This document shows positions 1-46,495 of a stretch of DNA of 46,495 bases, one piece after another. The notes under the pieces are model-generated. The model saw only the letters and a program-made list of their open reading frames with translations, ran no database searches and was not told where the DNA came from. Position numbers and translations under genes: made by a program. This DNA is from SAR92 clade bacterium. GTDB taxonomy: Bacteria > Pseudomonadota > Gammaproteobacteria > Pseudomonadales > Porticoccaceae. Each line of letters starts with the position of its first letter. The stretch's first letter is position 1. The stretch is from NCBI GenBank assembly GCA_014381985.1, contig JACNKP010000041.1:1-46495 (forward strand), in the 5' to 3' direction.

Positions 1-1
1 G

Positions 2-1096
2 GTTGAACTCAATGAGTATTGCGACAATGGTAGCTTTGTCGCGCCTCATGTCTTTGAAATAAATTCACTGGATCAGCTTAACGAAGAAGTCTTTGGCCCA
101 ATACTCCATGTCATTCGCTACTCTGCAGGTCAACTCGAGCAAGTCATACAACAGATTAACGATACCGGTTATGGGCTTACTCTAGGCATTCACAGCCGCA
201 TTGAGGCTTTTGCTGACACAGTCTTTAGAAAAACCATTGCTGGCAATGTCTACATTAATCGGAACATGATCGGAGCCGTCGTTGGTGTTAATCCGTTTGG
301 TGGGCGTGGCCTATCAGGAACCGGACCCAAAGCTGGAGGGCCGAATTATCTTTTTCGTTTTTCTTCGGTAAAGGATGAGATCGGATTATCACTAACTAGT
401 GGCGGCCCCACCTTTAGCCTAATCGAAAAAACCAGAAGGGGAAATGAGATAGTTAAGGTTTCTCTCGCATCAAAGGCGATGCAGCAGTGGCAAAGCACCT
501 CCATAAAGGAACGCATCAATATTCTATCTGGAGATAACAGATCTGTTTTACTTAGCCCTGAAACTCAGGCCATTGCCTTAAAGAATATCGCAATACCCAT
601 TGAACTTCCTGGTCCAACTGGCGAAGCCAACCAGCTGTCAGTGCATGGACGTGGAGTCATGCTCCTGCTGATAAGGGAGACTGATCTGCTTGATTCAGCT
701 CTCCAACAAGTCGGATGCGCACTACTCTGCGGTTGCCCCCTCATTATTGCAGCCCACCAGAGTTTAAAACCCAAACTAATCAGGGTGATGAATAACTATT
801 CTAAAGACAGGACCCCAAAACATCTAATAACCATAGTTGGCCTTGATGAGTCAGTAGATCTTATTCAGCACCCTGATATTTCCGGAGTAATAGCCAACAC
901 CGCGGATACTAATAGTCAATCATTGCGTCAAATCATCGCCAAGCGCAGTAGTAGTATTATCCCATTAATTGAGTGGCCTAAAAATAATCAGGGTTACCAC
1001 TATCACTGGCTGTTATGGTTTTTAAGCGAACGGACGCGTACCGAAAACTTAGTTGCACGGGGAGGCAATACACAGCTGTTTAATCTAACTGAATAA
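2..1096 (+). CDS. putA: Bifunctional proline dehydrogenase / L-glutamate-gamma-semialdehyde dehydrogenase, C-terminal part
   Basis: Partial gene, cut by the left window edge; 364 codons are open from base 2. PutA oxidises proline to glutamate in the cytoplasm at the inner membrane. What is visible is the end of the aldehyde-dehydrogenase domain (EEVFGP near residue 28, then FGGRGLSGTGPKAGGPNYL near residue 100, the signature of P5C dehydrogenases) and the C-terminal accessory domain of long PutA proteins, ending in an ERT...GGNTQLFNL stretch typical of that family. The proline dehydrogenase half lies upstream and cannot be seen. The stop is 2 bp from the convergent gene's stop. Confidence 0.9.
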   Translation, partial: VELNEYCDNGSFVAPHVFEINSLDQLNEEVFGPILHVIRYSAGQLEQVIQQINDTGYGLTLGIHSRIEAFADTVFRKTIAGNVYINRNMIGAVVGVNPFGGRGLSGTGPKAGGPNYLFRFSSVKDEIGLSLTSGGPTFSLIEKTRRGNEIVKVSLASKAMQQWQSTSIKERINILSGDNRSVLLSPETQAIALKNIAIPIELPGPTGEANQLSVHGRGVMLLLIRETDLLDSALQQVGCALLCGCPLIIAAHQSLKPKLIRVMNNYSKDRTPKHLITIVGLDESVDLIQHPDISGVIANTADTNSQSLRQIIAKRSSSIIPLIEWPKNNQGYHYHWLLWFLSERTRTENLVARGGNTQLFNLTE

Positions 1097-1098
1097 CG

Positions 1099-1587
1099 TT
1101 AGGCGAAATGCCACTCAGTGCGGCCGGCAAAACTATCGGAATTATTAATAAATCGAACAAAGGATGGATCTGCGCGGTAAAAAAAGCTCTTAGCAAAAGC
1201 TGCGCCGATCAACTGCTCTTGCTTCGTTTTTGGGTCATTAATGAGTGCTTTGATTTCAGGAAAACGGTCAAAGTACACCTGCTGAGCCTTTGCAGTCTGT
1301 GCTTCATTCAGCACTGAGATCCGTACTTGCATCTGCGCACCGCAAATTGACTGCCACTGGCCGGTGTAATCTGAATAAATGGATGCCGCGGCACGATCTC
1401 CCTCGGCCAACGCTTTAACATGCCTGCTATTACTGGATGAAAGGAAGTACAAGGCGAATGGGTCTTGGGCGGTGTCAGCGACATAGAGAACCGGCGCAGA
1501 CCAATCACCTTCATTATCATGGGTAGATAGGGTCAATACCGACTCTTGGTGCAAAAACTGATGCAGCTTAGTGAAGTCTTTAGACAT
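1099..1587 (-). CDS. Pyridoxamine 5'-phosphate oxidase-like FMN-binding protein (YhbP-like)
   Basis: 162 residues, the usual length for small split-barrel flavin-binding proteins. The N-terminal pattern (LTLSTHDNEGDWSAPVLYV, then ALYFLSSSNSRHVKAL) resembles the pyridoxamine-phosphate-oxidase-like fold as in E. coli YhbP; the substrate is unknown. The start overlaps the end of ubiX by 8 bp (1580-1587), so the two are cotranscribed and probably translationally coupled. An FMN-binding protein next to a prenyl-FMN synthase is suggestive, but any functional link is inference. Confidence 0.75.
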   Translation of the reverse strand: MSKDFTKLHQFLHQESVLTLSTHDNEGDWSAPVLYVADTAQDPFALYFLSSSNSRHVKALAEGDRAAASIYSDYTGQWQSICGAQMQVRISVLNEAQTAKAQQVYFDRFPEIKALINDPKTKQEQLIGAAFAKSFFYRADPSFVRFINNSDSFAGRTEWHFA

Positions 1588-2146
1588 TACCCTGCCAGCG
1601 TTGCAGGCTGTCGGATTCTATATCAAATAAATCAAGCACTCGCGCTACCGAGTGATTAATAATGTCATCCACAGTCTTAGGGGATGTGTAAAAGGCAGGT
1701 GATGGAGGGCAAATAATAGCCCCTATTTGGCTTGCCTTTAGCATCAGTTCACAGTGACCGGTATGCAGCGGTGACTCACGGGGAACAATGACCAGTTGGC
1801 GGCGCTCTTTTAACATCACATCAGCGGCGCGGATAATTAGATTTTCTGCGTAAGAATTAGCGATGCCCGACAAAGTCTTCATAGAGCAAGGCACCACAAT
1901 CATGCCTGCCGTTTTGTAGGAGCCACTGGCAATACTGGCGCCAATATTTTTGTTGTTGTGAACCTCATCGGCAAGAGCCTCAACGTCAGCCACAGACCAC
2001 TCGGTCTCAATGCCGATGTTCATCTTGGCGGCTTGGCTCAAAATGAGATGCGTTTCAACTTCAGGGTTCTTCGCCAGCACTTCAAGCATTCTAATGCCAT
2101 AAATCACACCGCTAGAACCCGACATACCAATAACTAAGCGTTTCAT
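1580..2146 (-). CDS. ubiX: Flavin prenyltransferase UbiX
   Basis: UbiX joins dimethylallyl phosphate to reduced FMN, making the prenylated flavin used by UbiD-type decarboxylases in ubiquinone synthesis. The 188-residue length is typical. Visible family marks are the N-terminal IGMSGSSGVIYGIR (flavin phosphate loop), PCSMKTLSGIANSYAENLI in the middle and the basic ERRQLVIVPRESPL segment near residue 120. An AAGGA ribosome site precedes the ATG. It is first in a two-gene unit with the FMN-binding protein; ubiD is not in the window. Confidence 0.92.
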   Translation of the reverse strand: MKRLVIGMSGSSGVIYGIRMLEVLAKNPEVETHLILSQAAKMNIGIETEWSVADVEALADEVHNNKNIGASIASGSYKTAGMIVVPCSMKTLSGIANSYAENLIIRAADVMLKERRQLVIVPRESPLHTGHCELMLKASQIGAIICPPSPAFYTSPKTVDDIINHSVARVLDLFDIESDSLQRWQGNV

Positions 2147-2270
2147 TCACACAATTCCTTAAGAACGGATTTCAATGCAGCGTCAGAGCCACGCCAGATT
2201 GTATTTTGCCTTGTTTAAGACATGTTTTCTAGTCAAGACAGTACCATCATGTGGATCATCCATCACCACT

Positions 2271-3380
2271 CTATAGGGGTAAGACAATAAGGCCCTCATT
2301 GGGATTCATTTTACCCACCACTACGTCGGCATAAACCTTAGTGAACGCCTCAAAATTAGCCACCGTCTCTACACTCATCCATCCTGCGCTCTGCTGCATG
2401 CGAGCCATCATGAATGCACCGGTACGCTGATTAAATCCGTCTTGACCCCAGTCACCAATGCGCTTTTGAACGTGGGCCGGTGCGAAGAAAAAGTTGCTTC
2501 GCCCTCGATTAATATGAGCGGCCAGAGGATCATTGTCAGCCAGTGTTTCCCAGTGGGTCATACCAACGCTGACGCAATTGAGCATCTTGTCGCCCAAGGG
2601 TTCATGTATAGCGCCCAACACTGCCCTATTACCGGCCATATCAACTATTACAGTGGCTTTGCTGGCATCAATACAACCTAACTCGTCGTAACAGATAATC
2701 TCATCATAACAACCTAGAGACTCCACAAAGTCATAGTTTGGTCTGGACGTGATGCCTACAATCCTTGGGGCACTTGCGTCATCTGCTAACCCTTGGGCCA
2801 TGCCTATTGCCGTTTTACTAGACGCACTGAGAACAATTACCTGTTCAGCACCATGATAGCCTGCGTCTTGTAAGGCATCGCACAAACAAAATGAGGTCAC
2901 ATGCAATGGATTTAACAGAGCGCGAACATTGTCACTGGACGCATCGTAGTTAGCCTCACCTGACATTAACAGATAGTTGTTGTACACCGCAGGCAGTTCT
3001 GCCCGATGCGGTGCACCATCCATGAAACGCTGCTTAGATACTTTGATTGGCGACATAACAAGAAAATCAGCCGGTGGGAAATAGCCATAAATTCGCTCAC
3101 CGATCCCCAACCCGTCACGCTTAGAGGCTGTAATTTCCGCGAAGCCCCAAACGGGCAAACAGCCCCACTCACCGCTCTCGTTGGCCGTGGCCGGAAAGAA
3201 CTTCCAATAGCCTATAGTATCGCCAGCGGCGCCATAGGTGACATTGTTAGCGGTAAAGGCAAAGCGCTCAATACTGACCAAAATGTCGCCGTCTTTTAGG
3301 TCAGCTAAGGCTTGAGCCTTGTCTGTCTGAACCAGACGTGACTTGGTTAGGTCATTTTTATAGGTTTGAAATTCACTCAT
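2271..3380 (-). CDS. DUF2855 family protein
   Basis: 369 residues of the DUF2855 family, whose function is not established. The protein looks like a divergent medium-chain dehydrogenase/reductase: an N-terminal substrate-domain-like part (VSIERFAFTANNVTYG near 36) and a nucleotide-binding-like VIVLSASSKTAIG at 181-193. The zinc-ligand pattern of classical alcohol dehydrogenases is not obvious. AAGGAG sits 7 nt before the ATG, inside the end of the upstream flavoprotein gene (8-bp overlap). This tight coupling suggests the two enzymes act on the same substrate or form one pathway; the substrate is unknown. Confidence 0.75.
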   Translation of the reverse strand: MSEFQTYKNDLTKSRLVQTDKAQALADLKDGDILVSIERFAFTANNVTYGAAGDTIGYWKFFPATANESGEWGCLPVWGFAEITASKRDGLGIGERIYGYFPPADFLVMSPIKVSKQRFMDGAPHRAELPAVYNNYLLMSGEANYDASSDNVRALLNPLHVTSFCLCDALQDAGYHGAEQVIVLSASSKTAIGMAQGLADDASAPRIVGITSRPNYDFVESLGCYDEIICYDELGCIDASKATVIVDMAGNRAVLGAIHEPLGDKMLNCVSVGMTHWETLADNDPLAAHINRGRSNFFFAPAHVQKRIGDWGQDGFNQRTGAFMMARMQQSAGWMSVETVANFEAFTKVYADVVVGKMNPNEGLIVLPL

Positions 3381-4794
3381 TTTCAGCTCCTTGAGCTAGT
3401 TCTACATTAAATTGTTGTAACTTGGTGATAGCTGGCATGGCATTGTCTTTAATACGCTCCATAATTTTCATTTTCTGCGGGTCATCTTTGTCTACGCTAC
3501 TGATTAGCTTAGTAAAACCATCGAGACGATTTTCTCGAATCCAATGGCGTAGCGGCTTATCTTGCGACCAATTAAATTGGTTCATCATCATAGCCAAAGT
3601 CATGGGGATAAAGTCCGCATCGTTGTTGGGCAATGGCACCAAAGAGCAAAGGCGGTTTTTCTCAGCGTCTGTATCGTAGTTAACCTCGACATAGGCTGCC
3701 ATCGAAGCACTAAATGCTGGCTGGTAGGCGCGTATCATCTGCGGCGTAATACAGTCGCCATCAAATATAGGGGACGGCTTTTTGTGGCCAAACGAACGCT
3801 CCAAGCTTGCCGAGCAGTCAACATGTACGTGCCCTGTAGTGGTTGGAATTTCGCCTTTTGATAAGATAATACGGTCTGATTCAATCGCACTAACCTGGCC
3901 CATACGCACAATGCTCTTAATACGCTGCAACTGTGCAATTTCAGACTTACTAATTGTGGCCGCGTGAAACATAGTCGGCCGTAGAGTCTGATCTAAACGC
4001 AGCAGATAACCGCCTTCTTCAAGACGATCAAACATATTTGCAATAGAACTAGCACCGCCAATCGCCTCGTATTGGGCGGCTATGGAACCCACAGACTTGT
4101 CGAAGAAAGCCTCTGTTGGTTGTGTATTGGCGCGATCAAGCAACCATGCCTCACGAGAACGTATCCAGGTAATGTCTTCGGGGTCAACGTCGCTATCAAG
4201 AAGCCATAAACAGGCGTCTATACCCGTTTTACCGCCTCCTATGACAACGTAACCTTCCGGCTTCTGGGTGACCTTAGGGAGCTCGTTGAGAGGCATAAAG
4301 GTCACTTCAGGGGCTATGGTGAAGTTAGGTGTGTGGGTGGATGGCACCGCGATGGTTAAAAATGTAGCGTCGACCAACTTCTTGTATGAGACGGCATGTT
4401 CTTTGCCAGTTAGTTTCGACCTAAACTTTCCATCGCCCTCGTATTCGCACATTGGGAAATACTGCACTCTCCCACTGGCTAAAAAGCGTTGTCTCATCAC
4501 GTCATCAAAGTAAGCGAGTAACTCAGGGCCGGTCGCAAGGTCGGCCATACCTTTATTCAAACCAATATGGTCAATTTCACCTCGACTCAATTCTTTTGAG
4601 CTAACACCGAAAAAAGATGACGGTTGATGTAAGGTCACAAAAGGATAGGCCATATTCCAATGGCCACCCGGCTTGGCATAGCGATCAACAATAATAATAT
4701 TGGCATCAGTCTCGGTGAACAAAGTGTCCGCAAAAGCCATGCCTACAAGGCCACTTCCAATGATTAAATAATCAGTTTTTAATGCTTCGATCAA
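3373..4794 (-). CDS. FAD/NAD(P)-binding oxidoreductase, flavin monooxygenase-like
   Basis: 473 residues. A FAD-binding IIGSGLVGMA lies at 11-20, the acidic end of strand 2 at IIIVDRYAKPGGHW, and a second dinucleotide fold VIGGGKTGIDACLWLL at 184-199. Two Rossmann motifs in this order fit flavin-containing monooxygenases and related oxidoreductases, probably cytoplasmic. The start is a TTG: GGGAG lies 6 nt upstream and there is no better ATG near the conserved FAD motif. The stop overlaps the start of the DUF2855 gene by 8 bp (ATGAGTGA). Substrate not recognisable. Confidence 0.75.
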   Translation of the reverse strand: MIEALKTDYLIIGSGLVGMAFADTLFTETDANIIIVDRYAKPGGHWNMAYPFVTLHQPSSFFGVSSKELSRGEIDHIGLNKGMADLATGPELLAYFDDVMRQRFLASGRVQYFPMCEYEGDGKFRSKLTGKEHAVSYKKLVDATFLTIAVPSTHTPNFTIAPEVTFMPLNELPKVTQKPEGYVVIGGGKTGIDACLWLLDSDVDPEDITWIRSREAWLLDRANTQPTEAFFDKSVGSIAAQYEAIGGASSIANMFDRLEEGGYLLRLDQTLRPTMFHAATISKSEIAQLQRIKSIVRMGQVSAIESDRIILSKGEIPTTTGHVHVDCSASLERSFGHKKPSPIFDGDCITPQMIRAYQPAFSASMAAYVEVNYDTDAEKNRLCSLVPLPNNDADFIPMTLAMMMNQFNWSQDKPLRHWIRENRLDGFTKLISSVDKDDPQKMKIMERIKDNAMPAITKLQQFNVELAQGAENE

Positions 4795-4952
4795 AACCTA
4801 CTCCCTTGTGGTTTTATCATTACTCCATACATTAAATTATACCCCCAAGTGATGCGATCAGCTCACAAGAAATTAACGAAAAGAATGATTGCGACCCATG
4901 ATTTATCTGAATCCATATTTGTTATATTATCCCAGCCCTAATGGAGATATAC

Positions 4953-5537
4953 ATGCGCTATACCCTGTTCTCAACCCCAATACTGTCGGCATTTTTACGC
5001 TTTCTGTCCAAAATCATATTAAAACTGATTCGCTGGCGCGTAACAGGAGTCTTACCCGAAGATCACAAAAAATATGTGCTGATTGTCGCGCCACATACCT
5101 CTAATTGGGATTTCTTTCTATTTGTTTTAACTGTGTCAGTCCTTCGACTGCAACCAAGTGTCTTGATTAAAAGCACTCTCTTTATTGGACCTCTTGGCTG
5201 GTTTTTACGTTACTGCGGCGCGATTCCTGTCAATCGATCGCAGGCATCATCGCTAGTAGATTATATAGCCGGGCTTTACCGCGAGCGTGACGAGTTCGTG
5301 TTAATCATCACCCCGGAGGGAACCCGCAGTCCTAATCCCAAGTGGAAGCTCGGCTTTCATTATGTTGCAAGTGCCGCTGAAGTCCCCATTCTAGTGGTGT
5401 ACGTTGATAGTAGGACGCGCACCATTGGTATTGAAGGTCTTATGGAGCCATCCACCGACGTCCAAGCCGACCTGAAGGAATTAAAACAATTTTTTGATAC
5501 AAAGAGTGGTCTCAAACCTAACAATTACGCATCCTAG
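4953..5537 (+). CDS. Lysophospholipid acyltransferase-like protein (PlsC/LPLAT family)
   Basis: 194 residues from the ATG at 4953, which has GGAG 6 nt upstream; an ATG at 4941 in the same frame lacks a ribosome site. The acyltransferase HX4D block is HTSNWD (48-53) and the glycerophosphate-binding block is PEGTRS (121-126), followed by a KLGFHYVA segment typical of the short LPLAT family members. An N-terminal hydrophobic stretch suggests inner-membrane association. It would transfer a fatty acyl group to a lysophospholipid or similar acceptor; the exact acceptor cannot be told. Divergent from the flavoprotein gene, and followed by the dedA-like gene. Confidence 0.8.
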   Translation: MRYTLFSTPILSAFLRFLSKIILKLIRWRVTGVLPEDHKKYVLIVAPHTSNWDFFLFVLTVSVLRLQPSVLIKSTLFIGPLGWFLRYCGAIPVNRSQASSLVDYIAGLYRERDEFVLIITPEGTRSPNPKWKLGFHYVASAAEVPILVVYVDSRTRTIGIEGLMEPSTDVQADLKELKQFFDTKSGLKPNNYAS

Positions 5538-5541
5538 AGGT

Positions 5542-5570
5542 GCAAGCTTCTGCTACTATTAGCGGCTTGC
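5542..5570 (+). other. Stem-loop between the acyltransferase and DedA genes
   Basis: GCAAGC (5542-5547) pairs with GCTTGC (5565-5570), and GCTA pairs with TAGC inside it. No T-run follows, so this is not a standard terminator; it may be a processing or attenuation structure. Confidence 0.3.
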
Positions 5571-5651
5571 TAAGACACACACAGGAACACACTCATCGAC
5601 GATCTGATTTTAGACTGGCTAAATAACAACAAAAGTCATGCATGGGTAATA

Positions 5652-6098
5652 GTGCCTATATTGGCCTTTCTTGAAGCATGCCCTGGCGTTGGCCTGCTTG
5701 TTTCTGGTGTAATATTGTTAACCGTTAGTACGGTGTTATATACCGAACAGATTGCTACGCTAGCCCAGATACTCCCTCTTGCTTTCCTGGGAGCCTTTAT
5801 CTCAGATCACCTTGGCTTTTATCTGGGTCGCTGGTTTGGGCCTAAGTTTCACCACACTGCATTTGCTATAAAAAGAATCGATAAAATTAAAAAAGGTGAA
5901 GCCTTTATTTCAAAGTATGGAACTTTGTCTGTCGCAGGCGGGCGACTTCTTACCGCGGTACGAAGCATAGTGCCAATGATGGTGGGCGTTAGCGGTGCCA
6001 GCCGTATTAAATTTACCATTGCTGATATTCTCGCTTGTAGCATTTGGACTGCCGGGCTTGGACTGCTAATCATAGGATTAAATAATTTATTTAGCTAA
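5652..6098 (+). CDS. DedA family membrane protein (SNARE-associated domain)
   Basis: Integral inner-membrane protein of the DedA family; members are linked to lipid flipping and membrane homeostasis. Family marks are the hydrophobic FLEACPGVGLLVSG start, the glycine-rich FLGAFISDHLGFYLGRWFG and the arginine-rich GGRLLTAVRSIVPMMVGVSG with its conserved re-entrant pattern. The first ordinary start codon in frame is GTG at 5652, giving 148 residues. However, the frame stays open and family-like back to 5574 (LIDDLILDWLNNNKSHAWVI), so the true start is probably upstream at a rare codon such as ATC at 5595, which has AGGAA in front. Confidence 0.8.
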   Translation: MPILAFLEACPGVGLLVSGVILLTVSTVLYTEQIATLAQILPLAFLGAFISDHLGFYLGRWFGPKFHHTAFAIKRIDKIKKGEAFISKYGTLSVAGGRLLTAVRSIVPMMVGVSGASRIKFTIADILACSIWTAGLGLLIIGLNNLFS

Positions 6099-6114
6099 AC
6101 GACGGCACTTCTAA

Positions 6115-6429
6115 TTAGCCAAGTTTAACCGCTGTACCAAACACCATAATCTCAGAAGACCCATCCATGATGGCGCTAGTCGTAAAGCGTATGCCTACCA
6201 CGGCATCTGCACCTTTTTCTTTCGCGCTGTCGACTAAACGTCCAATGGCGACATCTCTAGCCTCATTGAGCATTTCCGTATAACCCCGTATTTCACCACC
6301 AACAATGCTTTTTAAACCGGCCATAATGTCACGGCCAATGTGTTTGGCTTGGACTACGTTGCCTGTGACAATACCTAAACTCTCAACAATATTTCTACCT
6401 GGGATTGTTTCCGTCGTTACATAAATCAT
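6115..6429 (-). CDS. YbjQ family (UPF0145) protein
   Basis: 104 residues, the standard length for YbjQ/UPF0145, a family of small cytoplasmic pentamer-forming proteins sometimes called putative heavy-metal-binding. Recognisable features are the start ETIPGRNIVESLGIVTGNVV, the central GGEIRGYTEMLNEAR and the end GADAVVGIRFTTS. AGGAAAG lies before the ATG. It stands alone, convergent with the DedA gene (16 bp between stops). The biochemical role is not known. Confidence 0.88.
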   Translation of the reverse strand: MIYVTTETIPGRNIVESLGIVTGNVVQAKHIGRDIMAGLKSIVGGEIRGYTEMLNEARDVAIGRLVDSAKEKGADAVVGIRFTTSAIMDGSSEIMVFGTAVKLG

Positions 6430-6564
6430 AAACTTTCCTCATATTTTTGTACTGTGATTTCATATTAACAGTCAAAATCTAATTATTCAGCGACCACATG
6501 CCATAATTCAAGAAAATCTCAATGATTAGTCTAGATTTAGGATTTACATGACCTGCTCCACCAC

Positions 6565-6592
6565 AAAAAAGCCCGCTTCCGCGGGCTTTTTT
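6565..6592 (-). terminator. Rho-independent terminator of the acyl-CoA operon
   Basis: GCCCGC (6571-6576) pairs with GCGGGC (6581-6586) around a TTCC loop. It is flanked by A6 and T6, so it can act in both directions; on the minus strand it lies just past the stop of the quinone-oxidoreductase gene. Confidence 0.9.
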
Positions 6593-6613
6593 AATCATTG
6601 GCTGAAGCTCTAA

Positions 6614-7591
6614 CTAGCCCATAGACAGTATAACTTTGCCTTTGGCTCGACGCTCAGCAATTGAACCAAAAGCAGAGCTATGGTCATCAAGAGAGTACAC
6701 TTCAGTCACTAACGGCGTGAACTTGCCTCCGTCAATCATCTCTACAAGTTCTTTAAAGTTCTGCTGTGACGACCGTGGGTCTCGAGCAGACCATGCACCC
6801 CAAAAAACGCCAACCAACGATGCACCTTTAAGTAATGCCAAGTTAAGTGGCATTTTAGGGATGGGACCCGACGCAAACCCAATAACTAAGAACCGTCCAT
6901 CCCATGCGATAGCACGAAATGCCTGCTCTGAGAAATCACCACCAACAGGATCATAGATAATATCTGCGCCTTTACCTTTGGTTAGCTCTTTCACTTTCTC
7001 TTTTAGATCTTCAGTTGAATAGTTTATTCTCATGTCAGCACCCGCTTCACAGGCAAAATCGAGCTTTTCTTCAGTACTGGCTGCAGCAATGACTGTCGCA
7101 CCCATCGCCTTGGCTATCTGAATAGTAGCTATGCCTACGCCACCGGCCGCACCCAAGACAAGAACAGTCTCACCCGCTTGCAATTGAGCTCTTTGCTTAA
7201 GCGCATAGTATGACGTGCCGTAGGTTACCGCGAAGCCTGCCGCTTGATCAAAGGACATGCTGTCACCCTTGGGAAAGGTTGTATATTCAGAGGTAACAAC
7301 CTGAGTGGCAAAGGCTCCCATCTGGACCATACCCACTACTTCATCACCAACCTGGCGAGTGGTCACGCCTTCACCCAACTTAGTCACTACACCCGAAACT
7401 TCAGTACCTGGAATAAACGGTAGTGGCGGCTTGAATTGATACTTACCCTCAACCGTTAAGATATCGGGGAAGTTCACGCCGGCAGCTTTAACCTCGATAA
7501 GCACCTCACCGGCACCAGGTTCAGGATCCTCACGTGTCTCAATCGTTAAGTCCTGAGTTGATCCGAGTTCGCTACAAACTAATGCTTTCAT
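6614..7591 (-). CDS. NADPH:quinone oxidoreductase family protein (zinc-free MDR)
   Basis: 325 residues, typical of zinc-free quinone-oxidoreductase-like medium-chain dehydrogenases that reduce quinones or enoyl substrates with NADPH. Visible are GVNFPDILTVEGKYQFKPPL (near 38), the PFIPGTEVSGVV block and the cofactor-binding VLGAAGGVGIATIQIAKAMG (near 144-163). The cysteine and histidine zinc ligands of alcohol dehydrogenases are absent. It is the last gene of the five-gene minus-strand acyl-CoA operon, just before a strong terminator. The context suggests enoyl-CoA or enone reduction during catabolism. Confidence 0.85.
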   Translation of the reverse strand: MKALVCSELGSTQDLTIETREDPEPGAGEVLIEVKAAGVNFPDILTVEGKYQFKPPLPFIPGTEVSGVVTKLGEGVTTRQVGDEVVGMVQMGAFATQVVTSEYTTFPKGDSMSFDQAAGFAVTYGTSYYALKQRAQLQAGETVLVLGAAGGVGIATIQIAKAMGATVIAAASTEEKLDFACEAGADMRINYSTEDLKEKVKELTKGKGADIIYDPVGGDFSEQAFRAIAWDGRFLVIGFASGPIPKMPLNLALLKGASLVGVFWGAWSARDPRSSQQNFKELVEMIDGGKFTPLVTEVYSLDDHSSAFGSIAERRAKGKVILSMG

Positions 7592-7612
7592 AATCCTATC
7601 CTAATAATTTGT

Positions 7613-8527
7613 TTATTTATTCTTAAAGTAAGCACTAGCCTTAGCAACAAACTTATCGGTTTGTTGAAAACCGCCCACCAGCATTTTTTGGTTATCAGTG
7701 TTCTCAATCGCGTCCATATTAGCTCTTACATTTTCTGGAGTTTGATCTTCTGGCGCTAGGAATATGCCATCGGTTTCATAAATGTGGGTGCGCGCATACC
7801 CTCCAGCACCTGCACACAATATGGTGCGGTTAGGTGCATCATTATCACACAGCGTTAATAGCCCAGTTGTGACCGCTTCAACGGTTAAGACCGCTGAAAC
7901 CTCATCGGTCAACAACCCGTCAAGCATACGTGTACCTGCGGTGGGTGAGAGACAGTTAACCTTAATGTCGTATTTGTCGCCTTCAAGCACTAGCGTGTTC
8001 ATCAAACCAACAACAGCCATTTTCGCAGCACCATAGTTAGCCTGCCCAAAGTTTCCGTACATACCGCTAGAGGAGGTAGTCATAACCACACGACCGTAGC
8101 CCTGCCCACGCATTAGCTCCCAAACAGCCTTGGTACAGTTAGCAGACCCTATCAGATGAACATCAACCACTAACTGAAAATCATCCATGGTCATTTTGAC
8201 AAAGCTTTTGTCGCGAAGGATTCCGGCATTATTGACTAAGATGTCGACTCGGCCCCACTTTTCTACAGCTTGAGCCACCATGGCTTCAACCTGAGACAAA
8301 TTGGCCACGTTGGCACCGTTACTGATGGCTTCGCCACCGGCCTGCTCAATTAACCGCACTGTCTCAAGCGCGGCATCACTTGAACTGCCTGAACCATCTA
8401 CCGCACCACCGAGGTCGTTAACCACGACTTTAGCCCCGCGCTCAGCTAAGGCTAAAGCGTGTGAGCGACCCAATCCATTTCCAGCACCGGTAACAATGGC
8501 TACCTGTCCGTCATATCTAATTGTCAT
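7613..8527 (-). CDS. SDR family oxidoreductase, multifunctional-enzyme-2-like 3-hydroxyacyl-CoA dehydrogenase
   Basis: 304 residues. The N-terminal TGAGNGLGRSHALALAERGA (14-33) and VVVNDLGG are characteristic of the (3R)-hydroxyacyl-CoA dehydrogenase domain of peroxisomal multifunctional enzyme type 2; NNAG and the catalytic YGAAK follow. The protein is longer than simple SDRs (about 250) but has no hydratase or sterol-carrier domain. It sits 22 bp downstream of the acyl-CoA dehydrogenase gene 8552-9769, so it probably performs the second oxidation of a beta-oxidation spiral. AAGGA ribosome site before the ATG. The exact acyl substrate is unknown. Confidence 0.85.
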   Translation of the reverse strand: MTIRYDGQVAIVTGAGNGLGRSHALALAERGAKVVVNDLGGAVDGSGSSSDAALETVRLIEQAGGEAISNGANVANLSQVEAMVAQAVEKWGRVDILVNNAGILRDKSFVKMTMDDFQLVVDVHLIGSANCTKAVWELMRGQGYGRVVMTTSSSGMYGNFGQANYGAAKMAVVGLMNTLVLEGDKYDIKVNCLSPTAGTRMLDGLLTDEVSAVLTVEAVTTGLLTLCDNDAPNRTILCAGAGGYARTHIYETDGIFLAPEDQTPENVRANMDAIENTDNQKMLVGGFQQTDKFVAKASAYFKNK

Positions 8528-8551
8528 GCTTTTTCCTTAATTTAATGCTTA

Positions 8552-9769
8552 TTATTTGTTGTATTCACGTAGCTCGCGACGGCCAATCACCATGCGATGC
8601 ACTGCATCAGGACCATCAGCAAAACGCAGCGTACGCTGAGCGCCATACCAACTGGCCAATGGAGTGTCATCCGACATTCCTATGCCACCATGCATCTGCA
8701 TGGCCTCGTCAATAATCTTCAGGGCCATGTTGGGTGCAGCAACTTTAATCATCGAGATAAACGGCTGAGCGGCATCGGTACCCATGTTATCCATGAGCCA
8801 TGCAGCCTTAAGACACAACAAACGCGTCATTTCGATATTGATGCGAGCATCGGCAATAATATCTACGTTACCACCAAGCTTAGCTAACGGTCGTCCAAAG
8901 GCTTCACGGCTAACTGCACGCTCGCAAAGAAGCTTTAAAGCAGCTTCAGCAAGACCAATAGAGCGCATGCAATGATGGATTCGGCCTGGCCCGAGACGGC
9001 CTTGGGCTACTTCAAAGCCACGACCCATGCCTAAAATCATGTTTTCTTTGGGGACACGCACGTCGGTAAAGCGCATGTGCATATGACCATGAGGCGCATC
9101 ATCGATATTCATGACAGTCATGGGCCGCAGATTTTTCACCCCAGGGGTGTCAAATGGAACCAGAACCTGAGAGTGTTGCGCGTGACGAGGCCCACCAGGG
9201 TTGGTATTACACATAACAATTAGAATCTTACAGCGTGGATCACCGGCACCAGATATCCAGATTTTTTCTCCGTTAAGTACCCACTCATCACCATCTTCAA
9301 CACAGCTCATGGCGATGTTAGTAGCATCAGATGAAGCCACTGAAGGCTCGGTCATGGCGTAGGCGGAACGAATCTCTCCATTAAGCAGAGGTGTAAGCCA
9401 TTTCTCTTTTTGCTCTTCGGTGCAGTAACGTGCCAAGACTTCCATATTGCCGGTATCCGGCGCAGCGCAGTTAAATACTTCTGGCGCTAAGAATGAACGT
9501 CCTGTCTCTTCTGCTATATAGGCATATTCGACGGTATTAAGACCATAGCCCCCCTCCCAATGGGTCAGGAAAAAGTTCCACAGATTTCTGGATTTTGCTT
9601 TGCTCTTAAGGGTTTCAAGAATTTCAGTCTGACGATCAGTAAACGCCCAACGATCACCTTTAGCGACTTCTTGGTGATATTCCATTTCTAATGGTGTAAT
9701 TTCTACGTCAATAAAGTTTTTAACTTCTTCAAGAATCGGTTTGAGCTTGTCACTAATACCTAAATCCAT
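8552..9769 (-). CDS. Acyl-CoA dehydrogenase (ACAD10/11-like)
   Basis: 405-residue FAD-dependent acyl-CoA dehydrogenase. Family marks: AYAMTEPSVASSDATNI (near 136), WVLNGEKIWISGAGDPRCK and the C-terminal QMHGGIGMSDDTPLASWYGAQRTLRFADGP-type segment that in this subfamily precedes the DAVHRMVIGRREL tail. This tail is like that of ACAD10/11 proteins acting on long or hydroxylated acyl-CoAs, though specificity cannot be read from sequence alone. It belongs to the minus-strand operon with two other, clearly distinct acyl-CoA dehydrogenases. Confidence 0.9.
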   Translation of the reverse strand: MDLGISDKLKPILEEVKNFIDVEITPLEMEYHQEVAKGDRWAFTDRQTEILETLKSKAKSRNLWNFFLTHWEGGYGLNTVEYAYIAEETGRSFLAPEVFNCAAPDTGNMEVLARYCTEEQKEKWLTPLLNGEIRSAYAMTEPSVASSDATNIAMSCVEDGDEWVLNGEKIWISGAGDPRCKILIVMCNTNPGGPRHAQHSQVLVPFDTPGVKNLRPMTVMNIDDAPHGHMHMRFTDVRVPKENMILGMGRGFEVAQGRLGPGRIHHCMRSIGLAEAALKLLCERAVSREAFGRPLAKLGGNVDIIADARINIEMTRLLCLKAAWLMDNMGTDAAQPFISMIKVAAPNMALKIIDEAMQMHGGIGMSDDTPLASWYGAQRTLRFADGPDAVHRMVIGRRELREYNK

Positions 9770-9861
9770 CGTTCTTTCCTCATAATGTTAATAATCTGAA
9801 ACTGCAGGTAGTTTAAACCAAAAAAGGGTCGTCTTGATGGCAACCCTTTCGTTTATTACTT

Positions 9862-11001
9862 TTAGTAGCCGCTGATCAGCGCGAAACGATTTGCATGATA
9901 ATTATAATCACCAAATAGCATCTGAGCCGGTCGAGCGCGTTTAATGAAAAATCCAATTTCATACTCATCGGTCATGCCGATACCACCATGCAACTGAATG
10001 GCTTCATTAGTCGACAACTCGGCCACCTCACAGAGTTTGGCTTTAGCTATACTGGCGAGAGCTGGGCTCTTTACATCACCTTCATCCAAAGATTGTAGAA
10101 CCTTCAAAACAACTGACTTACACATCTCAATTTCGCTCCACCAATGAGCAGTTCGATGTTGCAATGCCTGAAAGGAGCCAATTAATGCACCAAATTGCTT
10201 ACGCTCTTTCATGTACTGAAGCGTACGATCAAAACTTTCTTGAGCAATGCCCAGAAGTTCAGCGGCAAGGTGAGCGTTACCAGCATCTAGGGTCGCTGAC
10301 AATGCACGAAAGCCTCTATCCTGCTCGCCAAGCAAGGCATCTGCAGTGACTTCGACATCGGTGAAGGTGATGATTGCAGCATTGCGTCCATCAAGCATTT
10401 CGGTTCTTTGCACACTAACACCGGGGGCAGTTCGATCTACCAAAAACAGACTAATACCTTTCATATCGCCGGGACTGCCGGCAGTGCGAGTGGCAACAAT
10501 GAGTTTATCTGCAGTGCTACCATCAACGACAAAACGTTTCTCGCCATTTAATACATAGCCATCGCCTTTGGCCTCAGACCGCATAGCGGTCTGCATTGGG
10601 TCATGATGAATTTTTTCATCGACCGCAAGCGCTATGGTCAGTTCACCGCCGGCAATCGCACCAAGCAATTCAGTCTTTTGGTCTTCGCTGCCGGCGAGAT
10701 TAATCGCGGTAACCCCAAGAATCGCTGTTGATAGTAGAGGAGATGCGGTTAATGTACGTCCGCTTTGCTCAATAATTTGGGCCATACCAACATGACCAAA
10801 AGCCAAGCCGCCGTATTCTTCAGGCACTAAAATTGCTGCCCAACCCATATTAACCATTTGGCCCCATAGCGTACTTGAATAACCCGTATCACTGCCGGCG
10901 TCTCGCTGTGCGCGCAGTTCTGCGACGGGAGCATGCTCAGATAGAAACCCCTGAGCAGACTCTTTAAGCATTTTTTGTTCTTCGTTTAATACCAGTGCCA
11001 T
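9862..11001 (-). CDS. Acyl-CoA dehydrogenase family protein (possible partner subunit)
   Basis: 379 residues. The acyl-CoA dehydrogenase fold shows as GWAAILVPEEYGGLAFGHVGMAQI (near 53), YVLNGEKRFVVDG, a KERKQFGALIGSFQALQHR segment and a C-terminal QLHGGIGMTDEYEIGFFIKR. Members with this ending are often encoded next to another acyl-CoA dehydrogenase and form mixed alpha2beta2 enzymes, as in steroid side-chain degradation. Here the gene follows 11023-12201 by 21 bp, so a heteromeric enzyme is plausible but not proven. AGGGG precedes the ATG. Confidence 0.88.
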   Translation of the reverse strand: MALVLNEEQKMLKESAQGFLSEHAPVAELRAQRDAGSDTGYSSTLWGQMVNMGWAAILVPEEYGGLAFGHVGMAQIIEQSGRTLTASPLLSTAILGVTAINLAGSEDQKTELLGAIAGGELTIALAVDEKIHHDPMQTAMRSEAKGDGYVLNGEKRFVVDGSTADKLIVATRTAGSPGDMKGISLFLVDRTAPGVSVQRTEMLDGRNAAIITFTDVEVTADALLGEQDRGFRALSATLDAGNAHLAAELLGIAQESFDRTLQYMKERKQFGALIGSFQALQHRTAHWWSEIEMCKSVVLKVLQSLDEGDVKSPALASIAKAKLCEVAELSTNEAIQLHGGIGMTDEYEIGFFIKRARPAQMLFGDYNYHANRFALISGY

Positions 11002-11022
11002 GCTAAATACCCCTAAAGTCTG

Positions 11023-12201
11023 TTAACCCAAGCCAAGAATGTTTTTGGCGATAATGTTCAGTTGAACTTCTGAGGTTCCACCTTCAATTGAATTGCCCTT
11101 TGTGCGCAACAATGTTCGTGCTGTCCAGCCATTGTTGGATATATCGCCTTCCCAGATGAGATCATCGCTGCCACCAATTTTCAACAAGGTCTCAAAACGA
11201 CGCTTATTGAGTTCAGTACCATAATATTTAAGCATTGCCGAAGTGGCACCAATGCCTTGCCCCGCTTTCGCTTCATCTGTCACACGCTCAGCGGTAAAGG
11301 CAAACGCCGCTGCATCAATCTCCCATCTAGCAACATCCGTACGCATGAACAAGTCATTTAAACGACCATCAGTCGTACCTATGGTCTGCGCAGCAATGGC
11401 ACCGAGTGTTTTAGAGCCCGCACCGGTAAGCCCCATGCCGCCGATCATTTCACGCTCGTGGGTAAGCAAGTATTTTGCAATCGTCCAACCTTGGTTGACC
11501 TCACCCACCACCTGATCTTTCTCGACGCGAACATCATCCAAAAACGTCTCGCAAAAAGGCGAGCTACCCGATATGAGTTTAATCGGCTTTGGTGTCACTC
11601 CAGGTGTTTCCATATCAAACAACACCAGGCTAATGCCCATTTGTTTCTTCGCATCTGGGTCCGTGCGCAGCAAACAGAACATCCAATCAGCTTTATCCCC
11701 ATAGGAAGTCCATACCTTTTGGCCATTGGCGATAAAGTGATCACCCATATCGACCGCCTTACTTTGTAATCCTGCCAAGTCAGACCCAGCATTGGGCTCA
11801 CTGTAGCCTTGACACCATCTGATCTCGCCACGGATGATCGCTGGCAAATGCTGCTGTTTGAGCTCCTCTGAGCCAAACTTCAATAGGGCGGGACCAATCA
11901 TCCAGATACCAAAGCTATCAAGTGGGGAACGCGCCCGAATTCGACCCATTTCTTGCTTTAGCACCTTATGTTCTGCTTTTACCAATCCACCACCACCGTA
12001 TTCAGTAGGCCAATCAGGCGCAGTCCAACCTTTTGAACCCATACGCTCCAACCACAGTTGCTGGTCTTCACTTTCAAAGACCCAATTGCGGCCTCCCCAA
12101 CAGGCACCTTCCCCAGCTATTACTGGTGAACGCATGCTTTGGGGACAATTTTCTTCTAGCCATTCTCGGGTTTCTTGCCTGAAAACTTCTAAATCACTCA
12201 C
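11023..12201 (-). CDS. Acyl-CoA dehydrogenase family protein (first gene of operon)
   Basis: 392 residues. Recognisable elements are WTAPDWPTEYGGGGL (near 58), WCQGYSEPNAGSDLAGLQ (the FAD/acyl-CoA motif, near 133), a KVWTSYGDKADWMFCLLRT strand and the C-terminal EGGTSEVQLNIIAKNILGLG that closes the active site. The start is GTG with AGGAG 6 nt upstream; the overlapping ATG is out of frame. As the promoter-proximal gene it defines the start of the operon extending to 6614. With its neighbour it may form one heteromeric dehydrogenase. Confidence 0.9.
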   Translation of the reverse strand: MSDLEVFRQETREWLEENCPQSMRSPVIAGEGACWGGRNWVFESEDQQLWLERMGSKGWTAPDWPTEYGGGGLVKAEHKVLKQEMGRIRARSPLDSFGIWMIGPALLKFGSEELKQQHLPAIIRGEIRWCQGYSEPNAGSDLAGLQSKAVDMGDHFIANGQKVWTSYGDKADWMFCLLRTDPDAKKQMGISLVLFDMETPGVTPKPIKLISGSSPFCETFLDDVRVEKDQVVGEVNQGWTIAKYLLTHEREMIGGMGLTGAGSKTLGAIAAQTIGTTDGRLNDLFMRTDVARWEIDAAAFAFTAERVTDEAKAGQGIGATSAMLKYYGTELNKRRFETLLKIGGSDDLIWEGDISNNGWTARTLLRTKGNSIEGGTSEVQLNIIAKNILGLG

Positions 12202-12372
12202 ATTAGGCTCCTACTAGTTTATTTAATATAAAGATGTCCGTCGCTGGGAAATGGAGTCAGCGTGACTGAGTATTTTTTAAGGAATTGAACTTACAGTATG
12301 TTATGATAAGTTTCAAGCATTTTGGTGACTCACCGCCCACAGATAGAGGCCCTGACGCCTATTAATGCTAGC

Positions 12373-12416
12373 TATCTACCCAGCTTATTATTAGTATCTA
12401 CCCAGCTTATTATTAG
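12373..12416 (+). repeat. Perfect 22-bp tandem duplication
   Basis: The 22-bp unit at 12373-12394 is repeated exactly at 12395-12416. It starts TATCTACCCAGC and ends TTATTATTAG. It lies in the divergent intergenic region between the acyl-CoA dehydrogenase operon and the CurA-like gene. Confidence 0.95.
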
Positions 12417-12450
12417 ACTTAACGAAAGTCTATTTGCCTTATGCACTGAA

Positions 12451-12463
12451 ATGATTTAATCAT
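12451..12463. promoter_or_regulatory. Candidate operator palindrome before the CurA-like gene
   Basis: ATGATTTAATCAT is a perfect 6+1+6 palindrome 20 bp upstream of the CurA-like ATG, beside an A+T-rich CATATAAAA that could serve as a -10 region. Binding protein unknown; could be chance in A+T-rich DNA. Confidence 0.25.
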
Positions 12464-12482
12464 ATAAAAGAGCAATCTATCT

Positions 12483-13508
12483 ATGTCTCAACAGCAGAAC
12501 AAAAGCATCGTACTCGCTAGCCGCCCCATTGGTGAACCTATCGCCGACAACTTTCGCTTAGAAACGACGTCTATACCAGAGGTCAAAGATGGCCAAGTAT
12601 TGATTAAAATTCTCTATCTTTCCTTGGATCCTTATATGCGAGGGCGTATGAGCGCGGCCAAATCCTATGCTGAACCTGTGGCAATTGATGAGGTTATGCC
12701 GGCGGAAACCGCGGGGGTTGTTGTTGAGTCAAAATCATCTCAATATGCCGTAGGTGACTATGTTTGCTGCCGCTCTGGCTGGCAAGAGTACTTTGTCTCT
12801 AACCAAAAAGACCCCATGACTTATAAAGTAGACCCGGAGACCGTTCCTCTCTCGACCTACCTTGGTGTCTGCGGCATGCCCGGCAGAACCGCTTATTTTG
12901 GGCTCAAACGCGAAGGTAAACCTGTAGCCGGTGAAACTCTTGTGGTCTCTGCCGCCTCTGGCGCAGTTGGGTCTGTAGTGGGGCAAATTGGTAAAAAACT
13001 TGGACTGCATGTAGTCGGAATCGCTGGTGGTTCGAAAAAATGCGCGTATGTTAAAGATGAGCTCGGCTTCGATGAATGTGTTGATTATAAAGCAATAGAT
13101 CTTGATGGCGCGCTGAAGGCAGCCTGCCCAAAGGGCATTGACATCTATTTTGAATCTGTTGGCGGTGCCGTTACCGAAGCCGTTTCCAAACAGTTCAATC
13201 CTGGCGCACGAGCACCCATCTGTGGCTACATTGCGAGCTACAATGCCACCGACATTACAAAGGAACGCACCCCCTTTCATATTTTCGGAGAGCTCGAGAC
13301 CCCCCCGGAACACAAATTCTTTTTAGTATTTGATCACTACGCCGAGTTTGCCGAGGCCAACAGTGCATTGACCAAGTGGGTTGCCGATGGCGAAATAAAA
13401 TATCAAGAGACGATGGTAGAAGGGCTCGAACGCGCTCCTGAATACTTCAGTTGGTTATTTAGCGGCAAGAACTTTGGTAAGTTAGTTGTTAAAATAGCGG
13501 ACGAATAA
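12483..13508 (+). CDS. NADP-dependent oxidoreductase, CurA / leukotriene-B4-dehydrogenase family
   Basis: 341 residues. Zinc-free medium-chain reductases of this family reduce alpha,beta-unsaturated carbonyls with NADPH. Family signatures: YLSLDPYMRGRM (near 47), GMPGRTAYFGL (near 131), the cofactor motif VVSAASGAVGSVVGQIGKKLG (near 154) and the PKGIDIYFESVGG segment. Transcribed divergently from the acyl-CoA operon and followed 32 bp later by tesB on the same strand, so probably cotranscribed. A role in detoxifying or salvaging enones or enoyl intermediates is inference. Confidence 0.88.
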   Translation: MSQQQNKSIVLASRPIGEPIADNFRLETTSIPEVKDGQVLIKILYLSLDPYMRGRMSAAKSYAEPVAIDEVMPAETAGVVVESKSSQYAVGDYVCCRSGWQEYFVSNQKDPMTYKVDPETVPLSTYLGVCGMPGRTAYFGLKREGKPVAGETLVVSAASGAVGSVVGQIGKKLGLHVVGIAGGSKKCAYVKDELGFDECVDYKAIDLDGALKAACPKGIDIYFESVGGAVTEAVSKQFNPGARAPICGYIASYNATDITKERTPFHIFGELETPPEHKFFLVFDHYAEFAEANSALTKWVADGEIKYQETMVEGLERAPEYFSWLFSGKNFGKLVVKIADE

Positions 13509-13540
13509 GCAACGCCCCCCTAACCCCAAGGAAAATTGGA

Positions 13541-14422
13541 ATGAGTGAAGCCCTGAATCAATTGCTCGATATTTTGAAGCTGGAAAAAATCGACACCAAT
13601 CTGTATCGTGGTGTGACGCCGAAAACCACCAATAAAAGAGTCTTTGGCGGGCAGGTGTTCGCTCAGGCCATGCGTGCGGCACAGGACACAGTGGATGCAG
13701 AACGCATAGTTCATTCCCAGCATGCCTACTTTTTGCGGCCTGGCGACCCTTCGGTGCCCATTTTATACGATGTAGATGACATTCGAGACGGCGGTTCATT
13801 TACCACTCGCCGAGTTGTAGCGTCGCAGCGCGGAAAAGCGATTTTCAACACTTCCCTAAGTTTTCAAGTCTTAGAGCCCGGTTTAAGTCACCAATGTGAA
13901 ATGCCAGAGTGTCCTGGCCCAGAAGATTTACCAGATGATAGCCAACGCTGGGACAAGATACGGGAGCAGTTAAACCCTACAGCAAAGGCAAGATCTGCCA
14001 AACATGGTCCTCGACTACTGCCCATTCAAATGAGATCGGTTGAGCCCATTGATTACATCAACCCAGTGGCTCGAAAAGCGGAACAATTTGTTTGGATTAA
14101 AACAGCCGGTGAATTGCCTGCAGAACAAGATACCGGCCTCCATAATGCGATTCTCGCCTATGCATCTGACTTCAGCCTGATGAGCACGGCATTAATGCCC
14201 CATGAGGTGAGCATCATGAACCCCAACCTCCAACCTGCATCCTTGGATCATGCGATTTGGTTTCACGATAGCTTTAGGGTGGATGAATGGCTTTTGTATC
14301 ATATGGATAGCCTACGTTCTAGTCGCAGTCGAGGACTAAGTCGTGGCACTTTTTACAGCCGTGATGGCCGCTTAGTGGCGAGCACTATCCAAGAAGGGTT
14401 GATGCGCCTGCGCGACAGTTAA
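13541..14422 (+). CDS. tesB: Acyl-CoA thioesterase II
   Basis: Cytoplasmic double-hotdog thioesterase that hydrolyses medium- and long-chain acyl-CoA. The 293-residue length matches TesB. Marks are the N-terminal VFGGQVFAQAMRAA (near 36), HSQHAYFLRPGDPSVPILYDV and the C-terminal LDHAIWFHDSFRVDEWLLY with the catalytic aspartate region, then SRGLSRGTFYSRDGRLVAS. CAAGGAAAA precedes the ATG. It follows the CurA-like gene and faces the CPBP gene. The neighbouring acyl-CoA operon makes a role in releasing stalled acyl-CoA reasonable. Confidence 0.95.
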   Translation: MSEALNQLLDILKLEKIDTNLYRGVTPKTTNKRVFGGQVFAQAMRAAQDTVDAERIVHSQHAYFLRPGDPSVPILYDVDDIRDGGSFTTRRVVASQRGKAIFNTSLSFQVLEPGLSHQCEMPECPGPEDLPDDSQRWDKIREQLNPTAKARSAKHGPRLLPIQMRSVEPIDYINPVARKAEQFVWIKTAGELPAEQDTGLHNAILAYASDFSLMSTALMPHEVSIMNPNLQPASLDHAIWFHDSFRVDEWLLYHMDSLRSSRSRGLSRGTFYSRDGRLVASTIQEGLMRLRDS

Positions 14423-14462
14423 AACTGTTACATAGCTACGTCCGCAGTATTTCTTACTGGCG

Positions 14463-15062
14463 TTAACCTATTTGCTTTGTTGGCGCTGTCGGCGTGTTTA
14501 AAAATGTCACCAACCAGTGGACACCGATGACTAAAATAATGTCTTCAGTGCTCCCTAGCAACCGACTCAAACCTAAGCCGCCTAAGAACACACCTACACA
14601 GTTAGCTAGTCTCCAACGTAGAGTGAAGAAGTGCACGCTGGCAAACACCAAATTACTTAAAATAGCGGCCGGGATCACCCCCACAGTCACCATCAGAAAA
14701 CTAGGTAATATCAATCTAAAGGCAAACTCCTCAACAATTGATATAAACAGCAAATACACCAGCCAAAATAGCTCGCGTCCGGCAGTGGAATAGCCTCTAA
14801 CACGCAGATAACCAAGAAAAAATATAACTAGCATTGAGCCGATTACCAAATAACGTGGGTAATCACCTAGAAACGAAGCGGTACTCCACTGGATAGATTC
14901 AGTCGCAATAGGCACCAACAAGCATACAAGGGCCGCTAAACCCATGGTTAGTCCGTGTCGAAGAAAGACTTGCCGGAATTTTGTTATATAAATACCACTC
15001 AATGATGCCTTGCGCTGGAGGCGACCCTGGGGTCCATCATCCTGTGTGATCTGTTTAGTCAT
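14463..15062 (-). CDS. CPBP family intramembrane metalloprotease-like protein
   Basis: 199 residues, polytopic inner-membrane protein. The three motifs of the CPBP (Abi/CAAX protease) family are visible: EEFAFR (EExxxR, near 110), SNLVFASVHFF (FxxxH, near 135) and GVHWLVTF near the C-terminus. These residues line the intramembrane active site, so a protease is likely; bacterial family members have varied and mostly unknown substrates. It begins 60 bp after the lytic transglycosylase stop and could be the last gene of that operon. Prenylated protein substrates need not be involved in bacteria. Confidence 0.72.
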   Translation of the reverse strand: MTKQITQDDGPQGRLQRKASLSGIYITKFRQVFLRHGLTMGLAALVCLLVPIATESIQWSTASFLGDYPRYLVIGSMLVIFFLGYLRVRGYSTAGRELFWLVYLLFISIVEEFAFRLILPSFLMVTVGVIPAAILSNLVFASVHFFTLRWRLANCVGVFLGGLGLSRLLGSTEDIILVIGVHWLVTFLNTPTAPTKQIG

Positions 15063-15122
15063 ATCGGCAAACTCTTGTTGTTGAGTAGGGTGTAGAGATA
15101 ACCCAGAGGGTCACAGAAACCC

Positions 15123-16187
15123 TCATAAATTGGCGTATTTCGCCTGTTTCCCACTGACCTTCTTGACGTAATTACGAGTCTCTTTACGAATATGACGATT
15201 GGTTAGAAACCAATAAAATTCAGAGACTGACATTTTATTTATGCGAGCTAGAGACTTCGTTTTATTTCCCTTTCTATCCAAGCTTAACCAGAGATTACCT
15301 GCACCGCCGTTGTAACTCGAAATAATCGCGTATTCTCTCTTTTTAGGGTGTTTGATCCCCACCAGATAACGGTTCCCTAAGATGCTGAGATAGCCTGCCG
15401 CTACCTCAATATTGTTCTTAGGACTATATAAAAAGGATGACGTTGGAGTATGTTTGTAGCCCTTAATAAGGGAGAAGTAATCGCGTCCCGCCGTGTCAGC
15501 CTTGATCTGCATCAACCCTAAGGCATTGGATCGCGAACGTGCCAATGGGTTAAATGAACTTTCCGTCTCCATAATTGCCATAACCAGTGATACAGGGACT
15601 TTATGCTGACGACTAGCCGCTTTAGCTAACTTTACGTACTTGCCTCCCGCTATATCTTTATGAGTCTCAACCATGGCTAGAGACACCTTAAAGCGACCAC
15701 TCTGACGCGTTTTGCCCTTCAGAAGGTAATCTGCAAATTTACCCGCCCTCCATTCAGAGCCTATCGCCTGACCGGTATGATCAAGTACCTGCTCCCAAAA
15801 AAAGGGTCGATTAGTTTTGTTGTTGGTTAGGCCAAAATCTTGAGCCGTTTTAGCATCAATAACCGAGGGGTCAATTTGAGTGAGCAAGACGTCAATGATT
15901 GACTGCTTTAATAAGTTTTCCGTTGTAGCGGTGAGCACAATTAGCCCTGTTTCAAAATCAATCAAGGTATTGCTGTCTTTTCCTTCTTTAAACAATAGGA
16001 CTGACGGCGCATAGGACCCCTCATCATCTGGAAGAATTTGATATTCCTGTAATAGCTTGGCTACATCGTCATCATAGTCATCGTAATCTCCAGCAAGAGA
16101 GGGCTTTGCCCACCCAACTAGCAGCAATATTACAGTCATCAATACTGAGGTTAAGAGGCCTGTATTTTTCTGCTTTAGCATTGTCAT
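15123..16187 (-). CDS. MltC-like membrane-bound lytic murein transglycosylase
   Basis: 354 residues. A hydrophobic N-terminal segment (SVLMTVILLLVGWAKPSLAG) acts as export signal; no lipobox is evident, unlike E. coli MltC. The middle (FETGLIVLTATTENLLKQSI) resembles the MltC N-terminal domain. The C-terminal SLT domain has METESSFNPLARS with the catalytic glutamate, ALGLMQI and the SYNGGAGNL motif. It cleaves glycan strands of peptidoglycan in the periplasm. The ATG follows the SDR stop directly (TAAATG), so translation is coupled. Confidence 0.85.
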   Translation of the reverse strand: MTMLKQKNTGLLTSVLMTVILLLVGWAKPSLAGDYDDYDDDVAKLLQEYQILPDDEGSYAPSVLLFKEGKDSNTLIDFETGLIVLTATTENLLKQSIIDVLLTQIDPSVIDAKTAQDFGLTNNKTNRPFFWEQVLDHTGQAIGSEWRAGKFADYLLKGKTRQSGRFKVSLAMVETHKDIAGGKYVKLAKAASRQHKVPVSLVMAIMETESSFNPLARSRSNALGLMQIKADTAGRDYFSLIKGYKHTPTSSFLYSPKNNIEVAAGYLSILGNRYLVGIKHPKKREYAIISSYNGGAGNLWLSLDRKGNKTKSLARINKMSVSEFYWFLTNRHIRKETRNYVKKVSGKQAKYANL

Positions 16188-16988
16188 TTACCGTTGATAG
16201 TCGTAACTAGGATTCTGTTCGATCATACCCTTACGCATTTTCCTCATACCCTTCAGCCAACGATCATAATCAGCGCCTTTGCCTTGAGCATAGGTCGCTA
16301 GATCACTATGAGGCATAATTAAGAAGGTCTCCTTCTCCATACCCTCCAGCACTGACTTGGCAGCATCTTCCGCGGTCATCACTTGATCATTACCGCTAAC
16401 ACCTCGCCCACCCTCGGTCATACGCGTCGCTACATAAAGTGGACAAACGACTGACACTTTTATGTTGTCATCACCGTGTGTAATGGCAAGGGATTCTGCA
16501 AAGCCAAGCGCAGCTGTCTTGGTTGTAGAATAAGCAGCATCTCCAACCTGACAAAGTAAAGAGGCTCCGGATGCGACATTGACAAGATAGCCGCCGCCGC
16601 GCTGTATCATGCCAGGAATGACGGCGCGAGCCGCATACACATGTGCCATTACATTGACATTCCAGCTGGTTTGCCAGGCCTCATTAGACGCTGAGGCGGC
16701 CATCCACCCGGGTGCGTCACTAAACGAAACGCCCGCATTAGATACAAATATGTCAACTGGCCCTAGCTTGGCCTCAACTGCCAACACAGCTGACTGAATA
16801 TCCGCCTCTACGCCCACATCTGCGCCTAAACCTAGACCACCACACGACTTAGCCACTTGCTGAGCCGCATCAATCTCAAGGTCAACAACAGCGACTTTTG
16901 CGCCCAAGGCCGCGAATTGTTCACACAGAGCCTTACCGATGCCATTACCACCCCCGGTAACAATCACTACTTTATTATTAAATTCCAA
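16188..16988 (-). CDS. SDR family NAD(P)-dependent oxidoreductase
   Basis: 266 residues, classical short-chain dehydrogenase. It shows VIVTGGGNGIGKALCEQFAALGA at the N-terminus, VSNAGVSF in place of NNAG, and the catalytic YSTTKTAALGFAESLA. The start is TTG with AAGGAG 7 nt upstream, which also aligns the N-terminus with the family. Third structural gene of the TetR-led operon; its stop abuts the start of the lytic transglycosylase gene. Probably oxidises or reduces an alcohol/carbonyl made by the neighbouring alcohol dehydrogenase, but the substrate cannot be named. Confidence 0.85.
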   Translation of the reverse strand: MEFNNKVVIVTGGGNGIGKALCEQFAALGAKVAVVDLEIDAAQQVAKSCGGLGLGADVGVEADIQSAVLAVEAKLGPVDIFVSNAGVSFSDAPGWMAASASNEAWQTSWNVNVMAHVYAARAVIPGMIQRGGGYLVNVASGASLLCQVGDAAYSTTKTAALGFAESLAITHGDDNIKVSVVCPLYVATRMTEGGRGVSGNDQVMTAEDAAKSVLEGMEKETFLIMPHSDLATYAQGKGADYDRWLKGMRKMRKGMIEQNPSYDYQR

Positions 16989-17011
16989 CTGGTAACTCCT
17001 TTATAAATTTA

Positions 17012-17443
17012 TTATTCCTTTATCACAAGCGCCTCTAACGCGACCCTAAGCGCTGAAGGGATAGGCACTGACTTGTCAGTCGTACGATCAACAAAGACAT
17101 GGGTAAAGGTACCCATTGCCGAAGCCTGGTCGGCACCTTCCTTGAAAATCCCTATGCCATACTCCACAGAGCTATTACCTAATTTATTAACCCGCAAGCC
17201 GGCAGTGAGTGGCTCAGGATAGGAAACTGGGGCCTTGTATTGGCAATTTGAGGCGACCACAAACCCAATAATATCGGCATTCTGGATATCTAGTCCCCCC
17301 TCCTCAATAAGGTACTTATTAGTTATCGAATCAAAATAGCTATAATAAACAACGTTATTGATGTGGCCATAGATGTCGTTATCCATCCAGCGGGTAGTAA
17401 TCCGTGAAAAGTACTTATAATTTAATCGTTGATCATCATTCAT
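17012..17443 (-). CDS. Hotdog-fold acyl-CoA thioesterase (YbgC/FadM-like)
   Basis: 143 residues from the ATG at 17443, which has GGAG in front; the frame continues upstream into the alcohol dehydrogenase gene but that extension is not family-like. TRWMDNDIYGHINNVVYYSYFD (near 19) contains the aspartate and histidine-asparagine region of 4-hydroxybenzoyl-CoA thioesterase-like enzymes. The fold is a single hotdog, probably tetrameric, in the cytoplasm. It lies 19 bp after the alcohol dehydrogenase and 23 bp before the SDR gene, within one operon. Acyl chain specificity unknown. Confidence 0.85.
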   Translation of the reverse strand: MNDDQRLNYKYFSRITTRWMDNDIYGHINNVVYYSYFDSITNKYLIEEGGLDIQNADIIGFVVASNCQYKAPVSYPEPLTAGLRVNKLGNSSVEYGIGIFKEGADQASAMGTFTHVFVDRTTDKSVPIPSALRVALEALVIKE

Positions 17444-17462
17444 ACTGTGTTCTCCATGCGCC

Positions 17463-18620
17463 TTAGTAGGCTTGCTGATAAATACCCAAAGCATCTTCAA
17501 GATCAAGCTCACGGGGATTATTAATGAGTAACCGTTGCTGAAGCATCGAATCCTCTGCCAGCTTGGGTAGGTCACCTTCAGGAATATTCATCTCTCGCAA
17601 TGTCGTCTGCAATCCTAGATCAGCCGCCAGAGACAAAAAGTGGTCAGCGAGCATCTCCGTCGTAGCGACAGTATCCTCAGGTAAAATCTGATTAGGCATG
17701 ATCAAAGGGGCTATTTCGGCATAAAGATCCGACGCTACCGGCCCGTTGAACCGAAGTACATGTGGTAGCACCAATGAATTAGACAGACCGTGAGGGATAT
17801 GATAATTGCCACCCAGCGGATAGGCTAAGGCATGCACCGCTGCAACAGGGGCATTAGCAAAGGCCTGTCCTGCTAACATAGCGCCTAATAACATATCCGC
17901 TCTAGCCTCTAAATTACCCCCCTGTTTAACCGCAGTAACAATACTGCCGGATAATAACCGCAGAGCTTCGCGGGCGAGCATATCAGACAGTGGGTTTTTG
18001 AGCCGCTTTGACGTATACGCTTCAATGGCGTGCACCATCGCGTCGATTCCTGTAGCTGCCGTAACATGTGCAGGCAAGCCTACCGTCAAAGTAGCGTCCA
18101 GAATGATCTTGTCAGCTAACAGGGTGCGGCTCACCACACCCGCTTTTGTGGTCTCACCCGTCGTTATAATAGACACCATAGTCGCTTCAGACCCTGTGCC
18201 AGCTGTGGTAGGCACCTGAATGAGAGGTAATCGCGGGGACGTGATTTGATCGACGCCATAAATGTCAGATAAAGCTTGCTCGCCGGTGATCAGCACCGCT
18301 AATAGCTTGGCCACATCCATAGAGCTACCACCACCAAACCCCACAACTCCATCACAACCAAAAGCCTGTGCCGCAATGACGGCGTCAACCACCACACGCT
18401 CAGGAGGATCCGCTATAACATCAGAATAAATACTGTATTCGATCTTATGTGTATCAAGGCTTTTAATAGCTGAATCCAACAAACCCAATTGAATAATCCT
18501 CGGATCAGTCACTATTAAGGCACGCTTAATACCTAGTTCAATAGCCATTTTCCCAAGTTGATTGGAAGTGTCCGCACCGACAACAACATCAGATACCGTA
18601 CTAAAAACAAAGTTACTCAT
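17463..18620 (-). CDS. Iron-containing alcohol dehydrogenase
   Basis: 385 residues from the ATG at 18620 (a TTG 15 nt upstream is less likely). Type-III metal-dependent alcohol dehydrogenase: GVVGFGGGSSMDVAKLLAVL (NAD-binding, near 92), PTTAGTGSEAT, and metal-ligand segments HAIEAYTS and HALAYPLGGNYHIPHGLSN. These enzymes interconvert alcohols and aldehydes in the cytoplasm using Fe2+. It follows the double-TetR gene by 28 bp and so is likely its main regulatory target. The alcohol is not known. Confidence 0.9.
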   Translation of the reverse strand: MSNFVFSTVSDVVVGADTSNQLGKMAIELGIKRALIVTDPRIIQLGLLDSAIKSLDTHKIEYSIYSDVIADPPERVVVDAVIAAQAFGCDGVVGFGGGSSMDVAKLLAVLITGEQALSDIYGVDQITSPRLPLIQVPTTAGTGSEATMVSIITTGETTKAGVVSRTLLADKIILDATLTVGLPAHVTAATGIDAMVHAIEAYTSKRLKNPLSDMLAREALRLLSGSIVTAVKQGGNLEARADMLLGAMLAGQAFANAPVAAVHALAYPLGGNYHIPHGLSNSLVLPHVLRFNGPVASDLYAEIAPLIMPNQILPEDTVATTEMLADHFLSLAADLGLQTTLREMNIPEGDLPKLAEDSMLQQRLLINNPRELDLEDALGIYQQAY

Positions 18621-18648
18621 AAGCCGTAATCCCAAAAAAGACGCTTAA

Positions 18649-19938
18649 CTACTTCACATAAGATCTAGATTTGCGTGATAATCCATTGATAAATAAGTAA
18701 AAATAATCTGATGATAGATCCCTGCCCCTTAGATCTGGAAGCCAGTCAGCCAACTCAGGGCTAGCCTCTACCGCCCCCGACAACATGTTCTGGGTTATCT
18801 CCGGGTCGATATTACGCACAGTGCCGTCAATCAAACCCTGACGAATATAGGCTCCGAGCTTATCGCTATTTTCTTTAGTCGCCTTAAGAACCCTTTTTCG
18901 ATGATCCTGACCTAACGACGGTAGCGCCCGATAACGAATTAATGGCCCCTGATCGCTAAATTGAATGTGGAACAAATAGCGCAGCGATAGCTCAACTTTC
19001 TTTAGCCCCGCCTTGCCGACCTCTCCAGCCTCAGAAAGCAGTCCACCCTCCAAATCCAATGTCCGATTAAAGCATTGATAAAGAAGCTCCTCTTTATTTT
19101 TTATGTGGTAATAAAAAGCGCCCTTAGTTACGTCCAGAGAACTAGCTATCTCGTCAAGCGAGGTACCCTTGTAACCTTTTTGATTAAAGTGTGCGGAACC
19201 CACTCGATAGAAGGCCTCACGTTTATTATGATTTTGAATCTCACGGTTAAAGCTATCTGCATCAATCTCACCTATCGCAGGAAAATCGATATCTTCGAAC
19301 TCATGAGGCTCACTAGCCAATCCGTTAGTGACTAAGCTCAGGACACTTGCCATGACCGAACTGGCATTAGCCGCATGTTTCCTATTCATCCAGACCGGGA
19401 ACCACTGAATAATGGAGAATATAGCCAATGCCACGACGGAAGGGTCTAGGTCAGCAATTACGCCCTGTTCAATACCCTCCTCCACCATCGACTGGCAAAG
19501 CACGAAGATTTCAGACCAACGCTTAACAATATCCTGACGGCATTCATCATTGAGTGACGAAACCTCGGTCAACAGAGCAAAATGAGGCGATTCGTCCCGC
19601 ACCGTTGCCGCATATTGCTGCAAATGCCCGCCAATCATGAATATAATCTTATCTAGGCCCGATCCCTTTTGCGCATTAGCCTCAACTGCTCGTCTCAACC
19701 ACATGTCACAACTAGCGACATAACATTTGTGCACAAGGTCTTCTTTATTTCTCACATAGTAATAAAGGCACGTTTTAGTTAAGTTCATAGTGCCTGCGAT
19801 ATCAGCTAAGGTAGTGGCCCGTGAACCCTGCCAATTAAACAATTGCGAGGCTTCAGATAGAATCAGCTGAAATTTTAACTGATGCTGCCGGCCCTTTACG
19901 AACGGAGAGGCGATTACATGCTGATCAAGTGAACTCAT
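18649..19938 (-). CDS. Tandem TetR regulator: two TetR/AcrR units in one polypeptide
   Basis: 429 residues, about twice the usual TetR length. Two complete N-terminal DNA-binding units are visible: TTLADIAGTMNLTKTCLYYYVRNKEDL (about 42-68) and GTSLDEIASSLDVTKGAFYYHIKNKEEL (about 258-285), each followed by an all-helical ligand/dimer domain. The second helix-turn-helix keeps the TKGAFYYH consensus; the first has TKTCLYYY. One chain could bind DNA as an internal pseudo-dimer or bridge two sites. It heads an operon with the alcohol dehydrogenase, thioesterase, SDR and transglycosylase genes and probably controls them and itself. Confidence 0.88.
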   Translation of the reverse strand: MSSLDQHVIASPFVKGRQHQLKFQLILSEASQLFNWQGSRATTLADIAGTMNLTKTCLYYYVRNKEDLVHKCYVASCDMWLRRAVEANAQKGSGLDKIIFMIGGHLQQYAATVRDESPHFALLTEVSSLNDECRQDIVKRWSEIFVLCQSMVEEGIEQGVIADLDPSVVALAIFSIIQWFPVWMNRKHAANASSVMASVLSLVTNGLASEPHEFEDIDFPAIGEIDADSFNREIQNHNKREAFYRVGSAHFNQKGYKGTSLDEIASSLDVTKGAFYYHIKNKEELLYQCFNRTLDLEGGLLSEAGEVGKAGLKKVELSLRYLFHIQFSDQGPLIRYRALPSLGQDHRKRVLKATKENSDKLGAYIRQGLIDGTVRNIDPEITQNMLSGAVEASPELADWLPDLRGRDLSSDYFYLFINGLSRKSRSYVK

Positions 19939-19986
19939 TCCTAGCCCTGTGAAAACCTAGCTCGCTAATAACCACCTGCGCTATAG

Positions 19987-20009
19987 CTAAGTTCAAAATT
20001 TATACTTAG
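19987..20009. promoter_or_regulatory. Candidate operator over the promoter of the tandem TetR gene
   Basis: CTAAGT (19987-19992) and ACTTAG (20004-20009) form a 23-bp inverted repeat 49 bp before the regulator's start. On the minus strand a TATAAA hexamer lies inside the repeat, so a bound repressor would block a possible -10 box. The -35 region is weak. Autoregulation is inference. Confidence 0.35.
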
Positions 20010-20106
20010 GGGAAGAATAACATACTAGAATGTGGATTTTGTAGTCTAAACTCGTACAGCAGTGATTCTGCCAAGCCAATCAACACCGAAAACGTTGTCC
20101 CAAACC

Positions 20107-21123
20107 TTAACCACCCGTCATATTCATAAACCGGACAATATCAGTCCGGTTGGGATCAAACTCATGACGCTCCGGCTTATCTTGCAGAGCTTCCAGGATC
20201 TTAGCTCGCAACAGTGCAGAATCCCCTGGGTGAGACCGAATCACTGCACGCAAGTCCATACTCTGCTCATTACCCAAACACAGCAATAATCGCCCTTCTG
20301 CAGTCATTCTGACACGATTGCAAGAATCACAAAAATTATTCGACATAGGGGAAATGAAGCCAATCTTACTGTCACTGCCTGCCACTCTGACATATCGCGA
20401 CGGCCCACCAGTGGTCTCCACGCTATCGGTCAACTGAAACTCGGTCTCAAGCTGGTCGCGCAGGGCCTGACTAGTAATCTGCGTATTAACGCGTTGATGA
20501 GATGATATCTCCCCCAGAGGCATTTCCTCGATAAACGAAATATCCATCTCGTTATCTATTGCATACCGAGCTAGATCAAGAACCTCGTCATCATTAAAGC
20601 CGGCTAATATGACCGCATTTAATTTGAGCTTTGCAAAATTAGCCGCTTTAGCCGCACGAATACCCTTATGCCATACACCTAGATCCCCAAGCCGAGTTAA
20701 CGCCTTAAAACGATCGGGCCGCAGGCTGTCGATACTAATATTGAGCCGGTTCATGCCTGCATCTTTAAGGGGTTGCGCCATTTTAGGCAGCAACATGCCA
20801 TTGGTGGTCATCGTTACTTCATCTAGGGAAGGAAGAACCGATATTGCACTCACCAGCTTGATAATATCCCTGCGAATAAGCGGCTCACCGCCTGTTAGTC
20901 TAATCTTGCGCACGCCTAGCTCAGCAAAAGCTGAGGCAACGTCGCGAAGCTCTTCTAAGGACAGAATTTGCTGACGCGGCAGAAACGTCATGTCTTCTGC
21001 CATACAGTAGGTGCAGCGTAGATTGCAACGATCTGTAACTGACAGGCGCAAATAATCAACCTTACGACCAAAAGGATCGATCAGCGTGTTGCTCAACGGT
21101 GGCAGCTCAGTAGAATCAGTCAC
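20107..21123 (-). CDS. moaA: GTP 3',8-cyclase MoaA
   Basis: Radical SAM enzyme for the first step of molybdenum cofactor synthesis, making cyclic dehydro-GTP that MoaC converts to cPMP. 338 residues. The radical SAM cluster is CNLRCTYC (C33, C37, C40); the C-terminal 4Fe-4S cluster region is FCDSCNRVRMTAEGRLLLCLG-like, and the chain ends in the conserved GG. The start is GTG, directly after a run of four 9-bp repeats that supply the GAGA-type ribosome site. Last gene of the xdhC-moeB-moaB-moeA-moaA block. Confidence 0.96.
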   Translation of the reverse strand: MTDSTELPPLSNTLIDPFGRKVDYLRLSVTDRCNLRCTYCMAEDMTFLPRQQILSLEELRDVASAFAELGVRKIRLTGGEPLIRRDIIKLVSAISVLPSLDEVTMTTNGMLLPKMAQPLKDAGMNRLNISIDSLRPDRFKALTRLGDLGVWHKGIRAAKAANFAKLKLNAVILAGFNDDEVLDLARYAIDNEMDISFIEEMPLGEISSHQRVNTQITSQALRDQLETEFQLTDSVETTGGPSRYVRVAGSDSKIGFISPMSNNFCDSCNRVRMTAEGRLLLCLGNEQSMDLRAVIRSHPGDSALLRAKILEALQDKPERHEFDPNRTDIVRFMNMTGG

Positions 21124-21159
21124 TTATTTCTCTTATTTCTCTTATTTCTCTTATTTCTC
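21124..21159. repeat. Four perfect 9-bp repeats between moeA and moaA
   Basis: The unit TTATTTCTC (GAGAAATAA on the coding strand) occurs four times without a mismatch, filling almost the whole gap from the moeA stop (21164) to the moaA GTG (21123). Each unit carries a GAGA ribosome-site-like element and, in the moaA frame, a TAA stop. Copy number change would add or remove ribosome-binding options. Confidence 0.95.
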
Positions 21160-21163
21160 GGTT

Positions 21164-22357
21164 TTAATATGCTGAATAGACTAACACATCTACAAGGTCG
21201 TCAACTTGAATATGTTCGCCACTATTTTGCCTAACCAAGACATCACCCCAACTGACCGAAGAAAGCACGCCACTACTTTGATTAGGGTAGATTTCAACGC
21301 CCTCGCCCTTGTCAGTGCAGCTTAGGCGGCCCCGCAGATAAACCTCGCGAGACTCAGCCTCTCGGCTAAAAAGAGACACTGCTTTCAACATAGGTTTACG
21401 CTGGACACTCAGGCCCTGGCTAGCCAACAAAAAAGGTCTGGCAAGCACTGTAAATGTTACAAATACCGAAGCTGGGTTGCCCGGCAAGCCGATAAACGGA
21501 GTGTTGGCAACACGCCCAAACGCTAAGGGTTTACCAGGCTTGATGGCTACCCGCCAGAACTCTATTGATCCAAGGGCTGCGACAGCCTCTTTAACGTAAT
21601 CTTCTTCACCGACTGAAACACCCCCAGCGCCAATCACAATGTCCGACTTAAGTGAAGCACTATGCAGCATGTCTTTAGTCGCTTCGAGCTCATCGGCCAC
21701 TGTACCCATATCAACGCAATCCATACCCAGCGACTGAATAAGGCCAGTCAGGGTGGCGCGATTTGAATTGTAAATTTGGCCAGATTTTAATTCAACGCCC
21801 GGGTCGACAAGCTCATCCCCTGTTGAAAAAATAGCCACTTTAAGTGGCCTATATACCTCAACTTGGCTAATACCTTGCGATGACAGCAATCCCATCTCTG
21901 CAGGACCCAATCGGCTACCTGCAGTTAATATCATTGATTTAGCGGCAATGTCCTGCCCGCGGGGCCTGACATTGGTGTTGGCTAGAATACCAGGGTTCAA
22001 CTGCACTACGTTGTCCTGCTCGCTGCAATTTTCCTGCATGGCTACGGTGTCAGCGCCTTCTGGCATCTCACCGCCGGTAAATATGCGAGCGGCCGTATTC
22101 GCGAGCAAAGGTAGTGGCGCAGTGCCTGCAGGAACGCGTTGGCTGATGGGCAGACTGTAGCTCTGGTTAATCGCATCCTCGTAGCAAAAGGCATAACCAT
22201 CCATTGCGCTATTATCTGCAGGAGGTACATCAATACAAGCAACCACATCCACCGCTAATATTCGACCCAAACTATGAGTAACCTCGATCGAATGAACCGC
22301 AGGCAGCAAAGAGGCTCGCTCGATCAGGCTGGCAATGGCCTGTTGGACTGACTGCAT
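21164..22357 (-). CDS. moeA: Molybdopterin molybdenumtransferase MoeA
   Basis: Inserts molybdate into adenylylated molybdopterin. 397 residues from the ATG at 22357, which overlaps the moaB stop by one base (TAATG). Family marks: DVPPADNSAMDGYAF (near 47), the FTGGEMPEGADTVAMQENC strand, FSTGDELVDPG, SLGMDCVDMGTVAD and GGVSVGEEDYVKEA, then GKPLAFGRV and the GLPGNPASVFVTF motif. The domain order is the usual one for MoeA. Tightly coupled with moaB upstream, which supplies its substrate. Confidence 0.95.
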   Translation of the reverse strand: MQSVQQAIASLIERASLLPAVHSIEVTHSLGRILAVDVVACIDVPPADNSAMDGYAFCYEDAINQSYSLPISQRVPAGTAPLPLLANTAARIFTGGEMPEGADTVAMQENCSEQDNVVQLNPGILANTNVRPRGQDIAAKSMILTAGSRLGPAEMGLLSSQGISQVEVYRPLKVAIFSTGDELVDPGVELKSGQIYNSNRATLTGLIQSLGMDCVDMGTVADELEATKDMLHSASLKSDIVIGAGGVSVGEEDYVKEAVAALGSIEFWRVAIKPGKPLAFGRVANTPFIGLPGNPASVFVTFTVLARPFLLASQGLSVQRKPMLKAVSLFSREAESREVYLRGRLSCTDKGEGVEIYPNQSSGVLSSVSWGDVLVRQNSGEHIQVDDLVDVLVYSAY

Positions 22358-22881
22358 TACTTGACCTTTGACCCAACATGCTGAACGAAATTGCAAGGTT
22401 CAAAAGTACTGTCTAGTTGCTCTCTAATAATGCCATTCCAGCCAGTCTTGCAGGCGCCAGTAGAGCCTGGCAAACAGAATATGGCCGTCCTGTTCGCAAG
22501 CCCAGCAAGACACCTGGACTGAACGGTGGAGGTTCCTATCTCATCATAAGATAATTGACGGAAAAGCTCGCCAAAACCTTCGATATGTTTGTCAAAAATG
22601 GGCGCCAATGCTTCGGGCGTACTATCACGACCAGTAAAGCCAGTCCCGCCGGTGGTAATCACCACCTCTATGTCCTCGTCCGCTATCCAATTGGAGGCAA
22701 TAGCCCTCATCTGATAAATGTCATCGACAACTATTTTCCGGTCAACGAGTTCGTGCCCGTCATTCTCGATAGCCTCTTGCAACCAAGAGCCGGAACTATC
22801 GGTTTGAAAACAGCGCGTGTCAGAAATAGTCAGTACCGCTATTTTTAAAAATCGTCGTGTAGACGCAGTTGCTTCGCTCAT
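22357..22881 (-). CDS. moaB: Molybdopterin adenylyltransferase (MoaB/MogA type)
   Basis: Adenylylates molybdopterin so that MoeA can insert molybdenum. 174 residues from the ATG at 22881, chosen for AGGAG 6 nt upstream; the frame's earlier codons overlap moeB and are not family-like. Signatures are AVLTISDTR (near 18), [16 protein letters not shown] (near 76) and the [12 protein letters not shown] motif near 135. MoaB in E. coli is inactive but elsewhere does the MogA job; with no mogA seen here this protein probably does so. Confidence 0.93.
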
Positions 22882-22891
22882 ACTAAATCTC

Positions 22892-23641
22892 CTAATCAGA
22901 TGCAGAACCACAGGTTGGGCAGTCTAGGTTACGGTTACAGTGTATTGATAGCCATTGACCGCGCTTACCATCATAACGTGTCATTTCCCCGTGCTGTTCA
23001 AAATAGCCTAATAGCAACCTTATCACCGTAGTGGCCTGCATACTCCCCATAATTCCTAGCACAGGCCCAACAACCCCTGAATTAGCGCAGTTCATCATTG
23101 GTTCGGCCGAATTATGATCAATAATACAGTCAAAACAAAGACTTCTGAAGTGACCGAAGTCAAATGCTACTAACTGGCCTTCCCACACAACTGCCGCGGC
23201 ACTAACAAAAGGAATCTCCTGAGAATAGCAAGCTCGGTTCATTATCTGCCGCGCCTCTAGGTTGTCAGTGCAGTCGACAACCAAATCATATCTATCAGCC
23301 AATATTTCACTGCCTATTTCTCGAGGAAAAACACTAACAACAATCCCCGGATTCAATGCCTCTAGCGCTTGTTTAGCGCAGTCTACCTTAAGCCTTCCAC
23401 AGTCATCGGTTCGGTACAAAACCTGACGCTGTAAATTCGTTATATCAACATGATCTGGATCACAAAGTCCTATCTGGCCAACGCCCGCAGCGGCCAAATA
23501 AAGCGCCACAGGACAACCAAGACCGCCAAGACCTACAATAAGTACTCTGGCATCTGATAACCGCTGTTGGCCTACCTCACCGATGTCATCCATCAAAAGG
23601 TGCCGGCTGTAGCGCATAAAATCATCGTCATTTAAGGGCAT
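22892..23641 (-). CDS. moeB: MoeB/ThiF family sulfur-carrier adenylyltransferase
   Basis: Activates the C-terminal GG of MoaD (possibly also ThiS) by adenylylation. 249 residues from the ATG at 23641; a GTG at 23662 is an alternative start. FMRYSRHLLMDDIGEVGQQRL at the N-terminus, the ATP-binding GLGGLGCPVALYLAAAGVG, a DCTDNLEARQIMNRAC segment and two zinc CxxC pairs (CFDC and CPTC) are all present. No rhodanese domain is attached, unlike many ThiF/MoeBR proteins. It lies between xdhC and moaB, supporting assignment to cofactor synthesis. Confidence 0.9.
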   Translation of the reverse strand: MPLNDDDFMRYSRHLLMDDIGEVGQQRLSDARVLIVGLGGLGCPVALYLAAAGVGQIGLCDPDHVDITNLQRQVLYRTDDCGRLKVDCAKQALEALNPGIVVSVFPREIGSEILADRYDLVVDCTDNLEARQIMNRACYSQEIPFVSAAAVVWEGQLVAFDFGHFRSLCFDCIIDHNSAEPMMNCANSGVVGPVLGIMGSMQATTVIRLLLGYFEQHGEMTRYDGKRGQWLSIHCNRNLDCPTCGSASD

Positions 23642-23665
23642 ATAAACTACTCGCTCAATCACTAA

Positions 23666-24769
23666 TCAGCTATTACTTACTCGAATATAGCTTCTTTTAT
23701 TCAATACTTCGCCACTGGCGTCAAACAAAACTGCATGGCACTGAGCGAGAATCGACAATGCTATGGACTCTGGCAGCTCTCCTCCCAAATCAAGACCTAC
23801 AGGGCCATTTACGCGCTCATCAAGCCAATCCAAGTCTGTCACGTCGCATGACTCCACCACCCTTTCTCGCCGCTCAACAGGGCCTAAAAGGCCGACATAA
23901 ATTGGATTGGAATGCTTATGTAAAAAAGCTAACCACTGCGCGTCTAGTTTTAAATTGTGGGTCATTAACATTGCGCCATCTATAGGCGCTCGTCCTTCCG
24001 CATAATTCAGTTCCTCAGGCCTGGTCTTGACAATAGTTTCCGCCGATTTAAAAGCACTCGCTCTAGCGTAAGCCGCTCTATGGTCCACTACTGTCACTCG
24101 CCACCCTAGCTGTGAAGCCATAGAGGCTAGGGGTTCTGCATCAGCGCCACCACCAAAGATCCAAAAGTTGAAAGGTGCATCAATTTTTGAAAGGGAATAT
24201 CTAGAGTCACCTACGTAAAACGTCTGATGTTGATCTGTGTGCTGAGTGCCCTTAATCAGCTCAGCTTGGTCTTTGCCTTGAACAGCCGTTGAGGCCAATT
24301 GCTCACCATGACTATCTAATAAGGATATTTCGTTTAGACCCGTGGAAGTGATGGAAGCTTCAAATTCTTGGACTAGGTAACAGGACTTACCAGCCTTTAG
24401 CGTAGCGTACAAAATATCCAGCACCACTCGGTGCTTTTCGGTTAGTCTTTGGATCAGTACCCCGATTTTGCCTTTGCAGCCGATTCCAAGCTCTGCCGCA
24501 AAAGAATCCTCTTCTCGTAAATCATATTCGGCATAAGTCGCTTTGCCGTTATAAAAAACCTTTTTTACTCGCCTAACAATGTCCGCTTCCAGGCATCCAC
24601 CGCTAACAAGACCAAAGGACTGGCCCAAAGAGTTCACCATCATTATCGATCCCGGCGAGCGATAACTCGAACCCTCTTTATTCACCACCGTAGCCAAGGC
24701 CCATTCACAATCAGATCTATCAGACAAGTAATGCCCTAAAAGTGAGTAATGTGAATGTTTATTTGCCAT
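23666..24769 (-). CDS. XdhC/CoxI family molybdenum-enzyme maturation protein
   Basis: 367 residues. XdhC-type proteins bind and sulfurate the molybdenum cofactor for the xanthine oxidase family. The N-terminal XdhC/CoxI domain shows EGSSYRSPGSIMMV (near 33) and SGGCLEADIVRRV; the C-terminal Rossmann domain shows FWIFGGGADAEPLASMASQLGW and VVDHR. No xanthine dehydrogenase or CO dehydrogenase gene is in the window, so its client is elsewhere, or it serves the formate dehydrogenase in some way. First gene of a five-gene block, 134 bp after mobA. Confidence 0.88.
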   Translation of the reverse strand: MANKHSHYSLLGHYLSDRSDCEWALATVVNKEGSSYRSPGSIMMVNSLGQSFGLVSGGCLEADIVRRVKKVFYNGKATYAEYDLREEDSFAAELGIGCKGKIGVLIQRLTEKHRVVLDILYATLKAGKSCYLVQEFEASITSTGLNEISLLDSHGEQLASTAVQGKDQAELIKGTQHTDQHQTFYVGDSRYSLSKIDAPFNFWIFGGGADAEPLASMASQLGWRVTVVDHRAAYARASAFKSAETIVKTRPEELNYAEGRAPIDGAMLMTHNLKLDAQWLAFLHKHSNPIYVGLLGPVERRERVVESCDVTDLDWLDERVNGPVGLDLGGELPESIALSILAQCHAVLFDASGEVLNKRSYIRVSNS

Positions 24770-24903
24770 AAGGTCAAAATCTCTCTGTTAATACCACTAA
24801 ACAGCGGACTATTTTCTAAAACTGATACCCGCGCAGGCATTCCGGTCTAAAAATACCCTGCCAACGGCCAAGCCTAGGTTATGTCTTCGTTATAAAAAGA
24901 GAC

Positions 24904-25500
24904 CTAAAGGTCTAGTAACGTCTCAGCCTGTTTAAGGTCGTCAGGTGTATTAATATTAAAAAATGGATTAACCAATGCCTTTGGCCAATCGACATAAACA
25001 GCGTCCATTCTATCAAGCAGCGGTTTAAAACCACCATACTTATCTACTAATAGCGTATTTTTAATCGCGCCTGTTTGCCGTTTATGCCACAAAGAGAACG
25101 TACCCTGGACAACGCCCTCATAGCGGGCACAAGCCACATCGGAATCAGCCAGTTTAATCTCTCGATATAACCGCGCAACCAAGGACTCAGGAAGCAATGG
25201 GCCATCACAGGGAACAACCATAAGATACTCGGCGCCTGACAAATCTGTACAGATTAAAGCACTGTATAGCCCCGCCAGCGGACCTGAGAATTTAGCAGTA
25301 AGGTCCTCAACCACCGGATACTCAAGATAACCCAATAACGCTTGATCACCACTAACGACCAAAGAGTCAACCTGTGGTGCTAATCGCTTAATCACATGAT
25401 CTAATAAAGACAACCCCTTCAAGGGCAACAGAGCCTTGCTTGCAACCCCCATCCGGCTAGATTGACCCGCTGCAAGAATAACGGCATCAACATTAATCAT
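24904..25500 (-). CDS. mobA: Molybdenum cofactor guanylyltransferase MobA
   Basis: Attaches GMP to molybdopterin to form MGD, the cofactor of DMSO-reductase-family enzymes such as the formate dehydrogenase encoded nearby. 198 residues from the ATG at 25500. The nucleotide-binding LAAGQSSRMGVASKALLPL is at about 9-27; GPLAGLYSAL and VPCDGPLLP follow in family order, and the N-P-F-F-N-I-N-T-P end is typical. The first 8 bases (ATGATTAA) overlap the end of moaE. The position between moaE and xdhC makes MobA rather than MocA the better call. Confidence 0.9.
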   Translation of the reverse strand: MINVDAVILAAGQSSRMGVASKALLPLKGLSLLDHVIKRLAPQVDSLVVSGDQALLGYLEYPVVEDLTAKFSGPLAGLYSALICTDLSGAEYLMVVPCDGPLLPESLVARLYREIKLADSDVACARYEGVVQGTFSLWHKRQTGAIKNTLLVDKYGGFKPLLDRMDAVYVDWPKALVNPFFNINTPDDLKQAETLLDL

Positions 25501-25984
25501 GACTGTCCTCGCTCCACTTTGCCGCTGCATCGCTATCGGACGACTTAGCATCTAACCATTGCTCTGCCCCCTCACCTGTTAGCTTTTTCCAGAAAGTCGC
25601 CTTAGTTTTAAGATAGTCCATCAGAAACTGAGCGGCATCAAAAGCTTCTTTTCGGTGTTCACTCGCTACGCCTACAAAGACGATCTGATCATTAGGCGCC
25701 AAGTTGCCAATTCGATGAATCACTGTCACTGCGACTAAGTCCCAGCGGGCTTTCGCCTGCATTACGATATCGTCAAGTAAGGTTTCTGTCATTCCAGGAT
25801 AATGCTGAAGGGTAAGATAATTGACCAATTTCTTAGATTTGGGCTCTCCTGCACTTGACTCGAAATCTCGAACCAACCCGCAAAAAGTTACGATTGCGCC
25901 CACTTGCCCGTTGATGTTACGTAATCGCTGATACTCATCAGACAAACTAAAATCATCAGCTTGCACACAGACTAAGTCGTTCAC
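25493..25984 (-). CDS. moaE: Molybdopterin synthase catalytic subunit MoaE
   Basis: Converts cPMP to molybdopterin using sulfur from thiocarboxylated MoaD. 163 residues, slightly longer than the usual 150. Recognisable are GAIVTFCGLVRDF (near 29), LEHYPGMTE-like LQHYPGMTE, and the active-site VIHRIGNLAPNDQIVFVGVA with SEHRKEAFDA. GTG start 5 bp after the moaD stop, with a GGGG-rich ribosome site. Its end overlaps the mobA start by 8 bp. Order moaC-moaD-moaE is the common one in gammaproteobacteria. Confidence 0.95.
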   Translation of the reverse strand: MNDLVCVQADDFSLSDEYQRLRNINGQVGAIVTFCGLVRDFESSAGEPKSKKLVNYLTLQHYPGMTETLLDDIVMQAKARWDLVAVTVIHRIGNLAPNDQIVFVGVASEHRKEAFDAAQFLMDYLKTKATFWKKLTGEGAEQWLDAKSSDSDAAAKWSEDSHD

Positions 25985-25989
25985 TACCC

Positions 25990-26241
25990 CTAACCCCCAG
26001 TGACCGGAGGCAAGAACGCTAGCTCATCACCTTCAAACAGCGGCTCATCCCACTTCACAATCATTTTGTTCACAGACACGAGAACCTGAGGTTCTGACAA
26101 GGCTTTAGATAACTCCGGGTGATCGGCCTTCATCATCTGTCTAATTCCCAACGGTGTCGTATCAGGTTCTAGGCTAGCGATACAGGTCGGCGCATCTTTG
26201 GCTAGGTCCCCTAGGCGACCGAAGAACAACAAATTAATCAT
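25990..26241 (-). CDS. moaD: Molybdopterin synthase sulfur carrier subunit MoaD
   Basis: Ubiquitin-like sulfur carrier of 83 residues that donates sulfur to MoaE. The chain starts [13 protein letters not shown] and ends in the obligatory GG ([10 protein letters not shown]), the site adenylylated by MoeB. The ATG at 26241 overlaps the end of moaC by 8 bases with the same ATGATTAA seen at the moaE/mobA junction. A longer in-frame reading upstream would run inside moaC and is not family-like. Confidence 0.94.
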
Positions 26242-26728
26242 CGCTGACTCCCTGTCGATCTGCACTGAGCCAAAGCCCAGACTTGCCGCCAGATTTCTCA
26301 AGTAATCTAGTCTCCCGAATGATCATTCCTTTATCAATTCCCTTACACATATCATAAATAGTTAGCGCCGCAATAGAGGCGGCTGTTAAGGCTTCCATTT
26401 CCACCCCAGTCTTTCCTGTGGTTTTGCAAAGAGCTCTAACCCATATGACATTGCCCTCTAAATTAATATCAATCGTGATTTTGGACAACGGCAAAGGGTG
26501 GCACAACGGAATTAGGTCACTGCACTTTTTGGCCGCTTGAATACCGGCTATTCTGGCGGTGGCGAACAAATCACCTTTTGGTAACCGATCGTCTTGTACC
26601 GCAGCGGCAATAGTATCAGTGAGCTCTACTTGGGCCTCAGCCAACGCACTGCGTGCAGTATCTTGCTTAGCCGATATATCAACCATATGTGCTTCGCCAA
26701 GGCTATTTAGGTGGGTCATTTTGGCCAT
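26234..26728 (-). CDS. moaC: Cyclic pyranopterin monophosphate synthase MoaC
   Basis: Rearranges the MoaA product to cPMP. 164 residues from the ATG at 26728 (AGGG about 8 nt upstream). Family features: [17 protein letters not shown] at the N-terminus, [24 protein letters not shown] in the middle and [22 protein letters not shown], containing the active-site residues. First gene of the moaC-moaD-moaE-mobA unit, divergent from the sulfatase gene. No Moco riboswitch-like leader is evident in the short upstream region. Confidence 0.96.
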
Positions 26729-26913
26729 TATTAGTACCCTTAAATAAGAAATCAAACACTAGCGTTTAGTCTGACCACTATTATGGCAAAAATTTACTAA
26801 AGGGCATACGGTTTAAACTATCATGCATGCTTTCATCTAGCACAGCTATTCACTGGATGCTAAGATTCTCCATATTAACGCTGCATCTCCCATCATTAAA
26901 AGGTTCTACAGCT

Positions 26914-28407
26914 ATGCTTTGCAAGCAATTAACATCTATTTTGCTACTTACGATCACCTGTTTAGTCCAGGCCGGACAAACAACAAATAGCGCCAACCAA
27001 CCAAACTTCATTATCATCTATACCGATGATATGGGCTATGCCGACGCCGGTCCTTTCGGCGACCCCTTGATAAACACTCCATCAATCGATTCGCTGGAAG
27101 AAGACGGCCAGGTATGGACTAACTTTTACGCTGCTGCGTCGGTCTGCACGCCTAGCCGCGGCGCTTTGTTAACAGGAAAATTGCCAGTCCGAACGGGCTT
27201 GTATGGGGACAATATTTCAGTGTTCTTTCCCGGCAGTAAATCGGGCATACCCCATAGTGAAAAAACCATCGCTGAAGTATTTCAAGATAATCGCTACGCT
27301 ACAGGAATGTTCGGAAAATGGCATTTAGGGGATGCTAAAACCTATTACCCAACAAGACATGGCTTTGACGAATGGCTAGGGATCCCCTACTCCAATGATA
27401 TGGACTGGGAAATTGAGGGTATAACCTCAAAAAATATTTTCACCCCACCGGAGCAGATAACCGCTAAATATCAAAAAATAGTACCCAAAATACGAGAAAA
27501 TATATTCGAACCCGATATTTCTGATTGGCAGGTTCCACTTATTTCTAGCAAAACCAATCTTGACGGAACGTTTACAGATCTTATTCTTGAAAAACCAGCT
27601 AATCAAAACTTGATCACTAGGCGCTATACAGAAGAGTCTGTTCGTTTTATGACGGAAGCCTCTTCTAAAAACAAACCGTTTTTTCTAATGCTCTCGCACA
27701 GCATGCCTCATGTACCATTATTTAGGTCTTCCGCGTTCGCGAACAAAAGCGAGAGAGGGCTCTATGGTGATGTCATTGAAGAGATTGACTGGAGCGTCGG
27801 CCAAATAATGGCAGCAATAGAAAAGCTAAACATTGCACAAAACACTTACCTCGTTTTTACCAGCGATAACGGCCCCTGGCTGTTATACGGGAGCCATGCA
27901 GGGTCAGCTAAACCTCTAAAAAATGGTAAATCAACGACCTTTGAGGGTGGAATGCGTGTCATGACACTCTTTAGTGGGCCTGGTATTCAACACGGAGTCA
28001 TTGAGGGTCTTGGCATGCAAACAGATCTGTATGCAACCTTCTCTCAGCTGGCGGGATTTGAGGCATCCAAAACTGCCCTTGATAGCTTTGACCTTAGCGC
28101 CAGCCTAACACGTGAAGAATCCAGCCCACGAACGTTTGTACCCTTTTACTATGGCTCAGAATTACGTGCGTTTCGGGTAAATAGGCACAAAATACATTAT
28201 GTCACTCAGGGCGCCTATGGCATGCTGCCTAAACGGAAAGAGCATAACCCACCAATGCTAATCGATTTAAAGAATGATATTGGTGAAACGACTGACATCT
28301 CTGAAAAAAAACCTGCCATCACCGCAGACATTAACCAATACGCGAAGGCATTTCAACAGTCGATAACAATAAAAACCTCAATTGTTGACAGTCAATTTAG
28401 CGAGTAA
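26914..28407 (+). CDS. Exported sulfatase (arylsulfatase family, Cys-type)
   Basis: 497 residues from the ATG at 26914, which places a signal peptide (KQLTSILLLTITCLVQAG) at the N-terminus; AAGG precedes it. Metal-binding IIYTDDMGYAD (about 40-50), the formylglycine motif CTPSRGALLTGK (the C is the residue oxidised to formylglycine), KWHLGD, SDNGPW and a lysine in LKNGKSTTFEGG give a complete active site. It should remove sulfate esters in the periplasm or outside. No polysaccharide lyase or maturase is adjacent. It interrupts the molybdenum and formate blocks on the opposite strand. Confidence 0.92.
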   Translation: MLCKQLTSILLLTITCLVQAGQTTNSANQPNFIIIYTDDMGYADAGPFGDPLINTPSIDSLEEDGQVWTNFYAAASVCTPSRGALLTGKLPVRTGLYGDNISVFFPGSKSGIPHSEKTIAEVFQDNRYATGMFGKWHLGDAKTYYPTRHGFDEWLGIPYSNDMDWEIEGITSKNIFTPPEQITAKYQKIVPKIRENIFEPDISDWQVPLISSKTNLDGTFTDLILEKPANQNLITRRYTEESVRFMTEASSKNKPFFLMLSHSMPHVPLFRSSAFANKSERGLYGDVIEEIDWSVGQIMAAIEKLNIAQNTYLVFTSDNGPWLLYGSHAGSAKPLKNGKSTTFEGGMRVMTLFSGPGIQHGVIEGLGMQTDLYATFSQLAGFEASKTALDSFDLSASLTREESSPRTFVPFYYGSELRAFRVNRHKIHYVTQGAYGMLPKRKEHNPPMLIDLKNDIGETTDISEKKPAITADINQYAKAFQQSITIKTSIVDSQFSE

Positions 28408-28450
28408 ATAGGCATATTTAGGTGGTGACGTTACTACTCAGATAGTCGTA

Positions 28451-28687
28451 TTATTTTGCTTTTTGCATTAAGGCTAATTGTATAACCGCCTTGTGAGAAA
28501 TTGAGGCGAGTCCTACTGTATTATTATCGGCATAATCACTGACCAAGCTTTTCATCGGAGGCGACCAAAATTTTTCGAGATGCTCTGCGACCTGCATTGC
28601 AACTTCATCGGCAGGCCCGTTCGAGCTCATATTAAGTGAAATTTGATTGACCATTTTGACTAACCGATCGATTTTTGATGCTCTCAT
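28451..28687 (-). CDS. fdsD: Formate dehydrogenase delta subunit
   Basis: 78-residue helical protein matching the FdsD family (DRLVKMVNQISLNM near the start, then EVAMQVAEHLEKFWSPPMK). FdsD is an accessory or structural subunit needed for active soluble NAD-dependent formate dehydrogenase. The start overlaps the fdhD stop (ATGA), the usual order in this operon. It ends 43 bp from the convergent sulfatase stop. Confidence 0.9.
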   Translation of the reverse strand: MRASKIDRLVKMVNQISLNMSSNGPADEVAMQVAEHLEKFWSPPMKSLVSDYADNNTVGLASISHKAVIQLALMQKAK

Positions 28688-29496
28688 GGTGTTTCGCCTA
28701 CTAATCTTTGTTCGTTTGAATAAATAACATGCCTCCCCTGTCGCGAAAAGCCCACCAAGCTAAGACCGCACTCTTTAGCCAAATTAATAGCAAGAGATGT
28801 CGGCGCTGAAACTGCCGCCAACAAACAGATATTAGCGCTAGCCGCTTTAGACACCATTTCATAACTTGCTCGACTCGTTACTAGTAAAAAACCGTCACTA
28901 GTGAAACGATTTCGCGCCATGGTACCAATCAGTTTGTCCAGCGCATTGTGGCGTCCAACATCCTCACGGACGGCCAGTATATTACCTTGAGTGTCACACC
29001 AAGCTGCACCGTGCACAGCACCGGTTTCTTTCTGAAGTTCCTGCCAGTCAGCCAGAGCGACAACAGCCCTCTGTAACGCCTTGTGACTTAGTTGTAATAA
29101 ACTATTAACGGTCCTTGGCGTTGGTATGGCCTGGTCTAATGATTCTGCACCGCAGAGACCACAGCCTGTCCTACCGACCAAATTTCTTCGCCTTTCTTTT
29201 AATCCTACAAAGGCCTCAGCCGTTATAGTGGCATGTAACTCAATACCCTTATCTGTTGTGATTTCTTCAACATCCAGTAGCTGTTTGGTGCCGGTAATAA
29301 TGCCCTCGCTCAAACTAAAACCTGTTACAAAGTCCTCAAGGTCACACGGCGTTGACATCATGACCACATGCGAGATGCCGTTATAAACCATTGCTACTGG
29401 CGTCTCAGTCGCCACCTGATCATCGGCTGTTACCAGCTGACCATCCAGCCATATATGCCTTTTGACACGACTAGCAGGATGAATTGTCTTATTCAT
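28684..29496 (-). CDS. fdhD: Formate dehydrogenase accessory sulfurtransferase FdhD
   Basis: Transfers sulfur from a cysteine desulfurase to the molybdenum cofactor of formate dehydrogenase. 270 residues. The sulfur-relay CGLC lies in GRTGCGLCGAESLDQA (near 129-144); DVGRHNALDKLIG and TSRASYEMVSKAA are the other family blocks. It starts at TAATG overlapping the fdsA stop and its own stop overlaps fdsD, so it is translationally coupled on both sides. Supports a Mo/W-bis-MGD enzyme with a sulfido ligand. Confidence 0.96.
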   Translation of the reverse strand: MNKTIHPASRVKRHIWLDGQLVTADDQVATETPVAMVYNGISHVVMMSTPCDLEDFVTGFSLSEGIITGTKQLLDVEEITTDKGIELHATITAEAFVGLKERRRNLVGRTGCGLCGAESLDQAIPTPRTVNSLLQLSHKALQRAVVALADWQELQKETGAVHGAAWCDTQGNILAVREDVGRHNALDKLIGTMARNRFTSDGFLLVTSRASYEMVSKAASANICLLAAVSAPTSLAINLAKECGLSLVGFSRQGRHVIYSNEQRLVGETP

Positions 29497-32342
29497 TAGT
29501 GTCTGGCTTTCGCTAATAACTGCAGCTGTTCAGTATCAAAGACTTTTTGTCTGGCTTGCCAGCGTGAAGGCGCAGTTACTTTACTAATCTGCACTGCCGT
29601 GACCTTATATTCAGGACAATTAGTCGCCCAGTCGCTGTTGTCAGTCGTTATAACGTTGGCGCCTGATACTGGATGATGGAAGGTCGTGTAAACCACACCA
29701 GGCTTTACTCGGCTCGTCACGTCAGCATGCAGCACCGTTTGCCCTACTCTGCTTTGAATTCCAACCCAGTCACCGTGATTAATGCCTCGTTCTTCAGCAT
29801 CATGAGGATGAATTTCTAAGATATCTTCTTCATGCCATTCACTATTATTCGTACGTCTAGTCTGAGCGCCCACGTTGTATTGTGACAATATGCGTCCTGT
29901 CGTCAGTAACAAGGGGAACTTACGGTTGGCGCGCTCTTCAGTGGGCACATATTCTGTAATCGCAAAAAAACCTTTGCCCCGAACAAATTCGTCGACATGC
30001 ATAACTGGAGTACCGGCCGGTGCATGGTCATTACAGGGCCATTGGATACTACCCAGTTCATCAAGTTTCTTATAAGAAACACCGTTAAATGTTGGCGTTA
30101 GTTTAGCGATCTCATCCATGATTTCCGACGGATGGTTATAGTGCATATCACAGCCTAAGGCATTTGCTAGTGCCATCGTACCTTCCCAATCAGCTTTACC
30201 ACTGAGCGGCGGCATAGTTTTGCGAACCCGGGAAATACGTCTCTCAGCATTAGTAAATGTGCCGTCTTTCTCTAAAAATGAGGCCCCCGGTAAAAACACA
30301 TGGGCAAACTTAGCCGTTTCATTAAGGAAGATATCCTGTACGACCAAGCATTCAATTGATTTGAGTGCTGCCTCAACATGATGTGTATTAGGATCAGACT
30401 GGGCTATATCTTCGCCCTGGCAGTAAAGCCCTTTAAAGTCACCATCAATGGCAGCATCGAACATATTAGGAATTCGTAGACCTGGCTCTGGGTCAAGAGT
30501 CACACCCCATTCATTTTCAAACAGCTTGCGAGTCACTGCGCTCGAGATGTGCCGATAACCTGGCAATTCATGAGGGAAGGAACCCATATCGCAGGACCCC
30601 TGAACATTATTTTGACCACGAAGTGGATTAACACCTACGCCTTCGCGGCCAATGTTACCGGTCAACATGGCCAAATTAGCGATCGCCATGACCGCCGTGG
30701 ATCCCTGACTATGCTCCGTCACACCAAGACCATAGAAAATCGCCCCATTGCCACCGGTGGCATATAAACGAGCCGCAGCGCGCAAGTCAGCTGCCGGGAC
30801 ACCGCTAAACTGTTCAGTTTCCTCAGGTGAATGCCGCTTGTCCGCTATAAAAGCCACCCACTTGTCAAAGCCTTCCGTATCGCATCGCTCAGCAATATAG
30901 TCATGAGCCTGTAACTCTTCGTTCACCACAACATGCGCTAAGGCATTTAGAACGGTGACATTTGTGCCAGGACGAACGGGCAAATGGTAATCTGCTTTGA
31001 TATGCGGTGCGCTGACCAGCTCGATCTTTCGTGGATCAATAACGATAAGCTTAGCGCCCTCTCTTAGGCGCCGCTTCAATCGTGAAGCAAAAACGGGGTG
31101 CGCCTCTGTGGGATTGGCGCCCATAATAATCACAACGTCTGATTTGGCGACCGAGGCAAATGTTTGCGTACCCGCCGATTCACCAAGCGTCGTTTTAAGT
31201 CCAAAGCCAGTTGGCGAATGGCAAACTCGAGCGCAAGTGTCGATATTGTTATTACCAAAACCGGTACGCACCATTTTTTGCACTAAATAAACCTCTTCAT
31301 TGGTGCAACGAGAAGAAGATATAGCGCCAATACTGGTGCGCCCATGCTCTGCCTGAATAGACTTAAAGCGCTCGGCCGTATAGGTGACAGCTTCATCCCA
31401 TGACACCTCGCGCCACGCATCATTAATGCTTTCACGAATCATAGGCTTAGTAATACGATCTTTGTGCGTAGCATAGCCGAAGGCAAAGCGACCTTTAACG
31501 CACGCGTGACCTTCGTTCGCCTTTCCGTCTTTATAGGGCGTCATGCGCACAACCTCGTTGCCCTTCATCTCAGCTTTAAAGGAACAGCCTACGCCGCAAT
31601 AGGCACAGGTAGTGACCACTGAATGCTCTGGCTTACCCGCTTCAATAATACTTTTTTCGGTCAATGTTGCGGTTGGGCAGGCATCAACACAAGCGCCACA
31701 GGATACACAATCAGATTCCATGAATGATTCAGCCTGACCCGCACTCACTTTAGATTCAAAACCACGACCGTCAATCGTCAAGGCAAAGGTTCCCTGAACC
31801 TCTTCACAGGCGCGAACACAGCGAGAGCAAACAATGCATTTAGAAGCATCAAAGGTGAAATAAGGGTTAGATTCATCTTTCTCTGCGATCAAATGGTTTT
31901 CACCTTCAAAGCCATAACGGACCGCGCGCAGACCAACTTCGCCTGCGGTGTCCTGCAGTTCGCAATCGCCATTGGTCGGGCAAGTTAGGCAATCTAATGG
32001 GTGGTCAGAGATATATAACTCCATGACATTACGGCGCAGTTTGCCTATCTCTTCTGACTGAGTTCGCACCTCCATTCCATCCACCACCGCTGTGGTACAG
32101 GAGGCAGGAAACCCGCGACGGCCTTCAATTTCGACCAGACAGATACGGCAAGAGCCAAAAGATTTAAGCGAATCGGTTGCACATAAGCGTGGCACCTTAA
32201 CCCCACCCTCAGATGCTGCGCGCATAACAGACGTACCCTCAGGCACTGTCACCGAGATGCCATCAATAGTGAGAGTAACTAGGGTTTCACTGTCACTCTG
32301 TGGAGTTCCAAAATCTGGTTGAGGTTCGTAAAATTCCAGCAT
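29496..32342 (-). CDS. fdsA: NAD-dependent formate dehydrogenase alpha subunit
   Basis: Catalytic subunit of soluble formate dehydrogenase, 948 residues from the ATG at 32342 (two bases after the fdsB stop). An N-terminal NuoG-like part carries 2Fe-2S cysteines C54, C65, C68, C82, the HC3 cluster site H114/C118/C121/C127, and two 4Fe-4S sites (C169-C179, C212-C222). The molybdopterin part has its 4Fe-4S site C246, C249, C253, C281 and the active-site pair C374-H375 in ARVCHSPTGF; C374 is encoded by a normal Cys codon, not selenocysteine. It oxidises formate to CO2, passing electrons to FdsB. Confidence 0.96.
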   Translation of the reverse strand: MLEFYEPQPDFGTPQSDSETLVTLTIDGISVTVPEGTSVMRAASEGGVKVPRLCATDSLKSFGSCRICLVEIEGRRGFPASCTTAVVDGMEVRTQSEEIGKLRRNVMELYISDHPLDCLTCPTNGDCELQDTAGEVGLRAVRYGFEGENHLIAEKDESNPYFTFDASKCIVCSRCVRACEEVQGTFALTIDGRGFESKVSAGQAESFMESDCVSCGACVDACPTATLTEKSIIEAGKPEHSVVTTCAYCGVGCSFKAEMKGNEVVRMTPYKDGKANEGHACVKGRFAFGYATHKDRITKPMIRESINDAWREVSWDEAVTYTAERFKSIQAEHGRTSIGAISSSRCTNEEVYLVQKMVRTGFGNNNIDTCARVCHSPTGFGLKTTLGESAGTQTFASVAKSDVVIIMGANPTEAHPVFASRLKRRLREGAKLIVIDPRKIELVSAPHIKADYHLPVRPGTNVTVLNALAHVVVNEELQAHDYIAERCDTEGFDKWVAFIADKRHSPEETEQFSGVPAADLRAAARLYATGGNGAIFYGLGVTEHSQGSTAVMAIANLAMLTGNIGREGVGVNPLRGQNNVQGSCDMGSFPHELPGYRHISSAVTRKLFENEWGVTLDPEPGLRIPNMFDAAIDGDFKGLYCQGEDIAQSDPNTHHVEAALKSIECLVVQDIFLNETAKFAHVFLPGASFLEKDGTFTNAERRISRVRKTMPPLSGKADWEGTMALANALGCDMHYNHPSEIMDEIAKLTPTFNGVSYKKLDELGSIQWPCNDHAPAGTPVMHVDEFVRGKGFFAITEYVPTEERANRKFPLLLTTGRILSQYNVGAQTRRTNNSEWHEEDILEIHPHDAEERGINHGDWVGIQSRVGQTVLHADVTSRVKPGVVYTTFHHPVSGANVITTDNSDWATNCPEYKVTAVQISKVTAPSRWQARQKVFDTEQLQLLAKARH

Positions 32343-32343
32343 A

Positions 32344-33909
32344 TTAATTCTCTCTAGGGCTTTCGCCACCGAAGTCTTCTGCAAAATAAGCTAATGCGCT
32401 ACGCACTGGGAATGGAGTCATACCGCCCATAGCACAAAGAGAACCGAACTCCATGGTGTCACAGAGATCAGTCAACAAAATCAAATTATTATCACGATCT
32501 TCATTTTGCACAATGCGGTCAATAACCTCGACTCCGCGAGTCGCGCCTATTCGGCAAGGTGTGCATTTTCCGCACGATTCAACCGCGCAAAATTCCATCG
32601 CAAATCGAGCCTGGGCAGCCATATCAACAGTATCGTCAAATACCACAATACCACCATGACCTATCATCGCTTTAATTGCCGCAAAAGATTCATAATCAAG
32701 TGGCGTATCCCATTGAGATTCGGGCAAAAATGCGCCCAAAGGACCACCCATTTGAATAGCACGAATGGGTCGACCGCTATAAGTGCCGCAACCAAAACCC
32801 TCAACAACTTCCCGTAATGTTACACCAAAGGCTAATTCTATGACGCCACCACGTTTAACGTTCCCTGCCAGTTGCACGGCCAATGTTCCTCGAGAACGCC
32901 CCATGCCAAAGTCTTTATAGGTTTTAGAGCCTTGCTCTAAAATACTGGCCACAGCACCAAGGGTAAGCACATTATTCACCACTGTAGGCTTACCAAATAA
33001 CCCTTCAATCGCAGGCAATGGAGGTTTAGCCCTAACCATCCCTCTCTTTCCCTCTAAACTCTCCAAGAGTGATGTCTCTTCACCACAGATATAGGCACCA
33101 GCACCGAGTCTAACTTCTAAAAAGAAATCACTACCCGAGCTACAGATGTTTTCTCCAAGAAAACCAGCTTCAGTCGCACGCTCGATAGCCTGATTTAGAA
33201 TTTTATGAGCCACAGGATATTCTGAGCGCAAATAGATATAACCCTGATTGGCACCCACCGCGAGACCGGCAATCGCCATCCCTTCAATGAGCTGATAAGG
33301 ATCAGCTTCCATCAACAATCGATCAGCAAATGTACCTGAATCACCTTCGTCGGCATTGCATACGATGTACTTCTGCTCTCCAACAGTATCAAGGACTGTT
33401 TGCCATTTGATCCCTGCAGGAAACGCAGCTCCACCGCGACCACGTAGCCCGGAATCTTTAATTTGATCAACAATTTCCTGGCCTTTTAGTTTGATCGCAT
33501 GAGTGAGGCCGACAAAACCAGATAAACGTTGATAGTTTTCAATACAGAGAGGGTCACCCACGCCCGCTCGGTTAAAGGTAAGCCTCTGTTGCCTCGCAAG
33601 GTAGTCAATTTCATTAACCTCGCCTAAAAATAGCGGATGATTCAAGGACTTAGTGTTTTTCGTCCGGGAATTCAACGAATCTAGGATACTAGGCATATCT
33701 GAAGATTTCACCGGACCAAAGCCCAACCGACTGCCGTCAATCTCCACTTCAAGCAGTGGCTCTAACCAAAACATGCCTCTTGACCCGTTACGGATAATTC
33801 CACCCTCGACACCGCGCTCTTTTAGTTCGCTGGCCATCGTTAAAGCAACGGAATCTGAGCCAAGTGCCAACGCAGTGGTATCTTGTGGAATAAAGAATGT
33901 CATGCTCAT
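32344..33909 (-). CDS. fdsB: NAD-dependent formate dehydrogenase beta subunit
   Basis: 521 residues, NuoF-like diaphorase subunit that passes electrons to NAD+. FMN/NAD-binding GLRGRGGAAFPAG, the NADEGDSGTFADRLLME strand, GAGAYICGEETSLLESLEG and the 4Fe-4S cysteines ESCGKCTPCRIGATRG near the C-terminus are all intact. The N-terminal ~120 residues lead the NuoF domain as in other FdsB proteins. Start overlaps the fdsG stop (ATGA); the stop is directly followed by fdsA. Confidence 0.95.
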   Translation of the reverse strand: MSMTFFIPQDTTALALGSDSVALTMASELKERGVEGGIIRNGSRGMFWLEPLLEVEIDGSRLGFGPVKSSDMPSILDSLNSRTKNTKSLNHPLFLGEVNEIDYLARQQRLTFNRAGVGDPLCIENYQRLSGFVGLTHAIKLKGQEIVDQIKDSGLRGRGGAAFPAGIKWQTVLDTVGEQKYIVCNADEGDSGTFADRLLMEADPYQLIEGMAIAGLAVGANQGYIYLRSEYPVAHKILNQAIERATEAGFLGENICSSGSDFFLEVRLGAGAYICGEETSLLESLEGKRGMVRAKPPLPAIEGLFGKPTVVNNVLTLGAVASILEQGSKTYKDFGMGRSRGTLAVQLAGNVKRGGVIELAFGVTLREVVEGFGCGTYSGRPIRAIQMGGPLGAFLPESQWDTPLDYESFAAIKAMIGHGGIVVFDDTVDMAAQARFAMEFCAVESCGKCTPCRIGATRGVEVIDRIVQNEDRDNNLILLTDLCDTMEFGSLCAMGGMTPFPVRSALAYFAEDFGGESPREN

Positions 33910-34394
33910 TTCTTCCCTCCAGCATGAGTAGTAGCTGGAGAACGCAGCTCAGCCATCAATTGATCAAAGCTGGCGGCACTCACTCTGGCATGAATATCAT
34001 CATCAATACGAATGGAGGGCGAACAGGCGCAGTTCCCCAAACAGTAAACCGGCTGCAGAGTTACTTTGCCGTCCTTAGTCGTCTCTCCGTACTCTATGCC
34101 TAAACTCTTTTTAGCGTGGGCTTCGATCTGACGAGAGCCCATTGATTGGCAGGCCTCCGCACGGCAAATCTGGACGCAGTGCTGACCTGTAGGACTGGTA
34201 TTAAAGTCGTGATAAAAGCTGATGACACCGTGCACTTCGGCACGAGAAAGGTTAAAACCTTTGGCAATCTGTTCTACAGAGTCATCGGGAATGTAACCAA
34301 CGTCATGCTTAACCGCATGCAACAGAGGCATTAAACCCCCTGGCAAGCTTTTAAATTGCTCTATGAGTTGGTCAATATTAGTGCGCTTATCCAA
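33906..34394 (-). CDS. fdsG: NAD-dependent formate dehydrogenase gamma subunit
   Basis: 162 residues, NuoE-like thioredoxin-fold protein carrying one 2Fe-2S cluster. Ligands are the four cysteines in HCVQICRAEACQSMG and YCLGNCACSP. The start is a TTG with AGAGG 8 nt upstream; no in-frame ATG fits before the conserved MPLLHAVKHDVGYIP. First gene of the fds operon, 123 bp from the fghA stop, so it may have its own promoter. Confidence 0.93.
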   Translation of the reverse strand: MDKRTNIDQLIEQFKSLPGGLMPLLHAVKHDVGYIPDDSVEQIAKGFNLSRAEVHGVISFYHDFNTSPTGQHCVQICRAEACQSMGSRQIEAHAKKSLGIEYGETTKDGKVTLQPVYCLGNCACSPSIRIDDDIHARVSAASFDQLMAELRSPATTHAGGKK

Positions 34395-34517
34395 CCTACT
34401 TACCTCTGAATGACTGCGTTTATTTGATCCTATTCATTACCGCCGCATTCTACCATTATCATCCTAATTATTTGCCGTACCTAACCGACTCTTATTTATC
34501 TAATAAGGACCACTACT

Positions 34518-35396
34518 TTAGCGCAGATTCTCTGCGTGAAAACTTAAATGCTCCGCTATAAAGCTCGCGATAAAAAAGTAGCTATGGTCATACTCTGGCT
34601 GAAAACGAATTCGCATGGGAAACGCGGCTACAGCGGCAGTATCAATGAGTAACTGAGTATTGAGTTGTTCAGTCAAGAAGTTATCTGCCTCCCCCTGATC
34701 GATAAGCACGAGTAATGAGTCTCTGGTGCTCTTGGATGACGTTTTAACCAACTCCACAGTATCGTATAGAGCCCACTGCCCATTGTTTTCAGTGGCGTCA
34801 CCACCGATATACCGGCCCAGCGCCTTTTGGCCCCAGGGGCACTGTATAGGAGCACAAATTGGCGAAAACGCCGATACTGACGAATAGCGCTCTGGATTCT
34901 TTAGCGCAATAGTAAGTGCGCCATGCCCGCCCATAGAGTGTCCTGAAATAGACATCTTACTACCGTTGATTGGGAATTGATCATTGATCAGTGCCGGCAA
35001 TTCATCAACGATATAATCATACATCTTGTAGTGATTGGCCCAAGGCGACTCGGTCGCATTCACATAGAATCCAGCGCCAAGGCCAAAGTCATAGGCGCCT
35101 TCAGCATCATCAGGTACATCTTCTCCTCGTGGACTGGTGTCAGGACAGACAATGGCAATGCCATGTGCCGCAGCATGCTGTTGCGCACCCGCTTTAGTCA
35201 CAAAATTCTCGTCAGTACACGTTAAACCAGACAACCAGTAGAGCACTGGGACAGGACCCTTATCCGCCTGAGGCGGCAGGTAAATAGAGAAAGTCATGTC
35301 GCAATTAAGAGTCGTTGACGGGTGACGATAACGTAACTGCCGCCCACCAAAACTCTGATTGGATCCGATCTGCTCTAAACTGCTGTCTTTCGCCAT
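34518..35396 (-). CDS. fghA: S-formylglutathione hydrolase
   Basis: 292-residue esterase-D type serine hydrolase that releases formate from S-formylglutathione. SGLTCTDENFVTKAGAQ (near 55), the nucleophile elbow GHSMGGHGALTIAL (near 150) and a C-terminal DHSYFFIASFI with the catalytic histidine are all present. Its ATG follows the alcohol dehydrogenase stop directly (TAAATG). The product feeds the formate dehydrogenase encoded immediately downstream. Confidence 0.96.
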   Translation of the reverse strand: MAKDSSLEQIGSNQSFGGRQLRYRHPSTTLNCDMTFSIYLPPQADKGPVPVLYWLSGLTCTDENFVTKAGAQQHAAAHGIAIVCPDTSPRGEDVPDDAEGAYDFGLGAGFYVNATESPWANHYKMYDYIVDELPALINDQFPINGSKMSISGHSMGGHGALTIALKNPERYSSVSAFSPICAPIQCPWGQKALGRYIGGDATENNGQWALYDTVELVKTSSKSTRDSLLVLIDQGEADNFLTEQLNTQLLIDTAAVAAFPMRIRFQPEYDHSYFFIASFIAEHLSFHAENLR

Positions 35397-36503
35397 TTAG
35401 AATTCCACCACTGATCGAATACTTTTGCCTGCATGCATCAGGTCAAAAGCCTTGTTTATATCTTCTAACGGCATTTTATGAGTGATCAAATCATCGATGT
35501 TAATTTTTCCATCCATATACCAATCGACAATTCTTGGTACGTCAGTGCGACCCCGTGCTCCACCAAACGCGGTACCGCGCCAAGACCGCCCAGTAACCAA
35601 CTGAAAGGGACGTGTCGCAATCTCTTTACCTGCGCCGGCAACACCGACAATACAGCTCTCACCCCAGCCCTTGTGACAGCACTCCAAAGCCTGCCGCATC
35701 ACATCAACATTTCCAATGCATTCAAAACTGTAATCGACCCCGCCACCCGTCATATCAATTATATGATCAACAACGTTTTCTACCTCACTAGGGTTGATGA
35801 AATCTGTCATTCCAAACTGCTTAGCAAGAGGGATACGCGAAGGATTAAGATCAATGCCAATGATGCGTGTCGCGCCCACCATTTTAGCGCCCTGAACCAC
35901 GTTTAAACCAATGCCACCCAACCCGAACACTGCTACCGTGGACCCAGCCTCAACCTTCATGGTAAATGCTACAGCCCCAATACCGGTGGTGACACCGCAA
36001 CCGATATAACAAATTTTATCAAAAGGTGCGTCTTTCCTAACTTTCGCTAATGAAATTTCAGGCAGAACCGAATAATTAGAAAAGGTTGAACAGCCCATAT
36101 AATGCAATAGTGGTTTACCCTCGAAAGAAAAACGGCTGGTACCATCGGGCATCACACCCCGACCTTGAGTTGCCCTGACCGCTTGACATAAATTAGTTTT
36201 AGGATTTAAACAAAAATCACATTCTCTGCATTCAGCCGTATAAAGTGGAATAACGTGATCGCCAGGCTTCAGCGTTTTAACGCCTGGACCAACCTCAACG
36301 ACCACACCAGCACCTTCATGACCAAGAATAGCCGGAAATGCTCCTTCTGGATCGTCTCCAGAAAGCGTGAATGCATCTGTGTGGCAGACACCCGTCGCCT
36401 TCATTTCGACCAACACCTCACCGGCTCTAGGCCCTTCCAGATCTACTTCAACGATTTCCAATGGTTTTCCAGCTGCAAAAGCAACGGCTGCGCGTGTTTT
36501 CAT
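35397..36503 (-). CDS. frmA: S-(hydroxymethyl)glutathione dehydrogenase (class III alcohol dehydrogenase)
   Basis: 368 residues from the ATG at 36503, which has GGAG 7 nt upstream. It oxidises the spontaneous formaldehyde-glutathione adduct to S-formylglutathione with NAD+. Zinc alcohol dehydrogenase marks: [20 protein letters not shown] (near 35), GHEGAGVV, the structural zinc cysteines [15 protein letters not shown] and the cofactor motif [19 protein letters not shown]. Class III identity follows from the high conservation and the linked S-formylglutathione hydrolase. It may also reduce S-nitrosoglutathione. Confidence 0.97.
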
Positions 36504-36670
36504 ATCCGTACTCCAAAACAATTTATTTTCAATTTGATCAGCAACTAAATACCGTTCTACTGTTGGTGTATCTTACCCCGTTAACCAAAATATAATAGCC
36601 ATTGTTGTAGCCTATAGTATGTTCTGATAACGTCGCAGTCGTCACACACAATTAAAAAGGGACCAACACA

Positions 36671-37036
36671 ATGACCACACTTATAATTTATGCACTTGCA
36701 CTTGCACTCGTTCAGTTTTGGATTTTACCTGCTAGCCTCAACATCAATAACATCACATATCTGCTTTCAAACAGAGATGGGGATGTTGAAACCTCAGTCA
36801 CGTACAACAGAGTATCCAGAGCCGCCGCAAACTATAAAGAGAGTCTGCCCGCCTTCCTAGCGCTGTGTTTGCTATCTATGCATATGGATGTGGATTTAAC
36901 AACAACAGCAACTGCATGGTTGGCGTTAAGAGTTGCCTTTGTAGCCTGTTATACCTTTGGTATAACCCATCTTCGGACCCTGATCTGGCTAGGTTCTCTC
37001 GCCTGCCTTATTTCTATGGCCTTGCAACTAAGCTAG
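36671..37036 (+). CDS. MAPEG family membrane protein
   Basis: 121 residues with four predicted transmembrane helices, fitting the MAPEG family (membrane proteins of eicosanoid and glutathione metabolism; the role of bacterial members is mostly unknown). NRVSRAAANYKESLPAFLAL near 45 is the conserved loop with the N-x-x-E-type pattern and ALRVAFVACYTFGI is a later helix. It is divergent from the glutathione-dependent formaldehyde operon, so a glutathione link is possible but unproven. Confidence 0.8.
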   Translation: MTTLIIYALALALVQFWILPASLNINNITYLLSNRDGDVETSVTYNRVSRAAANYKESLPAFLALCLLSMHMDVDLTTTATAWLALRVAFVACYTFGITHLRTLIWLGSLACLISMALQLS

Positions 37037-37052
37037 AGAATATCGTTATGTC

Positions 37053-37084
37053 GACCCAAGGTTATGCACGCATAACCTTGGGTC
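37053..37084. terminator. Long perfect stem-loop between convergent genes
   Basis: A 14-bp perfect stem (37053-37066 with 37071-37084, arm GACCCAAGGTTATG) and a CACG loop. No T-run follows on either strand, so it is not a textbook Rho-independent terminator, but its place between convergent stops suggests bidirectional termination or mRNA 3'-end protection. Confidence 0.6.
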
Positions 37085-37102
37085 ATTAATCTGTGATTTA
37101 CA

Positions 37103-37360
37103 TTAGCTTTTGATCAATGGCTTCCAATAAAGAATACCGAACGCTAAAACGGCAACAATATCAGTGCTACTAGTGCGACCAACAGCCTTTAGCTTAGAGT
37201 AGACCACCGCCAACTCAATAACATGTAACACCAAAAAAACGATCCCCGCCCAAAGTACTCCCGTGCCCAGCGAGCCGCCGAATGGCATGGCGAAGTTAAT
37301 GACAAACGCCAGCCAAAACCCAGCTAAAATATACATGTTAATCTGCGCAAATTTTTGCAT
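37103..37360 (-). CDS. DUF1145 family small membrane protein (YhhL-like)
   Basis: 85 residues with two or three hydrophobic helices. The length and the INMYILAGFWLAFVINFAMPFG opening followed by VLHVIELAVVY match the DUF1145 family, which includes E. coli YhhL; function unknown. GGGAG before the ATG. Single gene, convergent with the MAPEG gene. Confidence 0.75.
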   Translation of the reverse strand: MQKFAQINMYILAGFWLAFVINFAMPFGGSLGTGVLWAGIVFLVLHVIELAVVYSKLKAVGRTSSTDIVAVLAFGILYWKPLIKS

Positions 37361-37566
37361 TAATTACTCTCCCAAATAGAATGTTTGTTTTGCAGTATCA
37401 CAGTCATATATGTTCCACGCAAGCGCTGCAGTCTCACCCGAGGTATAACTAAGTGCTGCCTTAATCGCAAAGTAGGGGCATGGATGTTTGACAGGCGAGG
37501 CAATCTTGATTTAGTCTGCTTGGCGGTAAGAATTAATGACTTAAAACTTATATAAAGGAAGCTAAT

Positions 37567-38268
37567 ATGGGCACCATTGTCACCTACACCTATAATGATG
37601 GCGTAGCCACGATTTCCATGGACGACGGCAAGGCGAATGTACTGTCTCACACCATGTGGGAAGAATTAGAGGCCGCGTTTGATCAAGCTGAAAAAAGCGG
37701 TGCCATCGTACTACTCAAAGGAAGGGATGGCATATTTTCTGGCGGATTCGACCTTAAGGAAATGGCTAAAGGGCCTGAGCAAGCGATTTTGTTGACCGCG
37801 CGAGGTTCAAAGATGGCGCGGCGAATATTAGCATTCCCTACCCCGGTTATTGCGGTATCCACTGGCCATTGTATCGCAATGGGCGCTTTCTTGATGCTCG
37901 CCTGTGACTATAGAATTGGGACAGATGGTGCATTTAAAACGGGACTTAATGAAACTCTAATTGGCATGACCATGCACAATTTTGGGATTGAATTAGCTCG
38001 CTATCGCATCCCTGCAAATTACTTCAATCGATGCGTCATTAATGCTGAGATGTGGACTCCAACTGGAGCAATAACGGCTGGATTTTATGACCAAATAGTC
38101 CCTGCCGAACAGCTCGACCAAGCCTCACAAATGGCTGCCAAAGGATTTTCTCAATTAAATATGACCGCATTTAATGGCACTAAAAACAAGTCTCGTAAAG
38201 CCTTCTTGCAATTGCTTGACGAGTGCATTGAATCAGACCTAATCATTCCAGATGGACTGGCCATCTAA
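37567..38268 (+). CDS. Crotonase / enoyl-CoA hydratase family protein
   Basis: 233 residues, a little short for the family (about 260). Crotonase-fold features: ISMDDGKANVLSHTMWEEL at the N-terminus, the oxyanion-hole strand GRDGIFSGGFDLKEM (near 56) and GHCIAMGAFLMLACDYRIG. The usual catalytic glutamate position around residue 120 reads GLNETLIGMTM, so a glutamate is kept. It probably acts on an acyl-CoA, as hydratase, isomerase or hydrolase. Alone on its strand, AAGGA ribosome site. Confidence 0.85.
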   Translation: MGTIVTYTYNDGVATISMDDGKANVLSHTMWEELEAAFDQAEKSGAIVLLKGRDGIFSGGFDLKEMAKGPEQAILLTARGSKMARRILAFPTPVIAVSTGHCIAMGAFLMLACDYRIGTDGAFKTGLNETLIGMTMHNFGIELARYRIPANYFNRCVINAEMWTPTGAITAGFYDQIVPAEQLDQASQMAAKGFSQLNMTAFNGTKNKSRKAFLQLLDECIESDLIIPDGLAI

Positions 38269-38326
38269 CAGACTTAGATAGGTGGCCTTCTATCGAGGGC
38301 TGCCTGTTTGAGCAATTCAACTCGAA

Positions 38327-38965
38327 TCAACCACTACCACTTTCAGCTGCCTGATCACCCGAGTTTAAAAACTTAATCAAGCCCAAGTAGAGCAGCGGTG
38401 TCAATAGCAGCCAGGGCACCTGACTACTCAGCCGTAACGTTCGATCATTGATCTCGAGTAAAACTGGGTCAAACCAAGACCCAAGCGGGGACAATGGCGC
38501 CCATGAGAGTGGTTTCCCTTCGCTCAATTGATCATGATATAGAAACATTTCTACTAAGATATTCTGGCCTATAAAGATCACTAAAAGCAGACCAAATACG
38601 CCCCAGTCCCATTGTCTATAGATAGAATTTCGACGCCCCATTGCTAACCAAACCAATAACAAGCTACCGCAACAAATTGTACCTGCATCTGCCAACGAAT
38701 TTAGTAATCCATTGATATGCAGTGGAAGCAACTGATTTAAAATGTCGACTCGACGAACCGTAACGCTATCCCCAGCAACCAAGCCATAGTTGAACCATAA
38801 TTCCCAGCCAAAGGCGCAAATGATAAACATAGTTATGTAGAAAGGAAGCACCCACGCAGGAATAGACTTACGAATATGTAACGTCGGGATGAGGATCAGC
38901 GGCACCAAAGCAGAACAGTACACCACTACCACGAGACGAATCTGCTCAAATGTCAAAATATCCAA
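38327..38965 (-). CDS. Hypothetical polytopic membrane protein
   Basis: 212 residues; I do not recognise the family. About five hydrophobic helices are visible (near 8-28, 36-54, 92-110, 124-142, 183-200), so an inner-membrane location is likely. A start at TTG (38965) is implied because no ATG lies before the first helix; GGGG lies about 10 nt upstream. The N-terminus has a small-loop HIRKSIPAWVLPFYITMF segment. It is convergent with the crotonase gene. No function can be assigned. Confidence 0.6.
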   Translation of the reverse strand: MDILTFEQIRLVVVVYCSALVPLILIPTLHIRKSIPAWVLPFYITMFIICAFGWELWFNYGLVAGDSVTVRRVDILNQLLPLHINGLLNSLADAGTICCGSLLLVWLAMGRRNSIYRQWDWGVFGLLLVIFIGQNILVEMFLYHDQLSEGKPLSWAPLSPLGSWFDPVLLEINDRTLRLSSQVPWLLLTPLLYLGLIKFLNSGDQAAESGSG

Positions 38966-39046
38966 AATACGACCCCATCAAATTAAGCTAAACAACAGAC
39001 AGTACGATACTAGCTCACAATCGGCAATTAAGACAGCCTATAAAAA

Positions 39047-39074
39047 AGCCCCAGATGACACCTCATAAGGGGCT
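39047..39074 (-). terminator. Rho-independent terminator of the tandem-domain secreted protein gene
   Basis: On the minus strand AGCCCC (39074-39069) pairs with GGGGCT (39052-39047), followed by a T6 run; it starts 20 bp past the stop of the gene at 39094. Confidence 0.8.
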
Positions 39075-39093
39075 CCGAGAAACAACCAATTAT

Positions 39094-39885
39094 TTAATTA
39101 TTGTCCCAATTGGTATACAAGTTCTTTGCCGCAAAACTTCTGGGGTTCTCACAGGTATAAACCTCTCCTGTTATCGCCTCAGCTTCAGCACTAACCTTGT
39201 GATAATTAAACGCCATCTCGCCCCTGGCTGCATAAGTCTGGAAATAAAACAAACTGATGAAGTCATAGTCAGTTGATGTCTGACCGAGATAAGGGAGAAT
39301 ATAATTAACACCGTAACCCTTAAGGCCTACTGACGCGACAAGCTCGGCAGCTGACCGCTCAGCAGCCACCGCATCATCTAACGTTTTGCCGTCATTTAGA
39401 GAACAGTCCGCATATTGAACTGGCCTTCTCGGATCCATTCCCATCGATTCGTCCCAAGCTTGCACAACTCTTAGCTGGAATGTTGCAAAGTTTGCGTTAC
39501 AGGTGTGGGGTGACTTAAGGTTTGGATGCTTATCTTGAAATTGATTGAGATAAACTCCCCAATCTTTGTACATCTCCCGCCCATTAGGCCAGTGCCCGAC
39601 AATTATATGGGTATAGTCGCCCATGCTTGCCCCTGCATGTACAGGTGTTAACAGAGTTTGGTTGTATTTCACCCCATTTTCAGCAGCGAACGTGCCGTAT
39701 TTTTGGGAATATTTATCAACATCTTTTAGTGTCTTACCTTTATTTAAAGTACAGAATTGATATTCGGCACGAAGGTCACTAGCGCCTTCAGGACCAGAAG
39801 CAGCTTCTGTCTCTTCATGATGATCGGCGAACGCCAACGCCGAGGTAAATAGGCACAACGGAACCAATAAAAATCGTCTAAACAT
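39094..39885 (-). CDS. Secreted tandem-domain protein with paired cysteines (unknown family)
   Basis: 263 residues. A signal peptide is cleaved after AFA (about residue 20), leaving DHHEETEAASG. The mature protein is two copies of one domain with a period of exactly 116: C45/C129 and C161/C245, each pair 84 residues apart, and each domain opening C[TS]LNxGKTL. The halves also share a mid-domain DY or DYDF strand. The fold may be a ferredoxin-like dimeric alpha/beta barrel, by inference. Divergent from a relative at 40215-40997. I recognise no named family and propose no function. Confidence 0.8.
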   Translation of the reverse strand: MFRRFLLVPLCLFTSALAFADHHEETEAASGPEGASDLRAEYQFCTLNKGKTLKDVDKYSQKYGTFAAENGVKYNQTLLTPVHAGASMGDYTHIIVGHWPNGREMYKDWGVYLNQFQDKHPNLKSPHTCNANFATFQLRVVQAWDESMGMDPRRPVQYADCSLNDGKTLDDAVAAERSAAELVASVGLKGYGVNYILPYLGQTSTDYDFISLFYFQTYAARGEMAFNYHKVSAEAEAITGEVYTCENPRSFAAKNLYTNWDNN

Positions 39886-40214
39886 AATGTGTCTCCAGTA
39901 AGTAGATGACTAAGTACAGGCAGTCATAGTCGAACTTACATAGATGGCGAAAAGAAGTAAAGAATTATAAAAGCAGATATATGTCATTAGATAAATATTA
40001 ACGTAAAAGTTACCCCGCTGTCCTATTGGCTTTTCTCCCTATAATTCAGATCTAATGGAAGTCTTACTCTAGTGAAAACTTCGATTTGCTCCTTTCTTGA
40101 TTCGACCATTTATTCAGCTATGATTAGTTATATGTATTCTCTCGATATAATAATGTCTATGGATTTTGTATTGCAGTATTAAACAGACCATCAAACTTCA
40201 AATAAGGATAGACC
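39886..40214. other. Divergent intergenic region between the two tandem-domain protein genes
   Basis: 329 bp, A+T-rich, no gene. It holds a promoter-like sequence for the plus-strand gene (40097-40124) and, on the minus strand, a diverged relative with TATGAC at 39928-39923 preceded by GTTCGAC. No palindrome or repeat of note was seen otherwise. Confidence 0.6.
40097..40124 (+). promoter_or_regulatory. Promoter-like element a (TATTCAGC-TATGAT type)
   Basis: TTGATT (40097-40102), a 16-nt spacer ending TATTCAGC, then TATGAT (40119-40124), 90 bp before the secreted protein gene at 40215. The spacer end is shared with elements at 41836 and 42471, which is beyond what -35/-10 matching alone would give. 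Confidence 0.6.
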
Positions 40215-40997
40215 ATGAAATTAATAAAACTTAGTAGCCTATTTAGTCTCTTTATTCTAATGAACCTTTCTTGTTCAACAGTCAATGCTGAACCAGCTGA
40301 CGCAAGTTGGGAAGCAGGCCATTTTTATAATGAATTTCTGGCATGCACAGCAGGCCCTGACTATTCAAAAGAAGATATGGACGTAATGATTGCCGAATTT
40401 AATACATTAAATCTATCTAATGAAATTACTTGGATTGGTGGTTATGCTCCAATTAAAGGGAAAAACAGCAATTCAAATGGGTGGTGGGAAATTCAATGGA
40501 CCTCACAAGACGCGGCTGAGGCTGGATGGCAAGCATGGATGACGGACAAAAAAGCCCAAGCGTGGGATGAAAATTATAGAAATGTTTTAGACTGTGACAA
40601 TACTACTATTTTTGGTTATGAGGGCCATTTCCACACACCAGAAAGTATTGCTCTTAAAAGCTGGGATAAGTTCGCAGCAGCAGAAATCGCGTGTAAATTT
40701 AATGAGGGTAAAGGCAGAGAAGATCTTAAAGCTAATGTAGAGCAATTTATTCAATGGCTTGAAACTAACGACAATGGCGAGCAATTCTCTTTTGGAATTT
40801 ATAATCCAGTCGGTGAAGATCAAGCAGATTTCTATTGGTTTAATTGGCATACAGACTTTGATTCCATGGCACGAGGTACTGCAAATTGGGAAGAGAATGG
40901 AAAGGCGATGCAAGCTAAGATAAATGCCACGGCCACCTGCAGCGACCCTAATTTATATAACGGTGGCCAATTTTATGCTTCGGATTCAGCAGAGTAA
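40215..40997 (+). CDS. Secreted tandem-domain protein, relative of 39094-39885
   Basis: 260 residues with a hydrophobic N-terminus (a lipobox-like LSC at 18-20 or signal cleavage after VNA near 25). Two domains follow: C44/C127 and C160/C242, spacing 83 and 82, period 116. The second domain starts CKFNEGKGREDLKA, close to CTLNKGKTLKDV and CSLNDGKTLDDA of the divergent gene. Tryptophan-rich strands (WWEIQW, FYWFNW) fill the mid-domain position. Probably periplasmic or outer-membrane; both cysteine pairs could form disulfides. Not recognised as a named family. A strong terminator follows. Confidence 0.8.
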   Translation: MKLIKLSSLFSLFILMNLSCSTVNAEPADASWEAGHFYNEFLACTAGPDYSKEDMDVMIAEFNTLNLSNEITWIGGYAPIKGKNSNSNGWWEIQWTSQDAAEAGWQAWMTDKKAQAWDENYRNVLDCDNTTIFGYEGHFHTPESIALKSWDKFAAAEIACKFNEGKGREDLKANVEQFIQWLETNDNGEQFSFGIYNPVGEDQADFYWFNWHTDFDSMARGTANWEENGKAMQAKINATATCSDPNLYNGGQFYASDSAE

Positions 40998-41023
40998 CAT
41001 TCCCCAAGGAGTGATAAAATACT

Positions 41024-41055
41024 ATATATAGGAGGCATTGCCTCCTATATATTTT
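41024..41055. terminator. Strong terminator between 40215-40997 and the EF-hand gene
   Basis: A 13-bp stem, ATATATAGGAGGC (41024-41036) with 41040-41052, loop ATT, then TTT. On the minus strand an A-rich flank makes it usable by the convergent EF-hand gene as well. Confidence 0.85.
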
Positions 41056-41085
41056 CATTGTCCCGACTTGCAGGCTTAGGCAGGC

Positions 41086-41346
41086 TTAAGAAACTTCTCC
41101 TTTTGGGCATCGCTTGCGAACCACTAGGTAGGCCTGTGCTTTTCGCAGTTCTTTTTTACTCAAAGAACCATCACCGTTTTTATCTGCAACGTTGAAAAGG
41201 CCCTCTCTTACAGTGCACCCTGCCTGTTTGAGCTCATCCATGGTGACCACTTTATTTGAATCAAGATCAAATCTATTCATTAGGTTGCCAGCAAAGGTGC
41301 TACTTGATAATAAAGTTAATACTAAAACAACAAATACTTTTCTCAT
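41086..41346 (-). CDS. Secreted EF-hand domain protein
   Basis: 86 residues from the ATG at 41346, which gives a clean signal peptide cleaved near TFAG (about 20). Two EF-hand loops follow: DLDSNKVVTMDE (27-38) and DKNGDGSLSKKE (55-66), the second with an intact calcium-ligand set, the first weaker (V at position 7, T at position 9). Periplasmic or exported calcium binder. C44 and C80 may pair. It lies among other secreted protein genes and is convergent with the tandem-domain gene. Confidence 0.82.
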   Translation of the reverse strand: MRKVFVVLVLTLLSSSTFAGNLMNRFDLDSNKVVTMDELKQAGCTVREGLFNVADKNGDGSLSKKELRKAQAYLVVRKRCPKGEVS

Positions 41347-41835
41347 TTTATTTCGCTCTGTTCGTGATAAAAAATGGATAAATCCACTTGGTTCGTAGGT
41401 TGGACTGATCGCAATGTGATTCAAACGTTTCAATACTAATACTTAAGCATTTGAATCTAATGACTACAGTCTATTAGACATTGCATATTACGTGCCAAAT
41501 AGTAACAACACGGTGTGTATCTAATTATTGGAGCTAATTAGAGAGTTTCACAGTAAGGGTTAGCGCCAATCCGGAGCGAAAAGTGTCTGATTTGAGTTAA
41601 GCGTGCACCAAAATAGCTAAATCTACGAGGATGCACCGAAGGCTTCTGGTGATATAGCAAAAGAACTATGATAGTTTTTTTGAGTTTGTGAACGAAGATA
41701 CCTATCAGTCAGCTGTGATCAAAAAAGGTCAGTGCGATGAGAAACATATTATTCTTTTTTCCTGTATTACTCCTATCACTGAAGCTGTTCCAAAAAGAAT
41801 AATCTGCATATCTCTCACCTCGATCTATCCCTGAT

Positions 41836-41863
41836 TTGACTGAATGGGCTATTCAGCTATGAT
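41836..41863 (+). promoter_or_regulatory. Promoter-like element b
   Basis: TTGACT (41836-41841), a 16-nt spacer ending TATTCAGC, TATGAT (41858-41863), 58 bp before the cupin-like ATG. The bases before the -35 box (CCCTGATTTGACTGA overall) are shared with element c, and the bases after the -10 box (TATGATTA, then GTTA) with element a. Confidence 0.65.
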
Positions 41864-41880
41864 TAAGTTAGCTACAACAG

Positions 41881-41896
41881 TAGTCATTTATGACTA
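41881..41896. promoter_or_regulatory. 16-bp palindrome in the leader of the cupin-like gene
   Basis: TAGTCATTTATGACTA, arms of 7 bp around TT, lying between element b and the start codon. It could be an operator or a small RNA hairpin. Confidence 0.4.
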
Positions 41897-41921
41897 AATA
41901 TTTATGACAAGGAGAATTAGA

Positions 41922-42338
41922 ATGAAACTTAAATTACCAATAATTGCCATACTTTTAATAACTGCCGCCAATATAAATGCCGCTCACCATGAAGAAGATG
42001 AAAAATTAGCAGCACAAGGCTTGATCTCATCAGAGGTTTTTGATCTAGCTGGCGAAATGGATTTATACGTAGAGAAATATGCTTCTTGTGGCGCCAGTAA
42101 AGGTGATAAACATATGCATCCATATGGAACGCTTGTATATATGCTTGATGGCCAATCTGATACTAATGTTTCAGGTGAATTTCAATCTGTAACTAAGGAT
42201 GAGTATTACTTTGAACCATCTGGTTGGGTTCATGGCGGCGAAGATAATGCCCCTAAGGTTTCGGATGATCAGTGCAGAGTGTCTTTAGTAATCAGAGTTG
42301 GCAAGAAGGGCGAAGCGCCGACAGTATTTGTTAAGTAA
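41922..42338 (+). CDS. Secreted cupin-like protein
   Basis: 138 residues from the ATG at 41922 (AAGGAGA 7 nt upstream). Signal peptide to about residue 20, mature end AHHEEDEKLA. A cupin-like barrel is suggested by KHMHPYGTLVYMLDG (H64, H66) and YYFEPSGWVHGG (H104); the glutamate of the classic motif is not where expected, so metal binding is uncertain. C56 and C118 may form a disulfide. It follows promoter-like element b and is followed by a terminator. Substrate unknown. Confidence 0.75.
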   Translation: MKLKLPIIAILLITAANINAAHHEEDEKLAAQGLISSEVFDLAGEMDLYVEKYASCGASKGDKHMHPYGTLVYMLDGQSDTNVSGEFQSVTKDEYYFEPSGWVHGGEDNAPKVSDDQCRVSLVIRVGKKGEAPTVFVK

Positions 42339-42372
42339 CCCGCTTAACAGCCATAGAATCAACAACAATCTG

Positions 42373-42406
42373 AAAAGGTCGAATCGTAAAGGTTTGGCCT
42401 TTTTTT
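42373..42406 (+). terminator. Terminator of the cupin-like gene
   Basis: AAAAGGTC (42373-42380) pairs with GGCCTTTT (42396-42403) with one G-U pair, ending in a T7 run. It stands 35 bp past the stop. Confidence 0.75.
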
Positions 42407-42425
42407 GTGTCGGACATATAGATAT
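42397..42425 (+). repeat. 29-bp inverted repeat, copy 1
   Basis: Identical, in reverse complement, to 46221-46249. The first part is the 3' arm end and T-run of a terminator (GCCTTTTTTT) and the rest (GTGTCGGACATATAGATAT) lies beyond where transcription would end. Confidence 0.95.
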
Positions 42426-42470
42426 CAAAATTAGACTCTTTCGGGAGGGGTACCTCGTTCTAGCCCTGAT

Positions 42471-42497
42471 TTGACTGATGAAGTATTCAGCTATAAA
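42471..42497 (+). promoter_or_regulatory. Promoter-like element c
   Basis: TTGACT (42471-42476), a 15-nt spacer ending TATTCAGC, TATAAA (42492-42497). The stretch CCCTGATTTGACTGA is identical to element b. It would start RNA near 42504, about 180 nt before the small cysteine-rich gene. Confidence 0.6.
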
Positions 42498-42514
42498 GCC
42501 CGTGAATGTATTTA

Positions 42515-42540
42515 CACTCCCTCTCTTCAACAAGGGAGTG
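42515..42540 (+). other. Stem-loop at the start of the leader before the 39-residue protein
   Basis: CACTCCCT (42515-42522) pairs perfectly with AGGGAGTG (42533-42540) around a 10-nt loop, about 11 nt into the predicted transcript from element c. No T-run. Could protect a small RNA 5' end or act in leader control. Confidence 0.5.
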
Positions 42541-42686
42541 ATTGATTACTTGTTGCACTTGTTCTTGGTCATTCAGACTGGTTAATAACTGCTGACCTGT
42601 TTAAAAATATACAAATTTTCTTGCTGGGTGTATCTTTGTATTTTGTATTTAAACCAAAAATTTAATTATTAAGATAGGAGATAAAT

Positions 42687-42806
42687 ATGGAATGTGGTTG
42701 CGGAAGAAGCCCAACTGGTAAATGTATCGGTTGGCACAAACTCTCTAAAGAGGAGTTTCAAGAAAAACTTAAAGAGCATGAGGACAAAGATAACGAAGAG
42801 GAATAG
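42687..42806 (+). CDS. 39-residue cysteine-rich small protein
   Basis: Short gene with a clear AGGAG 6 nt before the ATG. The sequence begins MECGCGRSPTGKCIGWHKLS, followed by a charged, helical tail rich in E and K. C3, C5, C13 and H17 form a compact CxC-x7-C-x3-H set that could bind a metal such as zinc. No signal peptide, so cytoplasmic. I recall the CGCG...PTGKCIGWH pattern from other small marine bacterial proteins but cannot confirm a family. It follows promoter-like element c. Function unknown. Confidence 0.72.
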   Translation: MECGCGRSPTGKCIGWHKLSKEEFQEKLKEHEDKDNEEE

Positions 42807-42965
42807 ATTCTATTCAAATATTCTACAACACCGAATTATTATATAAATAGTAGCTCCACCATCTCTATTGCTTCAAATTGGAATGCGACAAGAAGTTGGC
42901 GAGATCAAGTTGATAATGAAAGCGATATAAATTGGTACGTTGGATATTCGTTGAGTGATCCTTAA
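42807..42965 (+). pseudogene. Possible remnant of a beta-barrel protein C-terminus
   Basis: Directly after the small gene's TAG, the same frame stays open for 52 codons and reads like a protein: SSSTISIASNWNATRSW, then INWYVGYSLSDP and TAA. There is no start codon or ribosome site. The alternating aromatic/polar pattern with a terminal WYVGYSL strand resembles an outer-membrane strand end. A decayed fragment is one reading; chance is another. Confidence 0.3.
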
Positions 42966-43119
42966 ACTTTAATAAGGCTCTCTTCAGTTACAGTAGCCCC
43001 TTGGGTCTTAGGAGCTATAAGGCTAACCAATTAATTAGGGGCTCACAGGCATGCTATTTAGCTACACTAGTATTAATTTTTAATCACCAATATCGCAACA
43101 AAAAGAAAGGGCTAACTTT
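42966..43119 (+). other. Leader region before the cytochrome P450 with a compound stem-loop
   Basis: Together with 42807-42965 this is a 313-bp gap between firm genes. AGCCCCT (42995-43001) pairs with AGGGGCT (43037-43043), and TTGG/CCAA and TTAG/CTAA can pair inside. CTATTTAGCTA (43054-43064) resembles the TATTCAGCTAT of elements a-c but lacks a good -35 box. Confidence 0.4.
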
Positions 43120-44274
43120 ATGAATAGAAATGATAAGACACTAATAGCAAGCCCCTACTCTAGCTACCAAAAATGGCGAGACGAAAAGCCTATATGGTGG
43201 TCTGATGGTGATCTTAAAGGATGGGTACTTAGTCGGTATGATGACGTTCGTACCGTTATGAAAGATGCTAAAACTTTCTCATCCAAGTCCATGGGAGAAA
43301 TGGAGAGTCAGACGGTCGCCCTGCCGCTGTTGACTGATGCCCCCCCCAGGCACACACAATTGAGAGCTATCGTAAACACGGCTTTCACTACTCGAACACT
43401 TAAGGTAATGGAATCAGGAGTTAAGGATCTAGTTGAAGAGCTCTTGGATGCTATGAGCGGAAAGAGCGTGGTGGATATTTCGGCCGAATTTACTGGTCCA
43501 CTTCCGGTAACAGTAATAGCACATATGATGGGCATTCCCGCCGAACGAGCGGACGATTTTAGACGTTGGTCTGATGCACTTACTGGAACCACTAAATCTC
43601 AAGATGTGGCTGAACGTATGCCTCTTGTTATGGAGATGGCTGGGTATTTCACATCCCTTATTCCGGAGCGTCGTGAAAACCCTGGTAAGGATTTGGTCAG
43701 TGAAGTCGTGAATGCTGAGGTTGATGGCGAAAGCTTAAATGATCAGGACATCGCAGGTTTCTGTGTGTTAATGCTTATTGCCGGGAACGAGACTACTACT
43801 AGTGTGCTAGCCAGTTTATTAAATTATCTTGCAGATGATCCAGAAACTTGGCAGAAACTTAGAGAAAACCCAGACAAAATAGATGCTGCTATCGAGGAGA
43901 TTTTGCGTTATGACGCGCCCGTGCAGTGGGTTAATCGAAAAGCTACTCGGGATGTTGAGTTTCATGGCCAAACCATTAAGGCAGGCGAACCAGTTTATGT
44001 CTTTATGGGATCAGCTAACCGTGACCCTCGGCATTACGAGTATGCAGACGAGTTTCGCTTAGACAGGGGGCGCAGTGACCACCATAGCTTTGGACATGGC
44101 ATTCACTTCTGTATCGGCGCGCCTCTCGGGCGATTAGAGGCTCGGTATGCAATGGAGGGCCTATTAAAGCGCTATAAATCAATCAGCCATGCTCAAAGTG
44201 CTATGAACGAGCGCACTCATTCGACAATGCTGCGCGGCTTTCATCACCTGTGGCTTGATCTCGAATCAGCCTAA
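43120..44274 (+). CDS. Cytochrome P450
   Basis: 384-residue soluble bacterial P450 of the CYP1xx type, a haem monooxygenase. The oxygen-binding I-helix is AGNETTTS (221-228), the K-helix ExxR is E260-R263, followed by the arginine-region RKATRDVEFHG, and the haem loop FGHGIHFCIGAPLGRLE has the cysteine ligand at C331. No ferredoxin or ferredoxin reductase is adjacent, so redox partners are encoded elsewhere. No membrane anchor. Substrate unknown. It lies between the secreted-protein cluster and the integrated element. Confidence 0.95.
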   Translation: MNRNDKTLIASPYSSYQKWRDEKPIWWSDGDLKGWVLSRYDDVRTVMKDAKTFSSKSMGEMESQTVALPLLTDAPPRHTQLRAIVNTAFTTRTLKVMESGVKDLVEELLDAMSGKSVVDISAEFTGPLPVTVIAHMMGIPAERADDFRRWSDALTGTTKSQDVAERMPLVMEMAGYFTSLIPERRENPGKDLVSEVVNAEVDGESLNDQDIAGFCVLMLIAGNETTTSVLASLLNYLADDPETWQKLRENPDKIDAAIEEILRYDAPVQWVNRKATRDVEFHGQTIKAGEPVYVFMGSANRDPRHYEYADEFRLDRGRSDHHSFGHGIHFCIGAPLGRLEARYAMEGLLKRYKSISHAQSAMNERTHSTMLRGFHHLWLDLESA

Positions 44275-44338
44275 TTAGGAGAGTTAAAAAATAGATACCC
44301 TTATAATGGGTAGATTAATGGGTACAGATTCTGCATAT

Positions 44339-44363
44339 AAAAAAACCCCTGTAAAAACAGAGG
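44339..44363 (-). terminator. Minus-strand terminator, probably of a tRNA-Ser gene
   Basis: On the minus strand CCTCTGT (44363-44357) pairs with ACAGGGG (44352-44346, one G-U), followed by T7. It stands about 15 bp downstream of the tRNA-like 3' end at 44379 and has no protein gene to terminate. Confidence 0.7.
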
Positions 44364-44378
44364 CTTAATTAATCTATA

Positions 44379-44392
44379 TGGCGGAGAAAGAG
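44379..44392 (-). other. tRNA-Ser 3' end fragment, likely attachment site
   Basis: Read on the minus strand, CTCTTTCTCCGCCA is the end of a T-stem arm, a 7-base acceptor arm (TTTCTCC), discriminator G and CCA, as in bacterial tRNA-Ser. The rest of the tRNA is missing to the right, where integrase DNA begins. This fits a duplicated att core left by integration into the 3' end of a tRNA gene. Confidence 0.5.
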
Positions 44393-44523
44393 TCTGCCAG
44401 ATCGTAGTATTCAGAACTCCCATGAACTCCACAAAATATCCCCTATAGACCAGTGATGTAGGGCTTTTCATTATTTAGAGTCCTATTCTGTATTCTATTG
44501 TTTAGGTGTATACTTACTCCAAG

Positions 44524-44547
44524 TGGTTACCCAAATGGTGACCCAAA
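44524..44547 (+). repeat. Imperfect 12-bp direct repeat before the integrase
   Basis: TGGTTACCCAAA (44524-44535) is followed directly by TGGTGACCCAAA (44536-44547), one mismatch. Such repeats before a P4-type integrase are likely arm-binding sites or self-regulatory sites. Confidence 0.7.
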
Positions 44548-44566
44548 CAATCAAAGACAGATTAAC

Positions 44567-45832
44567 ATGGCAAACATTACAGCGAAAAAATTAGAGAAGT
44601 TAATCAGGGGTAGCGTCACTGGCCGCACCCCCATCGGTGGCAATATTTATCTGTCCATCAAAACAGGTGGCTCTACTAGTTTTGACTATCGCTATCAAAT
44701 CAACGGTAAGCGCAGACAAATCGGTTTAGGTGCGTACTGCCCTATTAACAACACTCTATCCATCGCACGATCTAAGGCGCTAAACATTCAAGGTATGGTC
44801 GCTCAAGGCATTGACCCTATCCAACAAAAGGTAAAAGACTCAGCGGCTAAAGAAGCTGATGAATTAGCTAATGCATTTAATGCGGTGAAAGATGAAGCCA
44901 CCTTCAAAGTAGTTGCTCTGGAATACATAGACACTAAGAAAGTCGAATGGAAGAACCCAAAGCACACAGCCCAATGGAAAAACACTCTTGTCACCTACGC
45001 ATTTCCTAAGATCGGTTCAATGCCTGTCGGTAGCATTGATACTCAGCACATCCTTAAGGTACTAAAGCCAATCTGGAACACCAAGACAGAGACAGCCAGT
45101 AGAGTCAGAGGACGCATGGAATTGATCTTAGACTATGCAGAGGTTCAAAAGTGGCGCACAGGTAACAACCCTGCTCGATGGAAAGGCCATCTTAAATCTA
45201 TACTCCCTAGTCCCCAAAAAATCGCCAAGGTGAAACATCATGAAGCCATGCCCTATAAAGAGGTATCGGCCTTTCTTAGCGACCTTAAGCAAACAGATGG
45301 AATGGGTGCTAGATGCCTTGAGATGCTTATTCTTACTTGCTTACGCACCAATGAGTGTGTTGGCGCCAAGTGGCCTGAAATCGACCTAGAAAAGAGATTA
45401 TGGATAGTGCCACAAGAGAGGATGAAAAAGGGAGTAGAACACCGCATACCCTTGAGTGACATGGCCATAAAGTTACTCACAAAGCTATCAGAACAACGAA
45501 CTAATGACTACGTATTTCCAAGTCCTATGCTTGATAACAGCAGTATTTCGAATGAAACAATGGATGCTGTGCTAAAACGTGGAGGATACAAGCCCTACAC
45601 AGTGCATGGGTTCCGCTCTACATTCCGTGACTATATTCAAGAGGAAACTAACACCGCTTGGCGTACAGCAGAAGAAGCCCTAGCCCACAAACTAAGCGAC
45701 AAGGGAGAGGCCGCATACCAACGAACCGACTTACTAGAAAAACGAAAAGTACTTATGCAGGTATGGACTAACTACTGCTATCCAACTGGTAAGAAAGTGA
45801 TACAAATGCCAACAGCTAAAATTGTTGGCTAA
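44567..45832 (+). CDS. P4-type tyrosine recombinase / integrase
   Basis: 421 residues from the ATG at 44567; an in-frame start at 44498 would translate the repeat region. The N-terminal DUF4102-like arm-binding domain (SFDYRYQINGKRRQIGLGAY, about 38-57), core-binding domain (ATFKVVALEYIDTKKVEW) and catalytic domain are all complete: R260 in CLRTNE, H347-R350 in HGFR, H374 in LAHK and nucleophile Y384 in AAYQRTD. It should integrate and excise the element at the tRNA-Ser site. Upstream TATACT (44509-44514) could be its -10 box. Confidence 0.93.
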   Translation: MANITAKKLEKLIRGSVTGRTPIGGNIYLSIKTGGSTSFDYRYQINGKRRQIGLGAYCPINNTLSIARSKALNIQGMVAQGIDPIQQKVKDSAAKEADELANAFNAVKDEATFKVVALEYIDTKKVEWKNPKHTAQWKNTLVTYAFPKIGSMPVGSIDTQHILKVLKPIWNTKTETASRVRGRMELILDYAEVQKWRTGNNPARWKGHLKSILPSPQKIAKVKHHEAMPYKEVSAFLSDLKQTDGMGARCLEMLILTCLRTNECVGAKWPEIDLEKRLWIVPQERMKKGVEHRIPLSDMAIKLLTKLSEQRTNDYVFPSPMLDNSSISNETMDAVLKRGGYKPYTVHGFRSTFRDYIQEETNTAWRTAEEALAHKLSDKGEAAYQRTDLLEKRKVLMQVWTNYCYPTGKKVIQMPTAKIVG

Positions 45833-45919
45833 TACCTCGGCCTAGTGGCAACCTCTCTAATGTACTAACATGCAAACATTAGAATATTATAACTTTGGTG
45901 TAGGAGAGGAGAGAAAGTA

Positions 45920-46162
45920 ATGAAAGAGAGATTCAGTAATGTCCTAGCTTGGTTGGGCTTGGCTTATCCTGCCATTTTAGTGGTTAGCTATCTAATTTAT
46001 CTAATGGGTTTTAAAACTGCAGGTTTGGCAATAAAGAACGGCTTATATCCTTACCCTGACGACATAATCACTTTTATTGGGTTTGGTCTTTACCCATGCT
46101 GTGCGGTCGTTAACTATTTATTAGTAGGAAGGCTTAGGCTTCTGCCTTGGGTCAAGGAGTAA
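45920..46162 (+). CDS. Small membrane protein of the integrated element
   Basis: 80 residues with a strong GGAGAGGAGAG ribosome site. Two hydrophobic helices (about 10-30 and 50-70) are joined by a loop containing NGLYPYPDDI. Not recognised as any family. It follows the integrase by 87 bp on the same strand and belongs to the integrated element. Confidence 0.6.
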   Translation: MKERFSNVLAWLGLAYPAILVVSYLIYLMGFKTAGLAIKNGLYPYPDDIITFIGFGLYPCCAVVNYLLVGRLRLLPWVKE

Positions 46163-46220
46163 ATGGTTACCTAATTAGTCTCTGCAGATAGACCCCCCCC
46201 TCCGAAGGCGACTGTTCTGT

Positions 46221-46249
46221 ATATCTATATGTCCGACACAAAAAAAGGC
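46221..46249 (-). repeat. 29-bp inverted repeat, copy 2
   Basis: Perfect reverse complement of 42397-42425. Its bases outside this span differ from copy 1 on both sides. Confidence 0.95.
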
Positions 46250-46264
46250 AGAAGAGATTCCACC
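46240..46264 (-). terminator. Minus-strand terminator joined to repeat copy 2
   Basis: GGTGGAA (46264-46258) pairs with TTCTGCC (46253-46247, two G-U pairs) around TCTC, then T7. It would end a minus-strand transcript entering from the right. Confidence 0.65.
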
Positions 46265-46495
46265 TATGCAGATTGTTCTAACTAGGGCTATACGTGATAA
46301 AAACACTCAACATCATTGAGAATAAAGCCCACCCGTTTTAAAGGCGGACTTTCTCTCTAATCAAGGTCTAGCGGAATAGCGCTGTCATCTTCGCAGTCTT
46401 CGGCCTGGCGAAGTGATAAGTTTCACCCCCTCTCAATAGACTACTCCGCTGTGTAGAACTGCTCGCATACTTCAAATTGGTCATTAACAACCTCA

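Follow-up and report, generated by a model that had tools for sequence, protein, structure and literature searches.

Two adjacent genes of a SAR92 clade bacterium encode old paralogues of an undescribed exported protein family with a duplicated, cysteine-paired domain

Genes A and B lie next to each other in a 46,495-nucleotide stretch of DNA from a SAR92 clade bacterium (the whole stretch is hereafter the window) and are two old paralogues of an undescribed exported family, found here mainly in Gammaproteobacteria. We document its domain of ~105 residues, present in two copies each in A and B, the duplication of this domain, the family that shares it, the paired loss of its cysteines, and the frequencies of its N-terminal motifs under a simple export rule. 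The features of the two genes are as follows, and a search of Rfam returned no match within the window.

39094..39885, minus strand: gene A, encoding an exported protein of 263 aa with two domains, from the side of the family tree on which signal peptidase I signals predominate
39826..39885, minus strand: signal peptide of A, residues 1-20, from sequence and a loose rule, with predicted cleavage after AFA
39817..39825, minus strand: predicted mature N-terminus of A, Asp-His-His, with the ATCUN pattern X-X-His, at the predicted cleavage site
39466..39774, minus strand: domain 1 of A, residues 38-140, with Cys45 and Cys129
39112..39429, minus strand: domain 2 of A, residues 153-258, with Cys161 and Cys245
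40215..40997, plus strand: gene B, encoding an exported protein of 260 aa with two domains, from the lipoprotein side of the tree
40215..40289, plus strand: signal peptide of B, residues 1-25, from sequence, with a degenerate lipobox NLSC at Cys20 and an alternative signal peptidase I site VNA↓EP
40326..40625, plus strand: domain 1 of B, residues 38-137, with Cys44 and Cys127
40668..40979, plus strand: domain 2 of B, residues 152-255, with Cys160 and Cys242
41024..41052, plus strand: terminator-like hairpin behind B, weak (three in the scanned region versus a mean of 1.7 in shuffles)

Domain architecture and duplication

An earlier sequence-only reading of the window had proposed that each gene encodes an export signal followed by two copies of one domain, and this was borne out for A and B. 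Simple rules recognize an export signal, of either the signal peptidase I or the lipobox kind, in A, in B, and in most members of the family. In A the signal is clearly of the signal-peptidase-I type, read from the sequence as ALAFA↓DHHEE. The lipobox of B, NLSC, violates the lipobox rule at −3, though B groups with lipoproteins in the tree. Cysteines are at residues 11, 45, 129, 161, and 245 of A and at residues 20, 44, 127, 160, and 242 of B, with Cys11 of A and Cys20 of B falling within the signal peptides. The repeat period of 116 residues given by the same reading is exact (45 to 161 in A and 44 to 160 in B), as are its cysteine spacings of 84/84 in A and 83/82 in B. Each protein is made of two homologous halves that have a Cys near the start and a second Cys ~80–90 residues on.

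Profiles of 50 N-halves and 51 C-halves, taken from 51 distinct members, match each other over 104 columns (hhalign; Prob 99.3, E 9.9e-21). The N-half HMM matched 44 of 51 C-halves at E<1e-3 versus none of 1,020 shuffled C-halves, and the C-half HMM matched 44 of 50 N-halves at the same threshold. The C-half HMM matches the N-half of A at E 8.6e-11 and that of B at 4e-6; the N-half HMM matches A's own C-half at E 0.0023 only. On a tree of 65 halves, which has few columns and many unresolved forks, the N/C label requires two changes and a single origin is possible. The match between profiles and the tree of halves support a common origin for the four copies carried by A and B, as had been proposed. 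Because N- and C-halves are nearly completely separated in the tree, the internal duplication most likely predates the split between A and B. Single-domain members (open frames of 142 aa in L222, 134 aa in L090, and 138 aa in L106), each with a single cysteine pair behind a start that resembles a signal peptide, show that the domain is an independent unit.

Family membership and distribution

We gathered 81 distinct members from loci L001–L121, of which 75 are full length; the other six (fragments, short or single-domain rows) were excluded from the cysteine and tree counts. Across 43 aligned members, 15 Pfam families matched at E<=1, none of them in more than five members. The family with matches in five members is LPAM_1, a lipoprotein attachment-site model (best E 0.0024). 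VanY matched three (best E 0.027) and the best E overall, 0.0023, was that of a phage spanin in one member. In NCBIfam, the 43 members had no match at E<=0.01, and A and B had none even at E<=10. Neither Pfam nor NCBIfam has a family that explains A, B, or their 41 relatives, which agrees with the earlier view that the domain belongs to no named family, and profile searches did not place the two proteins in unrelated known families. The titles and abstract openings of open-licence PMC literature showed no mention of the family.

Some candidate matches were rejected. Set down to chance were the matches of A to Pfam TNT (E 0.082; 13.8 bits, with the cut-off at 27) and of B to UspA1 (E 0.82), and also those of A to polyubiquitin-type and beta-2-microglobulin PDB chains (best E 0.00019, with no single stretch of that match passing), which are not recovered with profile A1. 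A tblastn relative from Bdellovibrionales (L013) was dropped because neither half HMM matches it at E<=10.

Six family members, A, B, and four others, were found in the genome of the window (2,516,332 bases in 82 contigs), and a genome of 1.3 Mb (G703) has four family matches. Searches with profile A1 place the family in at least 21 of 341 genomes of the order (at least 10 of 131 genera), at least 5 of 321 genomes of the class sample, own genome included, and at least 2 of 398 genomes of the phylum sample, namely its own and G957, which has the single-domain L106; these figures are minima, as no more than 6–8 candidates were scored in each genome. Within the taxonomic family, A alone as query matched 24 of 98 genomes and B alone 34 of 98, in 3 of 14 genera each. 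The closest named relatives of A are from MAGs of Porticoccaceae (L010, 71%; L012, 76%, a fragment) and of the SAR92 clade (L011, 71%). Plasmid proteins searched with A, phage proteins searched with B, and viral contigs searched with B and one paralogue yielded no match.

At L115 7538-8518 (G349) and L116 6273-7848 (G201), family genes lie, by eye, between rpoC and a fusA-like elongation factor, which is an odd neighbourhood for exported proteins. Two adjacent copies occupy this site in L116, and G349 also has a second copy. In G703, L113 336-764 lies 9 bases upstream of a family gene and encodes a protein of 142 aa that begins like a signal peptide; it matches the family model weakly (E 3.8e-4) and is absent among domain-model matches at E<=0.1.

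Cysteine pairing

Cys161 is present in all 75 full-length members and Cys245 in 97%, the two exceptions being L078, which is ended early by a stop, and L103, in which the second C-half Cys is shifted. All four cysteines are found in 65 of 75 members (62 by script plus three, L023, L038, and L028, whose second Cys is shifted). The N-half pair is absent in nine (eight by script and L103 on inspection), a loss that needs three changes on the tree, and in none of the 75 does a one-Cys remnant of this pair persist. Since the pair is lost jointly and never as one Cys, the pattern is that predicted for a disulfide within each half and not for disulfides between halves, and it supports the cysteine pairing put forward earlier. 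In L103 (from G703), where the usual N-half pair is absent, there are two other N-half cysteines 33 residues apart, which perhaps form a different disulfide.

N-termini on the two sides of the tree

The midpoint-rooted tree of 75 members splits 33/42 with support of 100/99. On B's side, a lipobox precedes the domain in 31 of 33 members; the exceptions are B itself (NLSC) and L048, where VSC stands at the edge of an open frame and no Met precedes it. The 42 rows on A's side comprise 23 with [AG]↓D-x-H, 17 with other N-termini, and two that are lipobox-like, and the D-x-H label requires only seven changes on the tree. Outside of these 42, L222 (single domain) and L224 also have [AG]↓D-x-H. Many of the 17 others have Gln as the first residue after the likely cleavage (AQES, AQRP, AQQE, AQEA, and others).

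The N-terminus of serum albumin, Asp-Ala-His, is an ATCUN motif. PMC12929937 defines this motif as Xaa-Zaa-His in which Zaa is not Pro. The predicted mature start of A, Asp-His-His, which depends on the predicted cleavage site, conforms to X-X-His with a second residue other than Pro. To the family and to a background of other open reading frames, from which family members were removed, a single loose export rule was applied alike. Of 81 family proteins tested, the rule judged 45 to be exported, and 23 of these have an acidic first residue together with His at position 3. The background has 4 such cases among 139 exported ORFs (3 of 82 in a sample from the window's genome, 1 of 47 in G703, and 0 of 10 in G189). 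The Fisher p of 3.6e-13 is descriptive only, being inflated by the kinship of members. At other mature positions given by the rule, His occurs in family proteins at position 2 in 12, at positions 4 and 5 in none, and at position 6 in one. The possibility that exported proteins in general start with Asp-x-His was rejected, as the background did not show it. What is new here is the occurrence of a predicted Cu(II)/Ni(II)-binding pattern at the predicted mature start of just over half of the rows on A's side, and that the mature end of A is a metal site is, as read from its sequence, a fair hypothesis.

Two unrelated exported proteins, encoded at 41904-42338 of the window and at L135 19256-19819, have His-His-Glu-Glu at or beside their predicted mature start. 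The former has a match to Cupin_2 that is below the cut-off of that model.

Fold

Structure models of A and of mature B, built on alignments four and five rows deep, have mean pLDDT of 45.3 and 44.1 and pTM of 0.37 and 0.40, respectively. In these low-confidence models, the order b-a-b-b-a-b is complete in the first half of A and the second half of B and partial in the other two halves. The cysteines in the model of A are in E39-47/E127-129 (Cys45/Cys129) and E156-163/E243-251 (Cys161/Cys245).

Foldseek matches in the PDB are led for A by 3f44 (E 2.4e-3), 2pgc, coproheme decarboxylases, and chlorite dismutases, and for B by similar kinds of proteins (best E 7.2e-3), all of which we take to be two-domain dimeric alpha+beta barrels. 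Of the 50 rows listed per model, chains of chlorite dismutase and coproheme decarboxylase make up 26 for A and 27 for B; the listed rows are many chains of few proteins. Neither model has a match at E<=0.001, query-normalised TM-scores in the listed rows are 0.15–0.31, and other folds (Csy4, CutA, and KH) are among the matches. Profiles A1 and A7 matched no PDB chain at E<=10.

The known proteins that come closest each differ from A and B. The marine metagenome protein 2pgc (~205 residues), presumably two ferredoxin-like halves in one chain, ranks second for A over 236 columns and 19th for B, but it has no profile-level sequence similarity and its TM-scores, from low-confidence models, are only 0.26–0.34. 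A putative monooxygenase of Lactobacillus acidophilus, 3f44 (210 residues, taken as two-domain), ranks first for A and fourth for B, but it lacks a sequence match, and the family shows no similarity to ABM profiles. Chlorite dismutase and coproheme decarboxylase presumably also have two ferredoxin-like halves in one chain, whereas the 24 best-conserved columns in the alignment of 75 members of the family of A and B include no His. The ABM domain (PF03992), which we assume to be of roughly the same size and strand/helix order, is not among the Pfam matches of the 43 members at E<=1. Kinship with ABM by profile was rejected as well: three ABM alignments of 28–29 rows each, from one set of loci, gave hhalign probabilities of 0.1–0.4%, level with those of 20 column-shuffled nulls, whereas one ABM alignment recovers another at 100%. 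The probability for ACT against the domain profile was 0.1%.

The alpha/beta barrel suggested by the sequence-only reading is plausible, in that leading Foldseek matches and a partial strand order speak for it whereas poor models, the absence of a significant match, and the ABM profiles speak against it. On the models, an alpha+beta barrel is the fold that we favor. Each half would most likely be a ferredoxin-like b-a-b-b-a-b half of a dimeric alpha+beta barrel, and the two halves would form a pseudo-dimer within one chain. The cysteines of each half would sit near the end of predicted strand 1 and at the start of the predicted last strand, positions that agree with the favored fold. A ferredoxin-like sheet has the strand order 4-1-3-2, which makes strands 1 and 4 antiparallel neighbours, so each half would form a single disulfide across these strands in the periplasm.

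Possible function

The best-conserved columns of the 75 members are mostly Cys, Pro, Trp, Gly, Asp, and Glu, and the rest varies strongly between paralogues. Highest are C161 (100%), C245 (97%), P81 (95%), and the Trp mapped to residue 95 of A (92%), with G166 (88%), D208 (88%), and E41 (83%) further down. His, Lys, and Arg are all absent from the 24 best-conserved columns. From this lack and the strong variation between paralogues, we infer a role in ligand binding and not a single chemistry, with the caveat that the conserved acidic residues D208, E41, and D171 could also be functional. The neighbours of family genes, examined by eye, are varied and indicate no common ligand or pathway. Our leading reading, held at somewhat less than even confidence, is that A and B are binding proteins, either periplasmic or lipid-anchored, whose barrel is pseudo-dimeric and locked by disulfides. 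The pocket of this barrel would accommodate different small ligands from one paralogue to another, and the proteins would not be enzymes of one fixed chemistry, and on A's side the predicted Asp-x-His N-terminus would add a possible Cu(II)/Ni(II) site. Fold, disulfides, and the binding of ligands and metal are proposed here from the patterns described above. We rank a binding protein ahead of both an enzyme and a protein whose A side chiefly binds copper.

That the proteins are periplasmic enzymes with the active site in the tandem barrel, of the cofactor-free oxygenase or heme kind (like ABM, chlorite dismutase, or coproheme decarboxylase), is unlikely. The leading Foldseek matches are named as such enzymes, 3f44 as a putative monooxygenase and more than half of the listed rows for either protein as chlorite dismutase or coproheme decarboxylase, but low-confidence models weaken these matches themselves. 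The lack of His, Lys, and Arg among the best-conserved columns leaves no sign of a family-wide axial heme ligand. There is also no profile similarity to ABM, and a PF03992 search of the same genomes picks out true ABM proteins as a separate set.

An equally minor candidate is that proteins on A's side are periplasmic copper (or nickel) binding proteins, in which Asp-x-His would act as an ATCUN site like that of albumin, with the disulfide-locked domains as the protein body. The frequency of [AG]↓D-x-H on A's side, its presence in L222 and L224, and the enrichment of an acidic first residue with His at position 3 over background ORFs argue for this role. Against it, 17 of 42 rows on A's side have other N-termini and two are lipobox-like, B's side is mostly lipidated (lipobox), and no copper gene was seen by eye among neighbours. 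In addition, the motif may be inherited rather than selected, and cleavage sites come from a simple rule, a stricter first form of which missed A. Combining this role with the preferred one, the family could be an undescribed periplasmic copper- and ligand-handling system of mainly marine-type Gammaproteobacteria, in which a locked tandem barrel has an albumin-like copper N-terminus and paralogues are tuned to different ligands. This combination is speculative, and we give it somewhat less weight than either rival.

Genomic arrangement

A and B are divergent neighbours separated by 329 bp, and the sequence-only reading had presented them as a divergent pair. As a unit, the pair did not hold up. 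The two genes are on separate sides of the tree. When 98 genomes from the taxonomic family were compared, several of those with orthologues being draft and incomplete, only that of the window (G000) had close orthologues of both. Orthologues of A (69–77% identity) are in G081, G069, G083, and G089, two of them contig-end fragments, and those of B (47–65%) are in G055, G054, G068, G051, G060, G024, G013, and G094. No homologue of B was found within the 12–13 kb around the A orthologues L010 and L011.

In G055, homologues of 36671-37036 (95.9%), 37103-37360 (87%), 37567-38268 (88%; an enoyl-CoA hydratase), and 38327-38965 (84%) are in kept order, with other genes inserted among these conserved neighbours. 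Its B orthologue (66%) adjoins the 38327-38965 homologue on the minus strand, which is the place of A in the window, and there is no A within that 14.8 kb. The gene at 38327-38965 of the window encodes a 212-aa protein, membrane-like by eye, with no Pfam match at E<=1. A second short stretch like the enoyl-CoA hydratase of the window (56% over 71 aa) is at L117 8496-8708 in G055, beyond three inserted genes, two of which are FAD-dependent-oxidoreductase-like by eye.

Given that orthologues do not overlap outside of G000 and that B is in A's place in G055, the head-to-head placement looks accidental and is probably a local accident of two old paralogues. A functional divergent pair (e.g., a receptor and its partner) with a shared promoter region, which adjacency and divergence alone would favor, is largely refuted and very improbable: orthologues are not shared, A's place is taken in G055, and the one promoter-like site between the genes is weak (9/12 match), the scanned region having fewer sites than shuffles (2 versus 5.1).

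Significance

The analysis defines an exported family that lacks a Pfam or NCBIfam model. Several copies are present even in small genomes, and with four in the 1.3-Mb G703 and six in the 2.5-Mb G000, the family probably matters to these cells. It is a natural test case for disulfide pairing, and the predicted Asp-x-His N-terminus is a testable metal site. If Asp-x-His binds copper, the family would bear on periplasmic copper handling in such bacteria.
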